Origin: Aureispira anguillae
GTDB taxonomy: Bacteria; Bacteroidota; Bacteroidia; Chitinophagales; Saprospiraceae
Length of the DNA stretch: 64,000 nt
Assembly (NCBI RefSeq): GCF_026000115.1
Contig: NZ_AP026867.1
Location: 3,963,716 to 4,027,715 of the forward strand
Reading direction: 5' to 3'
Positions 1 to 64,000 of the stretch are shown here, in pieces. The first letter of the stretch is position 1; each line of letters begins with the position of its first letter. The position numbers were made by a program, and so were the translations under genes. Under the pieces are notes generated by a model. That model ran no database searches, had not been told where the DNA came from, and worked only from the letters and a program-made list of their open reading frames with translations.

Positions 1-1
1 A

Positions 2-235
2 GACAAAGGCAAGGTGCTTCAGGTTGCCTCGGCTCCTATTGATGCAGAATTAACGGGTCCTGTATTTTCTCCTGATGGAGAAACACTATTTTTGAGCATC
101 CAGCATCCTGGTGAACGCAGTAAAGATCTCGACAACTTAACCAGCCATTGGCCAGAAGGTGGTACTGCCCAACCCAAACCATCTGTGGTTTGTATTCAAG
201 GGCAAGCATTAAAAGACCTAATGCAAGGAGAATAG
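2..235 (+). CDS. PhoX-like phosphatase (DUF839 family), C-terminal fragment
   Basis: The reading frame is open from the left edge, so the start lies outside the window and only about 77 C-terminal residues are seen. The stretch GPVFSPDGETLFLSIQHPGE followed by SHWPEG is the conserved end of PhoX/DUF839 proteins, secreted Ca2+-dependent alkaline phosphatases with a beta-propeller fold; the SPDG..LF...QHPGE motif is their hallmark. In this family the role is phosphate release from organic phosphoesters outside the cytoplasm. The N-terminal signal and metal site cannot be checked. A hairpin follows the stop. Confidence 0.8.
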   Translation, partial: DKGKVLQVASAPIDAELTGPVFSPDGETLFLSIQHPGERSKDLDNLTSHWPEGGTAQPKPSVVCIQGQALKDLMQGE

Positions 236-245
236 TTTTTTTAGT

Positions 246-282
246 CTGAATAGCTGTCTTATTTTGAAGGACGGCTATTCAG
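246..282. terminator. Hairpin after the PhoX-like gene
   Basis: Arms at 246-258 and 270-282 pair over 13 bp with one wobble (CTGAATAGC against GCTATTCAG at the base). There is no T-run on the right side, so this is a weak or factor-assisted terminator. Confidence 0.5.
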
Positions 283-315
283 ATCTATCGCAATAAACAT
301 CAAGAACGTATAACA

Positions 316-951
316 ATGAAACAATTCTTAACCCTTCTCAGTCTTACGCTTTGCTTATCAACAGCAATTCATGCACAACAAGAAAAACAAGCCACTCCCA
401 AATTATATGTTGGTTATGGCTTGTTCATGAATTATAACCTTTACTGTTGGTACCAAAAAACAAGTCAGGCTGACCTTTCTCTTAGTTCCTCTGGGCAAGT
501 ATTCAATGTTCTACCTGGACTAGGTTTTAATGTTTGGTTTGGAGATGTTGATCGTTGGATTTTATCCATTGAAAGTGCGATAGAATATGCTCCTTTTGCC
601 CTTGATTTAGCGCATTACAAAGGCATGGGAGCCTTGAGTATTCCCATTCTAGCAAAGGCTCAATTTCCCATTGCTAAACAACAAAGTTTATGGCTAATGC
701 TACATGTTGGAGCAGGCGCTCAATTGTCCAAAACAGAGCTTAGTGCTCGTCCTCCCACACACCAAAATGTTTTTAATCCTTTTTTTACAACTGTAATTGG
801 TGAAGTCGGTTTTCATATTTCTGCGGTTGGTTATCGTCGCCAACATATCCGAGAAGTTGAGCTTTTTATTCGTGCAGGAGTAGGCGCATTAGGAGCAGTT
901 AGTTTTAATTCAGGGCTTCGAATGACATTTTGGAATCGATTTGGGAAATAA
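316..951 (+). CDS. Outer-membrane beta-barrel-like protein
   Basis: 211 residues beginning with a clear signal peptide (hydrophobic residues 4-18, cleavage near HAQ-QEK). The rest is rich in alternating aromatic and polar residues with glycine turns (YVGYGLFMNYNLY, LPGLGFNVWFGD, VGFHISAVGYRR) and ends in a short amphipathic strand, as in small Bacteroidota outer-membrane barrels of the OMP_b-brl type. No enzymatic motif is seen. It stands alone between a terminator and a Crp-type regulator. A porin-like or structural role is inference. Confidence 0.6.
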   Translation: MKQFLTLLSLTLCLSTAIHAQQEKQATPKLYVGYGLFMNYNLYCWYQKTSQADLSLSSSGQVFNVLPGLGFNVWFGDVDRWILSIESAIEYAPFALDLAHYKGMGALSIPILAKAQFPIAKQQSLWLMLHVGAGAQLSKTELSARPPTHQNVFNPFFTTVIGEVGFHISAVGYRRQHIREVELFIRAGVGALGAVSFNSGLRMTFWNRFGK

Positions 952-1009
952 TAATACAATGGTTCAACACGGTATTAATTGGATGAATAAAATTACTAAG
1001 TAATCGTTT

Positions 1010-1609
1010 ATGGCTTTTGATCAAGAACAGTACATTGCTGCCTTAAAAGCAAAACTAGAAAGTTACCATAGCCCTATTAGCTCCTCTTCTTGGGAATTGA
1101 TACGGTCTATTATTAAATTTCAAACGGTAGACAAAGGCACCTTTGTCTTGCGATATGGTCAGATTGCCCGAAACATTCACTTTATTTGCCAAGGAGCACT
1201 GCGAGCTTATTTTACCGATGAAGCAGGCAATTTTTATAATAAAAATATTTTTCTAGAAACAGATTTGGCTTGCTCAACCGTCTCGTTATTGCAAAACAGT
1301 CCTTCTAATTTTACACTAGAAGCTTTAGAAGATTGCATCTTTATCAACCTCAATTACAAAAAATATAGAGCCTTTATTGATCAAAAGGAAGATTTAAAAA
1401 ATTTCTACATTGCTTATCTAGAAAAGAATTGGGTGCTAGAAAAAGAACCCATCGAAATTTCTATCGTTATGGAAAATGCAACAGAACGCTACCTTAAACT
1501 CCTTGAAAAACATCCGAATATTGATCAACGAATTCCTCAACGACACCTCTCTGCACACCTAGGCATTACTCCTACTCAACTGAGTAGAATACGAAAAAGT
1601 TTAAAATAA
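1010..1609 (+). CDS. Crp/Fnr-family transcriptional regulator
   Basis: 199 residues. Residues about 30-120 form a cyclic-nucleotide-binding-like beta-roll (GTFVLRYGQIARNIHFICQG, then ALRAYFTDEAG). The C-terminus is a short helix-turn-helix (LSAHLGITPTQLSRIRKSL) preceded by ATERYLKLLEKHP, the usual Bacteroidota linker. The arginine that binds cAMP phosphate in E. coli CRP is not evident, so the ligand is unknown. Related Bacteroidota proteins are often stand-alone regulators of the adjacent gene; here the flanking genes are a barrel protein and a transporter. A second member of the family lies at 4103. Confidence 0.85.
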   Translation: MAFDQEQYIAALKAKLESYHSPISSSSWELIRSIIKFQTVDKGTFVLRYGQIARNIHFICQGALRAYFTDEAGNFYNKNIFLETDLACSTVSLLQNSPSNFTLEALEDCIFINLNYKKYRAFIDQKEDLKNFYIAYLEKNWVLEKEPIEISIVMENATERYLKLLEKHPNIDQRIPQRHLSAHLGITPTQLSRIRKSLK

Positions 1610-1655
1610 AAACGCTCAATCAACATATGTAAATGCAGTAAAAAATCCTTTGTTC

Positions 1656-1663
1656 TATCTTTG
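1656..1663 (+). promoter_or_regulatory. Bacteroidota -7 element (TATCTTTG)
   Basis: Exact match to TAnnTTTG, about 110 bp upstream of the transporter start. No clear TTG is seen at the -33 position. Confidence 0.55.
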
Positions 1664-1775
1664 TTTTATTACTTAACCCAAAAGAACAACTTGGATTTTT
1701 TAGGATGAATGATGCGCTCAAAGTAGTTCTATTTTTCAACCATTGGTTCTTTTTACAAAGGGATTTAGTTCTACT

Positions 1776-2225
1776 ATGAATTCTTATATTTTATCGCTTT
1801 TAGCACTATTAGGAGGGGTCTTTTTAGCAATGCAAGGTGCGCTTAATGCACAATTAGGAGAGCTATTAAAGCATCCTTTATTGGCAGCCGTCATTGCTTT
1901 TTTTTGCAGTACCTTATTTGCCTTTTTGTTCGTTCTAATAAGCCCTAACAATTACCCTAGTTGGTCTGAAATTCAAAAAATTCCGAGCTATTTATGGTTT
2001 ACAGGCGGACTTTTTAGCGTTCTCGGAATTAGCCTTTATTATTATACCATCCCCAAACTAGGGCTATCAACCATGATTTCATTTGGTTTATCTGGACAAC
2101 TACTTTTCTCCTTAGTCGCAGGGCATTTTGGCTGGTTTAATCTTCCTGTTGAGCCCCTAAATATTCGACGGACAATTGGTGCAACTGCTATGATTATAGG
2201 CATTCTATTCATTAACACTAAATAA
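1776..2225 (+). CDS. DMT-superfamily small transporter (YdcZ/DUF606 type)
   Basis: 149 residues from ATG at 1776; an upstream in-frame start exists at 1743, but the protein from 1776 begins directly with the first membrane helix. There are about five hydrophobic segments. GGVFLAMQGALNAQLGELL followed by HPLLAAVIAFF is the family signature of DUF606/YdcZ proteins, inner-membrane half-size drug/metabolite transporters. The substrate is unknown. The next gene starts 9 bp after the stop, so the two are probably co-transcribed. Confidence 0.8.
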   Translation: MNSYILSLLALLGGVFLAMQGALNAQLGELLKHPLLAAVIAFFCSTLFAFLFVLISPNNYPSWSEIQKIPSYLWFTGGLFSVLGISLYYYTIPKLGLSTMISFGLSGQLLFSLVAGHFGWFNLPVEPLNIRRTIGATAMIIGILFINTK

Positions 2226-2234
2226 ATTTCAATC

Positions 2235-2972
2235 ATGCAAAAGAGCATACTACAAAACGCTAATTTGGCGAACTTAACAGATCTTTGGAGGATAGGAAGT
2301 AGCGCATTTCAATCGTATTATTCCAATGCTGACTTTGATTACTGCTGGATCAACGATGCTGCTTGGCCCAACCGTTTATGGTTTCACCAAATGCCTAATT
2401 CCGAAAGTATTTTAAAAGCAAAAAAAGTAATCCATCAAGCCCCCTTTTCGCTAACCATTCCATACTGGGATATTTATCCCCAAGACAGTCAACCGCTTTT
2501 AATTCAAGAAGGTTTTGAAGCTTATTTTGAACAAATGGCTATGGTTTTAAAATTAGAAAATCAATATTCAATCTCCAAAAAATTCAAACTACAGAAAGTA
2601 ACCCAAGAATCAGAAGCCAAACAATGGACAGATTTATTTATTCAGGCATTTCGATATCGAATCAGTCCGCTTACGATTTTAAAAAACCGTTCTTTTTCCT
2701 ATTACATTGCTTATTACGAAAATCAAGCGATTGGCACTGCGCTCACCAATCCAACCCATAACAATATTGGAGTACACGCTATTGGTGTTCCCCCTCAACA
2801 CAGAAGAAAGGGCTTAGCGGCTTTGATTATGCAGCAACTCATCAATTGGGCCGTTCAAGAGAAACGAGATTATATGACCTTACAAGCTTCGAACATGGGA
2901 AAAGGACTTTATCTCAAATTGGGCTTTGAAGAACAGTTTTTAATTACCAATTATCGCCTACCTAAACAATAG
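2235..2972 (+). CDS. GNAT-family N-acetyltransferase
   Basis: 245 residues. The C-terminal half carries the acetyl-CoA-binding motif A (IGVPPQHRRKGLAALIMQQL, about residues 178-197) and a terminal YLKLGFEEQFLITNYRL strand typical of GNAT enzymes. The N-terminal half is a second, degenerate acetyltransferase-like region. It transfers an acetyl group to an unknown amine. It follows the DUF606 transporter by 9 bp, so the pair could handle or export one compound, but this is inference. Confidence 0.85.
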   Translation: MQKSILQNANLANLTDLWRIGSSAFQSYYSNADFDYCWINDAAWPNRLWFHQMPNSESILKAKKVIHQAPFSLTIPYWDIYPQDSQPLLIQEGFEAYFEQMAMVLKLENQYSISKKFKLQKVTQESEAKQWTDLFIQAFRYRISPLTILKNRSFSYYIAYYENQAIGTALTNPTHNNIGVHAIGVPPQHRRKGLAALIMQQLINWAVQEKRDYMTLQASNMGKGLYLKLGFEEQFLITNYRLPKQ

Positions 2973-3089
2973 ACGGAATCCTATCTAACAAATGTTATTT
3001 TATTTTAATAAAGATCCATTCATCTTTGTTCTACATCATTAAACAAGCCAATTCAATCATTCAAATTGGCAGAAAACAAACTATGAATT

Positions 3090-4097
3090 ATGAACAAAGA
3101 AATTTCTTTAGTAACGGGAGCCAATGGGCATTTGGGGAACAATTTAGTTCGATTGTTATTGTCTAAAAACATAGCTGTTCGAGCTACCGTCAGAAACATC
3201 AACAACAGCATTCCTTTTGAGGGGCTAAACTGCGAACTTGCCTATGCTGATATAATGAATAAAGATTCTTTACAAACAGCATTCAAAGGCGTTAAACGAA
3301 TTTATGCCGTTGGTGCAGCATTCAAAATGTGGGCAAAAAACCCTAAGAAAGAAATTTATGATAACAATGTAATTGGTACACAAAACCTATTTGAAGCGGC
3401 AGCAGCCCAGGGAATTCAAGAAATTGTTTATGTCAGTTCCGTAGCTGCCTTGGATTTCACCCAACTCCCTGCCCAAGAATGCAACGGCTACAACAAAGAT
3501 CGCCGCAATTGGTATTATAACTCCAAGAATGACTCGGATAAATTAGCCCTAAAACTTGGTCGAAAACTTGGAATTAGAACCGTTTTAGTTTTACCTTCTG
3601 CAATGATTGGAAGTCGAGCATATCGACTCAGTTATTCCAACCAATTAGTAGAACAAATTCTAAAGGGTGAAATCAGTGTTGATGCCAATGTTACACTGAA
3701 CTGGATCGATGTTAACGATGTTGCTTGGGGTTGTTATGCAGCTATGCAAAAGGGTAGAGATGGAGAGCGTTATATTTTAGCAAATGAGACACACACTTCT
3801 GTACGAGAGAGTGTGCGCATTGCTCAAGAACTATTTCCTGAGTTAAACTTAAAAATTCCGCCCAAAGCACCTTATTTTTTGTTATATTCTATTGCAGGGC
3901 TTATGGAGTTGAGTAGCAAAATAACGGGCAAAGAACCACTGCTACAACGCCACTATCTCGAAATGTTTTATGGGTTACACCAAGATTATAACATCCAAAA
4001 GGCTAAAAAAGAATTGGGTTTTAGCCCTAAACCCTCTAAAGAAGCGTTGATTGCTGCTTTAAAATATTTAAAAAATGACTGGAAAAACAAGGTATAA
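3090..4097 (+). CDS. NAD(P)-dependent epimerase/reductase (extended SDR, dihydroflavonol-reductase-like)
   Basis: 335 residues with an N-terminal Rossmann motif TGANGHLGNNLVRLL (GxxGxxG, residues 8-22), a conserved VYVSSVAAL strand, and the SDR catalytic Y-x3-K within NWYYNSKNDSDKLAL. It belongs to the extended short-chain dehydrogenases close to dihydroflavonol-4-reductase and 3-beta-HSD-like enzymes. The substrate is not predictable. The stop is only 5 bp from a Crp-type regulator, so the two likely form an operon in which that regulator may control the enzyme. Confidence 0.85.
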   Translation: MNKEISLVTGANGHLGNNLVRLLLSKNIAVRATVRNINNSIPFEGLNCELAYADIMNKDSLQTAFKGVKRIYAVGAAFKMWAKNPKKEIYDNNVIGTQNLFEAAAAQGIQEIVYVSSVAALDFTQLPAQECNGYNKDRRNWYYNSKNDSDKLALKLGRKLGIRTVLVLPSAMIGSRAYRLSYSNQLVEQILKGEISVDANVTLNWIDVNDVAWGCYAAMQKGRDGERYILANETHTSVRESVRIAQELFPELNLKIPPKAPYFLLYSIAGLMELSSKITGKEPLLQRHYLEMFYGLHQDYNIQKAKKELGFSPKPSKEALIAALKYLKNDWKNKV

Positions 4098-4102
4098 AAT
4101 AA

Positions 4103-4681
4103 ATGCTAATGAAACAATTTCTTGATTACATCACTGCTAGAATGCCCTTATCTTCTACAGATAAAGAGCTGGTTGAACAGTTATTTATTCCTCAAGCATT
4201 CACCTCCACTACCTGTTTATTAAAAGCAGGACAAGTAGAACGCCATCTTTATTTTTTATGCCATGGCATTGTCAAAGGTTATCAAAATCAAGCAGGGAAA
4301 ATAGTAGTTGGGCATCTTGTAACTCCCAATAATTTTTTTGGTTCTTTGGATAGCTTCATGACGGAGTCTCCTTCTTTAGATTATTTTGAAGCGGTTACCA
4401 ATATTCAAACTTGCAAAATTAGCAAACCTGATTTTGAACTACTAAAAAGCAAAGATTCTAAATGGGGCAATTTCATTGAGCAGATAACCAACGAACATTT
4501 GAAATGTAAGATGGATCGAGTAAAAGATTTTCAGTTATTGACCGCCAAAGAGCGATACCTTAAGTTTCTAAAACAATCTCCTGAGTTAGCACTTCAGGTC
4601 TCGGTCGAAAGCATCGCTTCCTTTTTGGGAGTTGAACCACAATCGCTCAGTCGTATTCGAAAACAAATTACACGAGAATAG
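4103..4681 (+). CDS. Crp/Fnr-family transcriptional regulator
   Basis: 192 residues; another ATG lies two codons downstream (4109). The N-terminal domain is cNMP-binding-like (CLLKAGQVERHLYFLCHG, then IVKGYQNQAG), followed by a dimer helix and a short helix-turn-helix (VESIASFLGVEPQSLSRIRKQI). It has the same architecture as the protein at 1010 but is only loosely similar in sequence. It sits 5 bp after an SDR reductase. No cAMP-contact arginine is obvious, so the signal is unknown. Confidence 0.85.
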   Translation: MLMKQFLDYITARMPLSSTDKELVEQLFIPQAFTSTTCLLKAGQVERHLYFLCHGIVKGYQNQAGKIVVGHLVTPNNFFGSLDSFMTESPSLDYFEAVTNIQTCKISKPDFELLKSKDSKWGNFIEQITNEHLKCKMDRVKDFQLLTAKERYLKFLKQSPELALQVSVESIASFLGVEPQSLSRIRKQITRE

Positions 4682-4766
4682 TCTTTGGGTAAACACCAAA
4701 AGCTTCTGTTGGAAGAACAATTCTATTTGTCGGTCGAATCCGTTATATACTTAAGATTAAAATTTG

Positions 4767-4774
4767 TAGCTTTG
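4767..4774 (+). promoter_or_regulatory. -7 element (TAGCTTTG) of the S46 peptidase gene
   Basis: Matches TAnnTTTG 45 bp upstream of the ATG at 4819. No exact TTG at -33. Confidence 0.6.
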
Positions 4775-4818
4775 AGCATTATAATTAATCTAATTGAAGT
4801 CGTAAAAAACTCCAGAAT

Positions 4819-6951
4819 ATGAAAAAAATTGCTCTTTTAATTGCCTTAATTTTAACCTTAAACAACTGCTCTTTTGCGGTTGAGGGAATGTGGATTCCCT
4901 CCCTAATAGATATGTTTCATTCTGATATGAAGACCTATGGCTTGAAATTGAGCCCAGAAGAAATCTATTCGACCAACCAATCTAGTCTAAAAGATGCCAT
5001 TGTCCAATTTAATGGAGGCTGTACTGCTGAGATTGTTTCAGAAGAGGGGTTACTATTTACCAACCATCACTGCGGTTTTAGTGCGATCCAAAGCCATTCT
5101 TCTGTGGAGAAAGATTATCTTAAAAATGGCTTTTGGGCTAAAAACAAAGCCGAAGAATTGGCTTGTCCTTGGTTGCGAGTAACCTTTGTGAAAGAAATTA
5201 GAGAAGTAACCGAAGATGTTTTTAAAGGGGTTAAGGAAGGGATGTCCAGTGCTGAGCGAAGTAAAATCATCTTAGCGAACATTGCTAAATTGGAAAAAGC
5301 AGCACAATCGGATCCTTCTATCACTGCAAAAATCAAAGATTTTAACCTTGGCAACCAATTTTTTATGTTGGTAACACAAGATTATAACGACATCCGTTTG
5401 GTTGGCGCTCCACCTTCTGCTATTGGCAAATATGGAGGAGATACTGACAACTGGGTTTGGCCTCGCCATACAGGAGATTTTGCTGTTTTTAGAATCTATG
5501 CCAACAAAGATAATCAGTCTGCTAAACACAACAAAGATAATGTACCGTTCAAACCTGCTCATTTTCTTCCAATTAGTTTAAAACCTAAAAAAGAAGGCGA
5601 TTTTACAATGGTTTATGGATTTCCTGGACATACTGACCAACACTTTTGTTCTTCGAAATTGGAATTTTACATGGAGCAAGAGCGTCCTGCTAGAATCAAA
5701 ATGCGCCAAACTAGCCTTGATTTGATGAAGCCTGCCATGAATGGTAGCGACGAAATTCGTATTAAATACGCCTCTAAACAAGCTCGTATTGCCAATGCTT
5801 GGAAAAAATGGATTGGACAAATTGGTGGTTTAAAAGAATTGCATGCCTTGGACAAAAAACAAGCATGGGAAGAGCAGTATCGCAAAAAAGCGGCTGAAAA
5901 AATGGATTGGAAAAAGTATAAAAATGTCTTGGCAGAACTTAACAAACTCCAAGAAGAAAATAGCCAATATGAATTTTCTCGTTCTATCTTTATAGAATAT
6001 TTTTATGTTGGTCCTGAATTTTTGCGCTTTGCTCACGAATTTAATACCCTAGCTAGCAACTACGAAGAATTAGAAAAAAAGGGCAAGGTTGAGGATGAAA
6101 TCAAACGCTTAAAATCGAAAGTGAACGGTTTTTTCAAAAACTATGACCAAGCACTAGACCAGCAAATTTTTCAAAAATTAACGCCAATGTACATCAATTA
6201 TGTTGAGCGTAGTTTGTTGCCCAAAGGTTTTAGCGAAAACTGGAGCAAAAATGGCGAAAAGATCTTTGCGAAGTCGATGATTATGAATCCAGAAAAAATC
6301 AAAGCTGCCTTAGATAAATTTACCGAAAAATCATGCAAAAAGCTACTCAAAGATCCTGCTTTAGTAATGGCTAATGAGCTTTATAATACATTTACAGCAA
6401 CTACCATTCCTTCTTATAGAGAATTTGTTATGCAAGAGCAAGCATTGATGAAAGTTTATGTTGAGGGAGTTCTTAAAATGTTTCCAGACAAAAAAACATG
6501 GGCTGATGCTAATTCTACCATGCGTATTGCTTATGGTAAGGTAGAAGGTTCTGCGCCTGTTGACGGCATGAAGTATGTCCACTACTCTACCATTAAAGGA
6601 ATTATGCAAAAATACGATCCTGAAAATCCTGATTTTCAACTCACCGATCGCTTCCTAAAATTATACAAAGAAGGTGACTGGGGTGCTTATGAACAAGACG
6701 GCGAACTATGGGTTTGTTTCACTGCTTCTAATCATACTACTGGTGGTAATTCAGGAAGTCCTGTTATTGATGCTGAAGGTAACTTAATGGGAATTAACTT
6801 CGATAGAAGTTGGGAAAGTACCATGAGTGATTTTATGTTTGACGAGTCTAGATGCCGCAATATTGTGGTAGATGCTCGTTATGTGCTTTGGGTCATTGAT
6901 AAATATGGCGAAGCGGGGCACTTAATCAAAGAAATGAAATTAGTTAAGTAA
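4819..6951 (+). CDS. S46-family dipeptidyl peptidase, DPP11-like
   Basis: 710 residues, normal length for S46 peptidases, with a signal peptide (residues 1-20). The chymotrypsin-like triad is visible: His84 in TNHHCGF, Asp220 in HTGDFAVFR, and Ser645 in GGNSGSPV. Arg663 in NFDRSWE lies exactly 18 residues after the serine, the spacing of Ser655 and Arg673 in Porphyromonas DPP11; DPP7 has glycine there. Acidic P1 preference (Asp/Glu) is therefore inferred. In the family the enzyme removes dipeptides from oligopeptides outside the inner membrane. A promoter precedes it and a strong terminator follows. Confidence 0.93.
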   Translation: MKKIALLIALILTLNNCSFAVEGMWIPSLIDMFHSDMKTYGLKLSPEEIYSTNQSSLKDAIVQFNGGCTAEIVSEEGLLFTNHHCGFSAIQSHSSVEKDYLKNGFWAKNKAEELACPWLRVTFVKEIREVTEDVFKGVKEGMSSAERSKIILANIAKLEKAAQSDPSITAKIKDFNLGNQFFMLVTQDYNDIRLVGAPPSAIGKYGGDTDNWVWPRHTGDFAVFRIYANKDNQSAKHNKDNVPFKPAHFLPISLKPKKEGDFTMVYGFPGHTDQHFCSSKLEFYMEQERPARIKMRQTSLDLMKPAMNGSDEIRIKYASKQARIANAWKKWIGQIGGLKELHALDKKQAWEEQYRKKAAEKMDWKKYKNVLAELNKLQEENSQYEFSRSIFIEYFYVGPEFLRFAHEFNTLASNYEELEKKGKVEDEIKRLKSKVNGFFKNYDQALDQQIFQKLTPMYINYVERSLLPKGFSENWSKNGEKIFAKSMIMNPEKIKAALDKFTEKSCKKLLKDPALVMANELYNTFTATTIPSYREFVMQEQALMKVYVEGVLKMFPDKKTWADANSTMRIAYGKVEGSAPVDGMKYVHYSTIKGIMQKYDPENPDFQLTDRFLKLYKEGDWGAYEQDGELWVCFTASNHTTGGNSGSPVIDAEGNLMGINFDRSWESTMSDFMFDESRCRNIVVDARYVLWVIDKYGEAGHLIKEMKLVK

Positions 6952-6965
6952 GATGTATTAGCTAG

Positions 6966-7004
6966 ATCGCTTCGCTCTTTGATATTTATCAAGGGCGAAG
7001 CGAT
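6966..7004. terminator. Bidirectional hairpin terminator
   Basis: Arms ATCGCTTCGC (6966-6975) and GCGAAGCGAT (6995-7004) pair perfectly and are followed by a T-run. It separates the convergent S46 peptidase gene and the BRCT-protein gene. Confidence 0.85.
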
Positions 7005-7042
7005 TATTTTTTTATGTGCCAAAGTGTTAGACTAAACCGTAT

Positions 7043-8122
7043 TTAATCTTGTTCAAGTAGCAAAACTACATCCTTCCCCAGCCATTGGTGGAGTGCTTCG
7101 GCTTCTTCCTTGGTGTAACCTTTGGTTATAAAACGATTCAAAATCTCCTCTTTTGAGGAAGTAGCGGGAATTGAATTTTTTCTAAGCTCCTCCAGCGCAT
7201 GCTGCCCTGTCCAAGATTGGCATTGCCAATACCACACAAAAGCATTTTTTGCCCCTTCCGTGAAATACGATTCAAGGCTGCCCATATAACTTCTATCACA
7301 GTCATTGTGATTGACAAAAATCAATTTAGCATCCGTCTTAGTCTCTCCCTCATCGTACGAATATTCGGTATATCCCTCTGCTACCATTTCGTCAATCATC
7401 AACCTTGCTACATAGTTATATTCATCGTCATAATCAGGTCGAGGGTACCATTTAGGACTTCTACTCACGCCTCTAAAATGCAACAAGGCACAAGGCTCTC
7501 CTTGTTCAAAATAATCATCTTTAATCAATTGAGGGCTAAGTGCTCGAAAACTCCATCCAAAATCAAACGTTCCCATTTCGGTTAAAAAAGCAAGATACTC
7601 CAAAGGCAACTTTCCTTTCCATCGATTTAAACTACTGACACTCGCAGCTTTGCCAAATGCCTTTGCAAGAGGCTTCCCTCCACTCCAATTGCCATGAATA
7701 TAAATATCTGATCGTTGTCCCAAAAGGGTAAAATATAATTTGAGACGCTGCGCTAAGGTTAGACCATTCTTTTCCTTGTCCTGAGTTATATAATTAGCAA
7801 TCTCTTCGTCCAATACTTTTGTTGTTGTGGCCGTATTCGCTTTTTTTTGAGCATCTTTTGTAACAGCTTCTAACTTAGAATTGTCTATTTTGCCAAATTC
7901 TAAAACCAAGGCCCCCTCATCTATAATTTGCAAATTTAAGGCTTTTGCTTTCTGAAGTTTAGAACCTGCTTTCTCCCCTACTACCAAAATATCGGTTTTA
8001 GCAGAAATTGACTTGGTAATGCTAGCCCCTAATGCCACTAAACGCAGTTCTATTTCACCTCTTTTGAGTGCCGTAAATTTACCAGTTATGGCTACTTTTT
8101 TTGATTCGAATAAATTATCCAT
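7043..8122 (-). CDS. BRCT-domain protein with SMI1/KNR4-like C-terminal part
   Basis: 359 residues. Residues about 1-76 are a BRCT domain of the type that ends NAD-dependent DNA ligases (KKVAITGKFTALKRGEIE, then TDILVVGEKAGSKLQKA). The rest, from about residue 110, is not ligase. It contains LPLEYLAFLTEMGTFDFGW and acidic, aromatic stretches that recall SMI1/KNR4-superfamily proteins, then a C-terminal helical SAP-like tail (SSKEEILNRFITKGYTKEEAEAL). BRCT domains bind phosphopeptides or DNA ends. No catalytic motif was found. The next minus-strand gene upstream (8221) is a possible relative. Confidence 0.6.
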   Translation of the reverse strand: MDNLFESKKVAITGKFTALKRGEIELRLVALGASITKSISAKTDILVVGEKAGSKLQKAKALNLQIIDEGALVLEFGKIDNSKLEAVTKDAQKKANTATTTKVLDEEIANYITQDKEKNGLTLAQRLKLYFTLLGQRSDIYIHGNWSGGKPLAKAFGKAASVSSLNRWKGKLPLEYLAFLTEMGTFDFGWSFRALSPQLIKDDYFEQGEPCALLHFRGVSRSPKWYPRPDYDDEYNYVARLMIDEMVAEGYTEYSYDEGETKTDAKLIFVNHNDCDRSYMGSLESYFTEGAKNAFVWYWQCQSWTGQHALEELRKNSIPATSSKEEILNRFITKGYTKEEAEALHQWLGKDVVLLLEQD

Positions 8123-8220
8123 ATTTTTAATTATCGATTATTTTTTGTTTTTATCCTGAGTACACTTCTAACTATTTTTTAATCGAGTCTTTTAGTTTTG
8201 TTACAGTGTACTGTTTTTTT

Positions 8221-8877
8221 CTAAAAATTAGATAAATCTAATGCTGAGTTGTGAAAAATTTTTGGCAACATTTCCTTTAAATGTTTATTGTAGATTCCCT
8301 CCTTACTTAGGTAGGCATACTGCCAATAATAAAACCCTCTTGCCTGAGCTGCCAATTTGATGTATTCCAAGACACCTATTTTCATGTCCATCAAAGCAGC
8401 ACCTTCTGCATTAAATAAATAAACATTGTCTTCCACTTTTCCTTTATCCTTTTTCAAACCAGCCCCCAAAGCCCAATGCTTATCCAAGGGCAAATATTCT
8501 ACCCCATTGCCTTTCAGATAAGAAAAATAACTTTTGTCCTGCATCATTTCATCAAATGACACCAGATTCATAGAACCACTCAAATCCTGATCCTTTAAAT
8601 AATCACCATAGCCACCATTCAGCCAAGTGTCCTTTGCCAACAAATCATCATTCGCTGCATCGTTTAAGCTCCAATAAAAAGAAATTTCTTTGACCTGAGT
8701 ATAAATGCTTTTTAAGGATTCTTTTAACGCATCACTCAAACCGTAAGTAGCCTCAATCTTAGCCGAAATATCTTTTGATGGAACACCAAATTTAGTGCGA
8801 CTCCTTTCTATTTTATAAGAACTTATTCCTGCCAGATCAGCATCTAATTGTTCTCCTAATGTTGTTATAATATTCAT
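8221..8877 (-). CDS. Hypothetical protein, possibly SMI1/KNR4-like
   Basis: 218 residues, cytoplasmic (no signal or membrane segment). The pattern of helices, then YLPLDKHWALGAGL, then VEDNVYLFNAEGAAL, ending in FYYWQYAYL, is reminiscent of SMI1/KNR4-superfamily proteins, which include many immunity proteins, but I do not recognise it with certainty. It lies about 100 bp upstream of the BRCT gene on the same strand, so the two may be transcribed together. A repeat element begins 24 bp upstream of its start. Confidence 0.5.
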   Translation of the reverse strand: MNIITTLGEQLDADLAGISSYKIERSRTKFGVPSKDISAKIEATYGLSDALKESLKSIYTQVKEISFYWSLNDAANDDLLAKDTWLNGGYGDYLKDQDLSGSMNLVSFDEMMQDKSYFSYLKGNGVEYLPLDKHWALGAGLKKDKGKVEDNVYLFNAEGAALMDMKIGVLEYIKLAAQARGFYYWQYAYLSKEGIYNKHLKEMLPKIFHNSALDLSNF

Positions 8878-8901
8878 TTTTTATTGTTTTTTAATTAATA
8901 A

Positions 8902-9017
8902 TACTCCGTTGATTATCAAACAACTAATATTTTGAACGATGAAATTGCATCATTTTGACAACCTAGCTTTGCTAGCTCATGTAATAATCAGTCGAATACG
9001 ATTTTTTAACGGAGTAA
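8902..9017. repeat. Mosaic palindromic repeat, copy 1
   Basis: Bounded by perfect 9-bp inverted arms TACTCCGTT (8902-8910) and AACGGAGTA (9009-9017), flanked by the common context AA..TAATG. The interior shares CGAATACGATT with copy 3 (40753). It lies in the intergenic region just upstream of the gene at 8221. Confidence 0.7.
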
Positions 9018-9502
9018 TGAATTAAGTGAATGGCTATAATAAACGATCCGTTTATTTAGATCAGGCACTTAAGTGCGCTATGTCCTATCGTTTCTGACCC
9101 ATTATACATTACCTGTCTACATTACAAAAAACTCAATAATTATTTGCCATACAAATATACATTCTATACCTTTAAATAAAAGTCAACCTTTTGATTGAAT
9201 TATAAAATTCAAGAACCCTCACTAAACACAATACACTAACAATCAAAAAATTAATACGTAAACACAAATAATATTCAAGCATCGTAATCGCTCACTTAAA
9301 TATAAATTTACCTCTTCTATTACTAAACTCCTTGCCTAATGTATAATTGCGACCAATCGATGTATAAACGCCAGCAGCCAACTAATAAATGCCGTTGTTA
9401 CAAAACATTCTCTCTATACCACCTAAAACTTTGTAATAATTTTGTTTTTTTCGTCAAAAAAGAAACAAAAAAATCATTTATTCCTCAGTTAGCATAAAAT
9501 AG
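9018..9502. other. AT-rich gene-free stretch
   Basis: No plausible gene on either strand. Near 9072-9090 it carries AGTGCGCTAT followed by CCTAT, also found inside repeat copy 3, so debris of the same repeat family extends here. The remainder shows only A/T runs. Confidence 0.5.
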
Positions 9503-9533
9503 TTGGTTATTTAGTTCTATTCCCTTATTTTTG
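9503..9533 (+). promoter_or_regulatory. Complete Bacteroidota promoter (TTG-N20-TATTTTTG)
   Basis: TTG at 9503-9505 and TATTTTTG at 9526-9533 are separated by 20 bp, 37 bp upstream of the large secreted protein gene at 9570. Confidence 0.7.
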
Positions 9534-9569
9534 CCATTTAATTTTTTTTATAAATAAACCTCAATTTTT

Positions 9570-12398
9570 ATGAAACAATTATTACCCCTTCTACTGATCT
9601 GCATCAGTAGTTCCCCTGTCCTATCACAAAACATTGACTACCAATCCAGAATAACCCGATTCTACGGCAGCAATTGCGGTGGAGAAGCAGGAAACGAAGA
9701 GCATACTTGGAAAGGTTGGCTCAGTGATAATGTTAATACCTCAGAAACTTATTCTGGTTGTATTACAAGAGATCACAACGGAGCTATCACTCATTATGGC
9801 ACTTGGGCAACTCGAAATCGCTATAATGTGACTGCTACCCAAATTCGAACCCGCATTGATTCATGGGAAGATGATAATGGTGGTCGTTGTGATTACAGAA
9901 CAGGTACCTTTATCAATAACGATGATTGTAGAGCCAATCAAACCTGTACTTATAATTTCACCAATCCGTTAGAATATCAGTGGACAAGTGCCAATCAAAC
10001 TTGTGGTTCTTCGGATTATAATATGAACACCTTTTACCAATACCGCTATGCGAGCACTTCTATTCCTAATGCGGTAGAAAACTCTAGCCAAACTTTCACA
10101 ACTGGCGGCAATCGTCCTTTTTGGGGATCAAGAGGATCTTGGTCACAAATAGGTGGTGATTGCGCTACGTCTGGCACCATTACCAATAACCAAACGTCTA
10201 GCTTTTCAACAACTGTCTCCTGTATGAGTCAAGTAGTTTTCAGATGGCGAGTTTCTTCTGAAGCCAATTATGATTGGCTAGAAGTCTATGTCAATGGAAC
10301 TCGTAGAGCCCGTATATCAGGTAATCTAAATTGGGCTTCCAGAACTATCAATTTGGATTTTGGCGCTAATACTGTCGAATGGAGATATGTAAAGGATGGT
10401 TCTGTTTCTTCATTTGAAGACAGAGGCTATGTTGATGAAGTTAGATTTGTAAGTGCTACCACGCTAAATCAAGGTGCTATAGCTGGAAATCATACGATCT
10501 GCTCAGGAGGCAACCCCAATCTATTAACCTCTACTGCTGCTGCGCAAGTTTATTCAACTAGCCCTATCTACCAATGGCAATATAGCAACAACAATAGCAC
10601 ATGGTCTAATATTTCAGGAGCCAATGCATTGACCTATGATCCTCCTGCTGGGTTAAGCCAAACACGTTACTATAGAAGGCGTATCCAAGATGGTTGCGGT
10701 AATACAGGGTATAGCAATACACTAACCGTATCTACTAATCCTCTTCCCAATGGTCACTTAAACAGCCCCTCTCCGATTTGTCAAGGTAATTCTACAAACA
10801 TTACCTTCAATGCAACAGCAGGTACTGGTCCTTGGGATATTGTTTACAATGGTACAACCATAAATAATATCGCAACTGGAACGAATATTCCTGTTAATCC
10901 TAGTAGTACAACAACTTATACCTTAAGTTCCATTACAGATAATAATGGCTGTGTTCGGACAGTAGGTTTAGGTGCCCCAGCAACGGTAACCGTTAATACC
11001 AATTCTAGCCGTCCAACAATCGCAAGCGTTTCAAGCAAACAATGTCCTAATTCAACAGTTACTCTAACAGCAAGTGGTGGTACTGCTGGTACAGGATCTA
11101 GCATTCGCTGGTACTCTGGGGCAAATGGAACAGGAAGCAATCTTGGAACGGGGTCTTCTATTAATGTTTCTCCAACTACTGCTACCACTTATTATGCTCG
11201 CCGTGAAGGAGTTTGTAATACCACCAACGATGATAGTGAAGTCATTGAAGTTAAAGACTATGCCTATACGCCTACTGGCTTTGTAACATCTAGTAATTAT
11301 TGTACGGATAATAACAATTGGCATCATTTCTATAATGCTAATGATGAAATTATTTTCTCTATGCGTGGAGATTTAAGCGGCGCAACTTCATCGCCTACCA
11401 TTAGCATCAACAACAATGGTAGTTTTTATCAAACTACGGTAGGAGCTGCTGGTTCTTGTACCAATGGCTGGAGTCAAGGAGAAGAATTATTTGAATTGCC
11501 ACGCAGTTGGAATGTCGATTTTACGGGTACTTTAAATCCTCCTTATACCATTCGTTACTATTTCCCTGCCAGTGAAAAAACAGCCTTAGAAACGGCTGCT
11601 GCTAATCATATTACAGCTAATGCAGCTTGTAATTATACTTACAAATATTCTACTCCAAATGGATTTTATTGGTTCAAAAATGTAGGTACTTCTTATGCGG
11701 CTCCTCTATACGACCAACCCACCAAATTGTCAGGCACTACAGGCACGATTAGTGGGCTTCACTATTCTGAAATAACAGGAATTACTAGTTTCTCTGGCGG
11801 TTCAGGGGGAATTTCCTTGTCTCCTGATGCGGGCTTGCCTGTAGAACTTACGAGTTTCAAAGGATGGAACAATCAAACAACTAATGTATTGCAATGGATT
11901 ACCGAAAGTGAATTAAATAATGAACGCTTTGAAATTGAACGCAGCATTAATCCACAAGATGGATTTACCACCATCGCTACTGTTAATGGTGCAGGAAATA
12001 GTACTGCTCCATTGACCTACCTCTATGAAGATGCGACTCCTATGTTGGGCGTTAATTATTATCGTTTGCGTCAAGTCGATTTTGATGGAACCTTTACTTA
12101 TTCAAAAATCATTGCAATAGAAGTAGAGGGATTAGAGGGGGCTCAGTTATTCTTCCCTAACCCAACTCAAGAATTGGTTAATTATCAGTTTAATAGTACT
12201 ACACAAGAAACATTAACCATTCATATTGTAGATATTTTGGGCAAAACGCTAAAAGAAATCACTTACGAAACTAACTTGGGTATCAATACAGCTAAGTTAG
12301 ATTTTGAATCTTATAGTGCTGGTACTTATTTGGTTAAAGTACAGAACCAAGAAGGTGAACTTATCGCAACCCAACAAATTATAAAAACAATTGAATAA
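9570..12398 (+). CDS. T9SS-secreted surface protein with Ig-like repeats
   Basis: 942 residues with a signal peptide (MKQLLPLLLICISSSPVLSQ). The N-terminal 290 residues are Cys/Trp-rich and unassigned. Residues about 300-570 hold Ig-like repeats of the Bacteroidota kind (GNHTICSGGNPNLLTST, then YQWQYSNNNSTWSNI, and a second with PICQGNSTNITF). A fibronectin-like linker (LPVELTSFKGWNN to GVNYYRLRQVDFDGT) leads to a type-A T9SS sorting domain (FFPNPTQELVNYQF to SAGTYLVKVQNQEG). It should cross the outer membrane through T9SS and be attached or released. It has its own promoter and terminator. Function unknown; adhesion is possible. Confidence 0.85.
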   Translation: MKQLLPLLLICISSSPVLSQNIDYQSRITRFYGSNCGGEAGNEEHTWKGWLSDNVNTSETYSGCITRDHNGAITHYGTWATRNRYNVTATQIRTRIDSWEDDNGGRCDYRTGTFINNDDCRANQTCTYNFTNPLEYQWTSANQTCGSSDYNMNTFYQYRYASTSIPNAVENSSQTFTTGGNRPFWGSRGSWSQIGGDCATSGTITNNQTSSFSTTVSCMSQVVFRWRVSSEANYDWLEVYVNGTRRARISGNLNWASRTINLDFGANTVEWRYVKDGSVSSFEDRGYVDEVRFVSATTLNQGAIAGNHTICSGGNPNLLTSTAAAQVYSTSPIYQWQYSNNNSTWSNISGANALTYDPPAGLSQTRYYRRRIQDGCGNTGYSNTLTVSTNPLPNGHLNSPSPICQGNSTNITFNATAGTGPWDIVYNGTTINNIATGTNIPVNPSSTTTYTLSSITDNNGCVRTVGLGAPATVTVNTNSSRPTIASVSSKQCPNSTVTLTASGGTAGTGSSIRWYSGANGTGSNLGTGSSINVSPTTATTYYARREGVCNTTNDDSEVIEVKDYAYTPTGFVTSSNYCTDNNNWHHFYNANDEIIFSMRGDLSGATSSPTISINNNGSFYQTTVGAAGSCTNGWSQGEELFELPRSWNVDFTGTLNPPYTIRYYFPASEKTALETAAANHITANAACNYTYKYSTPNGFYWFKNVGTSYAAPLYDQPTKLSGTTGTISGLHYSEITGITSFSGGSGGISLSPDAGLPVELTSFKGWNNQTTNVLQWITESELNNERFEIERSINPQDGFTTIATVNGAGNSTAPLTYLYEDATPMLGVNYYRLRQVDFDGTFTYSKIIAIEVEGLEGAQLFFPNPTQELVNYQFNSTTQETLTIHIVDILGKTLKEITYETNLGINTAKLDFESYSAGTYLVKVQNQEGELIATQQIIKTIE

Positions 12399-12411
12399 GA
12401 TTCATCAATAA

Positions 12412-12459
12412 TACTTCGCTGGTTACCTTTGGTGCTATTGCATGGTTTCTAGCGGAGTA
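12412..12459. repeat. Mosaic palindromic repeat, copy 2 (short)
   Basis: Arms TACTTCGCT (12412-12420) and AGCGGAGTA (12451-12459), 13 bp after the stop of the gene before it. Relative to copy 1 the change GTT to GCT is matched by AAC to AGC in the other arm, so pairing is kept; one G:U pair remains. Confidence 0.65.
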
Positions 12460-12493
12460 ATGTTAAACACATTTAACTCCTTTTAATTGGAAG

Positions 12494-12531
12494 GCGAACT
12501 ACTAAAATCCCTAGTAGTTCGCTTTTTTTTT
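12494..12531 (+). terminator. Intrinsic terminator
   Basis: Perfect 11-bp stem GCGAACTACTA (12494-12504) with TAGTAGTTCGC (12512-12522), a 7-nt loop and a T9 run. Confidence 0.9.
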
Positions 12532-12657
12532 CATTTTCATAACCCATCTTTTAATATTCCCTAAAGTAGTCACAAGTATAAAAAATCAATTTGCATTCAT
12601 TTTTTATTTGATAGAATTTTGTAAGACAAGATTCCCAAACTACAAATTCTATCCAAT

Positions 12658-14085
12658 ATGAAATCTATCTTACTCTTTTTTAGCATTCTATTGAGCAGCA
12701 ACCTTATTGGGCAAGCTATTATTACCAACAAAGGGGCAACCATCCATATTAATACTGATGCTATTCTAGCAATTAATGGAGACCTCCACAATGAATCTAC
12801 AGGAGTTTGGTCTATGAAAAGTGGTAGCCGTTTGCAATTGAATGGATCTATTCTTAACAATGCACTAAATCACCTAACGGCTGATACAGGGGGAACCGTT
12901 ATACTAAAAGGAAACAATCTTAGAAATTTATCGGGTCAGCATCCCATTCGCTTTTATCATTTAGAACTTGACCTGACTGCTGCCAATGTACAATTAGATA
13001 CAACAGTACAAATAGATGGAAACGTACAAATGACCAGCGGTAATATTGATTTAAATGGTCAAAACATCAATTTATCTCCCAATTCCTCGTTAATCAATGA
13101 AACCAATGCCCATCGAATTTTTGGCAACAGTGGTCTTCTTCGAATTTCTCGCACGATTAACAGCCCCAACAGCCTAAATATTGGTGGTCTAGGTTTGGTT
13201 GTTACCTCTACGTCTAATTGGGGGAATACTACGATTGAACGAGGACATCAGCAACACACAGACCAAAATGGCAATCTCAGTATTCTAAGGTATTATAATC
13301 TTGCCCCAACCCATGCGATAGGCTCAACGGTTCACCTTGAGTTTCACTACCTTGATCATGAAATTGTTGGACAAAATGAAGCAAATCTTCAGTTGTGGCG
13401 CTCAATAGATAATGGCAATACTTGGACAAAACCTGGTGGTAGTATTCATGTCAATAGTAACCACTTGACTTATGGAGGACTCGATTCCTCTCAGGTTCGG
13501 CTGACCTTGGGTCCCTCTTCTTCTATCCTTCCCATCCAAGCACTTAATTTTAACGCCCAACTAGTAGAGCCCCAAAAAGTGCGTTTAGATTGGTCTACGG
13601 TTACAGAAATTGGCTGTGATTATTTTGAGGTTCAACGCAGTAATAACGGGCTAGAATTTCAATCCCTTGGTATTGCCAAAGGAGCAGGAACAACTTATGA
13701 TCGACAAAACTATAGCCGTTGGGATTTAGCTCCTTTTGCAGGGCATAATTATTATCGTTTGAAACAAGTTTTTTTTGATGGAACTATTGATTTTTCGCCC
13801 ATTCGGCACCTCTATATTCAAGCTATAAATCAAATTGTAACAGTCTACCCTAACCCTATTGTTTTACCACAAAAATTGCAACTAAAAACCGCCCAAGAAG
13901 GCAATTATCAATTTACCTTATACAATGCATTAGGGGAAATAGTTTTTAGCAAACAATGGTATAACTCAAACCCCAAATCCGTCCTTAACTGTGCATTACC
14001 AGAACTAAGTGCAGCCAATTATTTTTATACCGTACAATGCAATCAATCCCTAAAAACTCAAGGTAAATTAGTCCTATTGCACTAA
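12658..14085 (+). CDS. T9SS-secreted protein, unknown N-terminal domain
   Basis: 475 residues with a signal peptide (residues 1-19). Residues 20-280 are a beta-rich region with repeated short strands (GATIHINTDAILAINGDLHN, SGSRLQLNGSILNN, VQIDGNVQMTSGNIDLNGQ), suggesting a right-handed beta-helix. A fibronectin-like linker (LPIQALNFNAQL to HNYYRLKQVFFDGT) is followed by a T9SS sorting domain (VTVYPNPIVLPQKL to SAANYFYTVQC). It lies between two other surface-protein genes on the same strand, with gaps of about 260 and 90 bp. It is probably a surface or matrix protein; the ligand is unknown. Confidence 0.8.
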   Translation: MKSILLFFSILLSSNLIGQAIITNKGATIHINTDAILAINGDLHNESTGVWSMKSGSRLQLNGSILNNALNHLTADTGGTVILKGNNLRNLSGQHPIRFYHLELDLTAANVQLDTTVQIDGNVQMTSGNIDLNGQNINLSPNSSLINETNAHRIFGNSGLLRISRTINSPNSLNIGGLGLVVTSTSNWGNTTIERGHQQHTDQNGNLSILRYYNLAPTHAIGSTVHLEFHYLDHEIVGQNEANLQLWRSIDNGNTWTKPGGSIHVNSNHLTYGGLDSSQVRLTLGPSSSILPIQALNFNAQLVEPQKVRLDWSTVTEIGCDYFEVQRSNNGLEFQSLGIAKGAGTTYDRQNYSRWDLAPFAGHNYYRLKQVFFDGTIDFSPIRHLYIQAINQIVTVYPNPIVLPQKLQLKTAQEGNYQFTLYNALGEIVFSKQWYNSNPKSVLNCALPELSAANYFYTVQCNQSLKTQGKLVLLH

Positions 14086-14176
14086 CTAAGACTTCCCTAT
14101 TCTAATAATTACTCATGCTACTGTTTATCACCATGTTAGCGAACAGTACCTTTTAATTTCCCAAAACAATCTAATT

Positions 14177-16861
14177 ATGAAAAAAATTACAGCACTCCTA
14201 TTTTTCCTACTATCACTGATGAGCCAACTGTTGTCCCAAAACAATGTTGGAATAGGAACAAACAGCCCTGATTCTAGCGCTATTTTAGAATTAGAGGCAA
14301 CCAACAAAGGGCTTTTAATTCCAAGAATGTCTACCCTTCAGCGTTTAGCGATCAGTAGCCCTGCCAATGGATTAATGATCTTGGATACAACCTTACAACG
14401 ATTTACTTATTATGATGCTATTACACAAAACTGGATGCTAATTGATGTGGTTGGTGGCGATCCACACAACAGCCTAGATCAGGCTTATGATCAAGGAGGG
14501 GCTGGCGCAGGAAAAAAAATACTGGTAGATGCTGGCGCTGTTGAATTGGAAGGAAATGGAACGGCTGATAACTTAGATATTTCTAATGCTGGCAATAAAA
14601 CAGGTATAAAAATCCATCAAGTAGGCACAGGTAGTGGAATTAAGATTAGCAATACGCCCAATGTTCCCAATACCAATGATTTAATCTATAGCAGCTCCAA
14701 TGGCAGTTCCAATACCAATATAAGACTAGATGGAGGACGAGCAGGGCATTTTAAAAATACCCATAGTGGCAATAATAAGCCAACATTAGAAGCTAAAACA
14801 TTGGGTACAGGACATGCTGTATTGGGGCTCATAGATAGCCTACCTGCAACAACTGATCCTATTCCTGTTGCAGGGGTGGCAGGAGTAAGTCTAACCAATA
14901 GACATAGAAATGGCGTTACAGGGCTTAGTCGGGATCAAAATGGTGTTTGGGGCAAAACCCTTGATACCATCAACTGGAACAGCGATCCTACGACCACCTT
15001 TAACGCAGGTGTAATGGGGGTCGGAGCAGATGGTTTTGGAAGTACAACTGGAACAAGTGACCCATTTATTGGGGTAACAGGGATGGCTCAGAAAGGTACA
15101 GGTATATTAGGACTCAACATAGGGGAAGGGCCTGGAATTATTGGTATTAGCAAAGCAACAAGCAGTCCTACAGAAGCAGGTATTTGGGGTATGATATTAG
15201 ATACGAATTGGACAGATCATAGTAGTGAATATCCACTGTACGGTTCTCCTAGTACACCAAAAGGTCAAATCGCTATATTGGGGCAAACCAATACCAATCC
15301 CGCTATTTGGGGAGAGAGTAAAGGAAATATTGGTGTCATTGGAACCACTGGTAAAAAAAGAGGCAAAGCAGATTTGCCAACGCTAAAAGCTGGCATATTA
15401 GGCAATGCAACTGAAACAGATGATATGGCTGCCTTCTTCCGCACAGAAGGTGCCACCCTATACCCTACCATTTTTACACTTAGTAACAGCAGTGAATCTG
15501 CTCTAAAAATTTCCAACAAGGGCACGGGTATAGGTATCCATATTGCTCAGCAAGATCCTGATCCTGCTTTAGGGGTAGCTGCCCCCAATGCTACCCATGC
15601 ACTATTTGCTGAAAATCACGGAATGGGAATTGCTGCTGAATTAAAAAATGAGCACCCAATGAATCCCTCTCCTGTATTCATATCTAGCACTTTAGGGCTT
15701 GGTTCTACGGCTCTTTTTCATACCTTAAAAAATGCAGGTAATACAGAACCAACTGTTGCTATTCTTAATAACAGCAATGGTGCAGGTGCTCTAATTCTGA
15801 TAGAAGACAGCACAGCTAGTCCCTCTAACCCTGCCCCTGCTTTACACACCAAAACCAATGGATTGGGTACGAGTGCCTGTTTTGAAATTCTCAATACACA
15901 TACTACCCCTGGCAAAGAAAATATAGAGCCTGCTATGTCTGCTTATACCAAAGGCATGGGAAATGCAGGACGTTTTAAATTGGATAATCCTAGTAATGCT
16001 GCGGCAGCGGTTTTTGTTGAACAAGAGGGAATTGGGCATGGACTCGATATAGAATCTAGCAATGGAGCCGCCGAATCCCTTGTACATATAGAACAATCGG
16101 GTACAGGATCGGGTACAACCAAGGGTTCTGTAGCACATTTTGAGCTAAGTAATACAACTTCTAGCCCGACCTCAGAAGCCGTTTTGATTACCTCTAACAA
16201 TCCCAATCCTGTTACCATGCCTAGTTCTGTTTTAGCTATTGGGACAACACCACCTGCTGTTCATGCTGCCTTACGTGTCCACCCTGCTTCTTCTTCTCAC
16301 ATGGCAGCTACCTTTGAAGGACATGCAGAGGTAGCAGGCAAATTAGTTGTTGGAGGAGAAATTTTGTGCCCAAGTGTCAAAATTGGGGCATTAAGTGTTA
16401 TTGGAGGAATGACTGCTGGCGGAGGTATTAGCAGCACAGGTCCCGTTACAGGTACCTTCAAAGCCTTTCGTATAGATCATCCGCTAGATCCTCAAAATAA
16501 GTATATGTATCATGCTAGTATTGAAAGTGATGAATTTATGAATATTTACAGTGGTAAAATTACTACCAATCATCAAGGTTTGGCAACCATTAAACTCCCC
16601 AATTGGATGACAACACTTAATCGTGATTTTAGGTACCAATTAACTGTTTTGGGCAAAACCTTTTCAAAGGCAATTGTATGGGAAGAGATGGACGAGGCAG
16701 GACAATTTATCATCAAAACAGAACTGCCCAATGTTCAAGTTTCTTGGCAGGTGTCGGGAATTCGTCAAGATGTCTATGCTCGTGAAAATCCTCTGCAAGT
16801 TGAAGTCGAAAAAGAAAAAACAATGAAGGGCAAATTAATTTACCAACCTAAGCTGAATTAG
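14177..16861 (+). CDS. Secreted tail-fibre-like repeat protein
   Basis: 894 residues with a signal peptide (residues 1-20). It opens with NVGIGTNSPDSSAILELEAT followed by KGLLIPRMS, the signature start of Bacteroidota fibre-like proteins. Residues about 430-690 contain degenerate repeats of about 40-45 residues, each built on K/T-x-GxG-x-A-x-F and an Asn/Pro-rich turn (GMGIAAELKNEHPMNPSP, GLGTSACFEILN, GMGNAGRFKLDNPSN). The C-terminal 110 residues are a conserved-looking globular end (YMYHASIESDEFMNIYSGKI). No T9SS sorting domain is visible, unlike the two genes before it. It is probably an extracellular fibrous protein; function unknown. Confidence 0.7.
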   Translation: MKKITALLFFLLSLMSQLLSQNNVGIGTNSPDSSAILELEATNKGLLIPRMSTLQRLAISSPANGLMILDTTLQRFTYYDAITQNWMLIDVVGGDPHNSLDQAYDQGGAGAGKKILVDAGAVELEGNGTADNLDISNAGNKTGIKIHQVGTGSGIKISNTPNVPNTNDLIYSSSNGSSNTNIRLDGGRAGHFKNTHSGNNKPTLEAKTLGTGHAVLGLIDSLPATTDPIPVAGVAGVSLTNRHRNGVTGLSRDQNGVWGKTLDTINWNSDPTTTFNAGVMGVGADGFGSTTGTSDPFIGVTGMAQKGTGILGLNIGEGPGIIGISKATSSPTEAGIWGMILDTNWTDHSSEYPLYGSPSTPKGQIAILGQTNTNPAIWGESKGNIGVIGTTGKKRGKADLPTLKAGILGNATETDDMAAFFRTEGATLYPTIFTLSNSSESALKISNKGTGIGIHIAQQDPDPALGVAAPNATHALFAENHGMGIAAELKNEHPMNPSPVFISSTLGLGSTALFHTLKNAGNTEPTVAILNNSNGAGALILIEDSTASPSNPAPALHTKTNGLGTSACFEILNTHTTPGKENIEPAMSAYTKGMGNAGRFKLDNPSNAAAAVFVEQEGIGHGLDIESSNGAAESLVHIEQSGTGSGTTKGSVAHFELSNTTSSPTSEAVLITSNNPNPVTMPSSVLAIGTTPPAVHAALRVHPASSSHMAATFEGHAEVAGKLVVGGEILCPSVKIGALSVIGGMTAGGGISSTGPVTGTFKAFRIDHPLDPQNKYMYHASIESDEFMNIYSGKITTNHQGLATIKLPNWMTTLNRDFRYQLTVLGKTFSKAIVWEEMDEAGQFIIKTELPNVQVSWQVSGIRQDVYARENPLQVEVEKEKTMKGKLIYQPKLN

Positions 16862-16889
16862 ACACAAACTTTGTATACCCTACATTTTC

Positions 16890-16923
16890 AGACCAATACA
16901 ATTCATTTTGTCTTGGTCTTTTT
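16890..16923 (+). terminator. Short intrinsic terminator
   Basis: AGACCAA (16890-16896) pairs with TTGGTCT (16913-16919), followed by TTTT. Confidence 0.6.
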
Positions 16924-16962
16924 GTATATTCTAAGCTTTCTTTCACCCCAAATTGAAAGCCA

Positions 16963-18414
16963 ATGTCCAAAACAGTACTCTTAATCAAAGCCCTGTCCCC
17001 TCATGAGCGAAAGCGGTTCAAACAACAACTCAAAAAAAATAGACGAGCAGGCATTTACCCCTTGTATATTGCCATTGAGAAACAACTGCCTAATAGCGCC
17101 CCCAAACCCTATTTATTTGAACAAGTTTTTAACAAGGCTTACAGTCCCAAAGAAGATTATCTATTTCGAAATATACAACGCCATCTCAATAAAAAACTCA
17201 AGCACTTTTTGGCACTACAGTCTAAGTTAGAAAACAACAAAATACAGCAAGAAGAATTACAATTATTAACTCTTTTATTAGAGCGAAAACAGTATAAACT
17301 CTTTAGAACAGAATGGCAACAGGCGTATAAAACAAGCAAAAAACAAGCCCAATATCAACACCAAATTGCCCTGACCCAACTCTATATCACCTATGTTTTT
17401 AAGCATGAAGAAATTCAAGAAACAACTTACTTGCACCTCAAAGAATTGGTCACAGAAACCCTAATGGCAAGTACTTGGGCAGGACAAGAACAATATCAAG
17501 AATTAGAAATTAAATTAGCCATTATAGAACGCTATTTGTTTGCCTTTAATCCAGCCTACAAAAGTACCATTCCTCCTCGCCCCTATCCAACCAATCAACT
17601 CGGACAAAGCACCGTTTTATTGCACTTTTTGGATCTTCTAAAAGAAAGTTATCTTACCAATCGTCAAGAAAAAATCAATGTCTTAGAACAAGTTTTGGAA
17701 TTATACCCACAAATCGTCCAAATTCGTCAGCAATATAAAAACAAAGAACTGTCCTTATTGGGGAGCTTAGCCTTAGAATACTTTATGCTTCAGAAGTTTG
17801 ACAAAGCAGCTAAGGTTTACCAGCAATTGATGCCACAGCTACAAACAGAAAATTCGTCTATGAACAAATTATCCATTCTGTTTAACTATTGCTCCAATGA
17901 GGCCTACTTAGGGAATTATACAACGATTATCTCTATTTATAATCAATGGCAGACTGAATTTCAGTCTATCCCCAAATTTTATTATCGTTTTCAGTACATT
18001 ACCTGTATGGCCTACCTTTTTTTGGGGCAAGCTTCCCAAGCATTAGAGTTATTGGGTCAAGATCAAATTAGCCAACGTTCGGAAAGTGACTACTATTATG
18101 CCCGAAACTTACAAGCAATTATTTATTACGAATTAGAAGATTGGGATAATTGCGAACGAGAGCTTACCAATACCTTGCAAAGTATCCGTTATAAATCATC
18201 CCCCAACCAACTACTGCTTTATCGAACCCAGTTCCTTAAAGATTTATTAAGAATCAACACTGCTCCCTTTAATAAAAAAGAAACTAGAGCGAAGCTAAGT
18301 TTACTAAAACAAGCAATTCAGGAAAACATGCATAAAAAGCACCTAGCCAATCCACAAAATTTAATTGTTCAATGGATTTTAAAAAAAATCAACCAACAGC
18401 TCACTCCATCCTAA
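16963..18414 (+). CDS. Helical-repeat (TPR-like) hypothetical protein
   Basis: 483 residues, all predicted helical, without signal or membrane segment. The N-terminus (LSPHERKRFKQQLKKNRRAG, then PLYIAIEKQL) resembles unassigned Bacteroidota proteins that precede a chain of TPR-like helices (LEYFMLQKFDKAAKVYQQL, MAYLFLGQASQALELLGQ, AIIYYELEDWDNCEREL). It is probably a cytoplasmic scaffold. It follows the three surface-protein genes on the same strand after a short terminator, and a role linked to them is only inference. Confidence 0.6.
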   Translation: MSKTVLLIKALSPHERKRFKQQLKKNRRAGIYPLYIAIEKQLPNSAPKPYLFEQVFNKAYSPKEDYLFRNIQRHLNKKLKHFLALQSKLENNKIQQEELQLLTLLLERKQYKLFRTEWQQAYKTSKKQAQYQHQIALTQLYITYVFKHEEIQETTYLHLKELVTETLMASTWAGQEQYQELEIKLAIIERYLFAFNPAYKSTIPPRPYPTNQLGQSTVLLHFLDLLKESYLTNRQEKINVLEQVLELYPQIVQIRQQYKNKELSLLGSLALEYFMLQKFDKAAKVYQQLMPQLQTENSSMNKLSILFNYCSNEAYLGNYTTIISIYNQWQTEFQSIPKFYYRFQYITCMAYLFLGQASQALELLGQDQISQRSESDYYYARNLQAIIYYELEDWDNCERELTNTLQSIRYKSSPNQLLLYRTQFLKDLLRINTAPFNKKETRAKLSLLKQAIQENMHKKHLANPQNLIVQWILKKINQQLTPS

Positions 18415-18422
18415 CAAAAAAT

Positions 18423-18470
18423 GCCAATCAAAAAATTGTATGCTCTTTAAAATACAATTTTCAGATTGGC
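18423..18470. terminator. Bidirectional hairpin terminator
   Basis: GCCAATC (18423-18429) pairs with GATTGGC (18464-18470), with an inner AATTGTAT/ATACAATT stem. It lies between convergent genes. Confidence 0.8.
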
Positions 18471-18528
18471 ACCTAATTTATATCTTCCCAATAGAAGAAA
18501 AGCTATCCGCCTTCCTTCACATCAACTT

Positions 18529-20298
18529 TTAGTAACGTTTTTTCTTTGGTTTAAATGATTTTCCACGCTTGCCGCTTCTATCACGATCTCTACCCTCTCT
18601 TGGTCTACCCTCTCTTGACTTATCCTTTCCTCTTTTAAAGCGGCTGTTCCCATTCCCTCTACTATCTCTTCTTCCCTTGGTACGATCAGCTGTTCTTTCA
18701 ACAACAACATTTACCCCAGTAACCTGCATTCCAGTACGGAAGCCATTCATCAATTTGGTCTCATAGGTTTTATCAATTTCAAAAAAGGAAAAGCCTTTCA
18801 TGATTTCAATTTTTCCAATTTCTACTCCCTTAACTCTCAAACTATCGTTAATTAGTCCAATCATTTTGGGAGTTGTAATCTTATGTTTAGAACCTACATT
18901 GATATAAAAACGAGCCAAGTTAGAATTGCTGCGATCTCTTCTTTTTCGATCCTCTCTGCGTTTTCCTTCTTTTCCAGTTACATTTAGATCGCCAGCGTTC
19001 TTATAGTAATTAAGGAAACGTTGAAACTCTAAAGAGACAAATTTTTGAAGAATTTCTTCTTTAGACAAAGCCTCTAATTGTTCATACACTGTTGGCAAAT
19101 ATTTCTCGATGCCCTCATCAACTTCTGTCGTTGCAATTTTATTAATCAGAGAAAAAAGACGTTTTTCACAAACCTGTTCGCCAGTAGGAATCAATCTACG
19201 TTCAAACTTTTGCCCAATTTTTTTCTCCAATAGGCGTACCTTGTGCGTTTCCTTACTTGTTAACAAAGCAATAGAAGTTCCTTTGTTACCAGCACGCCCT
19301 GTACGACCGCTTCGATGGATATAATTTTCTAATTGATCGGGAATTTTATAATGCAAAACATGCGTCAAGTTATTGACATCAATTCCACGAGCAGCAACAT
19401 CTGTAGCTACCAATAATTGAATGCTTTTTTTGCGAAAACGCCCCATTACATAATCTCGCTGAGCTTGCGACAAATCTCCGTGCAAGGCATCCGCAGAATA
19501 TCCATCTGCCATCAACCAATCGGCAACTTCCTTGGTTTCCGCTCGAGTACGGCAAAATACAATACCGTACATTTCTGGTGAAATATCAGCAATGCGCTTT
19601 AATGCACGATAACGATCCGAAGATCGAGCCACGCAATAAACGTGTTTTACATCCAAATTGGCTGAGTTTCTAGAACTCACCTCAATTTTTTCAGGATCAC
19701 GCATATAATTGGCAGCAATGGCATCAATCTCTCTAGGCATAGTAGCCGAAAATAACAAACCTTGTTTCTCTTCAGGAGCAGAAGCCAAAATAGCATCCAA
19801 CTCGTCTTTGAACCCCATGGTCAACATTTCATCTGCCTCGTCCAAAACCAAAAACTTGATTTCACGAATATCCAGCTTGCGTCTTTCGATAAGATCACGT
19901 ACTCGTCCAGGAGTTCCAACTACAATATGGCAGCCCTTACGCAAAAGACGGATTTGCCCATCAATTGGGGCACCTCCATAAACAGAGACCGTCTGGATTC
20001 CTTTTTCATATTTGGTATAACTAGCAATATCTTTTGAAATTTGAATGCACAACTCTCTTGTTGGGCACAAAACCAAAGCTTGAATAGCTTTTTCGTTTTT
20101 ATCTAGTTTATGTATAATAGGTAAGCTAAATGCTGCTGTTTTGCCTGTTCCTGTTTGAGCCAAAGCGACTAGATCACGGTCAGATCCTAAAACAAAAGGT
20201 ATCGCTTGTTCTTGAACTTTAGTCGGTTGTTCAAATCCCAAATCCCCCAAAGCTTTTAATACATTGGGATTGAGCCCCAACTCCTCAAATGTTGACAT
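18529..20298 (-). CDS. DEAD-box ATP-dependent RNA helicase (DeaD/CsdA type)
   Basis: 589 residues. The helicase core is complete: AQTGTGKT (47-54), PTREL (79-83), GTPGR, DEAD (153-156), SAT (184-186) and HRSGRTGRAG. Residues about 460-540 form a DbpA-like RNA-binding domain (ARFYINVGSKHKITTPKMIG, then VEIGKIEIMKGFSFFEID), and the tail is an Arg/Lys/Gly-rich disordered segment. This layout is that of DeaD/CsdA, which unwinds RNA in ribosome assembly and cold adaptation. A -7 element on the minus strand implies a leader of about 90 nt. A shorter RhlE-like paralogue lies at 50346. Confidence 0.93.
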   Translation of the reverse strand: MSTFEELGLNPNVLKALGDLGFEQPTKVQEQAIPFVLGSDRDLVALAQTGTGKTAAFSLPIIHKLDKNEKAIQALVLCPTRELCIQISKDIASYTKYEKGIQTVSVYGGAPIDGQIRLLRKGCHIVVGTPGRVRDLIERRKLDIREIKFLVLDEADEMLTMGFKDELDAILASAPEEKQGLLFSATMPREIDAIAANYMRDPEKIEVSSRNSANLDVKHVYCVARSSDRYRALKRIADISPEMYGIVFCRTRAETKEVADWLMADGYSADALHGDLSQAQRDYVMGRFRKKSIQLLVATDVAARGIDVNNLTHVLHYKIPDQLENYIHRSGRTGRAGNKGTSIALLTSKETHKVRLLEKKIGQKFERRLIPTGEQVCEKRLFSLINKIATTEVDEGIEKYLPTVYEQLEALSKEEILQKFVSLEFQRFLNYYKNAGDLNVTGKEGKRREDRKRRDRSNSNLARFYINVGSKHKITTPKMIGLINDSLRVKGVEIGKIEIMKGFSFFEIDKTYETKLMNGFRTGMQVTGVNVVVERTADRTKGRRDSRGNGNSRFKRGKDKSREGRPREGRDRDRSGKRGKSFKPKKKRY

Positions 20299-20395
20299 GA
20301 TTTCTGTTTCAACGTGTAATAAAATAGCCGCTTAATCCCCCTGTGTCAAATAATTACCAAACAAAAGCGCATTAAGAGCGTGCCTAAATTGAGCG

Positions 20396-20403
20396 CAAAG
20401 GTA
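20396..20403 (-). promoter_or_regulatory. -7 element (TACCTTTG, minus strand) of the DEAD-box gene
   Basis: Minus-strand TACCTTTG about 100 bp upstream of the start at 20298. No clear TTG at -33. Confidence 0.55.
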
Positions 20404-20609
20404 CGTTTTTTTTTATTATTAAACGTGTTTTTTGCTCATTAATACTATCTTCACTCCTTAAAAGGCTCTGATTTATAAGCCAATAAAGCCCATAGTTTTT
20501 ATTCTTCCGTCCTTCACATTTACAATCAATAGGACAACTTTCCCTCTATACAGCCTTTATTAGTAACCTAGAAAGCCAGATGAAGTAGCAACAATTAATA
20601 TTAATTTTA

Positions 20610-20617
20610 TACCTTTG
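20610..20617 (+). promoter_or_regulatory. -7 element (TACCTTTG) of the gene at 20648
   Basis: Match to TAnnTTTG, 30 bp upstream of the ATG at 20648. It overlaps an in-frame TTG at 20615, which argues against that TTG as the start. The rest of the 349-bp gap 20299-20647 shows nothing else. Confidence 0.6.
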
Positions 20618-20647
20618 GTTACTTTTTTTAATCAATACAATTGTCTT

Positions 20648-21232
20648 ATGTTTTACTCAGCCATTGGCTATTTTCTAACGCTATTTATGGCGTTTACTTT
20701 TATTCCTTTGTTTGCATTTTTGATTCGAATGCTCCTAATTATGCTTTTCTCTAGAATCTACTGGGGAGTTACAGGAGACAAATCACCTGCTGGTTTGCTT
20801 CAATTCTCCATCAAATTAGCTCATCCTGTTGGTTTTATAACTGCAATTTTCCATGGCTTTGCTGCCCTGTGGATGGGCGTTGTGTTTTTCAAAGGTTTGG
20901 GGCTGCCTCTTGATTATTTTTTGCCTGGTATTTTAATTTTCACCTTTACTTGGTTTGGGTTAAAAAAACTCAACAATCCAACTGCCGTGAAAGTAGACAA
21001 TAAAATAACCACCAAGAATTCAGATGGCGAAGAAACAACAATCATTCTCAATCCAGAAGTAGAAACGCTCACAGAACAGAAAGATCCAATGAAAATGTTT
21101 AATGAGCAGATGCAGAATCAATTAAAAGATCAAACCAAAGAATTTATGCATGGAAATACTATTATTGGTCTTATTGGAAAAATCACAGGTGTTGTTCTAG
21201 CAGCTATGTATTATATCTTCCCTTTTTTATAA
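20648..21232 (+). CDS. Hypothetical membrane protein
   Basis: 194 residues from ATG at 20648. There are about three hydrophobic helices in the first 115 residues (FLTLFMAFTFIPLFAFLIRM; PVGFITAIFHGFAALWMGVV; YFLPGILIFTFTWFGL), then a charged cytoplasmic stretch (residues 115-170, rich in E/K/Q), and a final hydrophobic segment. I do not recognise a family. It is a single-gene unit with a promoter and a strong terminator. Confidence 0.65.
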   Translation: MFYSAIGYFLTLFMAFTFIPLFAFLIRMLLIMLFSRIYWGVTGDKSPAGLLQFSIKLAHPVGFITAIFHGFAALWMGVVFFKGLGLPLDYFLPGILIFTFTWFGLKKLNNPTAVKVDNKITTKNSDGEETTIILNPEVETLTEQKDPMKMFNEQMQNQLKDQTKEFMHGNTIIGLIGKITGVVLAAMYYIFPFL

Positions 21233-21266
21233 AATTTCTGAGTATAGATTTAGACCATTTTGCTTT

Positions 21267-21309
21267 TATATTTTAGCCCCTATAACCGTTTAATAGGGTC
21301 TAAAATATA
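21267..21309. terminator. Strong hairpin
   Basis: 17-bp arms at 21267-21283 and 21293-21309 (TATATTTTAG..CCCTAT with ATAGGG..CTAAAATATA) with one mismatch and a 9-nt loop. Confidence 0.75.
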
Positions 21310-21325
21310 ATACAGTTCGTTTTGC

Positions 21326-21345
21326 TCGTGAGCCAGCAAGCTGGG
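21326..21345. repeat. Loose module of the mosaic repeat family
   Basis: TCGTGAGCCAGCAAGCTGGG matches repeat copy 4 (53943-53962) in 19 of 20 positions and resembles copy 3 near 40825. It contains the small palindrome CCAGC-AA-GCTGG. The boundary arms are absent here. Confidence 0.6.
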
Positions 21346-21458
21346 GTTGTCCTGTACTTCGATAAAATTTAGTAAAGCCTTTAAAATAATCTCTTTCGAT
21401 ACCTTATTTTTTCTTCTTCACATCGTTTTTTGGTTCTTCATTCCTCACAAAAAACAAA

Positions 21459-22817
21459 TTATTGTTGTACCCAAATCCATTCTCGCTGAACTCCAACTGC
21501 TGTTTGAATTCTCACTTCATGCCAACCGACAAAACAATTTGTAAGCTCCAAATTTAATGTTATTTCGGAGCATAGTATAGGCTGCTCTTTTTCATAAATC
21601 AGTTGCCCATAGCCATCCCATAAACTAAGGTTCAAAATTGTATTTTGGTGATTCTTCACACAAACGGCTAAAGCAGCATTAGCCATTGCAATTTTAGGTG
21701 AAACCAATATACTAGGCATTGTACTCCATTCGCCACTCATTATGGTTCGACTATACCCTAGCTTTCTACCGTATTTGCTTACTTTTTTTAATCTATAAAA
21801 ATTGGTTTTCCCTTCTTGATAAGGACTCAGCGCCCCATAAGGATTTTGATAGGTATTGGGTCCATTACTAGGCTTCTCGCCTACTTCTTTCCATTTTTTG
21901 TGGTCCAAACTATGTTCGATATAATATCGAGCAGTAGTGTATTCGTGTACTCCTGTCCAACTCAAACGAATGCGATCTTTTTTGGGAGCCTCTAACCTAA
22001 ATTCTAGCACCTCTTCTTCCAACAATACAGGAGGAGGCGCTGCGGCACAACTCGTTTCATCTCCTCCTCTTTTCAGGAGTAAGTTAGCGTAATTGTAAGG
22101 CATTCCACTCTGTTCATTTAGTTCATAAAAAGCCCGTCCATTTTTACGAGTTGCAAAAAATCGTTCGTTTTCGGTCACCCACAAATGACTGACTTCTCCT
22201 GCTTTAGTTGAGGGTAAATTCATCATTTGGGTTCCCGCAAAAGGCTTTTTAGAGATTGGGTCCCAAAAATAAAACCTAGCCTTGGCATCAACACTACAAA
22301 ATAGCTGTCGAGTCGAGCAATAAGCTAAATTGGTCAATTGGCTATTTATTCCTGTTTCTGTTGTCACAAATGTATTGGTAGCAAGATCAATCCAATAGAA
22401 TTTATTTTCCTGTGGTGTATAGGCACAAAAAATACCTTGCCCAATCTCTCCTATTGTCAATTGTGTTTCTAGCAATGCTTTTGTACTAACATGACGAGGT
22501 ACTCCCAAAGGCTGAACAGCTCCCGATTGATAAATTCGAATCAATTCATGGGTCAGCGTATCTATACTATACATAAAGTCATCGTCCAAACAGTAAGCGA
22601 TTGCACTCAATGGTCGATCAAAAGGTGGCCGTATAGGTTTCCATTGCGCTGTTCCCTGCCCATCAATAGAAAGTGATTGCAATTGATTATCGATCAACTG
22701 ATAAAACCCACTTCCACAAGAAAATCCATAATCAGCAGCAAGGTTATTTTGTTGGGCAGTGAGCAATTTTGAGAGTAAAAAAAAGGCTAACAAAGTAATC
22801 CTTTCTATTTTATTCAT
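21459..22817 (-). CDS. Secreted protein with degenerate T9SS-type C-terminus
   Basis: 452 residues with a signal peptide (residues 1-21, cleavage near TAQ). Residues 25-260 look like a beta-propeller (repeated short units such as YCLDDDFMYSIDTLTHELIR, LAYCSTRQLFCSVDA). Residues about 275-365 match the fibronectin-like linker of the T9SS proteins here (EFRLEAPKKDRIRLSWTG to TNFYRLKKVSKYGRK). The last 75 residues have the strand pattern of a sorting domain (LNLSLWDGYGQLIYEKEQ) but lack the usual YPNP start. Secretion by T9SS is therefore probable, not certain. Function unknown. Confidence 0.65.
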   Translation of the reverse strand: MNKIERITLLAFFLLSKLLTAQQNNLAADYGFSCGSGFYQLIDNQLQSLSIDGQGTAQWKPIRPPFDRPLSAIAYCLDDDFMYSIDTLTHELIRIYQSGAVQPLGVPRHVSTKALLETQLTIGEIGQGIFCAYTPQENKFYWIDLATNTFVTTETGINSQLTNLAYCSTRQLFCSVDAKARFYFWDPISKKPFAGTQMMNLPSTKAGEVSHLWVTENERFFATRKNGRAFYELNEQSGMPYNYANLLLKRGGDETSCAAAPPPVLLEEEVLEFRLEAPKKDRIRLSWTGVHEYTTARYYIEHSLDHKKWKEVGEKPSNGPNTYQNPYGALSPYQEGKTNFYRLKKVSKYGRKLGYSRTIMSGEWSTMPSILVSPKIAMANAALAVCVKNHQNTILNLSLWDGYGQLIYEKEQPILCSEITLNLELTNCFVGWHEVRIQTAVGVQREWIWVQQ

Positions 22818-22847
22818 GACAATTATTTAAGAATGTTATTGATTTAG

Positions 22848-23161
22848 TCAACGGTTCTAACGATAAACGAAATTATTCAAGGGGTAGATAAATTCATGGA
22901 ATATCATCAGGAATGGTTTAAAGATAGCTCATGGACATTTGAAACAAAAATCTTGAACACTGAAGTTGGAGATCAGTTTGGAATGGCTATCACCAAAGTC
23001 GTTTATTGAGAACCTGAAAGAAATGGTCACCCCTATTTCAATAAAATGATCGTAAGTTATGACTTGAAAAAAATGAATGGAGAATGGTATATTATATTAT
23101 ATTATATTATATTACATAAGATCACTCCAGTTCAATTGAACAATCAATAGACAAACAATAA
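22848..23161 (+). pseudogene. Decayed SnoaL/NTF2-like (DUF4440-type) gene
   Basis: A conceptual translation gives KFMEYHQEWFKDSSWTFETK, then ILNTEVGDQFGMAITKVVY, stop, EPERNGHPYFNKMIVSYDL, then KKMNGEWYII. This is the core of small SnoaL-like proteins. Three lesions are visible: the 5' part is missing (an in-frame TAG at 22845); TGA at 23007-23009 stands where CGA (Arg) is expected; and a run of ATTAT units at 23088-23114 throws the frame. After the run the family ending resumes in another frame as DHSSSIEQSIDKQ with a stop at 23159. The intact protein would bind or isomerise a small ligand. Confidence 0.7.
23088..23114 (+). repeat. ATTAT microsatellite
   Basis: About five copies of the 5-bp unit ATTAT inside the decayed gene. 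A unit length not divisible by three means each added or lost copy shifts the frame. Confidence 0.85.
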
Positions 23162-23362
23162 TTTTTTGAGCATTCCTACTAACTAATCCCCTATAATGAA
23201 CATCATCAAAGTGAATTGTATTGGTGTTGTACTCAAAATATAGATTTTCTTCTATCCATCCAATAAAAACCGATCTCTGTCTATTTTATCTAAATTATTG
23301 GCACGTTTTGGATTCCATCTTAGTTTAGTTATATTGTACTCCTGACTATATACAACTCATCT

Positions 23363-24373
23363 ATGGAACCATCAAAACATTTATGCCAAAGTTGTCATTG
23401 CCTTTTGGACGAAGGCGATCGTTTTTGTAGTGTTTGTGGACAAAAAAGAATTCTAAAAACTACTTCTATCAGAGAATTTTTTGGAGAATTTTTGTCCAAC
23501 TCCTTTTCTTTAGACTCCAAGCTCTTTCGCACCTTTGGAACGTTGTTTTTTATTCCTGGTAAATTAACCACAGAATATTTTGCAGGAAAACGGCAATTGT
23601 ATTACACCCCTATTCGTCTATTTCTATTTTGGTTGACCATTGCGTTTATCATACTTAGTCTAACAAAAAATAATCAAAAAAAAGAGGCAAAAAGTTTTAA
23701 CAAACAAGTAGAATTAGAAATCTATAAAGACTCCTTAAGAAAGGAACTCAATTTGGTTTTCCCAGATTCTGCTAGCCAAAAAAAGATTGCTCAAACCTTA
23801 TATTCAAAGAACCTTTTTGAAGAAATAGATTCTTCTCTATTGGTGCTAGATTCTACGAATTTATCCATCAAAGATTTCTTTTTATTGAGTCCTGATGAAA
23901 TCATAAAAAAATCAAAACTAGAAAGTTTTTGGCAACAAAAGTTGTTGCGAAAGTTAGTACATACTGTTCAAGAATTGGATAATTTTAAACTCTACCTATT
24001 AAGTCATTTATCTTGGATTATTCTAATTTCCATTCCCTTTTTAGGCTTATTGCTAAAATTACTCTACATTCGACAAAAGCGCAATTTGATAGAGCACATC
24101 ATCCATACACTACATTTGTATACCTTTTTTTCTGGATTGGCTGCTGTCTTTTTTGCTGGGCTTTGGGCGTATAAAAACAACTACATCCCCATCCCTTTAT
24201 CTCCATTCTTAATACTCCTTCTTCCCATATATATTTTTGTATCCATGAAGAGAGTTTATGGTCAATCCTCGCTAAAAACCTTGTTTAAGTTAGCGCTTTT
24301 TATGGTTGGGTATAGCTTTATAATGACCTTTTCTGTTGCCCCCTACCTCTTGCTAGTTTTCTTTATTTTTTAG
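23363..24373 (+). CDS. DUF3667 membrane protein with N-terminal zinc ribbon
   Basis: 336 residues. The start is a zinc ribbon (CQSCHCLLDEGDRFCSVCGQ, two CxxC-like pairs, residues 7-26) followed by the DUF3667 signature (REFFGEFLSNSFSLDSKLFR, then TFGTLFFIPGKLTTEYFAG, YYTPIRLFLFW). There are about five membrane helices: one near residue 90 and four in the C-terminal third. A charged, coiled middle (residues 100-205) separates them. This is a common Bacteroidota inner-membrane family without known function. It has its own unit, convergent with the PAP2 gene. Confidence 0.85.
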   Translation: MEPSKHLCQSCHCLLDEGDRFCSVCGQKRILKTTSIREFFGEFLSNSFSLDSKLFRTFGTLFFIPGKLTTEYFAGKRQLYYTPIRLFLFWLTIAFIILSLTKNNQKKEAKSFNKQVELEIYKDSLRKELNLVFPDSASQKKIAQTLYSKNLFEEIDSSLLVLDSTNLSIKDFFLLSPDEIIKKSKLESFWQQKLLRKLVHTVQELDNFKLYLLSHLSWIILISIPFLGLLLKLLYIRQKRNLIEHIIHTLHLYTFFSGLAAVFFAGLWAYKNNYIPIPLSPFLILLLPIYIFVSMKRVYGQSSLKTLFKLALFMVGYSFIMTFSVAPYLLLVFFIF

Positions 24374-24390
24374 TGTATAAAGTGAAGTTA

Positions 24391-25176
24391 CTAAAAACTA
24401 AACTCAGGTCTTTTAGCTTTCTTTTTTTGGAATAAACCAACACGATGTAACTCTGGAACCAGCACTCCAATAGCAGCGCCAATCAAGTAACCAGAAATAA
24501 CATCTGTCCAAAAATGTTTACCTGCTTGTTGTCTTAAAATTCCTGTCACAGCAGGAACAGTTGCTGCTGCTGCCCAAATCCAAGGGATTGCTTTGCTTCC
24601 TTTGTTATAGTCTTGAAATACTTTTGCCGTCATAAAACACATGGCAGCAGTCATGGAAGTATGTCCAGAAAAGAAAGCATATTGGGCATCTCTCTCTTCT
24701 TTAAACTGTAAATCCACTGCTTCATTATACACAAAAGGACGAGGGCGTTTAACTAGATTTTTGGTCAAACTGGTTACAGCAGCCGTCAAAGCAAAAGTTT
24801 CTAAATAGAGCACTCCAATTTTCAGATAATCTTTTCGAATTTTTGAATCGCCCAATAGTGCCAAAGGCAGCGCACAACTCGTATACAACAGTACATCACT
24901 CCCTATTGCAATAGGTCTAGACCAATTATAGGTGGCTGCACGATCAAATGCCCAAACATTAGTTCTATCCAAAGAATTAATATAAGCAGTAGTCAGAGGA
25001 GCCGTTTGCTTATCAAGTACAAGATAACTAACTCCCATTCCCAATGCCGCTGTCGCTATTGGCAAATCAACCGCCCAACTAAGCCGATAAGGGGAAGTTC
25101 CTATTGTGTTATCAGATTGTGCATGAACGACAAAAAAATAGTGCACGAGAACAATTAGCAGTAATATTTTTTTCAT
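24391..25176 (-). CDS. PAP2-superfamily phosphatase
   Basis: 261 residues from ATG at 25176 (a TTG three codons upstream is less likely), starting with a signal-anchor. All three PAP2 motifs are present: KNLVKRPRPF, FFSGHTSMTA, and R-x5-H-x3-D in RQQAGKHFWTD. Such enzymes dephosphorylate lipid phosphates such as undecaprenyl diphosphate or phosphatidate at the membrane. About four hydrophobic helices are seen. The substrate is not determined by the neighbours. The gene faces the DUF3667 gene with only 17 bp between the stops. Confidence 0.88.
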   Translation of the reverse strand: MKKILLLIVLVHYFFVVHAQSDNTIGTSPYRLSWAVDLPIATAALGMGVSYLVLDKQTAPLTTAYINSLDRTNVWAFDRAATYNWSRPIAIGSDVLLYTSCALPLALLGDSKIRKDYLKIGVLYLETFALTAAVTSLTKNLVKRPRPFVYNEAVDLQFKEERDAQYAFFSGHTSMTAAMCFMTAKVFQDYNKGSKAIPWIWAAAATVPAVTGILRQQAGKHFWTDVISGYLIGAAIGVLVPELHRVGLFQKKKAKRPEFSF

Positions 25177-25235
25177 GAAGTACAACGTTTAGACGCTTTT
25201 CTTAATTATACCCTTTGGGTATTAAATTTTAGAAA

Positions 25236-25306
25236 TTAGATTGCTTCATTTTTAGACTATATAGCTGCAATTCATACCTATATAGTCTAAAAACGAAGCA
25301 ATCTAA
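25236..25306. terminator. Very long hairpin (29-bp arms)
   Basis: Arms at 25236-25264 and 25278-25306 pair over 29 bp with one mismatch around a 13-nt loop. It ends the possible small gene at 25303 and lies upstream of the PAP2 gene. The arms contain T and A runs, so it can act as a terminator. Its length is greater than a terminator needs. Confidence 0.75.
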
Positions 25307-25494
25307 CAACAAGGTGGTTTATGCTCTAATATCCCCAAATAGAATAATATTTTAACCGTTGCTATTTTTACTAAAACTGCCCACAAAACACAGATGATAA
25401 AAAGTTGCCCTAAACTCAAAACGCTCCGATAAGTCAACAACCACACTAGATAAATCAATCTATACGAATAGCCATCTTCTCCTGCATTACTCAA
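25303..25494 (-). CDS. Possible small membrane protein (63 residues), doubtful
   Basis: The frame encodes one long hydrophobic stretch (VWLLTYRSVLSLGQLFIICV, then LWAVLVKIATVKILFYLGIL) and ends in PPCC. The only start is TTG and no internal ATG exists. The stop overlaps the right arm of the long hairpin, which is where a terminator would lie. It may be a real small protein, a remnant, or chance. The rest of the 500-bp gap 25177-25676 holds nothing else I can support. Confidence 0.25.
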   Translation of the reverse strand: MSNAGEDGYSYRLIYLVWLLTYRSVLSLGQLFIICVLWAVLVKIATVKILFYLGILEHKPPCC

Positions 25495-25676
25495 TCAAAA
25501 TAGTTATTTTAATATATAAATCAATAAAAATATTTACCACACTCTATTTTCTTTAGGATTTAGAGCATATTCCCCGAGCAGATGATTGAAATTAATTATG
25601 AACTCATTAACCGTATTGTTGTTTTTTCATCCCTTAGTCGTTTCTCTCTTGATAAAGCAACTACAACAAACGAACC

Positions 25677-26789
25677 TTAACTATACGTCTTAACCGCCCA
25701 AACAATTGCTGCAATAATTGCCACAATCAGCAAGATCAACCCAAGCACCTTGAACCAAGAGGTAGGTTTGGTGCCATGAATTTTTCCTGTTTGACCATTT
25801 ACAGCAAACTGATATGTTTTATCATTATAAATATAAGAGCAGATCCAAACGGGCAGGATAATGTGCTTAAAGGTTTGATCCCAGCGTTGAATATTGACCG
25901 ATAAATTGCGCTGTGTGTCTCCCCCTAATGCATCACTTGCCCGACTTCTCAATTCCTCTGTCATTTTCTTTTCGGCAACCTGATAGCCTTCCGAGACATC
26001 AAGGCTATAAATTTCTGCTTCCCAGCCCACCATTAAAGTAGGTGAATAATTAACAACCTCCTCCAATTTAAAAGGGTAAATAGGCGTAATAACTTTATGA
26101 GGCAAGCCCTTAGAAGCTACAATTAATACATCGTCAAAGAAATGATCTATTGCTCCTCTTTTGTATTCCCAACGTGTTTTTTGCACCTCTCTTGTCTGTT
26201 CTTCGCCATCACTATCCGTGTAGAATTCTGTTTCATAATAATGATAACCAGCCTCGCCCGACCAATTGGTATGGGTTTGGGTATCGTACGTCCAAAATGG
26301 CACATAAATGCCATGCACATCTCCCAATTCTGCCAAATGCTGAAGCTTGTTTGGTTTGAACCACCCTTCCTGAATCCAGTCCCTAAATTTCTGTTTTGCC
26401 TCCTTGGCATCAATTTTAAAAGGAACAATTCCCTGAGGCTGGATTAAGTTTTTATCCATAGCGGACTCATTCACCTTTTCTGAGCCACAAAAATTGCAAC
26501 GGATCAAGACTTTATCATCTTCAATCATAAGGCGGGAACCACAACTACCACAATCGACGACCTTTTTGTGTATCGCTTTAGGTACAAAATAAGACATCGA
26601 CTGAATGGCTTTTTCTAAGCATTGCTCTTCCACCAAATCATTCGCTTCATCATATGGTTTCACAAAACCACAATGATTACAATTGATCTGCTGTTTGCTT
26701 GCCGAATAGCTCAATTCACTACCGCATGTAGGGCAGGGTAATTCTAAAACATTTTCTAGAAAATCGTCATTGTATAGGGAATCGTCCAT
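25677..26789 (-). CDS. Zinc-ribbon protein with C-terminal membrane anchor
   Basis: 370 residues. Two or three zinc ribbons open the protein (CPTCGSEL with CNHCGFVK; CGSCGSRL with CNFCGSEK; residues 19-105). A conserved-looking domain follows (GIVPFKIDAKEAKQKFRDWI, then HGIYVPFWTYD and LPVWICSYIYNDKTYQFAVN), and a single C-terminal helix (VLGLILLIVAIIAAIVWAV). The central part is like proteins that pair PFKID and PVW(I/V) motifs and are usually annotated only as zinc-ribbon proteins. Orientation suggests a cytoplasmic domain tethered to the membrane. Function unknown. Confidence 0.7.
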   Translation of the reverse strand: MDDSLYNDDFLENVLELPCPTCGSELSYSASKQQINCNHCGFVKPYDEANDLVEEQCLEKAIQSMSYFVPKAIHKKVVDCGSCGSRLMIEDDKVLIRCNFCGSEKVNESAMDKNLIQPQGIVPFKIDAKEAKQKFRDWIQEGWFKPNKLQHLAELGDVHGIYVPFWTYDTQTHTNWSGEAGYHYYETEFYTDSDGEEQTREVQKTRWEYKRGAIDHFFDDVLIVASKGLPHKVITPIYPFKLEEVVNYSPTLMVGWEAEIYSLDVSEGYQVAEKKMTEELRSRASDALGGDTQRNLSVNIQRWDQTFKHIILPVWICSYIYNDKTYQFAVNGQTGKIHGTKPTSWFKVLGLILLIVAIIAAIVWAVKTYS

Positions 26790-27298
26790 TATATTTTAGG
26801 TATTATATTTTTAGGTATTAAGTCAGTAGATGGACCCTGTCCGTCAGGCTAAAGATACCTTAGTTAAGGTGGCAATCTTAAAAATAATATTTTATAATAA
26901 AAAAAACAGCATCAATTTACTTTTTCCTTTCGGATCACAATTCTTAAGTCCTAGCAAATAGACTATCTAACTTGCTAATAATCACTTCAAAAACACTCAT
27001 TTTAGGCTAAATATCTCTTTTGAAGCATTATTTGTCTGTTTTTGCGATTTCTATTTGCGTTCTTTACAGAAGAAGAATATATTTAACCTTTACGATGATT
27101 GAACTTTTGATTAATATTATACTTTTAAAATCCTATTTATCAAGATAAACGTAGGGCACGAACAGCTTGGTACTGTGTACCAACTGTGTTGCCCACCAAT
27201 AGTAAAGCCCACACTCATCAGAAAGCTAATTTTTATTTCTCATAAAACCAATTCAAGATAATGCCTATTGTTTTACTTGATATATCTATCCAATTATT
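26790..27298. other. Gene-free stretch of about 500 bp
   Basis: No gene is supported. It holds a direct repeat of about 15 bp (ATATTTTAGGTATT at 26791 and again, with one extra T, at 26805) just upstream of the zinc-ribbon gene, and a loose repeat module at 27146-27185. The rest is AT-rich. Confidence 0.5.
27146..27185 (-). repeat. Loose 40-bp module of the mosaic repeat family
   Basis: The reverse complement matches 53859-53898 (inside repeat copy 4) in 36 of 40 positions. It contains the hairpin TTGGTAC-ACA-GTACCAA. Confidence 0.75.
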
Positions 27299-30229
27299 AT
27301 GAATATCCTTCCCTTATTTTGTTTCTTATTGGGATTTTTTTTACAAAATACGTCCCAAGCTAATCCAGACACGACTACCGCCAATCAGTTCGCCCAATTA
27401 GCACAGCAACAACAACAAAGTGGTCAATTTATGATGTCCAACCAAAATTTTGAAAAGGCTGCCGTTATTTTTGAGCAAGCAGCCCTATGGAATTCCTATA
27501 TTAATTGTCAAAATCAAATGGCTAGGAATTATTGGAAAATGCACAAATTAGACTCATCTCTGGCGCTCAGTACTGCCATAGAAAAACACTCAAACTTAGT
27601 CCCCCAAAGTTTAGAACATGCCGAATTATTAAGTAATATAGGCGTTGTTTATGACATGCAATCAGACTACAATACCGCATTAAAGTATTTTCATCAATGC
27701 TTAGATATTCGAAAAAAAAAATTGGGAGAAGATCATTTCGAAACGGGTAAAATTTACTACAACATAGGCGTTTGTTACAGCCTACAACGAAACATGAATA
27801 CAGCTATTGAGTATTTTGAAAATACAGTTCGAAATTTCAAAAAAAACCTTGGTTCTAATCATCCTTATTTAATTACCGTTTATTTAGGAATGCGAGATCC
27901 CTATTCAGATTTAGGCAGAAAAGAGGAAGCCATTAAAACTTCAAAAGAAGCACTAGTTATTGCAAAAAAAGTATACCCTTCTGGTCATTTGAAAATTGCT
28001 ACTGTCATGAACTCAATAGGACTGACTTATCTTTTTATGAAAGGCAAAGAAGAAAAGGGAAAGAAATTGATAGAAGAGGCCTTCCAAATTCAATTGAAAA
28101 AATACGGTGCCAATAACCCTAAAATGATTCGATTGTATACCAATATGGGCAAGATGTATACCCAATCTAAGCATTATTCACTTGCCAAAGAATATTTGTT
28201 CAAAGGACTCGATTTAGCACAGAAAACAGTGGGCAAAAAACACATCAGAAATTATTACATTTATCAGGTTTTAGCTGATGTCACAAAGGGGCTAAATCAA
28301 GATTCTATGACCGTATTTTATGGGCATCGTGCAATGCTTGCTTTACTACCTGCTTATTCAGATAACATTCCTCTAGACAGCATCCCAGAATTTACAACAA
28401 CTCCAATTATTGCCCCCATGCTACTAGCCTCTGCTTATGCGACTAAAACGTTTTCTATCGACAAAATGATTGCGAACAATCCATCTGCATTCAACAAACA
28501 ACTCTATCAAAAACATCTAAGGGCAAGTGATCTTCTATTAGCAAGACTTAGACAGGACATCCATAATTTGGACGATTTAAATGATATTTTTTATCAAGGT
28601 TATAAAAACACACTGCGCAAAGTAATGTTCTATCGGAAGTTAGATCCTGAAAAAGAGCAAACTAATCTATTAGAAGAATTGATTGAAGATGCCGATCAAA
28701 ATAAATCTGCCTTATTAAAACTTGCTCTAAAATCCAATAATGCCTTAAAATTTGGTGGTGTTCCTGATCGTTTAATTAATGCTAAGATTGAACTAAAAAA
28801 AACCATCAGCAAGGTAGAACAACAACTGTTTCGGGCAAAAGAAATAGCAGACTCAACAAAAGAACAGGAACTGAGCACCAAGTTATTTCAATTAAAACAA
28901 AAACAGGAAGGATTTAATACTGTCCTAAAAAAAGAGCATCCTCAATATTTTCAACTTCAACATAAAAATACACCTACTAAAGTCCAAGAAATTCAAGAAC
29001 AATTGCTAGATGATAGCACAATGTTAATTGAATATATGTACACCAAAGGTTTTTTATACGTTTTTTGTGTTGGCAAACATAAGGTAGATGTGGATGTTGT
29101 AAAAATTGATCCGACCTTTCACAAAAATTTAGATGACTTTCGTTTCGCCTTAACCAATATCCAAGCTGCAAAAAAAACACCAACCAAAGCACATGCTGCA
29201 TTTTCTGATAATGCCTATTATTTTTATGAAATTTTGTTAAAAAAATACATTGACCCAACGATAAAAAATCTAATTTTAATTCCTGACAAACAACTCAACA
29301 GGCTACCGTTTGAGGCATTTTTATACGAATCGAATAGCGTCCAATCTAAACAATACAAGGATTTAAAATATCTTATTAACAAGTACAATATTCGTTACGC
29401 TTATTCTGCTGGGCTTCTAATCAACACTCAACAAAAACAAGCTCAATCTCCTAATCATTCCAACAAAATTGCTGCTTTTGCAGCCTCTTACAATCCAGCT
29501 ACAGCAGTTGACCCCTTAAGAGCCCAATTACTGGATTTGCCTGGTGCAAGAAAAGAAGTATTAGCACTCCAAGAACAATTTGAAGGGGCGTTTTTTTTGG
29601 GACAAGAAGCTACAGAAGCTAATTTTAATCCAATAGATTTTAAACAATTTAGTGTTGTTCATTTGGCAATGCATAGTATTATGGACAAAAAAAATCCCAT
29701 GAATTCTTGCATGGCTTTTACCAAAGATAGTACAGGAAAATCCAAAGAAGACGATTGGGTCTATGCCTATGAATTGACCAATATGAAAATCGCCACTAAT
29801 TTAGTGGTTCTTAGTGCTTGTGAGACAGGTGATGGTCAGCATCAAAAAGTAGAAGGAATTATGAGTATTGGGCGATCATTTATGTATGCAGGTGTTCCAA
29901 GTTTAATCATGACACTTTGGCAAGTCAACGATTTTTCGACTGCTAAAATTATGGGAACATTTTATAAAGAATTGGCAAAAGGAAAATCTAAATCTGCTGC
30001 ATTAAGAAGTGCTAAGTTAGACTATATCAGAAAATTAAAAAAAGAAAAAGATTTACTTACGCATCCTTATTTCTGGGCAGCATTTATTAACTTAGGAGAT
30101 GATTCTAATATCCCAGTTGTTCCTCTTTCTACCTTTTCCAAATGGTGGTATGGTTTAATCGGATTAGTATTTTTAGTATTCTTCCTTGTAAGGCGTTTTT
30201 TTTTAACTTCAACAAAAAAACATGAATAA
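27299..30229 (+). CDS. CHAT-domain (caspase-like) protein with TPR repeats
   Basis: 976 residues: a signal peptide (residues 1-21), at least six TPRs at about residues 100-340 (LLSNIGVVYDMQSDYNTALK, GKIYYNIGVCYSLQRN, NTAIEYFENTV), a coiled-coil linker (about 490-550), a CHAT peptidase domain, and a C-terminal membrane helix (WWYGLIGLVFLVFFLV, then RR). The CHAT catalytic pair is visible as His792 (HLAMHS) and Cys841 (VVLSACETGDG). CHAT proteases cut partner proteins after activation through their TPR or other sensor. Here the protease would sit in the periplasm, anchored by its C-terminus. The next gene overlaps the stop by 8 bp. Confidence 0.9.
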   Translation: MNILPLFCFLLGFFLQNTSQANPDTTTANQFAQLAQQQQQSGQFMMSNQNFEKAAVIFEQAALWNSYINCQNQMARNYWKMHKLDSSLALSTAIEKHSNLVPQSLEHAELLSNIGVVYDMQSDYNTALKYFHQCLDIRKKKLGEDHFETGKIYYNIGVCYSLQRNMNTAIEYFENTVRNFKKNLGSNHPYLITVYLGMRDPYSDLGRKEEAIKTSKEALVIAKKVYPSGHLKIATVMNSIGLTYLFMKGKEEKGKKLIEEAFQIQLKKYGANNPKMIRLYTNMGKMYTQSKHYSLAKEYLFKGLDLAQKTVGKKHIRNYYIYQVLADVTKGLNQDSMTVFYGHRAMLALLPAYSDNIPLDSIPEFTTTPIIAPMLLASAYATKTFSIDKMIANNPSAFNKQLYQKHLRASDLLLARLRQDIHNLDDLNDIFYQGYKNTLRKVMFYRKLDPEKEQTNLLEELIEDADQNKSALLKLALKSNNALKFGGVPDRLINAKIELKKTISKVEQQLFRAKEIADSTKEQELSTKLFQLKQKQEGFNTVLKKEHPQYFQLQHKNTPTKVQEIQEQLLDDSTMLIEYMYTKGFLYVFCVGKHKVDVDVVKIDPTFHKNLDDFRFALTNIQAAKKTPTKAHAAFSDNAYYFYEILLKKYIDPTIKNLILIPDKQLNRLPFEAFLYESNSVQSKQYKDLKYLINKYNIRYAYSAGLLINTQQKQAQSPNHSNKIAAFAASYNPATAVDPLRAQLLDLPGARKEVLALQEQFEGAFFLGQEATEANFNPIDFKQFSVVHLAMHSIMDKKNPMNSCMAFTKDSTGKSKEDDWVYAYELTNMKIATNLVVLSACETGDGQHQKVEGIMSIGRSFMYAGVPSLIMTLWQVNDFSTAKIMGTFYKELAKGKSKSAALRSAKLDYIRKLKKEKDLLTHPYFWAAFINLGDDSNIPVVPLSTFSKWWYGLIGLVFLVFFLVRRFFLTSTKKHE

Positions 30230-30656
30230 TCAATCTTTTCAATTTTGGACTCGATGGCTTGTTGGAGCCAATATCATGGCTATTGGGGTTGGTTTATTAG
30301 CAGCCTTTGCAGGGAATAGTTTTGTATTCAGTTTCTATAATGAACAAACCGTTCAGGTCTTTTTTGAAGGTGCCCCTATGCCCGCATCAACATTAGCATT
30401 CAAAAATTGGCTATTTGGAATCATTGGAGGAACTATTGTTGGTTTCCATTTATTAATGCTTGCTATTATCAAAAATGGTTTTGCGAAATGCGAAAAATGG
30501 GCCTATCAAGCCCTGTGGGTAGGGCTTTTATCTTGGTTTTGCATTGACTCTAGCATTACGATCTATTATCAAGCTTATCACAATTTGTGCTTGATTAATC
30601 TAGTTACTTTGTTTTTGATTGGTCTGCCATTAGTAATGACTCGCCGCTTTTTTTGA
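30222..30656 (+). CDS. Small four-helix membrane protein, partner of the CHAT protein
   Basis: 144 residues with four hydrophobic helices (WLVGANIMAIGVGLLAAFAG; NWLFGIIGGTIVGFHLLMLA; WAYQALWVGLLSWFCI; NLVTLFLIGLPLVM). The start overlaps the CHAT gene's end by 8 bp, so translation is probably coupled. I do not recognise a functional family. The coupling suggests that the two proteins act together in the membrane. Confidence 0.7.
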   Translation: MNNQSFQFWTRWLVGANIMAIGVGLLAAFAGNSFVFSFYNEQTVQVFFEGAPMPASTLAFKNWLFGIIGGTIVGFHLLMLAIIKNGFAKCEKWAYQALWVGLLSWFCIDSSITIYYQAYHNLCLINLVTLFLIGLPLVMTRRFF

Positions 30657-30840
30657 GTTATTTTGTGTAACCATTCTTCTATGACTAGTTACTACTTTTA
30701 GTGTACAATATGCTGTCATTTAAACAAGTCTGATAGTGGTATATTTAACAAATCATTTAATAATCTTAACAGCTATAAAACAGGAAGCAATTGAGATAGT
30801 CCATATCTTAGCCCTATGATCATCTAATTCTTTACCTCAA

Positions 30841-31326
30841 ATGCTTACTATGAACAAATTTATGTATTGCCTAGGAGGAGCTATTTTAACCTGCTTAATT
30901 TATTTCACTTATCCTCAACCTTCTGCTCCGAAAACAGCCCCTATTTTGGCTCAAAAAAAAACCAATAAGCACTACGCCCCTGTTGGCTTAGGATATAAAG
31001 ACAGCCTAGTTGGAACTTATCAAATTGTGAATTCAAAGCATACAAAAGATCTAATCTTAGACTCGACCTATACTTATAATTATAGCATACAAGAAGGTAA
31101 TGAATCAATCGTTTTAGAGGGAACTTGGGAACTTTCTTATAAAGATCAAACACAACATATCATCTTGCATCGTCCCAACTTTCAGCCGAGAGCCTCCCTC
31201 CCTAAACTTGCTGATTTTGAAGAACGAAAATTTAAAGTTACTCCAGACGGGCTAAAAGATATTCTACACAATGAGTCTTATCTCCATATAGCGACCGATG
31301 AATACTCTTTAGCTATTTATGAATAA
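30841..31326 (+). CDS. Membrane-anchored hypothetical protein, paralogue of the next gene
   Basis: 161 residues (a second ATG lies at 30850) with an N-terminal signal or anchor helix (YCLGGAILTCLIYFTY). The remainder is a small beta-rich domain with GTYQI, GTWELSYKDQTQHIIL and FKVTPDGLKDI. The following gene has the same sequence of motifs and overlaps by 8 bp. No family is recognised. The 180-bp gap before it shows no clear promoter. Confidence 0.65.
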   Translation: MLTMNKFMYCLGGAILTCLIYFTYPQPSAPKTAPILAQKKTNKHYAPVGLGYKDSLVGTYQIVNSKHTKDLILDSTYTYNYSIQEGNESIVLEGTWELSYKDQTQHIILHRPNFQPRASLPKLADFEERKFKVTPDGLKDILHNESYLHIATDEYSLAIYE

Positions 31327-31684
31327 AAAAAATTACTACCTAAGCATTCTATTTTGGGGAATAATAGTATTCCTTGTTATATATATTCAGCGTCCCCAAA
31401 ATTATCCGAATAAGATCTTATCGCTTTCTGTTAAACGCAGCAGATACCAGCTGGAGGGCATTTATCAACCCAAAGATAGTTACCAAAAGTTATATATATT
31501 AGGCAATGGAGAATATACCACCCATGAACAACAAGGACAATGGGAGCTTATTGAAACAGCAGAACAACAATTAATTTTATTAAATCCATATTCCCCTTAC
31601 AGCACTTCCACAACTTTTCAAGTAACGCCTTATGGTTTGCAAAATATAAAGAGTTTAGAACAGTATTTTAAGCTAGGCTATTGA
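31319..31684 (+). CDS. Membrane-anchored hypothetical protein, paralogue of the previous gene
   Basis: 121 residues with an N-terminal helix (YLSILFWGIIVFLVIYI) and the same short domain as its neighbour (LEGIYQPKD, GQWELIETAEQQLILL, FQVTPYGLQNI). The start overlaps the upstream stop by 8 bp. The pair looks like an old tandem duplication kept in a coupled operon. The fold resembles small lipocalin-like or copy-sensor domains, but this is a guess. Confidence 0.6.
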   Translation: MNKKNYYLSILFWGIIVFLVIYIQRPQNYPNKILSLSVKRSRYQLEGIYQPKDSYQKLYILGNGEYTTHEQQGQWELIETAEQQLILLNPYSPYSTSTTFQVTPYGLQNIKSLEQYFKLGY

Positions 31685-31702
31685 GTTTAGGCTAAAAACA
31701 CA

Positions 31703-31732
31703 ACAGTCATGCTTTTGTTAAAGCATGACTGT
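31703..31732. terminator. Bidirectional hairpin terminator
   Basis: Perfect 13-bp stem ACAGTCATGCTTT (31703-31715) with AAAGCATGACTGT (31720-31732), between convergent genes. Confidence 0.85.
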
Positions 31733-31771
31733 CGTTGATTCGATCTATATAAAATGTCCCTATTGCAGAAC

Positions 31772-33142
31772 TTATTCTACGCTTTTGTATAATGGAATTC
31801 TAAATCCAAAATAAACATTAAACTTATCGATTTCATTCCCTGCTCTAACCAAATCAATTAGGTTTGATGATCCCGCAAAAACAGGTCCTACTCTCAATCC
31901 CAAGCCTAGGTTAAACCCAGAATTCTGTACATAAGATATTGGCAAAGAGAATCCAAACCATTTAAAATCATATCTTGGGGTCAACTCAAATGAATTGATT
32001 CCAACTATTTTATGTGGATTATTTCGATCAAACAAAGAAATTTCACTCAAAAAAGAAACATAAAACCCTTTAACGACCTTGTAATCCACAAAGAGGTTCA
32101 TTCTTGAAGGAGTTTGCATCAAATAATTTTCCTCTCCCTGATTGTGATTAAATTGGCTGGTATCTTGAATTATGATTTTATTGATTTCAGAAAGATCTTC
32201 GATGCCATCAAACATATTAATGTTAAAGGTTGAATTCTTAAACGTGATCGTATTAGAAGAGGTTAAATCTTTTTTATAGCTCACAAAGCCTATATCGTGA
32301 AAAGATAAACCTGCTTTTAGTTTATATTCTTTCTCACTATCTGGACGATATTCATAAACGGCTCCAAAATCAGCAGCAAATCCAAAGTTGCCCCCACCAA
32401 ATTGATTGTAAAAATCTGGCATTCCTTTCCCATTAAACATATCCAACATCGCTTCATTTCCTCCAAAAGAAATTTGTCCTGAAGCATTTAAGATGGTATC
32501 TGCATTATAAAATGCATAAGAAATATCCTTGGCGTGTACATAAAAAGAACCCACACTTTGCAAGAGTTTTAAGGCTCCTCCCACTTTTAGATAATGCTTT
32601 CCTGTGTTGAACACTTCTGCACCAAAGGCTACGCTGTATTCGTTCCAAGCCATAGCAGAAAGGTAAGAATAGTCATCGGTATAAGAACTGCCATAGAAGG
32701 TAGAATCCTCTAATCCTGAAGCACTCATTCTAATCAAATCCTTATTAATTCCTCTCGCATTTAATAAAAATCTACTTTTAATACCAAAACCTACTCCCAT
32801 TTTATCTCCAATCGACACAATTCCTCCTAGCAAAGTTAATTCACCATTAAAGGCTAAATTTGCTTCATTGGTTCCATTCTTATAACTCAAACGGTCAAAA
32901 AAGTCTCCAGTTCCATTCGCTAGACTATCCCATCTGAGTGTTGCATAATCATTAACAAAAGAAAGATTGTAAGTAAGTAGATTAATATCGGTCTTAAAAT
33001 AAGGAGTAACCACATTGGCGGGATTAATGTCTAGACCAAGATAGCCTGCATAATGAGATTCGGCAACTCCTGTATAATGCTGTGCTTGAATTTCACACAA
33101 TAGAACTGTGAAAATCAAAGCAATAAGCTTGATTTTTTTCAT
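31772..33142 (-). CDS. DUF5723-family outer-membrane protein
   Basis: 456 residues with a signal peptide (residues 1-20). The start AESHYAGYLGLDINPANVVT, then YFKTDINLLTYNLSFVNDY, is characteristic of DUF5723 proteins, Bacteroidota outer-membrane barrels related in shape to PorP/SprF and FadL-like proteins. Many amphipathic strands run to the C-terminus (VGPVFAGSSNLIDL to VYFGFRIPLYK). A minus-strand promoter lies 42 bp upstream. In the phylum such proteins can serve as partners for surface structures, but no partner is encoded next to it. Confidence 0.78.
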   Translation of the reverse strand: MKKIKLIALIFTVLLCEIQAQHYTGVAESHYAGYLGLDINPANVVTPYFKTDINLLTYNLSFVNDYATLRWDSLANGTGDFFDRLSYKNGTNEANLAFNGELTLLGGIVSIGDKMGVGFGIKSRFLLNARGINKDLIRMSASGLEDSTFYGSSYTDDYSYLSAMAWNEYSVAFGAEVFNTGKHYLKVGGALKLLQSVGSFYVHAKDISYAFYNADTILNASGQISFGGNEAMLDMFNGKGMPDFYNQFGGGNFGFAADFGAVYEYRPDSEKEYKLKAGLSFHDIGFVSYKKDLTSSNTITFKNSTFNINMFDGIEDLSEINKIIIQDTSQFNHNQGEENYLMQTPSRMNLFVDYKVVKGFYVSFLSEISLFDRNNPHKIVGINSFELTPRYDFKWFGFSLPISYVQNSGFNLGLGLRVGPVFAGSSNLIDLVRAGNEIDKFNVYFGFRIPLYKSVE

Positions 33143-33183
33143 GGTTTAATAAGTTTAGCGTTTAAATTTTTATTTATAAAGGG

Positions 33184-33211
33184 CAAATATAAAAATATTT
33201 CCCACTTTCAA
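33184..33211 (-). promoter_or_regulatory. Promoter of the DUF5723 gene (TTG-N17-TATATTTG, minus strand)
   Basis: On the minus strand TTG (33211-33209) and TATATTTG (33191-33184) are 17 bp apart. Confidence 0.6.
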
Positions 33212-33318
33212 TAAGAAATCATATTCAAATGTATTGTTCTATTTGACCAATGGAACAAAACAGGAGTTAAACGGAACAACTGCCTATCAATAATCCCTTT
33301 TATATGCCCTCTTTTTTT

Positions 33319-33326
33319 TATATTTG
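33319..33326 (+). promoter_or_regulatory. -7 element (TATATTTG) of the ClpB-like operon
   Basis: Matches TAnnTTTG and overlaps an in-frame TTG at 33324. The transcript would begin downstream of that TTG, so the ATG at 33357 is the better start. Confidence 0.65.
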
Positions 33327-33356
33327 TCAGTTGCTCATAAAAACCAACAATATCAG

Positions 33357-36300
33357 ATGCAAAAAATAAAACTACCCTTTCACATTGTACAGCTTCAAAT
33401 AGAAAACAACCCAGATATTATTACGACTCCTATCTTGGATAATCAGGTTCTTTGGGTCAATATACCTGCGCCTATGATGGCTGGCAAATTTGGAGATAGC
33501 TACCAAGACAAACTATTGGACAAAGGGGAGTATTATACCTTGCTAGATTATTATGTACAAGGTGATTTTGAGCAAAAAAAAGTAAGCGTTCAATTCAAAG
33601 CTGGCAAATCACAGATTGCCTTTAAGGAGTTGGAGGTAAGTTTTGATTATTTTCTCCAAACACACCAACAAGGATATTGGGCAGTAGTACCAGCCTTGGG
33701 AGTGGAAGCTTTTACCTTAGAAGAAGATGAAATTGAGGCCGCCGTTCAGGAAGCAATTCGTTTAGATTTTATGCGCAATAAGCGTCTTAATTTGCTACAA
33801 GATGTTATTTCTACCTTATGGTTTGATAAAGCAACATTGAGTACCCAAACGCTAGACCTCCGAACTTATACTCCTAGCGAAATTGCTTCGCTACAAGAAG
33901 CAAAGAAAAAAGAACTCTTGCCAAAAGTAGCACAGCAGGTATCCATCCATCAACAAACGCTTTTTGGTTACCAAAAAGAATTGCATCAATTGGCCGATAC
34001 CCTGAAAGGGAAATACAATAAAAATGTCTTGATTGTAGGACGTTCAGGAGTCGGAAAAAGTACGCTTGTATGGGAACTCGTGCATCGTCGTTCTTTTTAT
34101 AAAATTTCAAAAAACATCTGGGAAACCACAGCCTCTACCCTAATTAAGGAATTGAGCGGTGAGGTTGGCTGGCAAGAAAACTTAACCTTACTCTGCAAAG
34201 AGTTGATCCAACGAGGAGACATCCTTTTTATCCGCAACTTATTAGAATTATTTGAAGTTGGGCAATATCAAGGCAATAATGTCAGTGTTGCAGATTACTT
34301 GCGTGAATATATTGCTCGTGGAGAAATTACAATCATTTCTGAATGTACCGAAGAAGAATTTGCACGTATAGAAACTCGGAGTCCCAATTATATCAACAAC
34401 TTTCAAGTTATACAGCTCGCTGAACCACAAGACAACTTAGAACTAGAGCAAATTATTTTGGAGAAGGTCCAAAGCATTGCCCATACCGAAAAAATTGTCA
34501 TCGAAAAAGAAGCGATAAAAGAAACCATTCGACTGAACAAACGCTATACGCCCTATTCTGGTTTTCCTGGCAAACCCATTCGTTTTTTAGAAAGCATCCT
34601 TATTGGCTCTAAAGCCAAACAACATAACATGCTCAAAGAAAATCAATTGTATGTACTCAATCGTACAGAAGTAATCAAGACGTTTTGCGAAGAAACGGGC
34701 ATGCCTCCCTTTATAGTCGATCCTGCTATTCCTATGGACTTGCCTAAGATAGAACAATTTTTTAATGCCAATGTATTTGGGCAATCTCATGCCATTCAAA
34801 CGCTAACCAATATTTTGGCTTCGGTCAAAACAGCTTTATTGCGCCAAGGCAAGCCCATTGCTTCTATGCTATTTGTAGGCCCTACAGGAGTCGGAAAAAC
34901 AGAGATGGCAAAGGTATTAGCTCAATTTATGTTTGGGAGTAGAGATAAGATGATTCGTTTTGATATGAGCGAGTATTCTACCCCTTATGCTGTAGCAAGG
35001 CTTACGGGCGAGAGCTATTTTTCTGATGGCTTGCTTACTTCTGCTGTTCGGCGAGATCCATTCTGTGTCTTGCTCTTTGATGAATTAGAAAAAGCACATC
35101 CTTCTTTTAATGATTTGCTGCTTCAAATGTTGGGCGAAGGGCGACTGACAGATAGCCAAGGAAAAGTGGTTAATTTCTGTAGTTCTATCATCATTATGAC
35201 ATCCAATATTGGTGCAAAAAAACTACAAAACAATGGTATTGGTTGGGTTGAGGATAAAACCGAGCAGCGAGAAGCGGAGCATTTTCTCAATGAGGTACGC
35301 CATTATTTTCGACCAGAAATTTTTAACCGAATCGATCAAGTTGTTCCCTTTTATTCTCTAACCAAAGAGGTTGTTCGTTTTGTCGTTGAGCGAGAGCTAG
35401 ACATTCTAAAAAAACGGGAAGGCATCCTCCATAGAAATCTGGAATTTAAGCTTTCTGATACTTTATACGATGTCTTATGTACCAAAGGCTACCAACCCAA
35501 ATATGGTGCTAGAGCATTGCAACGAACGCTTCGAGAAGAATTAATTATTCCTTTAGCCCATCAGTTAAATCAATATAGTTTTGATGAAAAGTTGGTCTTA
35601 GAAGTAGATATTCAAGACGGAGCTATCCACATTGACATTGAAGCCGATCCACTCAAATTAGAATTGATGTTAGAAGAACTCACACAGAATGAGTATATGG
35701 ATTTTGCTAGTGAGTTGCGACAAAATATGGTTCAATTGTTTGAGGGGCGTTTTTATGTGCGATTACTCAGCGAATTGGATATACTCAAACGATCTAAGCG
35801 CAAGAACGCTAAGAAATTTTGGGCAAATGAAAAAAAATCGTTGCAGTTTACTAATTTCTTGGCGCTTCAAGACAAATTTGAGCAGCATCGCAAAACTGGG
35901 GAGCAGAATGAGTTGGAAATGGCACTGATTACAATGGGCTTAACTACGCTCAATACCAACTTATACAAAGCCATGGAGCAGTGGGAAAAAGACTACTTTG
36001 AACTAAAACTAGAACTTTATCGTACCCTTAAGACGGATAAAGAAGGGTTGTACTTGGGAATTTATGGCAAAGAACCCAAACGTTTATTGGATTATTATAC
36101 AAAAATTTGTGCTCAGAAGGGATTTAAGTGGTCTGCTCGTAGTGTTTGGTATCAAGAAGAAGTTTATAACGCTATGGTAGATGTCGAAAATGATCAGGGA
36201 GAAGTTATTCTTCAAGAAAAAGCACGCCAATACCACAAAAAAATCCTAAACCTCGAAGATCCAAATTGTTGGAAACCTGAAAAAAAAGAGGATGTCTTGC

Positions 36301-36626
36301 TTGGTATTGAATTGCTCATTGATGGCATTGGTGCCAATCTCTATCTCAATGAAGAAGAGGGCTGGCATCGTATTATTATAGCCGATCAAAAATATATGTA
36401 TTGGGTACAATCTAGTGCGCAAGACCTAAAAACCCCTGACGCTATTCATCGCAAAAGTTTTTTCCAAAAATACAAAAAAGCCCGTAGGACTTATTCTCCT
36501 ACCCATCTAGAAGATACTATTTTTAAATCTCCCAAACGAGAGTTACGCCCAGCAGAACAATTGCCTCATTTGATTAAAATTCTAGACCAATTGTTCATTC
36601 GAAAACTGGATGCGCTTTTATTTTAA
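33357..36626 (+). CDS. ClpB/ClpA-like double AAA+ ATPase with unusual D1 and extra domains
   Basis: 1089 residues from ATG at 33357. Residues 1-200 are a non-Clp N-terminal domain. D1 has Walker A GRSGVGKS (about 227-234), but where ClpB has a Walker B aspartate-glutamate this protein reads ILFIRNLLELF (about 289-299), so D1 probably binds but does not hydrolyse ATP. D2 is intact: GPTGVGKT (about 508), LLFDELEKAH (about 570), TSNIGA, and the Clp C-terminal small domain (PKYGARALQRTLREELIIPL). A further 290 residues of unknown type follow. It is probably an unfoldase or remodeler. The next gene starts 20 bp later. Confidence 0.85.
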   Translation: MQKIKLPFHIVQLQIENNPDIITTPILDNQVLWVNIPAPMMAGKFGDSYQDKLLDKGEYYTLLDYYVQGDFEQKKVSVQFKAGKSQIAFKELEVSFDYFLQTHQQGYWAVVPALGVEAFTLEEDEIEAAVQEAIRLDFMRNKRLNLLQDVISTLWFDKATLSTQTLDLRTYTPSEIASLQEAKKKELLPKVAQQVSIHQQTLFGYQKELHQLADTLKGKYNKNVLIVGRSGVGKSTLVWELVHRRSFYKISKNIWETTASTLIKELSGEVGWQENLTLLCKELIQRGDILFIRNLLELFEVGQYQGNNVSVADYLREYIARGEITIISECTEEEFARIETRSPNYINNFQVIQLAEPQDNLELEQIILEKVQSIAHTEKIVIEKEAIKETIRLNKRYTPYSGFPGKPIRFLESILIGSKAKQHNMLKENQLYVLNRTEVIKTFCEETGMPPFIVDPAIPMDLPKIEQFFNANVFGQSHAIQTLTNILASVKTALLRQGKPIASMLFVGPTGVGKTEMAKVLAQFMFGSRDKMIRFDMSEYSTPYAVARLTGESYFSDGLLTSAVRRDPFCVLLFDELEKAHPSFNDLLLQMLGEGRLTDSQGKVVNFCSSIIIMTSNIGAKKLQNNGIGWVEDKTEQREAEHFLNEVRHYFRPEIFNRIDQVVPFYSLTKEVVRFVVERELDILKKREGILHRNLEFKLSDTLYDVLCTKGYQPKYGARALQRTLREELIIPLAHQLNQYSFDEKLVLEVDIQDGAIHIDIEADPLKLELMLEELTQNEYMDFASELRQNMVQLFEGRFYVRLLSELDILKRSKRKNAKKFWANEKKSLQFTNFLALQDKFEQHRKTGEQNELEMALITMGLTTLNTNLYKAMEQWEKDYFELKLELYRTLKTDKEGLYLGIYGKEPKRLLDYYTKICAQKGFKWSARSVWYQEEVYNAMVDVENDQGEVILQEKARQYHKKILNLEDPNCWKPEKKEDVLLGIELLIDGIGANLYLNEEEGWHRIIIADQKYMYWVQSSAQDLKTPDAIHRKSFFQKYKKARRTYSPTHLEDTIFKSPKRELRPAEQLPHLIKILDQLFIRKLDALLF

Positions 36627-36646
36627 AATTGATAACCTACTACCCT

Positions 36647-38641
36647 ATGAAACTTACTTTTTTATCGTTGTTCCTAATCGTTTACGCAGGGAGTCTTTCT
36701 GCTCAAACCATCATCCCTTTTGGCAAGCCCTCCAAAAAAGAATTAACGGCCCAATATTATCCTGACGATTCCTCCGCAGTGGCTGCCTATTTACACGATG
36801 AATGTAAAACACGGATTTCTTATTATACTGACATCAATGGTCAAGGAGGATTTAGGGCTGATCTATCCACCAAACTCAGACTCAAAATCTATACTAAGGA
36901 AGGTTTGAAATATCTTGATAATTCAATCTCTTTATACATTAACAAACACCTTGACATTGACAAGCTTACCAATTTTCGGGTAATTACTTATAATTGGGTA
37001 GATGGCAAAATACAAAAATCGATCTTGCCCCAAAGTGCTATAAAAATAGACAAACAATACGAAGGTGTTCATATTCTAAACTATACCCCTTTGGATGTAA
37101 AAGTAGGTAGTGTAGTTGACATCCAATATACCATTCAATCCCCTCATATTTTTGACATTCCGTCTTGGAATGTTCAAGCTGACATTCCTACCAAATGGTT
37201 CTTTTATCAACTCAGCCATCCTGATTTTATTGATTACCAAGTTACTAAAAAAGGATATATTGAACTCACTACCAAACAAAACAATACCCTCTCAAATTTC
37301 AATTATAATGGCGGCTCTAATGATTATCAATATACAGAGCTAGAAAAAAATTATACTGCCTCTGATATTCCAGCTTTTAAAGTTGAACCCTTTCTTTCTT
37401 CCTCCAACAACTATCGAGGAGCTTTAGAGTTTGATATTATTGGACACAATGTTCCTGGCGGGCTTTCTTTCAAACGGGCTTATACTTGGGATAATGTTTG
37501 CCAAACACTTTTAGGTAGCAATAATCTTGGAGGACAATTGGAAGATGTCTATTTTATTGACAAAGATGTACACAATCTGGTAGAAGGCTTGGAAGAAGAG
37601 CAAAAAATTGCGCTTACCTTGCTAAAACACATCCAAAATAGGATTCAATGGAATGGATTTGCCAATTTTTATTGTAATAATGCATTAAAGGATATTTATG
37701 AAGACAAAATTGGCAATTCAGCGGAAGTAAACTTACTGCTGGTTATGGCGCTAAAAAGTGCTGGACTAAAAGCATTCCCTGTTTTGTTGAATACTCGGAA
37801 CAAAGGCGTTGTCAACCCTATAAAACCATCCCTTCATAGTTTTAATTATCTCATTGCAGGATTTGAACAAAAGGATGGCAGCATTCATTTGTTGGATGCA
37901 ACCGATCCGCTCAGTACCCTAGATTTATTGCCCAAACGTTGCCTAAATGGACAAGGGCTAAGGCTGGGCAGCTATGCTTCGTGGGTCAACCTAAACCCTT
38001 CTAAAAAAGACCTAGAAAGCTATATTTCTGAACTAACATTGGATGAAGAAGGGCTCGTGCAGGGAACCTTAAAATATGTTGCTAAAGACTATGCGGCTTA
38101 TTATTTACGCCAAAAATGGCTAAAAGAAGAAAGCGTTAAAGGTTTTGTTCGGCAATTAGACCGAGAACAGAAATATTTCAAAATTGGTCCTGGTAAAGTG
38201 CAAAACATGGACAAAAATGAACTTCCGCTCAATATGAATTTTGAAATTAGCCTACAAAAATCCTGTTCTTCAACAAACAATCGCCTTGTACTAAATCCTA
38301 TTTTTATGGGGAGAATCGAGAAAAATCCTTTTCAAGCTTCTAGCCGAAAATATCCTATTGAGTTCATGACACTTGCTAAAAAAAGCTTTGTAATGACCAT
38401 CCATATTCCCGAAAATTATACCCTTGAATCATTGCCTACTCCCGAAATTATTAAACTTCCCCACAAAAGTGGTCAGTTTAGCTACAATGCAACTGCTTTG
38501 GGGCAAAAAATTCAATTGGTTTATAGTTATAAACTAAATGAAACTACTTTTTTTAGCGATGACTATGCCCATTTACAAAACTTCTATGACGCTATTATAA
38601 GAAAACAAGCAGAAAGCATTATTCTAAAAAAGAAAAGCTGA
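36647..38641 (+). CDS. DUF3857 protein with inactive transglutaminase-like domain
   Basis: 664 residues from ATG at 36647, with a signal peptide (residues 1-20, cleavage near SAQ). Residues about 40-270 form DUF3857 and residues about 285-400 a transglutaminase-like domain. At the catalytic position the sequence reads IGNSAEVNLLLVMALKSAG, so the cysteine of active enzymes is replaced; this variant is common in Bacteroidota and should be non-catalytic. The protein is periplasmic or on the outer membrane. It follows the ClpB-like gene by 20 bp and shares its promoter. Confidence 0.85.
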   Translation: MKLTFLSLFLIVYAGSLSAQTIIPFGKPSKKELTAQYYPDDSSAVAAYLHDECKTRISYYTDINGQGGFRADLSTKLRLKIYTKEGLKYLDNSISLYINKHLDIDKLTNFRVITYNWVDGKIQKSILPQSAIKIDKQYEGVHILNYTPLDVKVGSVVDIQYTIQSPHIFDIPSWNVQADIPTKWFFYQLSHPDFIDYQVTKKGYIELTTKQNNTLSNFNYNGGSNDYQYTELEKNYTASDIPAFKVEPFLSSSNNYRGALEFDIIGHNVPGGLSFKRAYTWDNVCQTLLGSNNLGGQLEDVYFIDKDVHNLVEGLEEEQKIALTLLKHIQNRIQWNGFANFYCNNALKDIYEDKIGNSAEVNLLLVMALKSAGLKAFPVLLNTRNKGVVNPIKPSLHSFNYLIAGFEQKDGSIHLLDATDPLSTLDLLPKRCLNGQGLRLGSYASWVNLNPSKKDLESYISELTLDEEGLVQGTLKYVAKDYAAYYLRQKWLKEESVKGFVRQLDREQKYFKIGPGKVQNMDKNELPLNMNFEISLQKSCSSTNNRLVLNPIFMGRIEKNPFQASSRKYPIEFMTLAKKSFVMTIHIPENYTLESLPTPEIIKLPHKSGQFSYNATALGQKIQLVYSYKLNETTFFSDDYAHLQNFYDAIIRKQAESIILKKKS

Positions 38642-38642
38642 G

Positions 38643-38693
38643 TTGGTAAATTGCATCAATTTGTTCAACCAATGGTATACAGCAATCTACCAA
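38643..38693 (+). terminator. Possible hairpin terminator
   Basis: TTGGTAAATTGC (38643-38654) pairs with GCAATCTACCAA (38682-38693) with one mismatch. The loop is long and there is no immediate T-run. Confidence 0.4.
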
Positions 38694-38764
38694 AGGTAAA
38701 ATCATACTTTTTTTTAGGCTCAAAAACTTGTCATCGCCTATTTAATGCTCCTTGTTGATAAAAT

Positions 38765-38795
38765 TTGATAGAAGATTAAATATAATATATCTTTG
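38765..38795 (+). promoter_or_regulatory. Complete promoter (TTG-N20-TATCTTTG)
   Basis: TTG at 38765-38767 and TATCTTTG at 38788-38795 are 20 bp apart, 48 bp before the gene at 38844. It would also drive the Lgt-like gene. Confidence 0.75.
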
Positions 38796-38843
38796 ACCTA
38801 ACATTTTTTATTCCCAAACCAATCAAACACCTCAAATTGAATA

Positions 38844-39941
38844 ATGCTACTATTTCTTTATATCCTTTGTTTCTTTTTCATCGTTGTTGTCTGTTTTTTA
38901 ATCAAAACAAAGATTCGGCATCAAAAAAAAACGCTTCTTCCCAAACAGCTTGACAGAAGCTGGTTTGCCAATACCACAACTCCCCTAACGCCTGCCGACT
39001 ACCAACGTTCAGGTGACCAAACCTTTTTAACCTATCCAGAATGGTTCTTGGTTTTTAGCCCCGCCGAACAAGCGCTTTATTTCAAAGAAAAAACCTCAAC
39101 AACCTTTCCTTATGAGCAACATGTAGAGCAATTTTGGGACAGTTATGCCTTACTATCCGAAGAAATCAAGACACATTTTCCCTATAATAATCAATACCAT
39201 ACCATGATAAAAGTCATTGGCTACAGCACCATGATAGAATATAGAGGGAAACTCTTGTATGAACAAAGCATTGGTCGCCTGACCGCTTTAATTCCTTCCA
39301 AAATGACGGCTGAAGATCAATTTTATGGTGAATTTATGCAACGTTATGTCAATTTTATACAAAAAGAGCCCTGGTATTTGTATCCTTTCTTGCAAGAATT
39401 TAAACAACTTTGGATGCACACTACTTGGTTAGAATGGAATATCATTCGAAAACTCGAACGCCGTATTTTTATCAGTGTAGAGTTGTTATTCAAAGCCTTC
39501 TATGGTTCGGGACTTGGTTTAGGAACAAAATCCACTTATGGTGTTGCCGCTCCTGTGACAGCGGTACTGATTGATCAACTTCCCCCCAACCACGAAGTAA
39601 CTGTCCCTGAATTAAAGTTGGTAGATGTAATTTCCAATGAAGCAACGCTTGTTACCCTGCCTCGTTACGCTGCATTTACAGCAGCGCTTACCAAATTGAT
39701 AAAAACAGGGGTTCAAATCAAAGAAATAGCAGGCAATACCTCCTCTATTCTATTAACCATAGTTGTTCCTATCGATTGGCAAGCGGTTACAACCCTAACC
39801 CAGCCCATTTTTAAACAAATCATACCTACCCAACCATCAAAACAACGAGTTGCTTTGGTTGTACTCATAAAAGACTTATCAACTCTAATGCTCCAGTTGG
39901 AACAAGCACAAATTCCCATTGAACATATCTTTGACTACTAA
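38844..39941 (+). CDS. Conserved membrane-anchored protein of unknown function
   Basis: 365 residues with one N-terminal helix (LLFLYILCFFFIVVVCFLI) and a soluble part. The stretch QTFLTYPEWFLVFSPAEQAL is strongly conserved-looking and recalls a family of bacterial hypothetical proteins, but I know no function. A second weakly hydrophobic region lies near residues 205-250. The Lgt-like gene begins 13 bp after its stop, so the two are co-transcribed and may act in one membrane process. Confidence 0.6.
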   Translation: MLLFLYILCFFFIVVVCFLIKTKIRHQKKTLLPKQLDRSWFANTTTPLTPADYQRSGDQTFLTYPEWFLVFSPAEQALYFKEKTSTTFPYEQHVEQFWDSYALLSEEIKTHFPYNNQYHTMIKVIGYSTMIEYRGKLLYEQSIGRLTALIPSKMTAEDQFYGEFMQRYVNFIQKEPWYLYPFLQEFKQLWMHTTWLEWNIIRKLERRIFISVELLFKAFYGSGLGLGTKSTYGVAAPVTAVLIDQLPPNHEVTVPELKLVDVISNEATLVTLPRYAAFTAALTKLIKTGVQIKEIAGNTSSILLTIVVPIDWQAVTTLTQPIFKQIIPTQPSKQRVALVVLIKDLSTLMLQLEQAQIPIEHIFDY

Positions 39942-39954
39942 ATCTATTTTATCA

Positions 39955-40749
39955 ATGACCTTTCCATTAACCTTTCACCTCGGTCCGTTTAGCATCAACG
40001 CACATTTAGTTTTTGAGGTTTTGGGGATCACCCTTGGGTTTCGATACTTCTTGTATTTGCGTCGCCAACAAACAGACCATATTTCAGAATCAAATCGCAT
40101 CTGGATTTTTATAGGCGCAGCTTTTGGAGCACTCTTTTTTTCTCGTTTAGTTGGCAGTTTAGAAAACCCTTTTATTTTCTTTAGTGCTAAAAATTCATTC
40201 TTATATTTCTATGCGCACAAAACAATAGTAGGGGCACTATTTGGAGGCTTATTGTGTGTAGAACTCATCAAAAAAATCATTGGCGAGCAGTCTTCTTCTG
40301 GCAATCTATTTGTTTATCCTCTTTTATTGGGCATGATGATTGGCCGAATTGGCTGCTTTTCTATGGGAGTTTATGAACAAACCTATGGCATTCCCTCTGA
40401 TTTGCCTTGGGCATTAGACCTAGGAGATGGCATTCTTCGGCATCCAGTTGCTCTATATGAAATACTGTTCTTAGGTTGTCTTTGGGGCTTTTTGTTGCTC
40501 TTGGAAAAGAAAATTACATTTAAAGAAGGGCTGCGATTTCGTTTTTTTTTAATGGCTTATTTCTGTTTCCGATTCTTACTTGATTTTATAAAACCTGGCT
40601 ATAAATTTTCTTTTGGGTGGAGCACCATACAAATTACTTGTTTACTGGGGTTACTCTATTATTGGCAAACTTTTTATGCTTTGTTGATGAACCCCCAAGT
40701 ATTACTCCAATACCCTTCAAAAAAAACTAATCCAACCATTATTAACTAA
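39955..40749 (+). CDS. Lgt-like integral membrane enzyme, non-canonical
   Basis: 264 residues from ATG at 39955; an upstream TTG at 39919 lies inside the previous gene. About seven membrane helices are seen. Fold and several motifs follow prolipoprotein diacylglyceryl transferase (PLTFHLGPFSINAH at the start; RHPVALYEILF near the end). Key Lgt features are missing: the essential His region reads KTIVGALFGG, and the signature GRxGNFxNxE reads GRIGCFSMGVYEQTYG followed by DLPWALDLGDG. It therefore belongs to a distinct Lgt-like group. It probably uses phospholipid as donor or substrate. The Tes-like radical SAM gene follows. Confidence 0.75.
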   Translation: MTFPLTFHLGPFSINAHLVFEVLGITLGFRYFLYLRRQQTDHISESNRIWIFIGAAFGALFFSRLVGSLENPFIFFSAKNSFLYFYAHKTIVGALFGGLLCVELIKKIIGEQSSSGNLFVYPLLLGMMIGRIGCFSMGVYEQTYGIPSDLPWALDLGDGILRHPVALYEILFLGCLWGFLLLLEKKITFKEGLRFRFFLMAYFCFRFLLDFIKPGYKFSFGWSTIQITCLLGLLYYWQTFYALLMNPQVLLQYPSKKTNPTIIN

Positions 40750-40752
40750 TAA

Positions 40753-40862
40753 TACTCTGTTATTTTTTTAATCAATCGAATACGATTAGCTTCGCTGCTA
40801 GGTTAGCTAGTGCGCTATCGCCTATGAGCCAGCATAACTGGGTTCGGTTTTTTAACGGAGTA
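40753..40862. repeat. Mosaic palindromic repeat, copy 3
   Basis: Arms TACTCTGTT (40753-40761) and AACGGAGTA (40854-40862) pair with one G:U. It begins 3 bp after the Lgt-like stop. The interior contains CGAATACGATT, TGCTAGG, AGTGCGCTAT and GAGCCAGCATAACTGGG, each shared with another copy. Confidence 0.75.
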
Positions 40863-40889
40863 ATGTAACTAACACAACCATTATTTATT

Positions 40890-42296
40890 ATGCGCAACTA
40901 TATTTATTATGACCATACCCAAAGCCTTTGTAACGAGTGCCACCGAACCATCAATGCTAAAATAATTTTTGAAAATGAGAAGGTCTATCTAAGCAAATAT
41001 TGTCCAACTCATGGTCCTCAAAAAGTATTAATAGCAGATGACATCGACTATTACAAGCAAATACGCAACTACAATAAAGCCTCTGAATATCCACTCCAAC
41101 CACATACCGAAACTAAATATGGCTGCCCTTACGATTGTGGTATTTGTCCAGATCATGAACAGCATTCTTGTTTGACTCTAATTGAGGTGACCGATCGCTG
41201 TAATTTGACCTGTCCTGTTTGTTATGCCAGCTCCTCTCCTTCTTGTGGTAACCATCGTAGTTTAGAAGAAATAGAGCGAATGCTAGATGCTATTGTTGCC
41301 AGCGAAGGAGAACCTGATGTGGTGCAAATTAGTGGAGGAGAACCCACCATCCACCCTCAATTTTTCGAAATTTTAGATTTGGCTAAATCTAAGCCCATCA
41401 AACATCTAATGCTCAATACGAATGGTTTGCGCATTGGAACCGATTTAGAGTTCGCCAAACGCCTAGCCAGCTATATGCCACGTTTTGAAATCTATTTACA
41501 ATTTGATTCTTTTGAATCCGAAGCCTTACTAAAACTAAGGGGGAAAGACCTAACCAAAATTCGGCAGAAAGCCTTAGACCATCTCAATCAGCTCAATTTG
41601 TCTACAACCTTGGTGGTCACCCTACAAAAGGGATTAAATGATCACGAAATCGGCAAAATCATTAACTATGCCTTAAAACAAAAATGCGTACGAGGTGTTA
41701 CTTTTCAACCCATACAAATTAGCGGTCGTCTAGAGGATTTTGATCCTAGTTTAGATCGCTTAACCAATACCGAAGTTCGCCGAAAAATACTCGAACAAGC
41801 TCCTATTTTCAAGCCCAATGATTTAATACCCGTCCCCTGTAATCCCGACGCACTAATCATGGGCTATGCGCTAAAAACAGCAGATAAAGTATTTCCTTTG
41901 ACCAACCTCATCGACCCTGAAAGCTTGCTCAACAACTCCAAAAACACCATTGTTTATGAACATGACCAAGTTCTAAAAGGCAAAATTTTAGAGGTTTTTA
42001 GCACTGCTAAATCGGTTGATACTGTTCAAGAAGATTTTCACGATTTACTTTGTTGTTTACCCAATATTGTTGCTCCTGAACTGAACTATAGCAACCTATT
42101 TCGAATCATTGTCATGAATTTTATGGATGCCTATGACTTTGATGTTCGTGCCATCAAAAAATCTTGTGTCCACATTGTTAATACCGAAGGAAAAATTATT
42201 CCTTTTGAAACGATGAATCTGTTCTACCGAAATGATGACCTAAAACTAAAGTTGCGAGTTATTCAAAATGAAATACTTCCTTCATCGTCCAATTAA
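40890..42296 (+). CDS. Radical SAM protein of the tetraether lipid synthase (Tes/MJ0619) type
   Basis: 468 residues. Ten cysteines lie in the N-terminal quarter in the order of archaeal Tes/MJ0619: a zinc- or rubredoxin-like part (Cys14, Cys17, Cys38 in CPTHG), an extra CX3CX2C set (YGCPYDCGICPDH, Cys79/83/86), Cys94, and the radical SAM CX3CX2C (DRCNLTCPVC, Cys104/108/111). VVQISGGEPTIHP is the SAM-binding GGEP motif. Archaeal Tes joins two lipid tails by C-C coupling; bacterial homologues with unproven roles exist. Context with an Lgt-like enzyme suggests a lipid substrate, which is inference. The start ATG lies 28 bp after repeat copy 3. Confidence 0.8.
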   Translation: MRNYIYYDHTQSLCNECHRTINAKIIFENEKVYLSKYCPTHGPQKVLIADDIDYYKQIRNYNKASEYPLQPHTETKYGCPYDCGICPDHEQHSCLTLIEVTDRCNLTCPVCYASSSPSCGNHRSLEEIERMLDAIVASEGEPDVVQISGGEPTIHPQFFEILDLAKSKPIKHLMLNTNGLRIGTDLEFAKRLASYMPRFEIYLQFDSFESEALLKLRGKDLTKIRQKALDHLNQLNLSTTLVVTLQKGLNDHEIGKIINYALKQKCVRGVTFQPIQISGRLEDFDPSLDRLTNTEVRRKILEQAPIFKPNDLIPVPCNPDALIMGYALKTADKVFPLTNLIDPESLLNNSKNTIVYEHDQVLKGKILEVFSTAKSVDTVQEDFHDLLCCLPNIVAPELNYSNLFRIIVMNFMDAYDFDVRAIKKSCVHIVNTEGKIIPFETMNLFYRNDDLKLKLRVIQNEILPSSSN

Positions 42297-42323
42297 TTAT
42301 TTTTCTCTATCAAAAATTACCGC

Positions 42324-42602
42324 ATGGAAGATTCAAATAAAGTTATCAGCATTAATTTGCTAGTTTTTATGATTTATACCCTTATAGTGCACACCACAGG
42401 AATAGTAGATCCTATTATATTTAGTAGTCTTATAGCCTTTTTTCACGCAACCGCTATTTTTATAATAGGTGTCATATTTACTTTAATAGAACGATCACAA
42501 AAAGAAAAAAAATCATTGGGGTTGTCCATGATTTTAGCTGCTTTGATCATCTTTATGATTGGTTTCTCGGCTTGTTTTGGAAGCCTTATGATACAATCTT
42601 GA
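42324..42602 (+). CDS. Small three-helix membrane protein, tandem copy A
   Basis: 92 residues with three hydrophobic helices (VISINLLVFMIYTLIVHTTG; SSLIAFFHATAIFIIGVIFT; SLGLSMILAALIIFMIGFSA) and a basic loop (ERSQKEKKS). The gene begins 27 bp after the radical SAM stop and is very similar to the next one, including the about 20 bp before the start. No family is recognised. Confidence 0.7.
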   Translation: MEDSNKVISINLLVFMIYTLIVHTTGIVDPIIFSSLIAFFHATAIFIIGVIFTLIERSQKEKKSLGLSMILAALIIFMIGFSACFGSLMIQS

Positions 42603-42700
42603 CCCTCGATTTCATCGATTTGAAATTGTTTAAAAATGGAGTTTTATTGAACTGAGCCTATGGCGAACTCACGTAAGTATAATGAGTCCCCCCCGAAGGA

Positions 42701-42768
42701 GCAGCGAAGCTAAATTTTTAGATAAACAAGGCACCCCGAAGGAGCACGAAGTAAAAATTAGCTTCGCT
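42701..42768. repeat. Inverted repeat and short direct repeats between tandem copies
   Basis: CAGCGAAGCTAAATTTTTA (42701-42719) pairs with TAAAAATTAGCTTCGCTG (42751-42768), one base bulged. CCCCGAAGGAGCA occurs twice, near 42690 and 42733. It lies between the two duplicated genes. Confidence 0.7.
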
Positions 42769-42810
42769 GATTTTCAGTTCTTAAACAACTTCCCTATCAA
42801 AAATTACCGC

Positions 42811-43083
42811 ATGGAACATTCAAATAAAGTTATCAGTATTAATTTGTTAGTTTTTATAATTTATACCCTTATACTGCACACTACAGGGATAGGAGATCCC
42901 ATTCGATTTAGTGGTTTTGTGGCCTTTATTCACGCAGCCGCTATTTTTATAATAGGTGCCATATTTGCTTTAATAGAACGATCACAAAAAGAAAAAAAAT
43001 CATTGGGATTATCCATGATTTTAGCAGCATTAGTCATTCTTACTATTGGTTTTTCGGCTTGCTTGGGAAGCCTTATGGTATAA
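42811..43083 (+). CDS. Small three-helix membrane protein, tandem copy B
   Basis: 90 residues from ATG at 42811; the frame is open further upstream to 42682, but the homology with copy A begins at this ATG and its leader. It has the same three helices and ERSQKEKKS loop, with most differences conservative (Met/Ile/Val, Thr/Ala). The duplication includes part of the 3' flank (ATCGATTTGAAA occurs after both). It ends at a terminator shared with the convergent lectin-like gene. Confidence 0.7.
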   Translation: MEHSNKVISINLLVFIIYTLILHTTGIGDPIRFSGFVAFIHAAAIFIIGAIFALIERSQKEKKSLGLSMILAALVILTIGFSACLGSLMV

Positions 43084-43089
43084 ACCTAT

Positions 43090-43153
43090 GCGCTTATTTT
43101 ATCGATTTGAAAATTTTAAAGCACAATAAGCGCTTCAAAATTTTCAAATCGAT
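43090..43153. terminator. Bidirectional terminator with interleaved inverted repeats
   Basis: ATCGATTTGAAAATTTT (43101-43117) pairs perfectly with 43137-43153. A second pair, GCGCTTATT (43090-43098) with AATAAGCGC (43125-43133), is interleaved with the first, giving either two alternative hairpins or a pseudoknot. Confidence 0.75.
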
Positions 43154-43160
43154 TTCTTTT

Positions 43161-44954
43161 TTATTGCTTAATGATTTTAAATAACTTATTAGAAAATCCA
43201 TTTACGCCTACATCTAATAAGTAAATTCCTGCGTCTAGGTCTGACAAATCCAGCCTAGTTTTATTCCCTAGGTTTACCGTAGGCACCGTTAGCAGTTGTC
43301 CCAATTGATTGCGCAATCGAATTGTTCTAGCACTTCCATTTTCTAAGGCTACTGTTACTTCATTTCGAACTGGATTAGGATAGACCAGAATATCATTTCC
43401 CTCTACTTTTTTTCGCTCTACGGCTCTAATTTCAGAATATAAAATACGACCATCCGTACTAATCTGCTTTAAGCGGTAATAAGTAACTCCAATAGATGGA
43501 TTAGGATCAATTGTAGCATAGTGACTCTCTTTCTGACTGCCTCCTTCACCAGCTATGGTCACAAGTTCCTTAAACAAAATGCTATTGGCGCTTTTTTCTA
43601 CCACAAAAGAAACTCCACTATCTTCATTCAAGATCGACCAAGTTATATCCACAACATTATCTGAATTAAGTCTAGCATCAAATGCTGTAATTTTTTCTCC
43701 TAAAAGAATAGCAGGAATACAAAATGACTGGGCATTGTTCAAGCCTCCTGTTGTACCAGAAATTCCGTACATAGGAGTAGTTGTACCAAAGACCGTCATA
43801 GGATCAAAACTATAAGTAACAACACCATAGGTAATGGTAGCGGTAGCATCCATTAATGTAGCAGTAATTGTCCCAGGGCTACCTGGTGCCCACGATAGTC
43901 TAAATGTATGATCCAAACCATTCTCAATATTATAATCTACACCTCCATCTAGAAGCGGAATAGCTGCTGGAATAATTCTAGCACCAGGGCTCGTACCACA
44001 AGAGCCAGAAGGATTGACGTTTCCATCCAACCAAATATCCAAATGATCAGGATCTGGACCAAGAGAACAAAGTACTCCAGGTATACCATCATCTCTATCT
44101 TCCGTATTCAGATAAGTATCAATTTCTATGCTCAATGAATTAGAAATATTGCCAGCTCCCCAACCACCACTAGGAACCACACACTGTAAGTTAGGGTCAT
44201 TTTGAATAATGAACATTAGCCCATCAGCACCACCGTCATCGCTTCCCAAATTAACGATAAAATCATAAGTAAATGCTGCCGAAAAATCTAACCGATTGGC
44301 AACATCCCAAGCCATTCCTAATTCGCCATTTGCTGCCGAAGTCAATTGCGTACACAATGTACTAGTCCGCACAGCATCACCAATTAAATGAAATTGCTCA
44401 ACAGAAGGAGGACTAGGATTAGCTATAATTGAAACCGAATAATCCTCTGTTTCGCCATAAGAGTAGGTTCCGCAATTACTTGGCGTGCTCTCTGATAATA
44501 CAATTCGCATACGGGTAGTACCCAATACAGGAGTCACGGTACAAGGTCCTCCTATTGTAAAATCTACACTAAGTGTTGCTGTAGGACTCGTTGTCCCCGT
44601 ATTTCCCATATCTTCTCCCAAATCATCAAAATCGTTGTCTCCATTAAGATCAATATAGACAGAAGCCGACTTTGAATAGTCTCCCCCGCAAGTACTAAGG
44701 TCAATAACAACACTATAATTATTGCCTACCATAAGATCTGCTGGTGACAAACCAGTATAGTCTGTATAGGTCTCACAAGGCCCCGCAGAATTTTGGTTAA
44801 TTGTTACGGTTTCGCCAATGAGTAGGACATTGTCAATTTTTGAATCCGCAGTATTGGTAGCATTAGACGCACAATACTGTGCATTTATTCTCTGATTGCC
44901 TGCTAGAAAGAAAGAGGTTAAAAGTATTACACTTAAGTAAAAGTTTCGTTTCAT
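43161..44954 (-). CDS. T9SS-secreted protein with GEVED and L-type-lectin-like domains
   Basis: 597 residues with a signal peptide (residues 1-25). Residues about 60-185 form a GEVED domain (ASVYIDLNGDNDFDDLGED to SYGETEDYSVSI). Residues about 190-420 look like a bacterial L-type lectin domain (FTYDFIVNLGSDDGGADGLM, then SLSIEIDTYLN). A fibronectin-like linker (YYRLKQISTDGRILYSEIR) leads to a T9SS sorting domain (VYPNPVRNEVTVAL to DAGIYLLDVG). It is probably a glycan-binding surface protein. The upstream region carries three operator-like sites, so it may be regulated by carbohydrate. Confidence 0.82.
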   Translation of the reverse strand: MKRNFYLSVILLTSFFLAGNQRINAQYCASNATNTADSKIDNVLLIGETVTINQNSAGPCETYTDYTGLSPADLMVGNNYSVVIDLSTCGGDYSKSASVYIDLNGDNDFDDLGEDMGNTGTTSPTATLSVDFTIGGPCTVTPVLGTTRMRIVLSESTPSNCGTYSYGETEDYSVSIIANPSPPSVEQFHLIGDAVRTSTLCTQLTSAANGELGMAWDVANRLDFSAAFTYDFIVNLGSDDGGADGLMFIIQNDPNLQCVVPSGGWGAGNISNSLSIEIDTYLNTEDRDDGIPGVLCSLGPDPDHLDIWLDGNVNPSGSCGTSPGARIIPAAIPLLDGGVDYNIENGLDHTFRLSWAPGSPGTITATLMDATATITYGVVTYSFDPMTVFGTTTPMYGISGTTGGLNNAQSFCIPAILLGEKITAFDARLNSDNVVDITWSILNEDSGVSFVVEKSANSILFKELVTIAGEGGSQKESHYATIDPNPSIGVTYYRLKQISTDGRILYSEIRAVERKKVEGNDILVYPNPVRNEVTVALENGSARTIRLRNQLGQLLTVPTVNLGNKTRLDLSDLDAGIYLLDVGVNGFSNKLFKIIKQ

Positions 44955-44970
44955 AGTTGTTCATTTTTTC

Positions 44971-45188
44971 CTAAAACGATTTAGGTTCATTAAGAAGATT
45001 AAATAAAATAACATACATGCTCTATTCTAAAAAGAATACTATGTTGATGGGGGTATATTTATATATAGATCATCTAAAACGATTTAGGTTCATGCAATCG
45101 AAATAGATAAAATATGTTTTTTTGTCTTGCTGAAAGAAGTGTAAACAACTAGAGTTTTAGAATAAATTTTTTAACTAAAACGTTTTAA
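44971..45188. promoter_or_regulatory. Three operator-like sites upstream of the lectin-like gene
   Basis: CTAAAACGATTTAGGTTCAT occurs identically at 44971-44990 and 45074-45093. A related palindrome CTAAAACGTTTTAA lies at 45175-45188. The AAAACG(A/T)TTT core with a central CG is like LacI-family operators. The first site is only 17 bp from the start codon. The rest of the 412-bp gap 44955-45366 holds no gene. Confidence 0.55.
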
Positions 45189-45366
45189 TCTATCATGTAG
45201 TTTTAAGAATTCACAATTTAACAAAAATTTCACAAAAAGACTTGCCTATCCATCTTAAATTCTTTTTTTTAACCTTTACAGCAATGATTCTACCGAAATT
45301 AGACCTAAAAACATATAATATTTCTCTTAATATTCTAAAAAAATGGACAAGTACTTTAGTATATGG

Positions 45367-45792
45367 TCAATGGACGCAATCAAGCCAATAACGCAAAGCC
45401 AATTTATAACTTTGTAAACCCAACCCCGAAATACTTCCAATACAATGAGGAGCAATAAAAGAATGATGGCGAATTTTTTCTCTCGCAAAAACATTGGATA
45501 TATGTACCTCTATAACAGGAGTAGTAATCCCTGCAATTGCGTCTGCCAAAGCCAAAGAGGTGTGTGTATAAGCTCCCGCATTTAATACAATTCCATCCCA
45601 TTCAAAACCAACCTCATGTAATTTATCAATTAGCTGCCCTTCTACATTACTTTGATAATATTGCAACTCTATTTGAGGAAATTCAACTTGCAGTTCTAAG
45701 TAGAAATCTTGAAAAGATGTGTTGCCATAAATTTCAGGCTCTCGTTTGCCCAATAAATTCAAGTTAGGGCCATTGATAATTAATATTTTCAT
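45367..45792 (-). CDS. aroQ: Type II 3-dehydroquinate dehydratase
   Basis: 141 residues, the usual length. Family motifs are all present: INGPNLNLLGKREPEIYG with catalytic Tyr22, QSNVEGQLIDKLHE, LNAGAYTHTSLALADA, and EVHISN with the catalytic His. It converts 3-dehydroquinate to 3-dehydroshikimate in the shikimate pathway, as a cytoplasmic dodecamer. It is the last gene of a tight three-gene unit, 3 bp after the phosphatase gene. Its partners in that unit are not shikimate genes. Confidence 0.96.
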   Translation of the reverse strand: MKILIINGPNLNLLGKREPEIYGNTSFQDFYLELQVEFPQIELQYYQSNVEGQLIDKLHEVGFEWDGIVLNAGAYTHTSLALADAIAGITTPVIEVHISNVFAREKIRHHSFIAPHCIGSISGLGLQSYKLALRYWLDCVH

Positions 45793-45795
45793 ACA

Positions 45796-46512
45796 CTAAA
45801 GAATAAGATCGATAGGTTGAGCGATTGGTCTAATCTCTTTTTCTAAATTTTTTTGTACATATAAAGTGTTATGAGTGATTTCTAATGCACAAAGATGCCC
45901 TAACCCTTCTATTTTTTTGTAGCAACAACCTCCATCAATATTAATAATCGTTTGTTCTCCATTTACGGCTTCCTGAATTGTTTTTAGAGCAACCGTAAGA
46001 TGCCCATGCACTTGCTTTTTTGATTGGATAGCTGTCGTTGATATTTCAATGTTTTGATTGTGAAAATAAGCCCTCGTATCACTAATAGGATAAGGTATAG
46101 AGGGGCTAAATCCAAGATGGGAAAAAATATGTGTTGGAGTCTCTATATAATAAGCCATTTTAGCACAAAAATCTAAATAAGCATATAAATCACCGTCCAT
46201 AAGATCATCAGCATGATAAGCATGCAAAAAATCTTCAAAAAAATCCATTCCACAACTGTAAGCTGTCAATAAATTATGTTCGTGATTTCCCTTAATGCAG
46301 TACAATTCATACTCTAATTCCAATTGCATTAGATAATCTAAGACTTTTCTGCTATCATTCCCTTTATTAATCACATCTCCTAAGAAGATTAATTGATCTT
46401 CTTGCTGCAAGTTGATTTGTTGAATCAGAGCAGATAAAGTTAAAAAACAACCGTGAACATCGCCAATAACAAATTGCCTTCCCTTTGGGGAATGGGATAA
46501 CTCTATTTTCAT
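45796..46512 (-). CDS. Calcineurin-like Ser/Thr protein phosphatase (PPP type)
   Basis: 238 residues with the metallophosphoesterase motifs GDVHGC, FLGDVINKG, IKGNHEHN and a later VHGHLTV. The order and spacing match small bacterial PrpA/PrpE-like or diadenosine-tetraphosphatase-like enzymes using two metal ions. The substrate could be phosphoproteins or Ap4A. It is 3 bp from both neighbours, in the order lipoprotein, phosphatase, aroQ. Confidence 0.88.
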   Translation of the reverse strand: MKIELSHSPKGRQFVIGDVHGCFLTLSALIQQINLQQEDQLIFLGDVINKGNDSRKVLDYLMQLELEYELYCIKGNHEHNLLTAYSCGMDFFEDFLHAYHADDLMDGDLYAYLDFCAKMAYYIETPTHIFSHLGFSPSIPYPISDTRAYFHNQNIEISTTAIQSKKQVHGHLTVALKTIQEAVNGEQTIINIDGGCCYKKIEGLGHLCALEITHNTLYVQKNLEKEIRPIAQPIDLIL

Positions 46513-46515
46513 ATT

Positions 46516-47184
46516 TTACAATTCTACCAACGGATAAAGTACATGCTCAGGAATCCATCCCAATCGATGATCTCCCTCCATCATTTCTACCAAAACCCAA
46601 TTATTCCGTTTTTCTTGAATCGCTACAACAGTTCCTTGTAACAATTGATATTCTGACGCAGCGCTTTCTAGGCTAGGCTTGCTATAAAATGTTGTAGCAT
46701 GCTGAATCATACGAATAGCAGACCATTCCTTTTTGGTATCTAGCACAACAGAATGCCCTATTTTGTCTGTAAACTCTGTTGTACAAACCTCTTGAGGCAA
46801 TTGATCCAATTGGGCAATAATAGCATCTCCCAGAAATTTAAACTTACCACGAATAGGAGCCTTGGTACTGATCGGGTTATAACAGATGACTTGAATAGGG
46901 TTTTGGGTACCTATTCGCCCCTCAAAAAAAAACAAACAATTTTTGTCTTTGGGTGCAGTGGGGTCTCTATAAACTCCCGTTAACTCATCTCCTTTTATTC
47001 CTATCTGCATTTCATAATAATCCCCTGCAATAACATAAACGTTAATTGCATCTAGCTCTGATTGAGTCCAAGTAGTTTTGGTTGGCGGTTTAGTGGAATA
47101 TTGAGGCTCAGTATTACATCCTACCAGACAAAAGGCAAAACAAAACAAGCCCCAAGATAAGAATTGGGAATAAAAAGGGTACAT
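46516..47184 (-). CDS. Lipoprotein with C-terminal SH3-like domain
   Basis: 222 residues with a lipobox (FCLVGC, cysteine about residue 23). The middle has a YYEMQIGIKGDELTGVY segment of unknown type. The C-terminal 55 residues look like a bacterial SH3 domain (YQLLQGTVVAIQEKRNNWVL, then GWIPEHVL), which in periplasmic proteins may bind peptidoglycan. It heads the three-gene operon with the phosphatase and aroQ. Confidence 0.72.
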   Translation of the reverse strand: MYPFYSQFLSWGLFCFAFCLVGCNTEPQYSTKPPTKTTWTQSELDAINVYVIAGDYYEMQIGIKGDELTGVYRDPTAPKDKNCLFFFEGRIGTQNPIQVICYNPISTKAPIRGKFKFLGDAIIAQLDQLPQEVCTTEFTDKIGHSVVLDTKKEWSAIRMIQHATTFYSKPSLESAASEYQLLQGTVVAIQEKRNNWVLVEMMEGDHRLGWIPEHVLYPLVEL

Positions 47185-47222
47185 AAACTTAGGTTATAAA
47201 TGGTTTACTACAATATGTTTAG

Positions 47223-47357
47223 TACACTGTCCTTTAAGCAGGTAATCTCACGATAGATTTTGATGATAGTTGAGGCGACTTGGAGCTTGATAAGCTTCGT
47301 GAGCAGAGCCAACAACAACAAACAAAAGCTAGGCTTAAAAATTTAGAGGACAATGTA
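47223..47357. repeat. Segment bounded by imperfect 11-bp inverted repeats
   Basis: TACACTGTCCT (47223-47233) and AGGACAATGTA (47347-47357) pair in 10 of 11 positions. The enclosed 113 bp is less AT-rich than its surroundings and has no gene. It may be a small mobile remnant or chance. Confidence 0.3.
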
Positions 47358-47358
47358 T

Positions 47359-47628
47359 TTAGTCTTCCATGCTAAAAAAAAGACCATTGACAGCTTCCAC
47401 GGCTTTGATTTCGGGAACAAAAGACTTAACGGTATGCTCTACTCCTCCTTTCATTGTCATCGTACTCATAGAGCAAGTCTCACAATTCCCCAGCCATCTA
47501 AACCTAAGCACCATATCATCTGTCAACTCTACAATTTCAATATCACCTCCATCGGTTTCTAAATGAGGGCGCAACGTAGTAAGTGCCTGCTCCACTCTTT
47601 GTAATATTTTTTCTTTTTCTAAACTCAT
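47359..47628 (-). CDS. NifU C-terminal-domain protein (Fe-S scaffold)
   Basis: 89 residues from ATG at 47628 (a TTG lies three codons upstream). It is a single NifU/Nfu domain: LRPHLETDGGDIEIVEL, then GNCETCSMSTMTMKGGVEHT, with the CxxC that holds a bridging Fe-S cluster. Such proteins deliver [4Fe-4S] clusters to target enzymes. The Mrp-type carrier gene lies just upstream on the same strand, a common Bacteroidota pairing, so the two act in one maturation route. Confidence 0.92.
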   Translation of the reverse strand: MSLEKEKILQRVEQALTTLRPHLETDGGDIEIVELTDDMVLRFRWLGNCETCSMSTMTMKGGVEHTVKSFVPEIKAVEAVNGLFFSMED

Positions 47629-47695
47629 ATCATTCAATTTGATTTTTAAACCATTTGAGGATTAATCATCCTCTTTTTTTATGCTATAGACAACA

Positions 47696-48790
47696 TTAAG
47701 TAGTCTTTACTACTTTTGTTTGTTCTAGCATTTCATTTCGTACTGCAACTTGACGCAACACGTTTTGAGCTACTTTCATGAATGCTTCTTTGGCAATGGG
47801 TTCGTTCCCTACAGCAGCAGGTACACCAGTATCTCCTCCTTCTCGAATTCCCTGAACAATAGGCACCTGCCCCAACAACATGGTATTGGCCTCTTTTGCC
47901 AAGCGTTTTCCTCCTCCTTGTCCAAAAATATAGTATTTGTTATTGGGTAGTTCTTTGGGGGTAAACCAAGCCATATTTTCGACTACGCCCAAGATCGGAA
48001 CATTAATATTTTCTAATCTAAACATATTCATCCCCTTAATCGCATCGGTATAGGCCACTTCCTGAGGTGTTGTTACCATCACGATTCCTGTAACGGGAAC
48101 CGTTTGCACCAAAGTCAGATGAATATCTCCTGTCCCTGGAGGCAAATCAAGAATTAAAAAATCCAACTTAGGCCACATACATTCCTGAAAGAACTGCTTG
48201 ACAATTCCTCCTAAACGGGGACCTCGTAAAACAACAGCCTGCTGAGGTTCTATCATATAACCAATAGAAATAGTTGGGATTCCATATTTCTCAATGGGCA
48301 CCATCTTGGGCTTCCCGTGAACATCTTGAATACGAGGGCGTTTGCCTTGCATTCCCAACATAGTAGGAATAGAAGGACCATACAAATCTACATCCATCAA
48401 GCCTACGCTTGCCCCCATTTCTTTTAAGGAGAGTGCCAAGTTAACCGCTACCGTAGATTTTCCTACCCCTCCTTTTCCCGATGCTACAGCTATAATATTC
48501 TTAATATGAGGAACAGGACTTTGGGGCTGATTGCTCCCCCCCCCTTCTCTAGGCTTGGAATGAATATGCACCTCTGCATTAGGATAAACCTCATTGACAG
48601 CAGCAATACAAGCAAATGTCAATTGGTTTTTTATTGGAGATTTTATCGAAGGGACAATTATGGTAAAACTAATATCATTGCCCTTCACTTGTAAATTTTC
48701 AACCATACGCACCGTAATGATGTCCTGCCCTGTTTCAGGATCCTTAACACTACGTAATGCTTCTATTATTTGTTGTTTATCTAATTCCAT
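47696..48790 (-). CDS. mrp: Mrp/ApbC/NBP35-family Fe-S carrier ATPase
   Basis: 364 residues: an N-terminal MIP18/DUF59 domain (LRSVKDPETGQDIITVRMVE) and a MinD-like ATPase with the deviant Walker A GKGGVGKST (105-113), DVDLYGPSIPTMLG, and DLPPGTGDIHL. At the place where many Mrp proteins carry CPxCG the sequence reads ENMAWFTPKELPNNKYYIFG, so the CxxC is absent, as in other Bacteroidota members. It carries clusters to apoproteins. A minus-strand -7 element lies about 100 bp upstream. Confidence 0.93.
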   Translation of the reverse strand: MELDKQQIIEALRSVKDPETGQDIITVRMVENLQVKGNDISFTIIVPSIKSPIKNQLTFACIAAVNEVYPNAEVHIHSKPREGGGSNQPQSPVPHIKNIIAVASGKGGVGKSTVAVNLALSLKEMGASVGLMDVDLYGPSIPTMLGMQGKRPRIQDVHGKPKMVPIEKYGIPTISIGYMIEPQQAVVLRGPRLGGIVKQFFQECMWPKLDFLILDLPPGTGDIHLTLVQTVPVTGIVMVTTPQEVAYTDAIKGMNMFRLENINVPILGVVENMAWFTPKELPNNKYYIFGQGGGKRLAKEANTMLLGQVPIVQGIREGGDTGVPAAVGNEPIAKEAFMKVAQNVLRQVAVRNEMLEQTKVVKTT

Positions 48791-48891
48791 TTTTTAATTC
48801 CTTAATCTCTGAATTTACATTAACTTGCCATTTATTGGTGTAATTTTGTGGTTCTAATTAAATTTTCACACCAGCTCCTGTTAGAATACAA

Positions 48892-48899
48892 CAAAGATA
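48892..48899 (-). promoter_or_regulatory. -7 element (TATCTTTG, minus strand) of mrp
   Basis: Match to TAnnTTTG about 100 bp before the start at 48790. No clear TTG at -33. Confidence 0.55.
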
Positions 48900-48961
48900 C
48901 GAATTTATAGTTGCAATTTTATAACTTCGTTTAGAACTTGTCTAATTCTAAAAACAACACC

Positions 48962-50236
48962 ATGCGTCAAATTTTCCACCTTTGCATTTTTATAGGAATA
49001 TGTGTTTTCTTTATAGCTTGTTCCTCTCCCTCTAAAGAGGTAAGTCAATCTCAACAATCTGCCTTAAAAAAATGGCTAGCCTTAGCCCCTAATGCCCGTC
49101 CAGATCTTTCTAAAGAAGCTTTTGCGACCAACGATTGTTCTTCTGAAGAAATAAAAACAGCACTTCAATTACTTTGTACAGCGCAACAACAACAAGATGC
49201 CTCAACATTGGAAAAAGGCTGGAAAGAGAAAGTCTTTCAATACAAAACCTATAAAATGCCTTTTAAAATAAAGACCTTTGGCAAAGCACCTAAAGACGGT
49301 CGAAGCCTCTTTATTTCTATGCATGGTGGAGGGGGTACTCTTCCTGAGGTCAATGACCAGCAATGGGAAAATCAGATTCGTTTGTATCAGCCTAAAGAGG
49401 GCGTTTACATCGCACCTAGAGCACCTACAAACAGTTGGAACCTTTGGCATCAAGCCCATATTGATCCATTGTTAGATCAACTCATCAAAGCAGCCGTTCT
49501 CTTTGCCAATGTTAACCCCAATAAGGTTTACTTGACTGGCTATTCCGCTGGTGGTGATGGCACCTTCCAATTGGCGCCTAGAATGGCCGATCGTTTTGCA
49601 GCAGCAGCAATGATGGCTGGACACCCTAATGAAACCACTCCTGATGGATTGCGAAATCTCCCATTTGCAATTTTTATGGGAGCATTAGATTCGGCTTATC
49701 ACAGAAACCAATTGGCCAAAGACTGGAACCTGTTGTTGGATAGTTTGCAAAATTTAGATCCCCAAGGCTACAAACACCATGTACAAGTTGTTGAAGGCAA
49801 GGGGCATTGGATGGATCGTGTGGATACAAGTGGCATTAATTGGATGATGCAATTTACTAGAAATCCTATCCCTAAAAAAATTGTTTGGAAACAAGACGAC
49901 TGTCATCAAGATCGCTTTTATTGGTTAAAGGTTCCTACAGATAAAATTGAAACGGGCAAACGCATTGTTGTAGAACGTCAGCAAAATACCATCCATATTT
50001 TAGAAAATTATAGCTCAGTGCTCAACATTGGGTTGAACGATCAGATGGTTAATTTAGACCAACCTATCATCATTCAATATCAAGGGAAAGTGCTTTTTGA
50101 AGCAAAAATTCCTAGAACAATTCTAAACCTTCACCAATCCCTTACGGATCGAATGGATCAGCATCTTGCTTTTTGTAGCCAAGTGTTTGTGCTCGATAAT
50201 AACAAAGTAAGTTTGAAGATGCCTTCTGCTAAATAA
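48962..50236 (+). CDS. Alpha/beta-hydrolase lipoprotein (esterase/depolymerase-like)
   Basis: 424 residues from ATG at 48962; the upstream TTG at 48938 would spoil the signal. It has a lipobox (VFFIACSS). The hydrolase core shows MHGGGGT (oxyanion region), the nucleophile elbow GYSAGGDG with Ser195, and a late His in KGHWMDR. It resembles PHB-depolymerase/LpqC-like and phospholipase/carboxylesterase-type enzymes. A C-terminal beta domain of about 110 residues follows (residues 305-424). It is anchored at the membrane, facing outward. The substrate is unknown. Confidence 0.8.
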   Translation: MRQIFHLCIFIGICVFFIACSSPSKEVSQSQQSALKKWLALAPNARPDLSKEAFATNDCSSEEIKTALQLLCTAQQQQDASTLEKGWKEKVFQYKTYKMPFKIKTFGKAPKDGRSLFISMHGGGGTLPEVNDQQWENQIRLYQPKEGVYIAPRAPTNSWNLWHQAHIDPLLDQLIKAAVLFANVNPNKVYLTGYSAGGDGTFQLAPRMADRFAAAAMMAGHPNETTPDGLRNLPFAIFMGALDSAYHRNQLAKDWNLLLDSLQNLDPQGYKHHVQVVEGKGHWMDRVDTSGINWMMQFTRNPIPKKIVWKQDDCHQDRFYWLKVPTDKIETGKRIVVERQQNTIHILENYSSVLNIGLNDQMVNLDQPIIIQYQGKVLFEAKIPRTILNLHQSLTDRMDQHLAFCSQVFVLDNNKVSLKMPSAK

Positions 50237-50247
50237 TTTATAGCTGT

Positions 50248-50281
50248 AACACAGACGCTTTGTTATTGTCTGGTGTTTTTT
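50248..50281 (+). terminator. Intrinsic terminator
   Basis: AACACAGAC (50248-50256) pairs with GTCTGGTGTT, one base bulged, followed by a T-run. Confidence 0.7.
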
Positions 50282-50318
50282 ACCAAACTAATGTTTATAA
50301 TTCATCATTTAAATACCA

Positions 50319-50326
50319 TACCTTTG
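50319..50326 (+). promoter_or_regulatory. -7 element (TACCTTTG) of the RhlE-like gene
   Basis: Match to TAnnTTTG 20 bp before the ATG at 50346, implying a very short leader. Confidence 0.65.
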
Positions 50327-50345
50327 CGAAGCTAAAAAAAAGACA

Positions 50346-51617
50346 ATGAAATTTTCAGAATATAACATTACCCCCGAACTAAAAAAGAATCTGGATAAAT
50401 TAGGCTTCAAACGACCTACAGATATTCAATTTAAATCGATTCCTTATATCTTAAAAGGGGAAGATGTTTTGGCGATTGCCCAAACAGGAACAGGAAAAAC
50501 AGCTGCCTATGGCATTCCTATTATTCACAAATTGCAAAAATGGAAGGCAAAAGCAAGGCGCAAAGATGGCATCAAATGTTTGGTGATGGTTCCTACTCAT
50601 GAGTTGGCGATTCAGGTAACAGAAGTTTTGCAACAATTGGGAAAACATACGATGGTTCGTACGATTTGTATTTTTGGTGGTGTTGACCAAGATCCTCAAA
50701 TTGCTCTTTTGGACAAAGGTGCTGATATATTGGTTACCACTCCTGGGCGTATGTTTGATTTACGCAGCCAAGGCTACTTAGATTTGCATCGGGTAGAAAC
50801 TCTAATTCTTGACGAGGCCGATCACATGTTAGCAAAAGGCTTTATCAAGGATATAAAAGATGTTCTCCACTATTTGCCCAAACGTCGCCAAACCTTGTTT
50901 TTCTCTGCTACTATTGACAAAGATATTAAGCGGTTGGCCTATTCACTGATTCAAAGCAATGCTATTCGAATACAAATTGCGCCTAAAAACCCTGTCGCCA
51001 AGAATGTTTATCATAAGGTTGGTTTTATAGAAATGGACGATAAACGTTATTTCCTAGAACGTCTTTATCGTGAATACAAAAAAACTAAGATTTTGGTTTT
51101 TGTTCGAACAAAAGTTCGAGCAGAACGCCTTTTTAATGCCATGAAGCGAGTCAGCATTGATAGCATTACAATCCATGGTGACAAATCTCAAAAAGAACGC
51201 AACCATGCAATGGAGCAATTCAAATCAGGAGCGATACGACTTTTGATTGCTACCGATGTTAGTGCTAGAGGGGTAGATATTCCAAATGTTGATTATGTTG
51301 TCAATTACGACCTGCCAGAACAAGCCGAAAATTACGTGCATCGAGTTGGACGTACAGGGCGAGGCAATAACAAGGGGAACGCCATTTCATTTTGTAGCGA
51401 ACAGGAAAAAGAATTATTAGCAGACATTGAGTTTTATATTGGAGGAAAAATCGAAGTGGTTAATATCAATAAATTAGACTATGCCGACACTCTGGATTTT
51501 AGTAAAGATACCAAAGGGCTCAATTGGAAAGCATTAATTGCTGAAGAATTAAAAAAAATAGAAGAAGAAGAAAAGTTATATGGTAAAAAGCCCAGCAAAA
51601 AGAAAAAGAAGCGTTAA
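50346..51617 (+). CDS. DEAD-box RNA helicase (RhlE-like)
   Basis: 423 residues. The full motif set is present: Q-motif GFKRPTDIQ, AQTGTGKT (45-52), PTHEL, TTPGR, DEAD (156-159), SAT, ARGVDIPNV, and HRVGRTGRG. The C-terminal tail is short and Lys-rich (KKPSKKKKKR) without the DbpA domain of the DeaD-type protein at 18529, which fits the RhlE group. It acts in RNA remodelling, probably ribosome assembly or decay. Confidence 0.92.
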   Translation: MKFSEYNITPELKKNLDKLGFKRPTDIQFKSIPYILKGEDVLAIAQTGTGKTAAYGIPIIHKLQKWKAKARRKDGIKCLVMVPTHELAIQVTEVLQQLGKHTMVRTICIFGGVDQDPQIALLDKGADILVTTPGRMFDLRSQGYLDLHRVETLILDEADHMLAKGFIKDIKDVLHYLPKRRQTLFFSATIDKDIKRLAYSLIQSNAIRIQIAPKNPVAKNVYHKVGFIEMDDKRYFLERLYREYKKTKILVFVRTKVRAERLFNAMKRVSIDSITIHGDKSQKERNHAMEQFKSGAIRLLIATDVSARGVDIPNVDYVVNYDLPEQAENYVHRVGRTGRGNNKGNAISFCSEQEKELLADIEFYIGGKIEVVNINKLDYADTLDFSKDTKGLNWKALIAEELKKIEEEEKLYGKKPSKKKKKR

Positions 51618-51666
51618 TTTTTAGGGCTTTAATTTAACCGTTCTTAGAATTAAAACAGGCTAAAAG

Positions 51667-52215
51667 ATGAACAAATTAATCCAAAAATTAAGTGGCAAAC
51701 AAATTCTTTTGCTCTTTATTATCACTAATCTTGTTTACGCTTTTATGCTGTTGGTTACCATCCCCAAAACACTAGCTTTTTCTGAAGGGATAAAGATACT
51801 AGACATGATGCCCATGGGCTATGATGCCGCCTATATTCATACCCTATTAGAGACACTTGGGGAAAAAGGGCGTTCTGTTTATCTATATCAACAAGTTCCT
51901 GTAGATTTGATTTATCCCTTTCTTTTTGGATTTTGTTATTCTGCCCTAATTATCTATTGGCTCAAACAACTAAATCTCTTTCAGTCTTCCTTTAGGTGGC
52001 TCTCTTACCTCCCTATGCTGGCTGGCGCATTTGATTATTGTGAAAATGTTGGGATTATCACGCTACTCAGCAGCTATCCCGATTTATCCATGACAGTAAT
52101 GTCAATAACGAATATAGCTACCATTGTCAAAAGTATTACTACCGTTATTTCTTTCTTTGCCTTAATTTTACTTTTAATATTGCTTGGGATAAAAAAGGTA
52201 AAATCTAATGCATAA
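51667..52215 (+). CDS. Four-helix membrane protein, unknown
   Basis: 182 residues with four hydrophobic helices (ILLLFIITNLVYAFMLLVTI; LIYPFLFGFCYSALIIYWL; WLSYLPMLAGAFDYCENVGI; ITTVISFFALILLLILLGI). The layout, with an acidic-aromatic motif YDAAYIHTLLETLG in the first loop and FDYCEN in helix 3, is conserved-looking, but I cannot name a family. It follows the helicase gene by 49 bp and may be co-transcribed. Confidence 0.65.
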   Translation: MNKLIQKLSGKQILLLFIITNLVYAFMLLVTIPKTLAFSEGIKILDMMPMGYDAAYIHTLLETLGEKGRSVYLYQQVPVDLIYPFLFGFCYSALIIYWLKQLNLFQSSFRWLSYLPMLAGAFDYCENVGIITLLSSYPDLSMTVMSITNIATIVKSITTVISFFALILLLILLGIKKVKSNA

Positions 52216-52243
52216 GTTGAAACGCACACATTCCTCCCCCTTG

Positions 52244-52906
52244 CTATTTTTTGGCTTGCAACTTGTCGTATTCTCGAAATAGCTCTTTGCGACCAAAATC
52301 TTTGCAGATGGGACAATCGTTTGGGTTGTGTCCTCGAGCAGGACAATATTCTCGTCCAAAATAAATAATTTGCAAGTGCAATTTATTCCAACTCTCTTTA
52401 GGAAACAAACGTTTTAGATCCTTCTCCGTTTGTACGACATTTTTGCCATTGGTCAATTTCCAACGGTAGGCCAGACGATGAATGTGTGTATCCACAGGAA
52501 AAGCGGGCACGCCAAAGGCTTGGGACATCACAACAGAAGCCGTCTTATGCCCTACTCCTGGCAATTCCTCCAATGCTTCCATATTTTGGGGTACCTCTCC
52601 ATTATAACGGTCTATCAAAATCTTAGAAAGCTCAGAAATGGCTTTGGATTTGCGAGGAGACAGACCACAAGGGCGGATAATTGCCCTAATTTCGTCTACT
52701 GGGACTTTTGCCATTTCATAGGCATCCCCTGCCAAGTCAAAAAGCGCAGGCGTAACCGTATTTACCCTCGCATCGGTACATTGAGCAGATAACAAAACCG
52801 CTACCAATAAGGTATAAGGGTCTTTGTGTTCTAAAGGGATTGGTGTCTCAGGATACAATGCCTCTAAACGTTGATGTATTTCCTTAACAATTTCTGCCTT
52901 TTTCAT
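52244..52906 (-). CDS. nth: Endonuclease III, with incomplete Fe-S motif
   Basis: 220 residues. The helix-hairpin-helix (LPGVGHKTASVVMSQAFG) holds the catalytic Lys121, and Asp139 lies in FPVDTHIHR. Nth is a DNA glycosylase/AP lyase that removes oxidised pyrimidines. The cluster loop is odd: canonical Nth has C-x6-C-x2-C-x5-C, but here YCPARGHNPNDCPICKDF gives C-x9-C-x2-C with no fourth cysteine, so the [4Fe-4S] cluster is probably altered or lost. The gene follows a lipoprotein gene by 6 bp. Confidence 0.9.
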   Translation of the reverse strand: MKKAEIVKEIHQRLEALYPETPIPLEHKDPYTLLVAVLLSAQCTDARVNTVTPALFDLAGDAYEMAKVPVDEIRAIIRPCGLSPRKSKAISELSKILIDRYNGEVPQNMEALEELPGVGHKTASVVMSQAFGVPAFPVDTHIHRLAYRWKLTNGKNVVQTEKDLKRLFPKESWNKLHLQIIYFGREYCPARGHNPNDCPICKDFGRKELFREYDKLQAKK

Positions 52907-52912
52907 AAGAGC

Positions 52913-53659
52913 TTATTTTAATATAAATATTCGCTTTTCTAAATTAGCATCCAGTTTTCGTCCTGCTTTGGTTTCCTCTTCTACAAATTCTATAATTGCA
53001 TTTCTAAACAAAACTCCTGTAGCAATTTGCTTTTTGTCTTTTAAAAAGGAACATTTATCCCCTCCGTTAGCAATATAATCATTGGTTGCCAAACTATAAA
53101 CACGATCTTTTTCTACTTTTCGCCCATTTATACGCACATCAATGGCTTTGTTTCGATGTGCTGTCATCTTAACTTGTCGGCTAATGGGCCAGCCTTCATT
53201 TGTTGCAATATGGTTAAACAAGGCAATGAGCTCACTTCCCTTCATTTCTACAACAACCAATAAATTATCAAAGGGCATTAACTCAAACAGTTTGCCTTTT
53301 GTTATAGAACCTGCTGGCAAAGAAGGAATTCTCAAACCGCCATAATTGAGTACCGCAAAATCAATTTTACGCTTTAGATAATCTTCACACTTTTTATGCA
53401 CCAAATCTGCGGCCCAATTCCCCAAAGTAGATTCAGGCTTTGCTTTGGTCAACATTTTCGCAGTCTCTCCAATAACGGCATTCATATCCTCCTCCAACTC
53501 CTTTTTATAAGGAGCAATCATCGCTGTTATCGCAGGATCCTTCCCCTCTAATTCTTTTACTTCTTGATAATGATGATCTGATTTCACCAAATGAGTTTGC
53601 GGCTGACAAGCCCCAAATAACAAAATACAACAGAGGGATAAAAAGGTAGATTTAAACAT
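52913..53659 (-). CDS. 5'-nucleotidase C-terminal-domain lipoprotein
   Basis: 248 residues with a lipobox (LLFGACQ). The whole mature part is the C-terminal domain of UshA-type 5'-nucleotidases (NYGGLRIPSLPAGSITKGKL, FELMPFDNLLVV, and ATNDYIANGGDKCSFL), with no metallophosphoesterase domain. In Bacteroidota the catalytic domain is often a separate neighbouring gene, but here it is not adjacent: nth follows by 6 bp. The split half may therefore work with a distant partner or bind nucleosides alone. Confidence 0.85.
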   Translation of the reverse strand: MFKSTFLSLCCILLFGACQPQTHLVKSDHHYQEVKELEGKDPAITAMIAPYKKELEEDMNAVIGETAKMLTKAKPESTLGNWAADLVHKKCEDYLKRKIDFAVLNYGGLRIPSLPAGSITKGKLFELMPFDNLLVVVEMKGSELIALFNHIATNEGWPISRQVKMTAHRNKAIDVRINGRKVEKDRVYSLATNDYIANGGDKCSFLKDKKQIATGVLFRNAIIEFVEEETKAGRKLDANLEKRIFILK

Positions 53660-53824
53660 ACAGAATCAATTGGATTGAAATAATATTAGGTACCAACTAA
53701 AAAGTAGGTCCTCTTCAAACGAACAAAAGCGCATAATACTAAAAAAAAGCAGAAGCACTTCTTTCTTATTATCAAAAATAAATTATTTCTGCTAAAAAAA
53801 TAAAATGCCCACTATCTAAAATAA

Positions 53825-53985
53825 TACTCCATTGATTAGCTATGTTGCTAGGCATTCCAGTTGGTACATAGTACCAAGCTACTCGTGCACTACGTTTATG
53901 TGGTAGCTGTGCTGTTGGCAGCCTTGTTGGTTATATTCATGATCGTGAGTCAGCAAGCTGGGTTTATGTGATTTCCAACAGAGTA
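53825..53985. repeat. Mosaic palindromic repeat, copy 4 (longest)
   Basis: Arms TACTCCATT (53825-53833) and AACAGAGTA (53977-53985) pair with two mismatches. The interior includes the 40-bp module at 53859-53898 (36 of 40 identical to the complement of 27146-27185) and TCGTGAGTCAGCAAGCTGGG (like 21326). It fills most of the 394-bp gap 53660-54053. Confidence 0.75.
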
Positions 53986-53998
53986 ATGCTAAAAACAA

Positions 53999-54028
53999 AA
54001 GCTACTTAACCTTGGGGCTAAGTAGCTT
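53999..54028 (-). terminator. Intrinsic terminator
   Basis: AAGCTACTTA (53999-54008) pairs perfectly with TAAGTAGCTT (54019-54028). On the minus strand a T-rich run follows. It ends the gene at 54054. Confidence 0.85.
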
Positions 54029-54053
54029 CTTATGCGATGTGACAGCTTGCCAA

Positions 54054-54641
54054 TTAAGCAAACAAAACACCAACTTCTTTTTTGATTGCACTCAACGCTT
54101 GAATGTATCCAATTTGAGGTGTTGTTTTTAAATAAGCCACCAAAGCATCCAAAAAGTCTTTAGATGAGGGTTCTCCCTCTATTCCTTGGTCAGCATATTG
54201 CTGTTGTAAATCTATATGTAGTTTCTGACAGATTTGAGTCACTTCTTTTTTGGCTAACAAAATAATGTTCCAAAGATCATCTGTCATATAAACTTGTTGC
54301 GTAATATTGTGGTGAAATTCTTCTTCTACCTGTAGAATCAATGCTGTTTTGTACATTTCTGCTGTCATATCAGGCGTAGCATTGGTATTGGTCACCAACT
54401 GTCCAATTTCCATTCTTGAGCAAAATAGCGTCATTCGCTCATAAGCCTGAAGTCGAATAGGAAGTAATGCCTTATTGGTTGTTTTGAGTAAATCTGTTCT
54501 TCTATTCTCTGAATCACGCACCAACATTCCACGCACTACATCCGCTTCTTTATTCAGAAAAGCACGTAATACTAACCAAGCGGTTAAAAAAACAAACAAT
54601 GAGGGTAATAGTAATTTTAATATTTCTAATATAGCTTCCAT
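54054..54641 (-). CDS. Membrane-anchored hypothetical protein (Bacteroidota type)
   Basis: 195 residues from ATG at 54641. One N-terminal helix (LLLPSLFVFLTAWLVLRAFL) precedes a cytoplasmic helical domain with LLPIRLQAYERMTLFCSRM, then QVEEEFHHNITQQVYMTDDL. This combination is found in a widespread Bacteroidota family without known function (possibly DUF7935; the name is uncertain). It is a single-gene unit with a clear -7 element and a terminator. Confidence 0.7.
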   Translation of the reverse strand: MEAILEILKLLLPSLFVFLTAWLVLRAFLNKEADVVRGMLVRDSENRRTDLLKTTNKALLPIRLQAYERMTLFCSRMEIGQLVTNTNATPDMTAEMYKTALILQVEEEFHHNITQQVYMTDDLWNIILLAKKEVTQICQKLHIDLQQQYADQGIEGEPSSKDFLDALVAYLKTTPQIGYIQALSAIKKEVGVLFA

Positions 54642-54714
54642 AAAGTTTCTTAAAGTATTTGCAAGAACAACCAATCTCTGTTATTTTATTAGTCATTCCT
54701 AAATATGAGCGGTG

Positions 54715-54722
54715 CAAAGATA
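54715..54722 (-). promoter_or_regulatory. -7 element (TATCTTTG, minus strand) of the gene at 54641
   Basis: Match to TAnnTTTG about 75 bp upstream of the start. Confidence 0.6.
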
Positions 54723-54873
54723 ATAGCTTGTTCCTTATTTTCATGAAATCGCTATTGATTTTTTTTGCTCCCATAAATAGTTTGATTTAAACCTTCTTTA
54801 AAAATTATCTTTTTCTATAAAATTTGATTCATAAATTTCCTTTTTGAGCTTTCTTTTATTTTAAAATGCAATG

Positions 54874-54887
54874 AACTAAATTTAGTT
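54874..54887. promoter_or_regulatory. Perfect palindrome at the HesB/IscA promoter
   Basis: AACTAAATTTAGTT is a perfect 14-bp palindrome ending 24 bp before the -7 element at 54912, that is, just upstream of the -33 position. Related half-sites (GTTTAGTA near 54895, ACTAAAT near 54941) lie around the promoter. This suggests a regulator site. The remainder of the gap 54642-55095 has no gene. Confidence 0.5.
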
Positions 54888-54911
54888 ACACTATGTTTAG
54901 TATATAATTTG

Positions 54912-54919
54912 TATCTTTG
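54912..54919 (+). promoter_or_regulatory. -7 element (TATCTTTG) of the HesB/IscA gene
   Basis: Match to TAnnTTTG. The implied leader to the ATG at 55096 is about 170 nt and includes no obvious structure. Confidence 0.6.
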
Positions 54920-55095
54920 TATAAAGTAAGCAACTAAGCAAAACTAAATTATGGATAAGTTTAATACATAACCCATTCTGCTTACTTACTTTTGATTTAT
55001 AGTAGTCCGTCTTTTTTACCCTTCAGATTATGGTAAATTTTTAACGGGCTATTGATTCTGCAAACAAGCACATTATTGATAAAATAGTACTAATT

Positions 55096-55437
55096 ATGAC
55101 TGATTTGGATGCTCCAGTAAAATTGACAGAGGGCGCTATAACACAATTAAAAAAGATTATGGCAGACCAAAATGTTACCGATCAACACGGTCTTAGAGTT
55201 GGTGTCAAAGGTGGTGGCTGTTCTGGTTTTACCTATATTTTGGGTTTTGATGAAAAGAAAGAAAATGACGATGAATTTGTCGCTGGTGGGCTTCGTGTGA
55301 TTATGAATAAAGCACATGCCATTTACTTAGTAGGTATTGAAATTGACTTCTTGGATGGGCTACAAAATAGAGGCTTTACCTTTAATAATCCCAATGCAAA
55401 AGAAAGCTGTGGTTGTGGCACTTCATTTTCTGCCTAA
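55096..55437 (+). CDS. HesB/IscA-family Fe-S assembly protein
   Basis: 113 residues, a single A-type carrier domain. The three cluster cysteines are present: Cys42 in GGGCSGFTY and Cys105/Cys107 in ESCGCGTSF. The N-terminus begins VKLTEGAITQLKKIM, as in the family. It receives and passes Fe-S clusters in the cytoplasm. It is a single-gene unit with its own promoter, a palindrome and a terminator; other Fe-S genes of this window (NifU-like, mrp) are about 7 kb away. Confidence 0.93.
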   Translation: MTDLDAPVKLTEGAITQLKKIMADQNVTDQHGLRVGVKGGGCSGFTYILGFDEKKENDDEFVAGGLRVIMNKAHAIYLVGIEIDFLDGLQNRGFTFNNPNAKESCGCGTSFSA

Positions 55438-55460
55438 CAGAACCACTCTTAGAATGATAT

Positions 55461-55485
55461 AGGCAAAAAACCATCTTTTTTGCCT
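55461..55485 (+). terminator. Intrinsic terminator
   Basis: Perfect 10-bp stem AGGCAAAAAA (55461-55470) with TTTTTTGCCT (55476-55485). Confidence 0.8.
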
Positions 55486-55600
55486 CAAAATAGTTATTGT
55501 CTCGTTGTTGGGCTTGTGTTCAGCAACACAAAACGAATAGTAAAAGTAATGCTTAAGTCAAACTTTTTGCTATTCGTTTTATTTTTCCCATCAAAATAAC

Positions 55601-55608
55601 TATATTTG
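55601..55608 (+). promoter_or_regulatory. -7 element (TATATTTG) of rpmI-rplT
   Basis: Match to TAnnTTTG 53 bp before the ATG of rpmI. Confidence 0.7.
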
Positions 55609-55661
55609 CAGCACTTTTTAATAAACCATTAGGGTTTACCCTAAATAAAGAATTCGTTATT

Positions 55662-55856
55662 ATGCCAAAAATGAAATCACATTCTGGTACTAAGAAACGT
55701 TTCAAACTCACAGGTTCTGGCAAGATTAAGCGTCGTAGAGCTGGTTTGCGTCACATTTTGACTAAAAAGTCGAAAAAACGTAAATTGTTGGCTGGTCATG
55801 ATGCTATTGTCCACAAAAGTGATGAGAAGCGTATCAAGCACTTACTAGGTAAGTAA
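55662..55856 (+). CDS. rpmI: Ribosomal protein L35 (bL35)
   Basis: 64 residues, the normal length, with the family start [20 protein letters not shown] and the basic body [20 protein letters not shown]-like ([18 protein letters not shown]). It is a component of the 50S subunit. In many bacteria infC precedes rpmI; here a terminator and promoter separate it from a HesB/IscA gene, so IF3 is encoded elsewhere. Confidence 0.98.
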
Positions 55857-55858
55857 TT

Positions 55859-55984
55859 GTACTAGAAGAGTGGGAGTTGATACTCCACCGTGAAAGATTG
55901 AGAACAGCGGACAAGTGTGGGCGTCTTCTTTGCCTAGCACCCCTGATTTCTCACATTAGTTTATTTTTTTAAAATTTAATTAGT
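55859..55984 (+). other. Structured spacer between rpmI and rplT
   Basis: The 128-nt spacer is long for this pair. It can form a hairpin from GTGGGAGT (55870-55877) and ACTCCAC (55882-55888), one base bulged, and a longer-range pair TGAGAA (55899-55904) with TTCTCA (55958-55963). L20 is known to repress its own mRNA in other bacteria through rRNA-like structures, so this could be such a site. That is inference. Confidence 0.35.
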
Positions 55985-56329
55985 ATGCCACGTTCAGTTA
56001 ATTCTGTTGCATCAAGAAAAAGAAGAAAGAAGATATTAAAACAAGCGAAAGGTTACTTTGGTGCTAGATCAAAAGTCTACACAGTAGCCAAAAATGCTGT
56101 TGAAAGAGGTTTACAATACGCTTACCGCGACCGTAAACAAAAGAAACGCAATTTCCGTAGCTTGTGGATCACTCGTATCAATGCTGGTGCTCGTGAATAT
56201 GGACTTTCTTATTCTCAGTTCATGCACAAGTTAAGCCAAAAAGGTATTGAGTTGAATCGTAAGGTTCTAGCTGATTTAGCGATGAATGAGCCTGAAGCTT
56301 TCAAAGCAATTATCGATGCAGTAAAATAA
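55985..56329 (+). CDS. rplT: Ribosomal protein L20 (bL20)
   Basis: 114 residues, normal length, with the family start [20 protein letters not shown], then [19 protein letters not shown], and a C-terminal [20 protein letters not shown]. It is essential for early 50S assembly. It follows rpmI and ends at a strong terminator. The -7 element before rpmI would drive both. Confidence 0.98.
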
Positions 56330-56350
56330 GCGTAATAACCTTATTATAAA

Positions 56351-56386
56351 AAGCGTTAAGTCCAGTTGGGTTTAACGCTTTTTTTT
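56351..56386 (+). terminator. Intrinsic terminator of rpmI-rplT
   Basis: Perfect stem AAGCGTTAA (56351-56359) with TTAACGCTT (56372-56380) and a T-run. Confidence 0.9.
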
Positions 56387-56437
56387 ATTCTTTTTTTTTG
56401 CGCTCCCCTACTGACATAGGGCTGTCACTGGCTCCAC

Positions 56438-56445
56438 TATCTTTG
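56438..56445 (+). promoter_or_regulatory. -7 element (TATCTTTG) of the GyrI-like gene
   Basis: Match to TAnnTTTG 43 bp upstream of the ATG at 56488. Confidence 0.6.
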
Positions 56446-56487
56446 CTAAACAACCTTTATTTATAAAACTATAAAACTATAAATTTT

Positions 56488-56949
56488 ATGCAAAGTACAA
56501 CCGTTGAGCCGTTCAAAATTATTGGCATCTCTGTTAGAACGACCAATCAAAACAATCAGGCAGCCCAAGATATACCTGCCCTTTGGGAGCAATTGATGAC
56601 CCAAAATATCGTCGCTAAAATCCCCAATAAAATCAACGACGCAATCTATTCTATTTATACCAATTATGAGGGCGATCATACCCTGCCTTATGATACCATT
56701 TTGGGTTGCCAAGTAAGCACACTAGATCATATTCCTGAAGGAATGATTGGGCAATCCTTTGAAGGGGGCAACAGCGTAAAATTTACGGCAAAAGGCAATC
56801 TTGACGAAGGGATTGTTTACCAAACTTGGTTGGAGATTTGGGAGACGAACATCAATCGAAAATTTACCGCAGATTTTGAAGTTTATGATGCTAAAGCCCA
56901 AAATAGAACGGATGCTGTTGTCGATATTTTTGTTGCTGTAAAAGAGTAA
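56488..56949 (+). CDS. GyrI-like small-molecule-binding protein
   Basis: 153 residues forming a single GyrI-like/AraC effector-binding domain: EPFKIIGISVRTTNQNNQAA at the start, IYSIYTNYEGDHTLPYDTIL in the middle, and a conserved-type ending YQTWLEIWETNINRKFTADF, then EVYD. There is no DNA-binding domain. Stand-alone members bind hydrophobic small molecules or protect gyrase; the ligand is unknown. It has its own promoter and terminator. Confidence 0.85.
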   Translation: MQSTTVEPFKIIGISVRTTNQNNQAAQDIPALWEQLMTQNIVAKIPNKINDAIYSIYTNYEGDHTLPYDTILGCQVSTLDHIPEGMIGQSFEGGNSVKFTAKGNLDEGIVYQTWLEIWETNINRKFTADFEVYDAKAQNRTDAVVDIFVAVKE

Positions 56950-56959
56950 TCCTTTAATA

Positions 56960-57006
56960 AAAAAGATTTCTAAAAACGCTTATTCAGCTTTCTTAGAAAT
57001 CTTTTT
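56960..57006. terminator. Bidirectional terminator
   Basis: Perfect 14-bp stem at 56960-56973 and 56993-57006 (AAAAAGATTTCTAA) between convergent genes. Confidence 0.9.
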
Positions 57007-57040
57007 ATCTTTTTTGATTATAACAATGAAGAATGCAAGC

Positions 57041-57727
57041 TTAGTTTTTATCTTTCTCTAAAAACACTTTCAATTTTTCAATTTCTGTATCTCGAGCAGC
57101 ATGTGTCTCATGGTAAACTGCTTCAATATTCTTTATTCTACAAATATAATAGGCTGCAAAATCTTTTACTCGGAATTGATAGCCATTTCCTACTGTAGCT
57201 TCTTTGCTCCCATGATACTTATGTATAGTTTCATTGTCTAATAACTTAACCAACTCTGGAATCGCTTCTTCTCCAAGCATCACCAACATAATTCCAATAG
57301 GTCCTTCGTCCCTATGTTCATAAAGAAATCCCCAAGAATTTGCCATTCCTGTGGTATTGTTTACCAAAGCATTCGTATAAATAGCTGCAACACGGTCTAT
57401 TTTCACCTCTTCATCTCGCAAAAAAGTGAATTCATTTTTCATCAAGACTTCGCAAGCCAAAAGACGTGCTTTCGTTGGTGCTTTTTCATCTATTACAATC
57501 GCTTTTAGAGGAGCAACCCCACCTGCTTCTGCCCAGACATCCTTAATAATTTGATCTTGAATGGCATAATTAAAAAAATCACCATATTCGTCTTCTACCA
57601 GTTTTTTAATTATGGTATCACTTTTAGAATGTGTCATATCTGTGTTTAAGTCATTATTTTTTGAGGTAGTTTGATGTGCTTGACAACTACAAAATGAAAA
57701 TAGCAGTATAAAAATTAAACTATTCAT
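57041..57727 (-). CDS. Secreted lipoprotein partner of the DUF4157 protein
   Basis: 228 residues with a short signal and a lipobox-like end (LLFSFCSCQ). The mature part is helical and resembles HEAT-like repeats (PLKAIVIDEKAPTKARLLAC, then EEAIPELVKLLDNET). No enzyme motif is seen. The start overlaps the DUF4157 gene by 8 bp, so the two are translated together. An immunity or accessory role for the upstream protein is possible, but I have no direct evidence. Confidence 0.6.
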   Translation of the reverse strand: MNSLIFILLFSFCSCQAHQTTSKNNDLNTDMTHSKSDTIIKKLVEDEYGDFFNYAIQDQIIKDVWAEAGGVAPLKAIVIDEKAPTKARLLACEVLMKNEFTFLRDEEVKIDRVAAIYTNALVNNTTGMANSWGFLYEHRDEGPIGIMLVMLGEEAIPELVKLLDNETIHKYHGSKEATVGNGYQFRVKDFAAYYICRIKNIEAVYHETHAARDTEIEKLKVFLEKDKN

Positions 57728-59357
57728 CTTTTACTTTTGATTTAGATACCCATCCTTCTTTAGTAATTTTTTCCCCATCTACGATTTCGATCTGAACCAT
57801 TCCTCTCTCTTCATCCTCATCAATTTTTTTCATACGAGTATCACTTTTTAATTTTATAAGCAGTTTTCGTCTATCATGATCTTTATATAAAAAGACATCA
57901 TCCTCTGTTGGGACTAATACTTTTATCATCGGTAAATCAACTGTATCTTTTCCATCTCCTTTGTCTTCTAGTTCTTCAATCTTCATAATACCAGTCTTTC
58001 CAATAAGAGTAGCATCTTTTGAGGAAGTTTTTACTTCAAAGGAAATATAACTTTGGGTAGCTGATCCTAGTGTTTCCTTTTGTATAACTTCATCTCCCTT
58101 TTGCAATTCAAATTGTTTGACTAAAGTCATAGAAACTGCATCTGTATTATCATTTTTAACAACTAAAGTACCTCTAGCTTTTCCATTGTTCCATTTCTCT
58201 GCCGCTTCCATAAAGTTTTTAGAAGGCACCCCCATAGAAACAAGATCAAAATCAATTTTGCTAAGATTTCCAGAACCATCTCTTTCCCAGCCCCACTTTA
58301 CAGAACCATAATACTCTCCTTTATCCTTTCCTTCTAAAGCTAAGGCTGATGTTTCAAATTCTTTCATAGAGTTTGCTCCTCCACTAATACTTGGTTTATC
58401 CTTTATGTTAGCAGGAGTCCAACCTTTTACAGGGTCTTTTGTTGCGTGTGTTCCATCAGGGGTAGAATAAGATTCCAATTTATCATCATCTTTTGCTGGA
58501 ACTACCCCTCCTGTTGCATAAAGTGGATTTAAATTATCTGATAATTGATCTACATAAGAACCATTTTTTGTTGCTTTTGTACTAGAATTAGGGTCAATAA
58601 AATTAGTTTTACCATTTTTTTGATCTTTAATTACTTGTACCAAGCCAACCTTTGTAGCGTCAGCATTTCCTGTAGGCTCAAAAGTAAGGTCAAGATCTAA
58701 CTGCCCATCACTATTAATAAACTTATATTTAGCATCATCCACCGAAAAAGTCCCATAATGCGACTTTTTCTCTATTTTAGCCCGTTGAACAACACCTTGT
58801 TGTCCTTTCTTCTGAACCAAGTCCTTCTTTTTATTTTGTTGGATGCTATTAGCAGCTTTTTTTCCCTCCTGTATGGCCTCTTTTTCTAAAGAAGGGTTAT
58901 CATTAATTGGCGTTCCATTGACGTTCTGTGTAGCTCCTACACGGCCTTGCATTTGTTGCACCATGTGCCAAGCTTCTTCTGGAAGATATTTTTCTTGCCC
59001 AGGAGCTATGTAGATATTAGGGAATTTTGCATAGGCATAGGCTCCTAATTTTGCAGGTTTAGAAGAATTGTAATGTACTTTGACATGATCCAGTGCCATT
59101 CCTGACATATTTTCTAAGTTAGTCTTCAACTCATCGGGTAATCCTGTTGAATTTTCTTCAGACTGCTGTATCTTATTTTGCCATTGTTGCATTTTCAAAG
59201 ACTCTTCACTATTATCTGCCATATTTTGTAGTCTTCTTGCCTCTTGAGCTTCTCGGCTGTTGTCTACAAAATCTGTGGTTTGATTGGATGCTTCTGAGTT
59301 TTGATTAGAAATAGCCAAACTGGTTCTATCTTCTGATTGGGAATCCTTGCCTTTCAT
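57720..59357 (-). CDS. eCIS-core (DUF4157) protein with altered HEXXH motif
   Basis: 545 residues without a signal peptide. Residues about 1-70 are Gln/Ser/Glu-rich and disordered. Residues about 72-141 form DUF4157 (LPDELKTNLENMSGMALDHV, then KVHYNSSKPAKLGAYAYAKF and IYIAPGQEKYLPEEAWHMVQ). The usual metallopeptidase HEXXH (HEAWH in close relatives) reads EEAWH at 127-131: the first His is Glu. The middle (200-480) is an unassigned beta-rich region, and the end (485-545) is SH3-like. DUF4157 marks effectors linked to extracellular contractile injection systems. No eCIS structural gene lies in the window. Confidence 0.82.
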   Translation of the reverse strand: MKGKDSQSEDRTSLAISNQNSEASNQTTDFVDNSREAQEARRLQNMADNSEESLKMQQWQNKIQQSEENSTGLPDELKTNLENMSGMALDHVKVHYNSSKPAKLGAYAYAKFPNIYIAPGQEKYLPEEAWHMVQQMQGRVGATQNVNGTPINDNPSLEKEAIQEGKKAANSIQQNKKKDLVQKKGQQGVVQRAKIEKKSHYGTFSVDDAKYKFINSDGQLDLDLTFEPTGNADATKVGLVQVIKDQKNGKTNFIDPNSSTKATKNGSYVDQLSDNLNPLYATGGVVPAKDDDKLESYSTPDGTHATKDPVKGWTPANIKDKPSISGGANSMKEFETSALALEGKDKGEYYGSVKWGWERDGSGNLSKIDFDLVSMGVPSKNFMEAAEKWNNGKARGTLVVKNDNTDAVSMTLVKQFELQKGDEVIQKETLGSATQSYISFEVKTSSKDATLIGKTGIMKIEELEDKGDGKDTVDLPMIKVLVPTEDDVFLYKDHDRRKLLIKLKSDTRMKKIDEDEERGMVQIEIVDGEKITKEGWVSKSKVKDE

Positions 59358-59515
59358 AACTTAATTAGGGAATTGGTTTGAAATATATGTAAGATACTAT
59401 ATTTCAACAAAACAACCAATAAATATTATATTATTTATAATATTTAAACTAAGCTCTTATAATAAAAAAACAAAAAACATAAGGTACTGTTATCAAATTG
59501 GAGCCGTATCATTTT

Positions 59516-59896
59516 TCAATGCTCCCTGACTCCCAGCAAACAAAAAATTCCAATAGGAATCAATAAAACCCATTGAGGAGCAAAAACCCAATGCAATAAA
59601 CTAACTCCTATAAATGCCAATCCTGATAAAAGATATATCCATCCCCAATTATTAATGGCAGTAATTTGAGCTGGATTAGAACGGCCAATACCGTTTTTGA
59701 TCAATACATAAGTACTTAGAAATAAAATCACCGTTACGGTATGCCAAACGCCCAATAATTCAGTTTTGACCTGAGCTTCTAAGCCACTTTTTAACAAAGG
59801 ATCAATCAGTGTCAACTGCCCTCCCATCAAATGTATCATTGCCGTAAAAAGATTGAGTAAGCCTCCAATAATCCAGTAGGTATTTTTATGCTTCAT
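59516..59896 (-). CDS. Small four-helix membrane protein
   Basis: 126 residues from ATG at 59896; the frame runs further upstream but overlaps the TetR gene. There are four helices (YWIIGGLLNLFTAMIHLMGG; VWHTVTVILFLSTYVLI; WIYLLSGLAFIGVSLLHWV; VLLIPIGIFCLLGV). The first helix with HLMGG and the loop LLGVWHTVT recall small Bacteroidota membrane proteins of unknown function. It begins 2 bp after the TetR stop, so it is the likely target or partner of that regulator. Confidence 0.65.
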   Translation of the reverse strand: MKHKNTYWIIGGLLNLFTAMIHLMGGQLTLIDPLLKSGLEAQVKTELLGVWHTVTVILFLSTYVLIKNGIGRSNPAQITAINNWGWIYLLSGLAFIGVSLLHWVFAPQWVLLIPIGIFCLLGVREH

Positions 59897-59898
59897 AA

Positions 59899-60450
59899 CT
59901 AAAATTTTAACAATAAATCTAATTCTTGTTTTACCTCTTCTATATAGTCTTTGCCCTGCTCTTTGTAACGAATCATTTCGTGATAACCAATTAGGTATTT
60001 GTAAAAACAAACAGCCTTTCTGTGCGCTTCTTTCTTTGGGCTCCCTAAGTTGTGGAATAGAGTTGCGGTAAATTGAATTCTATCTGCATCAATTTGGTCG
60101 ATCAAATGCTGAAGCGTTGAATTGGACTGTGCATATCGTTTTAGATAAAAGACAAAATCGAGATTGGGGTCTTTTTTGAAGGTAATTTCCAATAAACAAT
60201 CCAGTTGCTCTTGGGCGGTTGCTGCTTTTTTAACCTGCTCCATTATCCGTTGTGTGTCCCTATCTATCCAAAACTTCACTAGGCAATTCATAAAATCTTT
60301 CTTGGTCTTAAAGTGCCAATAAAAACTAGACTTATTACATTTTAAGACCTTTGACATTGCTTCCACTACAATTCCTCTTTCTCCCGATTGAGTAAACAGT
60401 TGGTATCCTAGCTCAATCCAATCCTCCTTTTGTGCAACTACTTTGGGCAT
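59899..60450 (-). CDS. TetR/AcrR-family transcriptional regulator
   Basis: 183 residues. The N-terminal helix-turn-helix is typical (WIELGYQLFTQSGERGIVVE, then AMSKVLKCNKSSFYWHFKTK, KDFMNCLVKFW). The C-terminal ligand-binding domain is helical and divergent. The gene heads a two-gene unit with a small membrane protein. Two palindromic sites overlap its promoter (60482-60537), so it probably represses itself and its partner until an unknown ligand releases it. Confidence 0.88.
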   Translation of the reverse strand: MPKVVAQKEDWIELGYQLFTQSGERGIVVEAMSKVLKCNKSSFYWHFKTKKDFMNCLVKFWIDRDTQRIMEQVKKAATAQEQLDCLLEITFKKDPNLDFVFYLKRYAQSNSTLQHLIDQIDADRIQFTATLFHNLGSPKKEAHRKAVCFYKYLIGYHEMIRYKEQGKDYIEEVKQELDLLLKF

Positions 60451-60481
60451 ATTTTATCGTTTAATTGTTTTATTATTTTTA

Positions 60482-60537
60482 TAAACGCTATCGTCTAAAC
60501 AAAAATAACACTTCCTTTTATTAAACGCAAGCGTTTA
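60482..60537 (-). promoter_or_regulatory. TetR promoter with two overlapping operator palindromes
   Basis: On the minus strand TTG (60530-60528) and TATTTTTG (60507-60500) are exactly 20 bp apart. A palindrome TAAACGC-AA-GCGTTTA (60522-60537) covers the -33 element. A related, imperfect site (TAAACGCTATCGTCTAAAC, 60482-60500) covers the region just downstream of -7. Confidence 0.7.
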
Positions 60538-60556
60538 GATAAAAGAAAACAAAAAA

Positions 60557-60588
60557 AAGCGCCATTTCGGATGACCGAAATAACGCTT
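60557..60588 (-). terminator. Intrinsic terminator of the nqr operon
   Basis: AAGCG..ATTTCGG pairs with CCGAAAT..CGCTT around the loop ATGA. On the minus strand the stem is followed by a T8 run. Confidence 0.9.
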
Positions 60589-60622
60589 AATTCTATTAGC
60601 AACATTGTTGTTTTAGCAAGTT

Positions 60623-61945
60623 TTACTCACCAAAATCATCAAATGCAATATTTTCTTTAGGAACACCCAATTGATCTAAACAAGTAAAGATAGATTGAGC
60701 CATCATTGGAGGACCACAGAAATAATATTCAATCTCTTCTGGTTCTGGATGATGATCTAAATAATGTCTTTTCAACTCAGGCATAACAAAACCAAAGAAA
60801 CAGTTTCCATCTTTATCATGAATATCCTTCTTCTCAACCCAGTTAGGATCTTTAGGATCTCTATCGATTGTAATGTGGAAGGTAAAGTTATCAAACTCTG
60901 CTTCAATCTGTCTAAAGTCGTCAATATAGAACAACTCACGAGGTGCACGTCCACCATACCAATAACACACTTTTCTATCTCTAGTTTTTAAGGTGTGGAA
61001 CAAGTGGAATAAGTGAGAACGCAATGGAGCCATACCAGCACCACCACCAATATAAACCATTTCTTTTTTGGTAGGTTTGATATGGAATTCACCATAAGGA
61101 CCAGAAATAGTTACTTTGTCGCCAGGTTTACAACCAAACACATAAGAAGAACAAATACCAGGATTCACATCCATGTACTCCTTGAACTGACGCTTACCAT
61201 CTACCATATGAAATACTGGTGGTGGTGGCGCAACACGGATGTTCAACATAATGATTTGCTGTTCCTCAGCTTCTTTAGGGTGGTTAGCCATAGAATAAGC
61301 ACGGAAGATAGGCTCTTCGTTCACCATTTTGAACTGACGCATATCTAGTGTATTCCACTCTGCCTCGAACTCATCTTTAGCCTTGCCCATTCTTGGGTGA
61401 GAATCAATGTTCATATCCTTGTAATCTACTGTAATAGCAGGTACATCAATTTGGATATACCCCCCAGCATCAAAAGATACAGGTTCTGGAACTCTTACCA
61501 CAAATTCTTTGATAAAGGTAGCAACGTTGTAGTTAGAAACCACTTCGCATTCCCATTTTTTGATACCAAAAACCTCAGCAGGAACCACTACGTCCATATC
61601 AGCACGCACCTTTACTTGGCAAGCCAAACGCCAGTGTTCTGAAGCCTCCTTACGAGTTAAATGGTTCATTTCTGTTGCTAATGGCTCACCACCACCAGCA
61701 GTAATTTGACATTTACACATGGCACAAGTTCCACCACCACCACAAGCAGATGGCAAGAAGATACTATCAGCCGATAAGGCAGTCAACAAATTAGCACCAG
61801 GCTTAGTACTAATTTTCTTTTCCCCATCATTAATAGAGAGCGTTACATCCCCTTGAGGTAACAGCTTCTTTCTAGCAGCTAATAATCCTGAAGATAGAAT
61901 CAAAATTAAAACTGAAAAAACAATTATAGATACTACTATTGTCAT
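60623..61945 (-). CDS. nqrF: Na+-translocating NADH:quinone reductase subunit F
   Basis: 440 residues, full length. An N-terminal membrane helix (residues 4-24) is followed by a [2Fe-2S] ferredoxin domain with Cys68, Cys74, Cys77 and Cys109 (SACGGGGTCAMCKC; WRLACQV), then the FAD domain (FRAYSMANHP) and NADH domain (VYIGGGAGMAPLRSHLFH, ending FDDFGE). NqrF oxidises NADH and passes electrons into the complex, which pumps Na+ outward. It is the last gene of the cluster, followed by a terminator. Confidence 0.98.
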   Translation of the reverse strand: MTIVVSIIVFSVLILILSSGLLAARKKLLPQGDVTLSINDGEKKISTKPGANLLTALSADSIFLPSACGGGGTCAMCKCQITAGGGEPLATEMNHLTRKEASEHWRLACQVKVRADMDVVVPAEVFGIKKWECEVVSNYNVATFIKEFVVRVPEPVSFDAGGYIQIDVPAITVDYKDMNIDSHPRMGKAKDEFEAEWNTLDMRQFKMVNEEPIFRAYSMANHPKEAEEQQIIMLNIRVAPPPPVFHMVDGKRQFKEYMDVNPGICSSYVFGCKPGDKVTISGPYGEFHIKPTKKEMVYIGGGAGMAPLRSHLFHLFHTLKTRDRKVCYWYGGRAPRELFYIDDFRQIEAEFDNFTFHITIDRDPKDPNWVEKKDIHDKDGNCFFGFVMPELKRHYLDHHPEPEEIEYYFCGPPMMAQSIFTCLDQLGVPKENIAFDDFGE

Positions 61946-62003
61946 AAGTATGATATTTATTTATTGGCAGTATTGTTACTACGCAATAAGGCAGAAGTCA
62001 TAA

Positions 62004-62612
62004 TTAATTAAAATCGCTAGGGTTTAATCCAGCCAAACTCATAAAGGCAATGCCCATTAATCCTGTGATGATAAATGCAATTCCCAAACCTCTCAAAGCA
62101 GGAGGTACATCTGCAGTACGCAATTTCTCACGAATAGATGCAATTGCTACAATAGCTAGGAACCATCCAACACCAGAACCCAATCCAAAAGATACAGACT
62201 CTCCAAAACCATATTCTCTAGAGACCATAAACAAAGACCCCCCAAGGATGGCACAGTTTACCGTAATTAGAGGAAGGAAAATCCCCAATGAATTGTAGAG
62301 TGCTGGAGAAACTTTCTCAATGATCATTTCTACTAATTGTACCATAGATGCAATTACAGCAATGAACAAGATTAGACGCAAAAAGGTTAAGTTAACTCCT
62401 GGTATGATCGCTCCATCAGACAACAGGTAAGTATTAATTGCCCAGTTGATTGGCATCGTAATGCCCAATACAAAGATGACAGCCAATCCTAAACCCACAG
62501 CAGTTTTTACAGTTTTTGATACAGCAAGATAAGAACACATTCCTAAGAAATATGCTAAAATCATGTTATCAATAAAGGCAGCTTTGATAAAGATATTTAA
62601 TGTATCGCCCAT
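62004..62612 (-). CDS. nqrE: Na+-NQR subunit E
   Basis: 202 residues with six membrane helices. The start [20 protein letters not shown] and the central [20 protein letters not shown] are family signatures; cysteines in the membrane half (Cys26, and the one in NCAI) hold the intramembrane iron centre shared with NqrD. It lies 58 bp upstream of nqrF. Confidence 0.97.
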
Positions 62613-62664
62613 TTTATCGTTAGATTTATAATAATTTACAAGAAAAATTGGTTGAAAGCTAGTA

Positions 62665-63318
62665 TTAAGATTTGTCTACTAAGCTAGGATCAACGGCACG
62701 CTGTATCCAGATAAAGATACCAATTACGAATAAAGAAGATGCTGGCAAAACCATCAAGTTATTGGCAACATACCATTCTGGAGATAAGATTTCCCATCCC
62801 ATAAAAGTACCTTTGCCCAATAGCTCACGAACGACAGCCATGGCTACCAAAATCCATCCATATCCCAAACCGTTTCCAACTCCATCCAAGAACGATTGCC
62901 AAGGGTTGTTGCCCATTGCAAACGCCTCTAGACGTCCCATTACAATACAGTTGGTAATAATCAAACCAATAAATACAGAAAGTTCTACATAAGCAGTATA
63001 AGCAAATGCTCCTAATACGATTTCTACAATTTGTACCAAACCTGCAATTACAAGCAATTGTACAATCATACGAATAGAACTAGGAATAGAATTTCTAAGC
63101 AAAGAAATAATTAAACTAGAAGATGCACATACAAAAATAAGTGCCACTGCCATAACCAAAGATTTGGATACCGAGCCTGTTACTGCCAAAGCAGAACAAA
63201 TTCCCAAAACTTGAATGGTAATAGGATTATTACTGTGAAGCGGATCTTTCAAAAGCATACGCTCTTCTTTTCCAAGTAATCCTCCTTGTTTTTTTGAATC
63301 AACTATAGTATCAGCCAT
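62665..63318 (-). CDS. nqrD: Na+-NQR subunit D
   Basis: 217 residues with six membrane helices. Family motifs [20 protein letters not shown], then ALAVT, and [18 protein letters not shown] are present, including the Cys in GICSALA and that in TNCIVMG for the iron centre. It lies 52 bp upstream of nqrE, in the usual order C-D-E-F. Confidence 0.97.
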
Positions 63319-63373
63319 TGTGCTACAATTATTTATAGTTTATAATTTTTTATTGAATTGCAAGATGCAATTT

Positions 63374-64000
63374 CTATTTTTTATTGTTGTGAAGTGTTTC
63401 GAAGTAAGTTTCGTACTTGCTCATTCCTTTGTCAAACATAACCGTTACCCCATCACTAGTAATGGTAGCTCCAGAAATCCCTGTTACAAAGTGTTCTCCT
63501 TTTTTAGGACGCTTCAACACAGTCAAAGCTACATTAGAACCTTCAAAAACTTTTTTACCAATAAACTGAGCTTTGAATTTCTCACTGTCTTTGATTTCCG
63601 CACCCAAACCTGGTGTTTCGTTTTTGTGATCAAAATAAACTCCTGCAATGGTATTCAAATCAGCTTCCAAAGCAATATAAGCCCAAATCTTGTCCCATAG
63701 TCCATTCCCACGGATAGCAACAACATAAGTCTTTTTGCCATTCTCATTAGAATATTCATAAACAGGATACAAACGATCTTCAGGTTTTCTCTTTTCTTCA
63801 TTGCCCAAGTCTAACTCAGCCAATTCTTTGTATTTTTTTGCACCACCTGTTGCTGTTGCATTAATTTTATCCAAGTCGTCCTTAGTAAATACCTGACCAG
63901 ATTCTGTTACAGCAACCATTTCTACTTTTCCATAAGCTTTTTCTACAGAACTAGGATCGCCTAAAACAATTGTAGAATCAGGAATACAACTTAAAATTGC
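63374..64000 (-). CDS. nqrC: Na+-NQR subunit C, partial
   Basis: The frame is open to the right edge, so the N-terminus is missing; about 208 residues are seen. The flavin-attachment motif SGAT with its threonine lies in VTGISGATITSDGVT, as in NqrC, which carries covalent FMN on the periplasmic side. YVVAIRGNGLWDKIWAYIAL and TPGLGAEIKD are further family blocks. It overlaps no gene and precedes nqrD by 55 bp. Confidence 0.96.
   Translation of the reverse strand, partial: AILSCIPDSTIVLGDPSSVEKAYGKVEMVAVTESGQVFTKDDLDKINATATGGAKKYKELAELDLGNEEKRKPEDRLYPVYEYSNENGKKTYVVAIRGNGLWDKIWAYIALEADLNTIAGVYFDHKNETPGLGAEIKDSEKFKAQFIGKKVFEGSNVALTVLKRPKKGEHFVTGISGATITSDGVTVMFDKGMSKYETYFETLHNNKK

Follow-up and report, generated by a model that had tools for sequence, protein, structure and literature searches.

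What does a radical SAM protein resembling archaeal Tes do beside an Lgt-like membrane protein in the bacterium Aureispira anguillae? The question arises from a 64,000-nucleotide stretch of this genome (hereafter the window), for which a first-pass annotation, made from the letters alone, had suggested that the pairing yields an unusual membrane lipid or a lipid-modified product. That interpretation was partly supported. The radical SAM protein is Tes-like and its pairing with the Lgt-like gene is strongly conserved; together with genes for tiny membrane proteins the two belong to a well-supported module, whose product may be a lipid-modified tiny protein.

Gene layout of the locus

The five open reading frames were found in the window where the first-pass annotation had placed them (Table 1), and the genes are real and had been described correctly, with one exception. 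The upstream protein (365 aa), which had been called conserved, occurs in 2 of 199 genomes of the family, both of a single genus, and was thus rejected as a member of the module; it had no Pfam or NCBIfam match at E ≤ 1. Neighbouring genes for LepA-, Dus- and RbfA-like proteins were likewise rejected as partners, given that they share chromosomal order only. For the second tiny gene the mechanical start is 42682, and the homologous Met was used instead.

The trio of Lgt-like, radical SAM and tiny-protein genes was found at dozens of loci, which is beyond chance, and close pairs of tiny genes had a median dN/dS of 0.10 (31 overlapping pairs), indicating purifying selection. Promoters (at 14, with 15.2 expected) and terminators (6, with 3.6 expected) were uninformative, phage records gave zero matches, and a graspetide paper (PMC8939145, excerpt) proved unrelated.

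Table 1. Features of the locus, with positions given in the window
Feature	Position	Strand	Evidence
Upstream protein, 365 aa	38844..39941		
Lgt-like membrane protein, 264 aa, seven long helices in model	39955..40749	+	Pfam LGT 66.5 bits; TIGR00544 26.7 of 118.9; pLDDT 89; fold match 5azb
His17 codon, at place of E. coli Lgt Tyr26	40003..40005	+	invariant, 20 rows
Lys89-Thr90, just ahead of Lgt His103 place	40219..40224	+	invariant, 20 rows; [KR][TS][IV] in distant relatives
GRIGC motif, Lgt Arg143 retained, Asn146 to Cys	40342..40356	+	G, R, G and C invariant in 20 rows
Arg206 codon, at place of Lgt Arg239	40570..40572	+	invariant, 20 rows
Tes-like radical SAM protein (rSAM), 468 aa	40890..42296	+	Pfam, NCBIfam, PDB sequence, 18-row alignment, fold
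Rubredoxin-type Fe site CX2C-X20-CX2H, residues 14-41	40929..41012	+	invariant, 18 rows; spacing as in Tes (PMC9433317, excerpt)
N-terminal auxiliary cluster site C79, C83, C86 with His89/His92	41124..41165	+	alignment
Radical SAM CX3CX2C: C104, C108, C111	41199..41222	+	Pfam Radical_SAM 91.4 bits; alignment
C-terminal domain with C317, C388-C389, M409, C426; cysteine pattern unlike Tes	41838..42167	+	alignment
Tiny membrane protein copy 1, 92 aa, probably 3 TM; Cys84 at 42573-42575	42324..42602	+	
Tiny membrane protein copy 2, 90 aa from homologous Met; Cys84 at 43060-43062	42811..43083	+	80% identical to copy 1

The radical SAM protein

Judged from its sequence, rSAM is homologous to archaeal Tes along its full length and is Tes-like, as had been proposed. 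Its best PDB sequence match was 7tol (E = 1.5e-67), and the whole-length fold of its predicted structure (mean pLDDT 71.6, with unreliable stretches that include residues 60-88 and 347-393) was closest to 7tom (TM 0.76, E = 3.4e-32). The Tes folds scored TM 0.76 and 0.73, with every other row at or below 0.45 among the 50 matches listed; the peptide enzymes SkfB, SuiB and EpeE were more distant fold matches. The N-terminal cysteine layout of Tes/MJ0619 that had been claimed for the protein was borne out, with the motifs C14xxC17...C38PTH41G, C79xxxC83xxC86 and C104xxxC108xxC111 invariant in 18 aligned rows, the window included. The same arrangement has been published for Tes (C9X2C12X20C33X2H36, C73/C77/C80 and CX3CX2C; PMC9433317, excerpt), and by motif comparison the rubredoxin, auxiliary CX3CX2C and radical SAM CX3CX2C ligands of Tes are all present.

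Towards the C-terminus, M409 aligned with the labile Met439 of Tes, two Tes cysteine places aligned with S425 and E440, and Tyr459 of Tes is replaced by I429; Tyr459 and Met439 variants of Tes are described as active in vitro (PMC9433317, excerpt). In the profile search that the first-pass annotation had proposed, rSAM scored 286.4 bits on the Tes profile NF045702 (cut-off 450). The top NCBIfam match was NF045646 (TrsS), at 323.4 bits and also below its cut-off of 490, and a protein from another genome of the phylum (L133) reached 493.8 bits on NF045702, above the Tes cut-off. As rSAM lies under that curated cut-off, Tes chemistry is not simply transferable to it. The protein is presumably cytosolic.

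The Lgt-like membrane protein

On sequence and predicted fold the membrane protein is a divergent Lgt. It exceeded the cut-off of Pfam LGT (24.9 bits) and fell under that of the TIGR00544 equivalog, and E. coli Lgt (5azb; TM 0.57) was the sole PDB fold match of its model at E ≤ 0.001. In E. coli Lgt, Tyr26, His103 and Asn146 are essential (PMC4728403 and PMC13251419, excerpts), and Arg143 and Arg239 bind the diacylglyceryl part (PMC4728403, excerpt). Across 20 aligned rows 38 positions were invariant, among them R131 and R206, the equivalents of Arg143 and Arg239. The three essential residues are altered, Tyr26 to His, His103 (HGGL) by loss and Asn146 to Cys. The earlier statement that the canonical His and signature are lacking was thereby upheld, the alignment revealing no Lgt-type His and GRIGCFSMG in place of GRLGNFINGE. 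Distant Lgt proteins show variation at His103 and Asn146 (PMC13251419, excerpt). The His17 column holds Tyr in a canonical Lgt (L001) and in the distant loci L129-L131, and Gln in L140, and the R and C of the GRIGC motif are retained also in distant relatives.

The tiny membrane proteins and their cysteine

The two duplicated tiny membrane proteins reported downstream are present, and an unlinked third copy lies in the same genome; they are not an appendage, being the conserved third component of the module. The first downstream frames were drawn from 100 loci, which after removal of five duplicates left 95, two of these with less than 250 bases of room and five without a frame starting within 60 nt (L035, L055, L085, L096 and L112). 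A GRAVY over 0.6 was required, which left 82 of the 88 first frames, and the six left out were those where a longer overlapping frame had been picked (L038, L041, L060, L100, L115 and L127). A tiny Cys gene is nonetheless present at L035, L038, L060, L085, L096, L100, L115 and L127; none was found at L041, L055 or L112.

In 79 of the 82 retained frames, chosen blind to Cys, the same single Cys column lies near the end of the last TM helix. Three first-copy proteins have no Cys, and each is accompanied by a Cys-bearing tandem copy. A Cys near the end of random hydrophobic small frames elsewhere is common by chance (130 of 293), hence its mere presence was rejected as evidence and conservation of the column was used instead. 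Conservation in the short class peaks at this Cys (52/54). In the long class, which contains the window's copies, 15 proteins were compared and only G80 and C84 proved invariant.

The conserved tail reads G-[LF]-[GS]-x-C and does not match the lipobox [LVI][ASTVI][GAS]C. Position -1 is usually I, V or T, with A or S in 8 of 79 cases, and position -3 is L or F in most; the residue preceding the Cys is frequently bulky, unlike that of the lipobox. The window's copies read F-S-A-C, in which only the -3 place departs. The stretch before the last TM helix is basic in the short class (K/R 4.6 versus D/E 0.3), with a weaker bias in the long class (2.5 versus 1.1). Each locus holds one to four tiny copies, tandem copies are only 28-60% identical, and Cys-less extras occur. 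An assignment of the tiny proteins to the lipo-invert C-terminal domain NF058595 was rejected (14.7 and 13.0 bits, cut-off 37), these matches being noise because sub-threshold ones turned up in all 14 control genomes too.

Co-occurrence of the module genes

The pairing of the Lgt-like and rSAM genes is not due to chance. The former lay within the fetched stretch around rSAM at 78 of 80 named loci. In a phylum sample of 395 genomes it occurs in all 31 that have an rSAM match of E<1e-100 and in 1 of the remaining 364, and in a family sample of 199 genomes it occurs in 18/20 with rSAM and 0/179 without. The co-occurrence that the first-pass annotation had named as a check on itself is therefore real, and carriers of the cassette include common genera such as Flavobacterium, Maribacter and Chitinophaga. 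The 80 named loci revealed no further conserved neighbour that could serve as a module peptidase or exporter.

Both enzymes are also present in five genomes where they lie on different contigs (G014, G146, G196, G232 and G465), and in four of these the tiny gene adjoins rSAM (L036, L037, L042 and L136; not L139). It adjoins the unlinked Lgt-like gene in G146, a copy missed by a simpler pattern and detected by two other searches; in G232 no TM-Cys frame was found beside either enzyme (L139, L141). At L055 neither an Lgt-like nor a tiny gene lies beside rSAM, and L112 has no tiny gene. No enzyme was detected in 3 of 14 family genomes with a long-class tiny protein (G015, G076 and G122), although the genome searches, the phylum search included, scored up to 6, 13 or 26 first-look candidates per genome, such that absence is not proof; the tiny family may accordingly be wider than the module, or these genes may be remnants after loss.

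The gene set recurs in two distant phyla, the trio being kept in more distant relatives that include Mycobacterium and Nonomuraea plasmid records, with three Actinomycetota plasmid records. Where the genome or record of a distant locus holds an Lgt-like gene, the TM-Cys frame was found at 10 of 12 loci; where rSAM lacks such a gene nearby, it was found at 0 of 4. This comparison is to be read with the filters in mind: the strict filter found the frame at 5 of 10 Lgt-linked loci, and the relaxed filter was devised after seeing those tails and run on the same 14 loci. Two loci added afterwards, L138 (which ends 84 bases past rSAM, at a contig edge) and L139, have no such frame, and the relaxed filter gave chance-like stray hits, one in L130, two in L137, two in L029, one in L036 and two in L140. 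The L129-L131 operon includes an ICMT-family gene (assigned by Pfam in L130 and L131), and this family methylates S-lipidated cysteine in eukaryotes.

Proposed function and alternatives

We favour a reading, at a probability of about 0.45, in which the three genes encode a single module of enzymes and their substrate, one that puts an unusual lipid on the tiny proteins. The tiny proteins would be membrane-embedded acceptors, whose last TM helix would follow the basic, presumably cytoplasmic loop and end at the outer membrane face in the conserved tail, a topology predicted from charge only and a geometry like that of a lipoprotein signal peptide. The Lgt-like enzyme would transfer a diacylglyceryl-type group from a phospholipid to the cysteine, and rSAM would alter its hydrocarbon chains, by coupling or some other change, through H-abstraction with a 5'-deoxyadenosyl radical. 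The product would be a lipid-modified membrane peptide with unusual chains. The analysis itself establishes the co-occurrence and conservation of the genes, the architecture, the metal-site motifs, the conserved cysteine and the predicted folds, while membrane topology, lipid transfer, a radical step on lipid and the sequence of steps are inferred. The co-occurrence of the genes, the shared Cys column, the likeness of the rSAM fold to Tes, retention of the Arg143 and Arg239 equivalents and the ICMT-family gene speak for this reading; the altered Lgt essentials, the bulky residue before the Cys, the weak charge bias of the long class, the enzyme-less tiny genes and the cases of G232, L055 and L112 speak against it, as does a presumably cytosolic rSAM whereas the Cys is predicted outside. 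A bolder version, which we consider distinctly improbable, has the Tes-type enzyme joining the Cys-borne lipid tail to an inner-leaflet lipid, such that a membrane-spanning lipid would staple the small protein across the bilayer.

Tiny conserved membrane proteins are often subunits, and those described here may hold the two enzymes at the membrane or shape their site while the enzymes make a free lipid, coupled or otherwise unusual. Tes itself acts on free lipids (PMC9433317, excerpt), and with an unlinked Lgt-like gene the tiny gene stays with rSAM four times and with the Lgt-like gene once. However, the variable copy number, the low tandem identity, the Cys-less extras and the unlinked third copy suit substrates better than a fixed subunit, and the Cys is the most conserved short-class position; we regard this as somewhat unlikely, though a serious contender. 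Short, often multicopy genes with a conserved C-terminal motif and a variable remainder, beside a radical SAM enzyme, also recall RiPP-like precursors, and SkfB, SuiB and EpeE are among the more distant fold matches. The rSAM would then modify the peptide before insertion, for example by forming a thioether or C-C crosslink close to the Cys, and the Lgt-like protein would anchor or finish it. Yet the long class has no invariant residue besides Gly and Cys to take a crosslink, Tes is by far the closest fold among the matches listed, and no peptidase or exporter candidate is conserved, which together leave this unlikely.

The homology, metal sites and fold of rSAM would also suit a bacterial Tes linking pairs of lipid tails into membrane-spanning tetraether- or diabolic-type lipids, a role that Zeng et al. 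(2022) propose for bacterial Tes homologues generally (PMC8941075, excerpt). This appears very unlikely, given that rSAM scores far below the cut-off that L133 of the same phylum exceeds, that its C-terminal residues differ, and that the Lgt-like and tiny proteins would be left unexplained. Also very unlikely, in our view, is a scheme in which the tiny protein serves rSAM as a carrier (redox, sulfur or metal) and the Lgt-like protein is a membrane scaffold devoid of transferase activity, despite the replaced Lgt residues and a conceivable need for sulfur supply, sulfur-added lipid accumulating in Tes when SAM is limiting (PMC9433317, excerpt). The 38 invariant Lgt-like positions suggest an active enzyme, and one lone Cys at a TM helix's outer end would make an odd carrier.

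Relation to known systems

The rSAM shares with Tes / GDGT-MAS (MJ0619; 7tol, 7tom; NF045702) full-length homology, fold, the rubredoxin, N-terminal cluster and radical SAM ligands and the labile Met, but differs in the C-terminal cysteines and at Tyr459, and in its operon with Lgt-like and TM-Cys genes. The TrsS radical SAM (seleno)protein profile, despite being its top NCBIfam match, remained under cut-off. The Lgt-like protein has the domain, fold and both Arg of Lgt (PF01790, TIGR00544, 5azb), and differs from it at the three essential positions. A divergent Lgt, MSMEG_5408, carries Y26H and N146C, the same two substitutions, and is presumed to be of low activity (PMC13251419, excerpt); the text of that paper contains no 'radical SAM', and the excerpts mention no link of MSMEG_5408 to such an enzyme. 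The bacterial membrane-spanning lipid synthase Mss couples two fatty acids and is treated as separate from Tes (PMC11868695, excerpt). Hundreds of bacterial Tes homologues are known, their role being unproven (PMC8941075 and PMC11868695, excerpts), and no description of the trio was found in open-licence PMC papers.

With the enzyme-plus-substrate module, one large group of bacterial Tes relatives gains a constant partner enzyme and, in the tiny protein, a likely substrate whose single cysteine can be tested, and the question of their role is turned into a one-protein mass-spectrometry experiment. Counts of Tes homologues may mislead when used as evidence for bacterial tetraether lipids. A stapled protein, if true, would be the first protein-bound counterpart of tetraether lipids.

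The radical SAM and Lgt-like enzymes

The five reading frames of the first-pass annotation were all found in place within the window (C1:3963716-4027715 of a 7.8 Mb genome). Of the relatives listed for the radical SAM protein, the nearest named one belonged to an uncultured member of Aureispira (Saprospiraceae, Bacteroidota) and shared 84% identity, which makes it probable that the host falls in that group. Pfam assigned the radical SAM protein the Radical_SAM domain and an N-terminal zinc ribbon (Zn_ribbon_HMPTM), and a PDB sequence search retrieved the archaeal tetraether lipid synthase GDGT-MAS/Tes (7tol; E 1.5e-67). The proposed homology to Tes was upheld, and the neighbouring protein belongs to Pfam LGT. 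Both top NCBIfam matches of the radical SAM protein lay under their cut-offs (TrsS, 323.4/490 bits; Tes, 286.4/450 bits). An AlphaFold2 model (34 sequences; mean pLDDT 71.6, with weak stretches at 60-88, 106-118 and 347-393) matched 7tom with a TM-score of 0.76, the next fold being MoaA (0.45). The Tes-like N-terminal cysteine layout described earlier was confirmed, in that the ligands of the rubredoxin site, the N-terminal cluster and the radical SAM cluster were invariant across 18 aligned rows. The rubredoxin His is replaced by Cys in the protein of locus L135, and the N-terminal CX3CX2C is missing from three Actinomycetota proteins and from L132, L134 and L145. The C-terminal domain, in contrast, was unlike that of Tes, with invariant C317, C388, C389 and C426; M409 aligned with the labile Met439 of Tes and I429 stood at Tyr459.

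Another radical SAM protein from the window's phylum, at L133, exceeded the curated Tes cut-off (493.8 vs 450 bits) and would by that NCBIfam model be a bacterial Tes; no Lgt-like gene was found in the stretch examined. That of L134 fell slightly under the cut-off (441.9 bits). Bacterial Tes homologues have been described before, with no proven role, as a set of 456 (PMC8941075) and from 281 bacterial MAGs (PMC11868695).

The Lgt-like protein scored 66.5 bits against Pfam LGT (cut-off 24.9), and two more LGT-family genes are present in the genome (201.3 and 129.9 bits). Its model (pLDDT 89) had a single PDB match at E<=0.001, E. coli Lgt (5azb; TM-score 0.57). In the latter, Arg143, Arg239, Tyr26, His103 and Asn146 are described as essential (PMC4728403, PMC13251419), with His103 and Asn146 described as variable among distant Lgt (PMC13251419). 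Both arginines were retained, whereas Tyr26 is His (Tyr in L129-L131), Asn146 is Cys and His103 is absent, with [KR][TS][IV] immediately before that place, in agreement with the missing histidine and altered signature of the first-pass annotation.

Coordinates of the features discussed (positions without a prefix are those of the window)
Feature	Location	Strand	Remarks
1100-aa protein	33324-36626		Presumably a Clp-type double AAA ATPase; also adjoins the cassette in genome G127
Membrane-anchored protein	38844-39941		No Pfam match
Lgt-like protein	39955-40749	+	
Radical SAM protein	40890-42296	+	
Small membrane protein	42324-42602	+	Long class
Small membrane protein	42811-43083	+	Long class
Radical SAM protein over Tes cut-off	L133:6864-8321		Genome G262
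Lgt-like gene	L140:6653-7498		Genome G215
47-aa and 96-aa proteins	L164:262-707		Genome G076; both with G-F-S-x-C tail; beside two further genes, which we take to encode PrsW-type membrane proteases

Co-occurrence of the two enzymes

A scan of named genomes yielded at least 581 relatives of the radical SAM protein among 591 stretches. At the best 80 of these loci, an Lgt-like gene lay in the fetched stretch in 78. Its end lay no more than 60 nt from the radical SAM start at 64 loci, 61-1000 nt away at 9 and farther off at 5; the two loci of the 80 without it were L055, which lacks it, and L110, which begins at a contig edge. At two of the 78 (L059 and L093), the Lgt-like gene was split into two open frames ahead of an open radical SAM frame, and may be broken or misassembled. 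The two genome samples share genomes, and their members are related, so that the counts are not independent trials: among 395 genomes of the phylum, all 31 with the radical SAM protein (E<1e-100) encoded an Lgt-like protein (E<=1e-20), vs one of the other 364; among 199 of the family, the former was found in 20 and the latter in 18, all within the 20. Co-occurrence of the pair, which the first-pass annotation had put forward as a test, was borne out. The two remaining family genomes were G027, where a contig end cuts the Lgt-like gene, and G121 (80% complete). In G014, G146, G196, G232 and G465 the genes were on different contigs.

The lone Lgt-like gene of the 395-genome sample without a radical SAM match in its genome, that of G215, had just two chance-looking frames of the small membrane type nearby. 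A more distant radical SAM protein (E 4e-44 to 1e-53) occurred in three of the 364 genomes, one of which (L132) had an adjoining distant Lgt-family gene (65.8 bits with the profile built for this analysis, not among the 1e-20 matches). A contig labelled Limnohabitans (Pseudomonadota; L115) clustered with Flavobacterium buctense (100/100) in the radical SAM tree, and is probably a mislabelled or mixed MAG. The upstream membrane-anchored protein, previously called conserved, was confined to this genome and G127 among the 199 family genomes, each with a second copy elsewhere.

Small membrane proteins with a conserved cysteine

Directly 3' of the radical SAM gene lay one to four very small genes encoding hydrophobic proteins with a Cys. 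In a scan of 99 loci (four duplicates), one such frame was counted in 70, two in 16, three in 5, four in 1 and none in 7, and chance may account for a few of the additional frames. Among the seven loci with none, L030, L053 and L111 are contig ends, L041 runs into unread bases and L037 has a gene that was overlooked; no such frame was found in the stretches examined at L055 and L112. To keep the choice free of circularity, the nearest frame that began no more than 60 nt past the radical SAM stop was picked on hydrophobicity (GRAVY >0.6) with Cys ignored; 79 of 82 proteins (52/54 short class, 27/28 long) shared one Cys column. G or S occupied position -4 in every one of these 79 and position -2 in 77. 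Each Cys-less pick (L026, L079, L083) had a second tandem copy bearing the Cys. Tandem copies were just 28-60% identical (37 pairs), Gly and Cys were the only invariant columns of 15 long-class proteins, and dN/dS of close pairs was 0.03-0.21 (median 0.10; 31 overlapping pairs). Since K/R exceed D/E before the last transmembrane segment (4.6 vs 0.3, short class; 2.5 vs 1.1, long class), the positive-inside rule predicts that the Cys lies on the outer side. A third copy lay 0.6 Mb off in the genome.

A search model covering just the long class found such proteins in 14 of the 199 family genomes, 11 of them with the radical SAM protein; G015, G076 and G122 encoded neither enzyme at the limits used. 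In G076, a 47-aa protein with a GFSYC tail adjoins the long-class protein. G232 has both enzymes, with no such frame beside either. The Cys tail can hence occur without the two enzymes, and the enzymes without the tail, so that the link is not strict in either direction.

More distant relatives

At L129-L131 the radical SAM proteins showed 39-42% identity, in operons ordered radical SAM, ICMT-family membrane protein (PF04140), DUF4395 protein (PF14340), Lgt-like and small Cys protein (both Pfam matches run for L130 and L131); the ICMT-family and DUF4395 products may share that cysteine or lipid as their target. Radical SAM proteins of 31-33% identity are encoded on plasmid records of Mycobacterium branderi, M. 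avium and Nonomuraea gerenzanensis; upstream of them lie an Lgt-family gene and either one or two genes for small Cys proteins, which carry G-x-C-T-G near the end. A single filter, loosened after a strict first attempt and also yielding stray chance matches, found small Cys frames at 10 of 12 distant loci with an Lgt-like gene in the genome or record (on another contig for L136), vs none of the four loci L133, L134, L143 and L145 (0 of 163 frames), where the radical SAM gene has no Lgt-like neighbour. Of the two misses, L138 stops 84 bases past the radical SAM gene, and at L139 the frame is truly absent from the stretch examined. A tree of 34 radical SAM proteins, with several long branches, placed the Lgt-group, counting L055 (no adjoining Lgt-like gene), on one side of a branch whose support (83/71) was not strong.

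Proposed function of the module

Co-operation of the three components is strongly supported. No description of the trio was found in the open-licence papers searched. Both enzymes lie under characterised-family cut-offs, and we are aware of no system in which parts of this kind are combined; the component superfamilies are themselves already known.

Several alternatives bear on its chemistry. The radical SAM protein could be a plain Tes, with which it shares fold and the N-terminal metal-site ligands, though not the C-terminal cysteine pattern. The enzymes could instead serve a free-lipid pathway with the small proteins as accessory peptides, or the small proteins could belong to a RiPP-like pathway, or their Cys could have a carrier role.

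Canonical Lgt moves diacylglyceryl from phosphatidylglycerol to the lipobox Cys, in a periplasm-facing cavity that holds Arg143 and Arg239 (PMC4728403), and Tes is described as joining chain ends in two radical steps (PMC9433317). We infer the reactions of the trio: the small proteins would present their Cys in the geometry of a lipobox Cys, and the simplest joint reading is that the Lgt-like enzyme would make a Cys-linked lipid whose chains the radical SAM protein would then alter.
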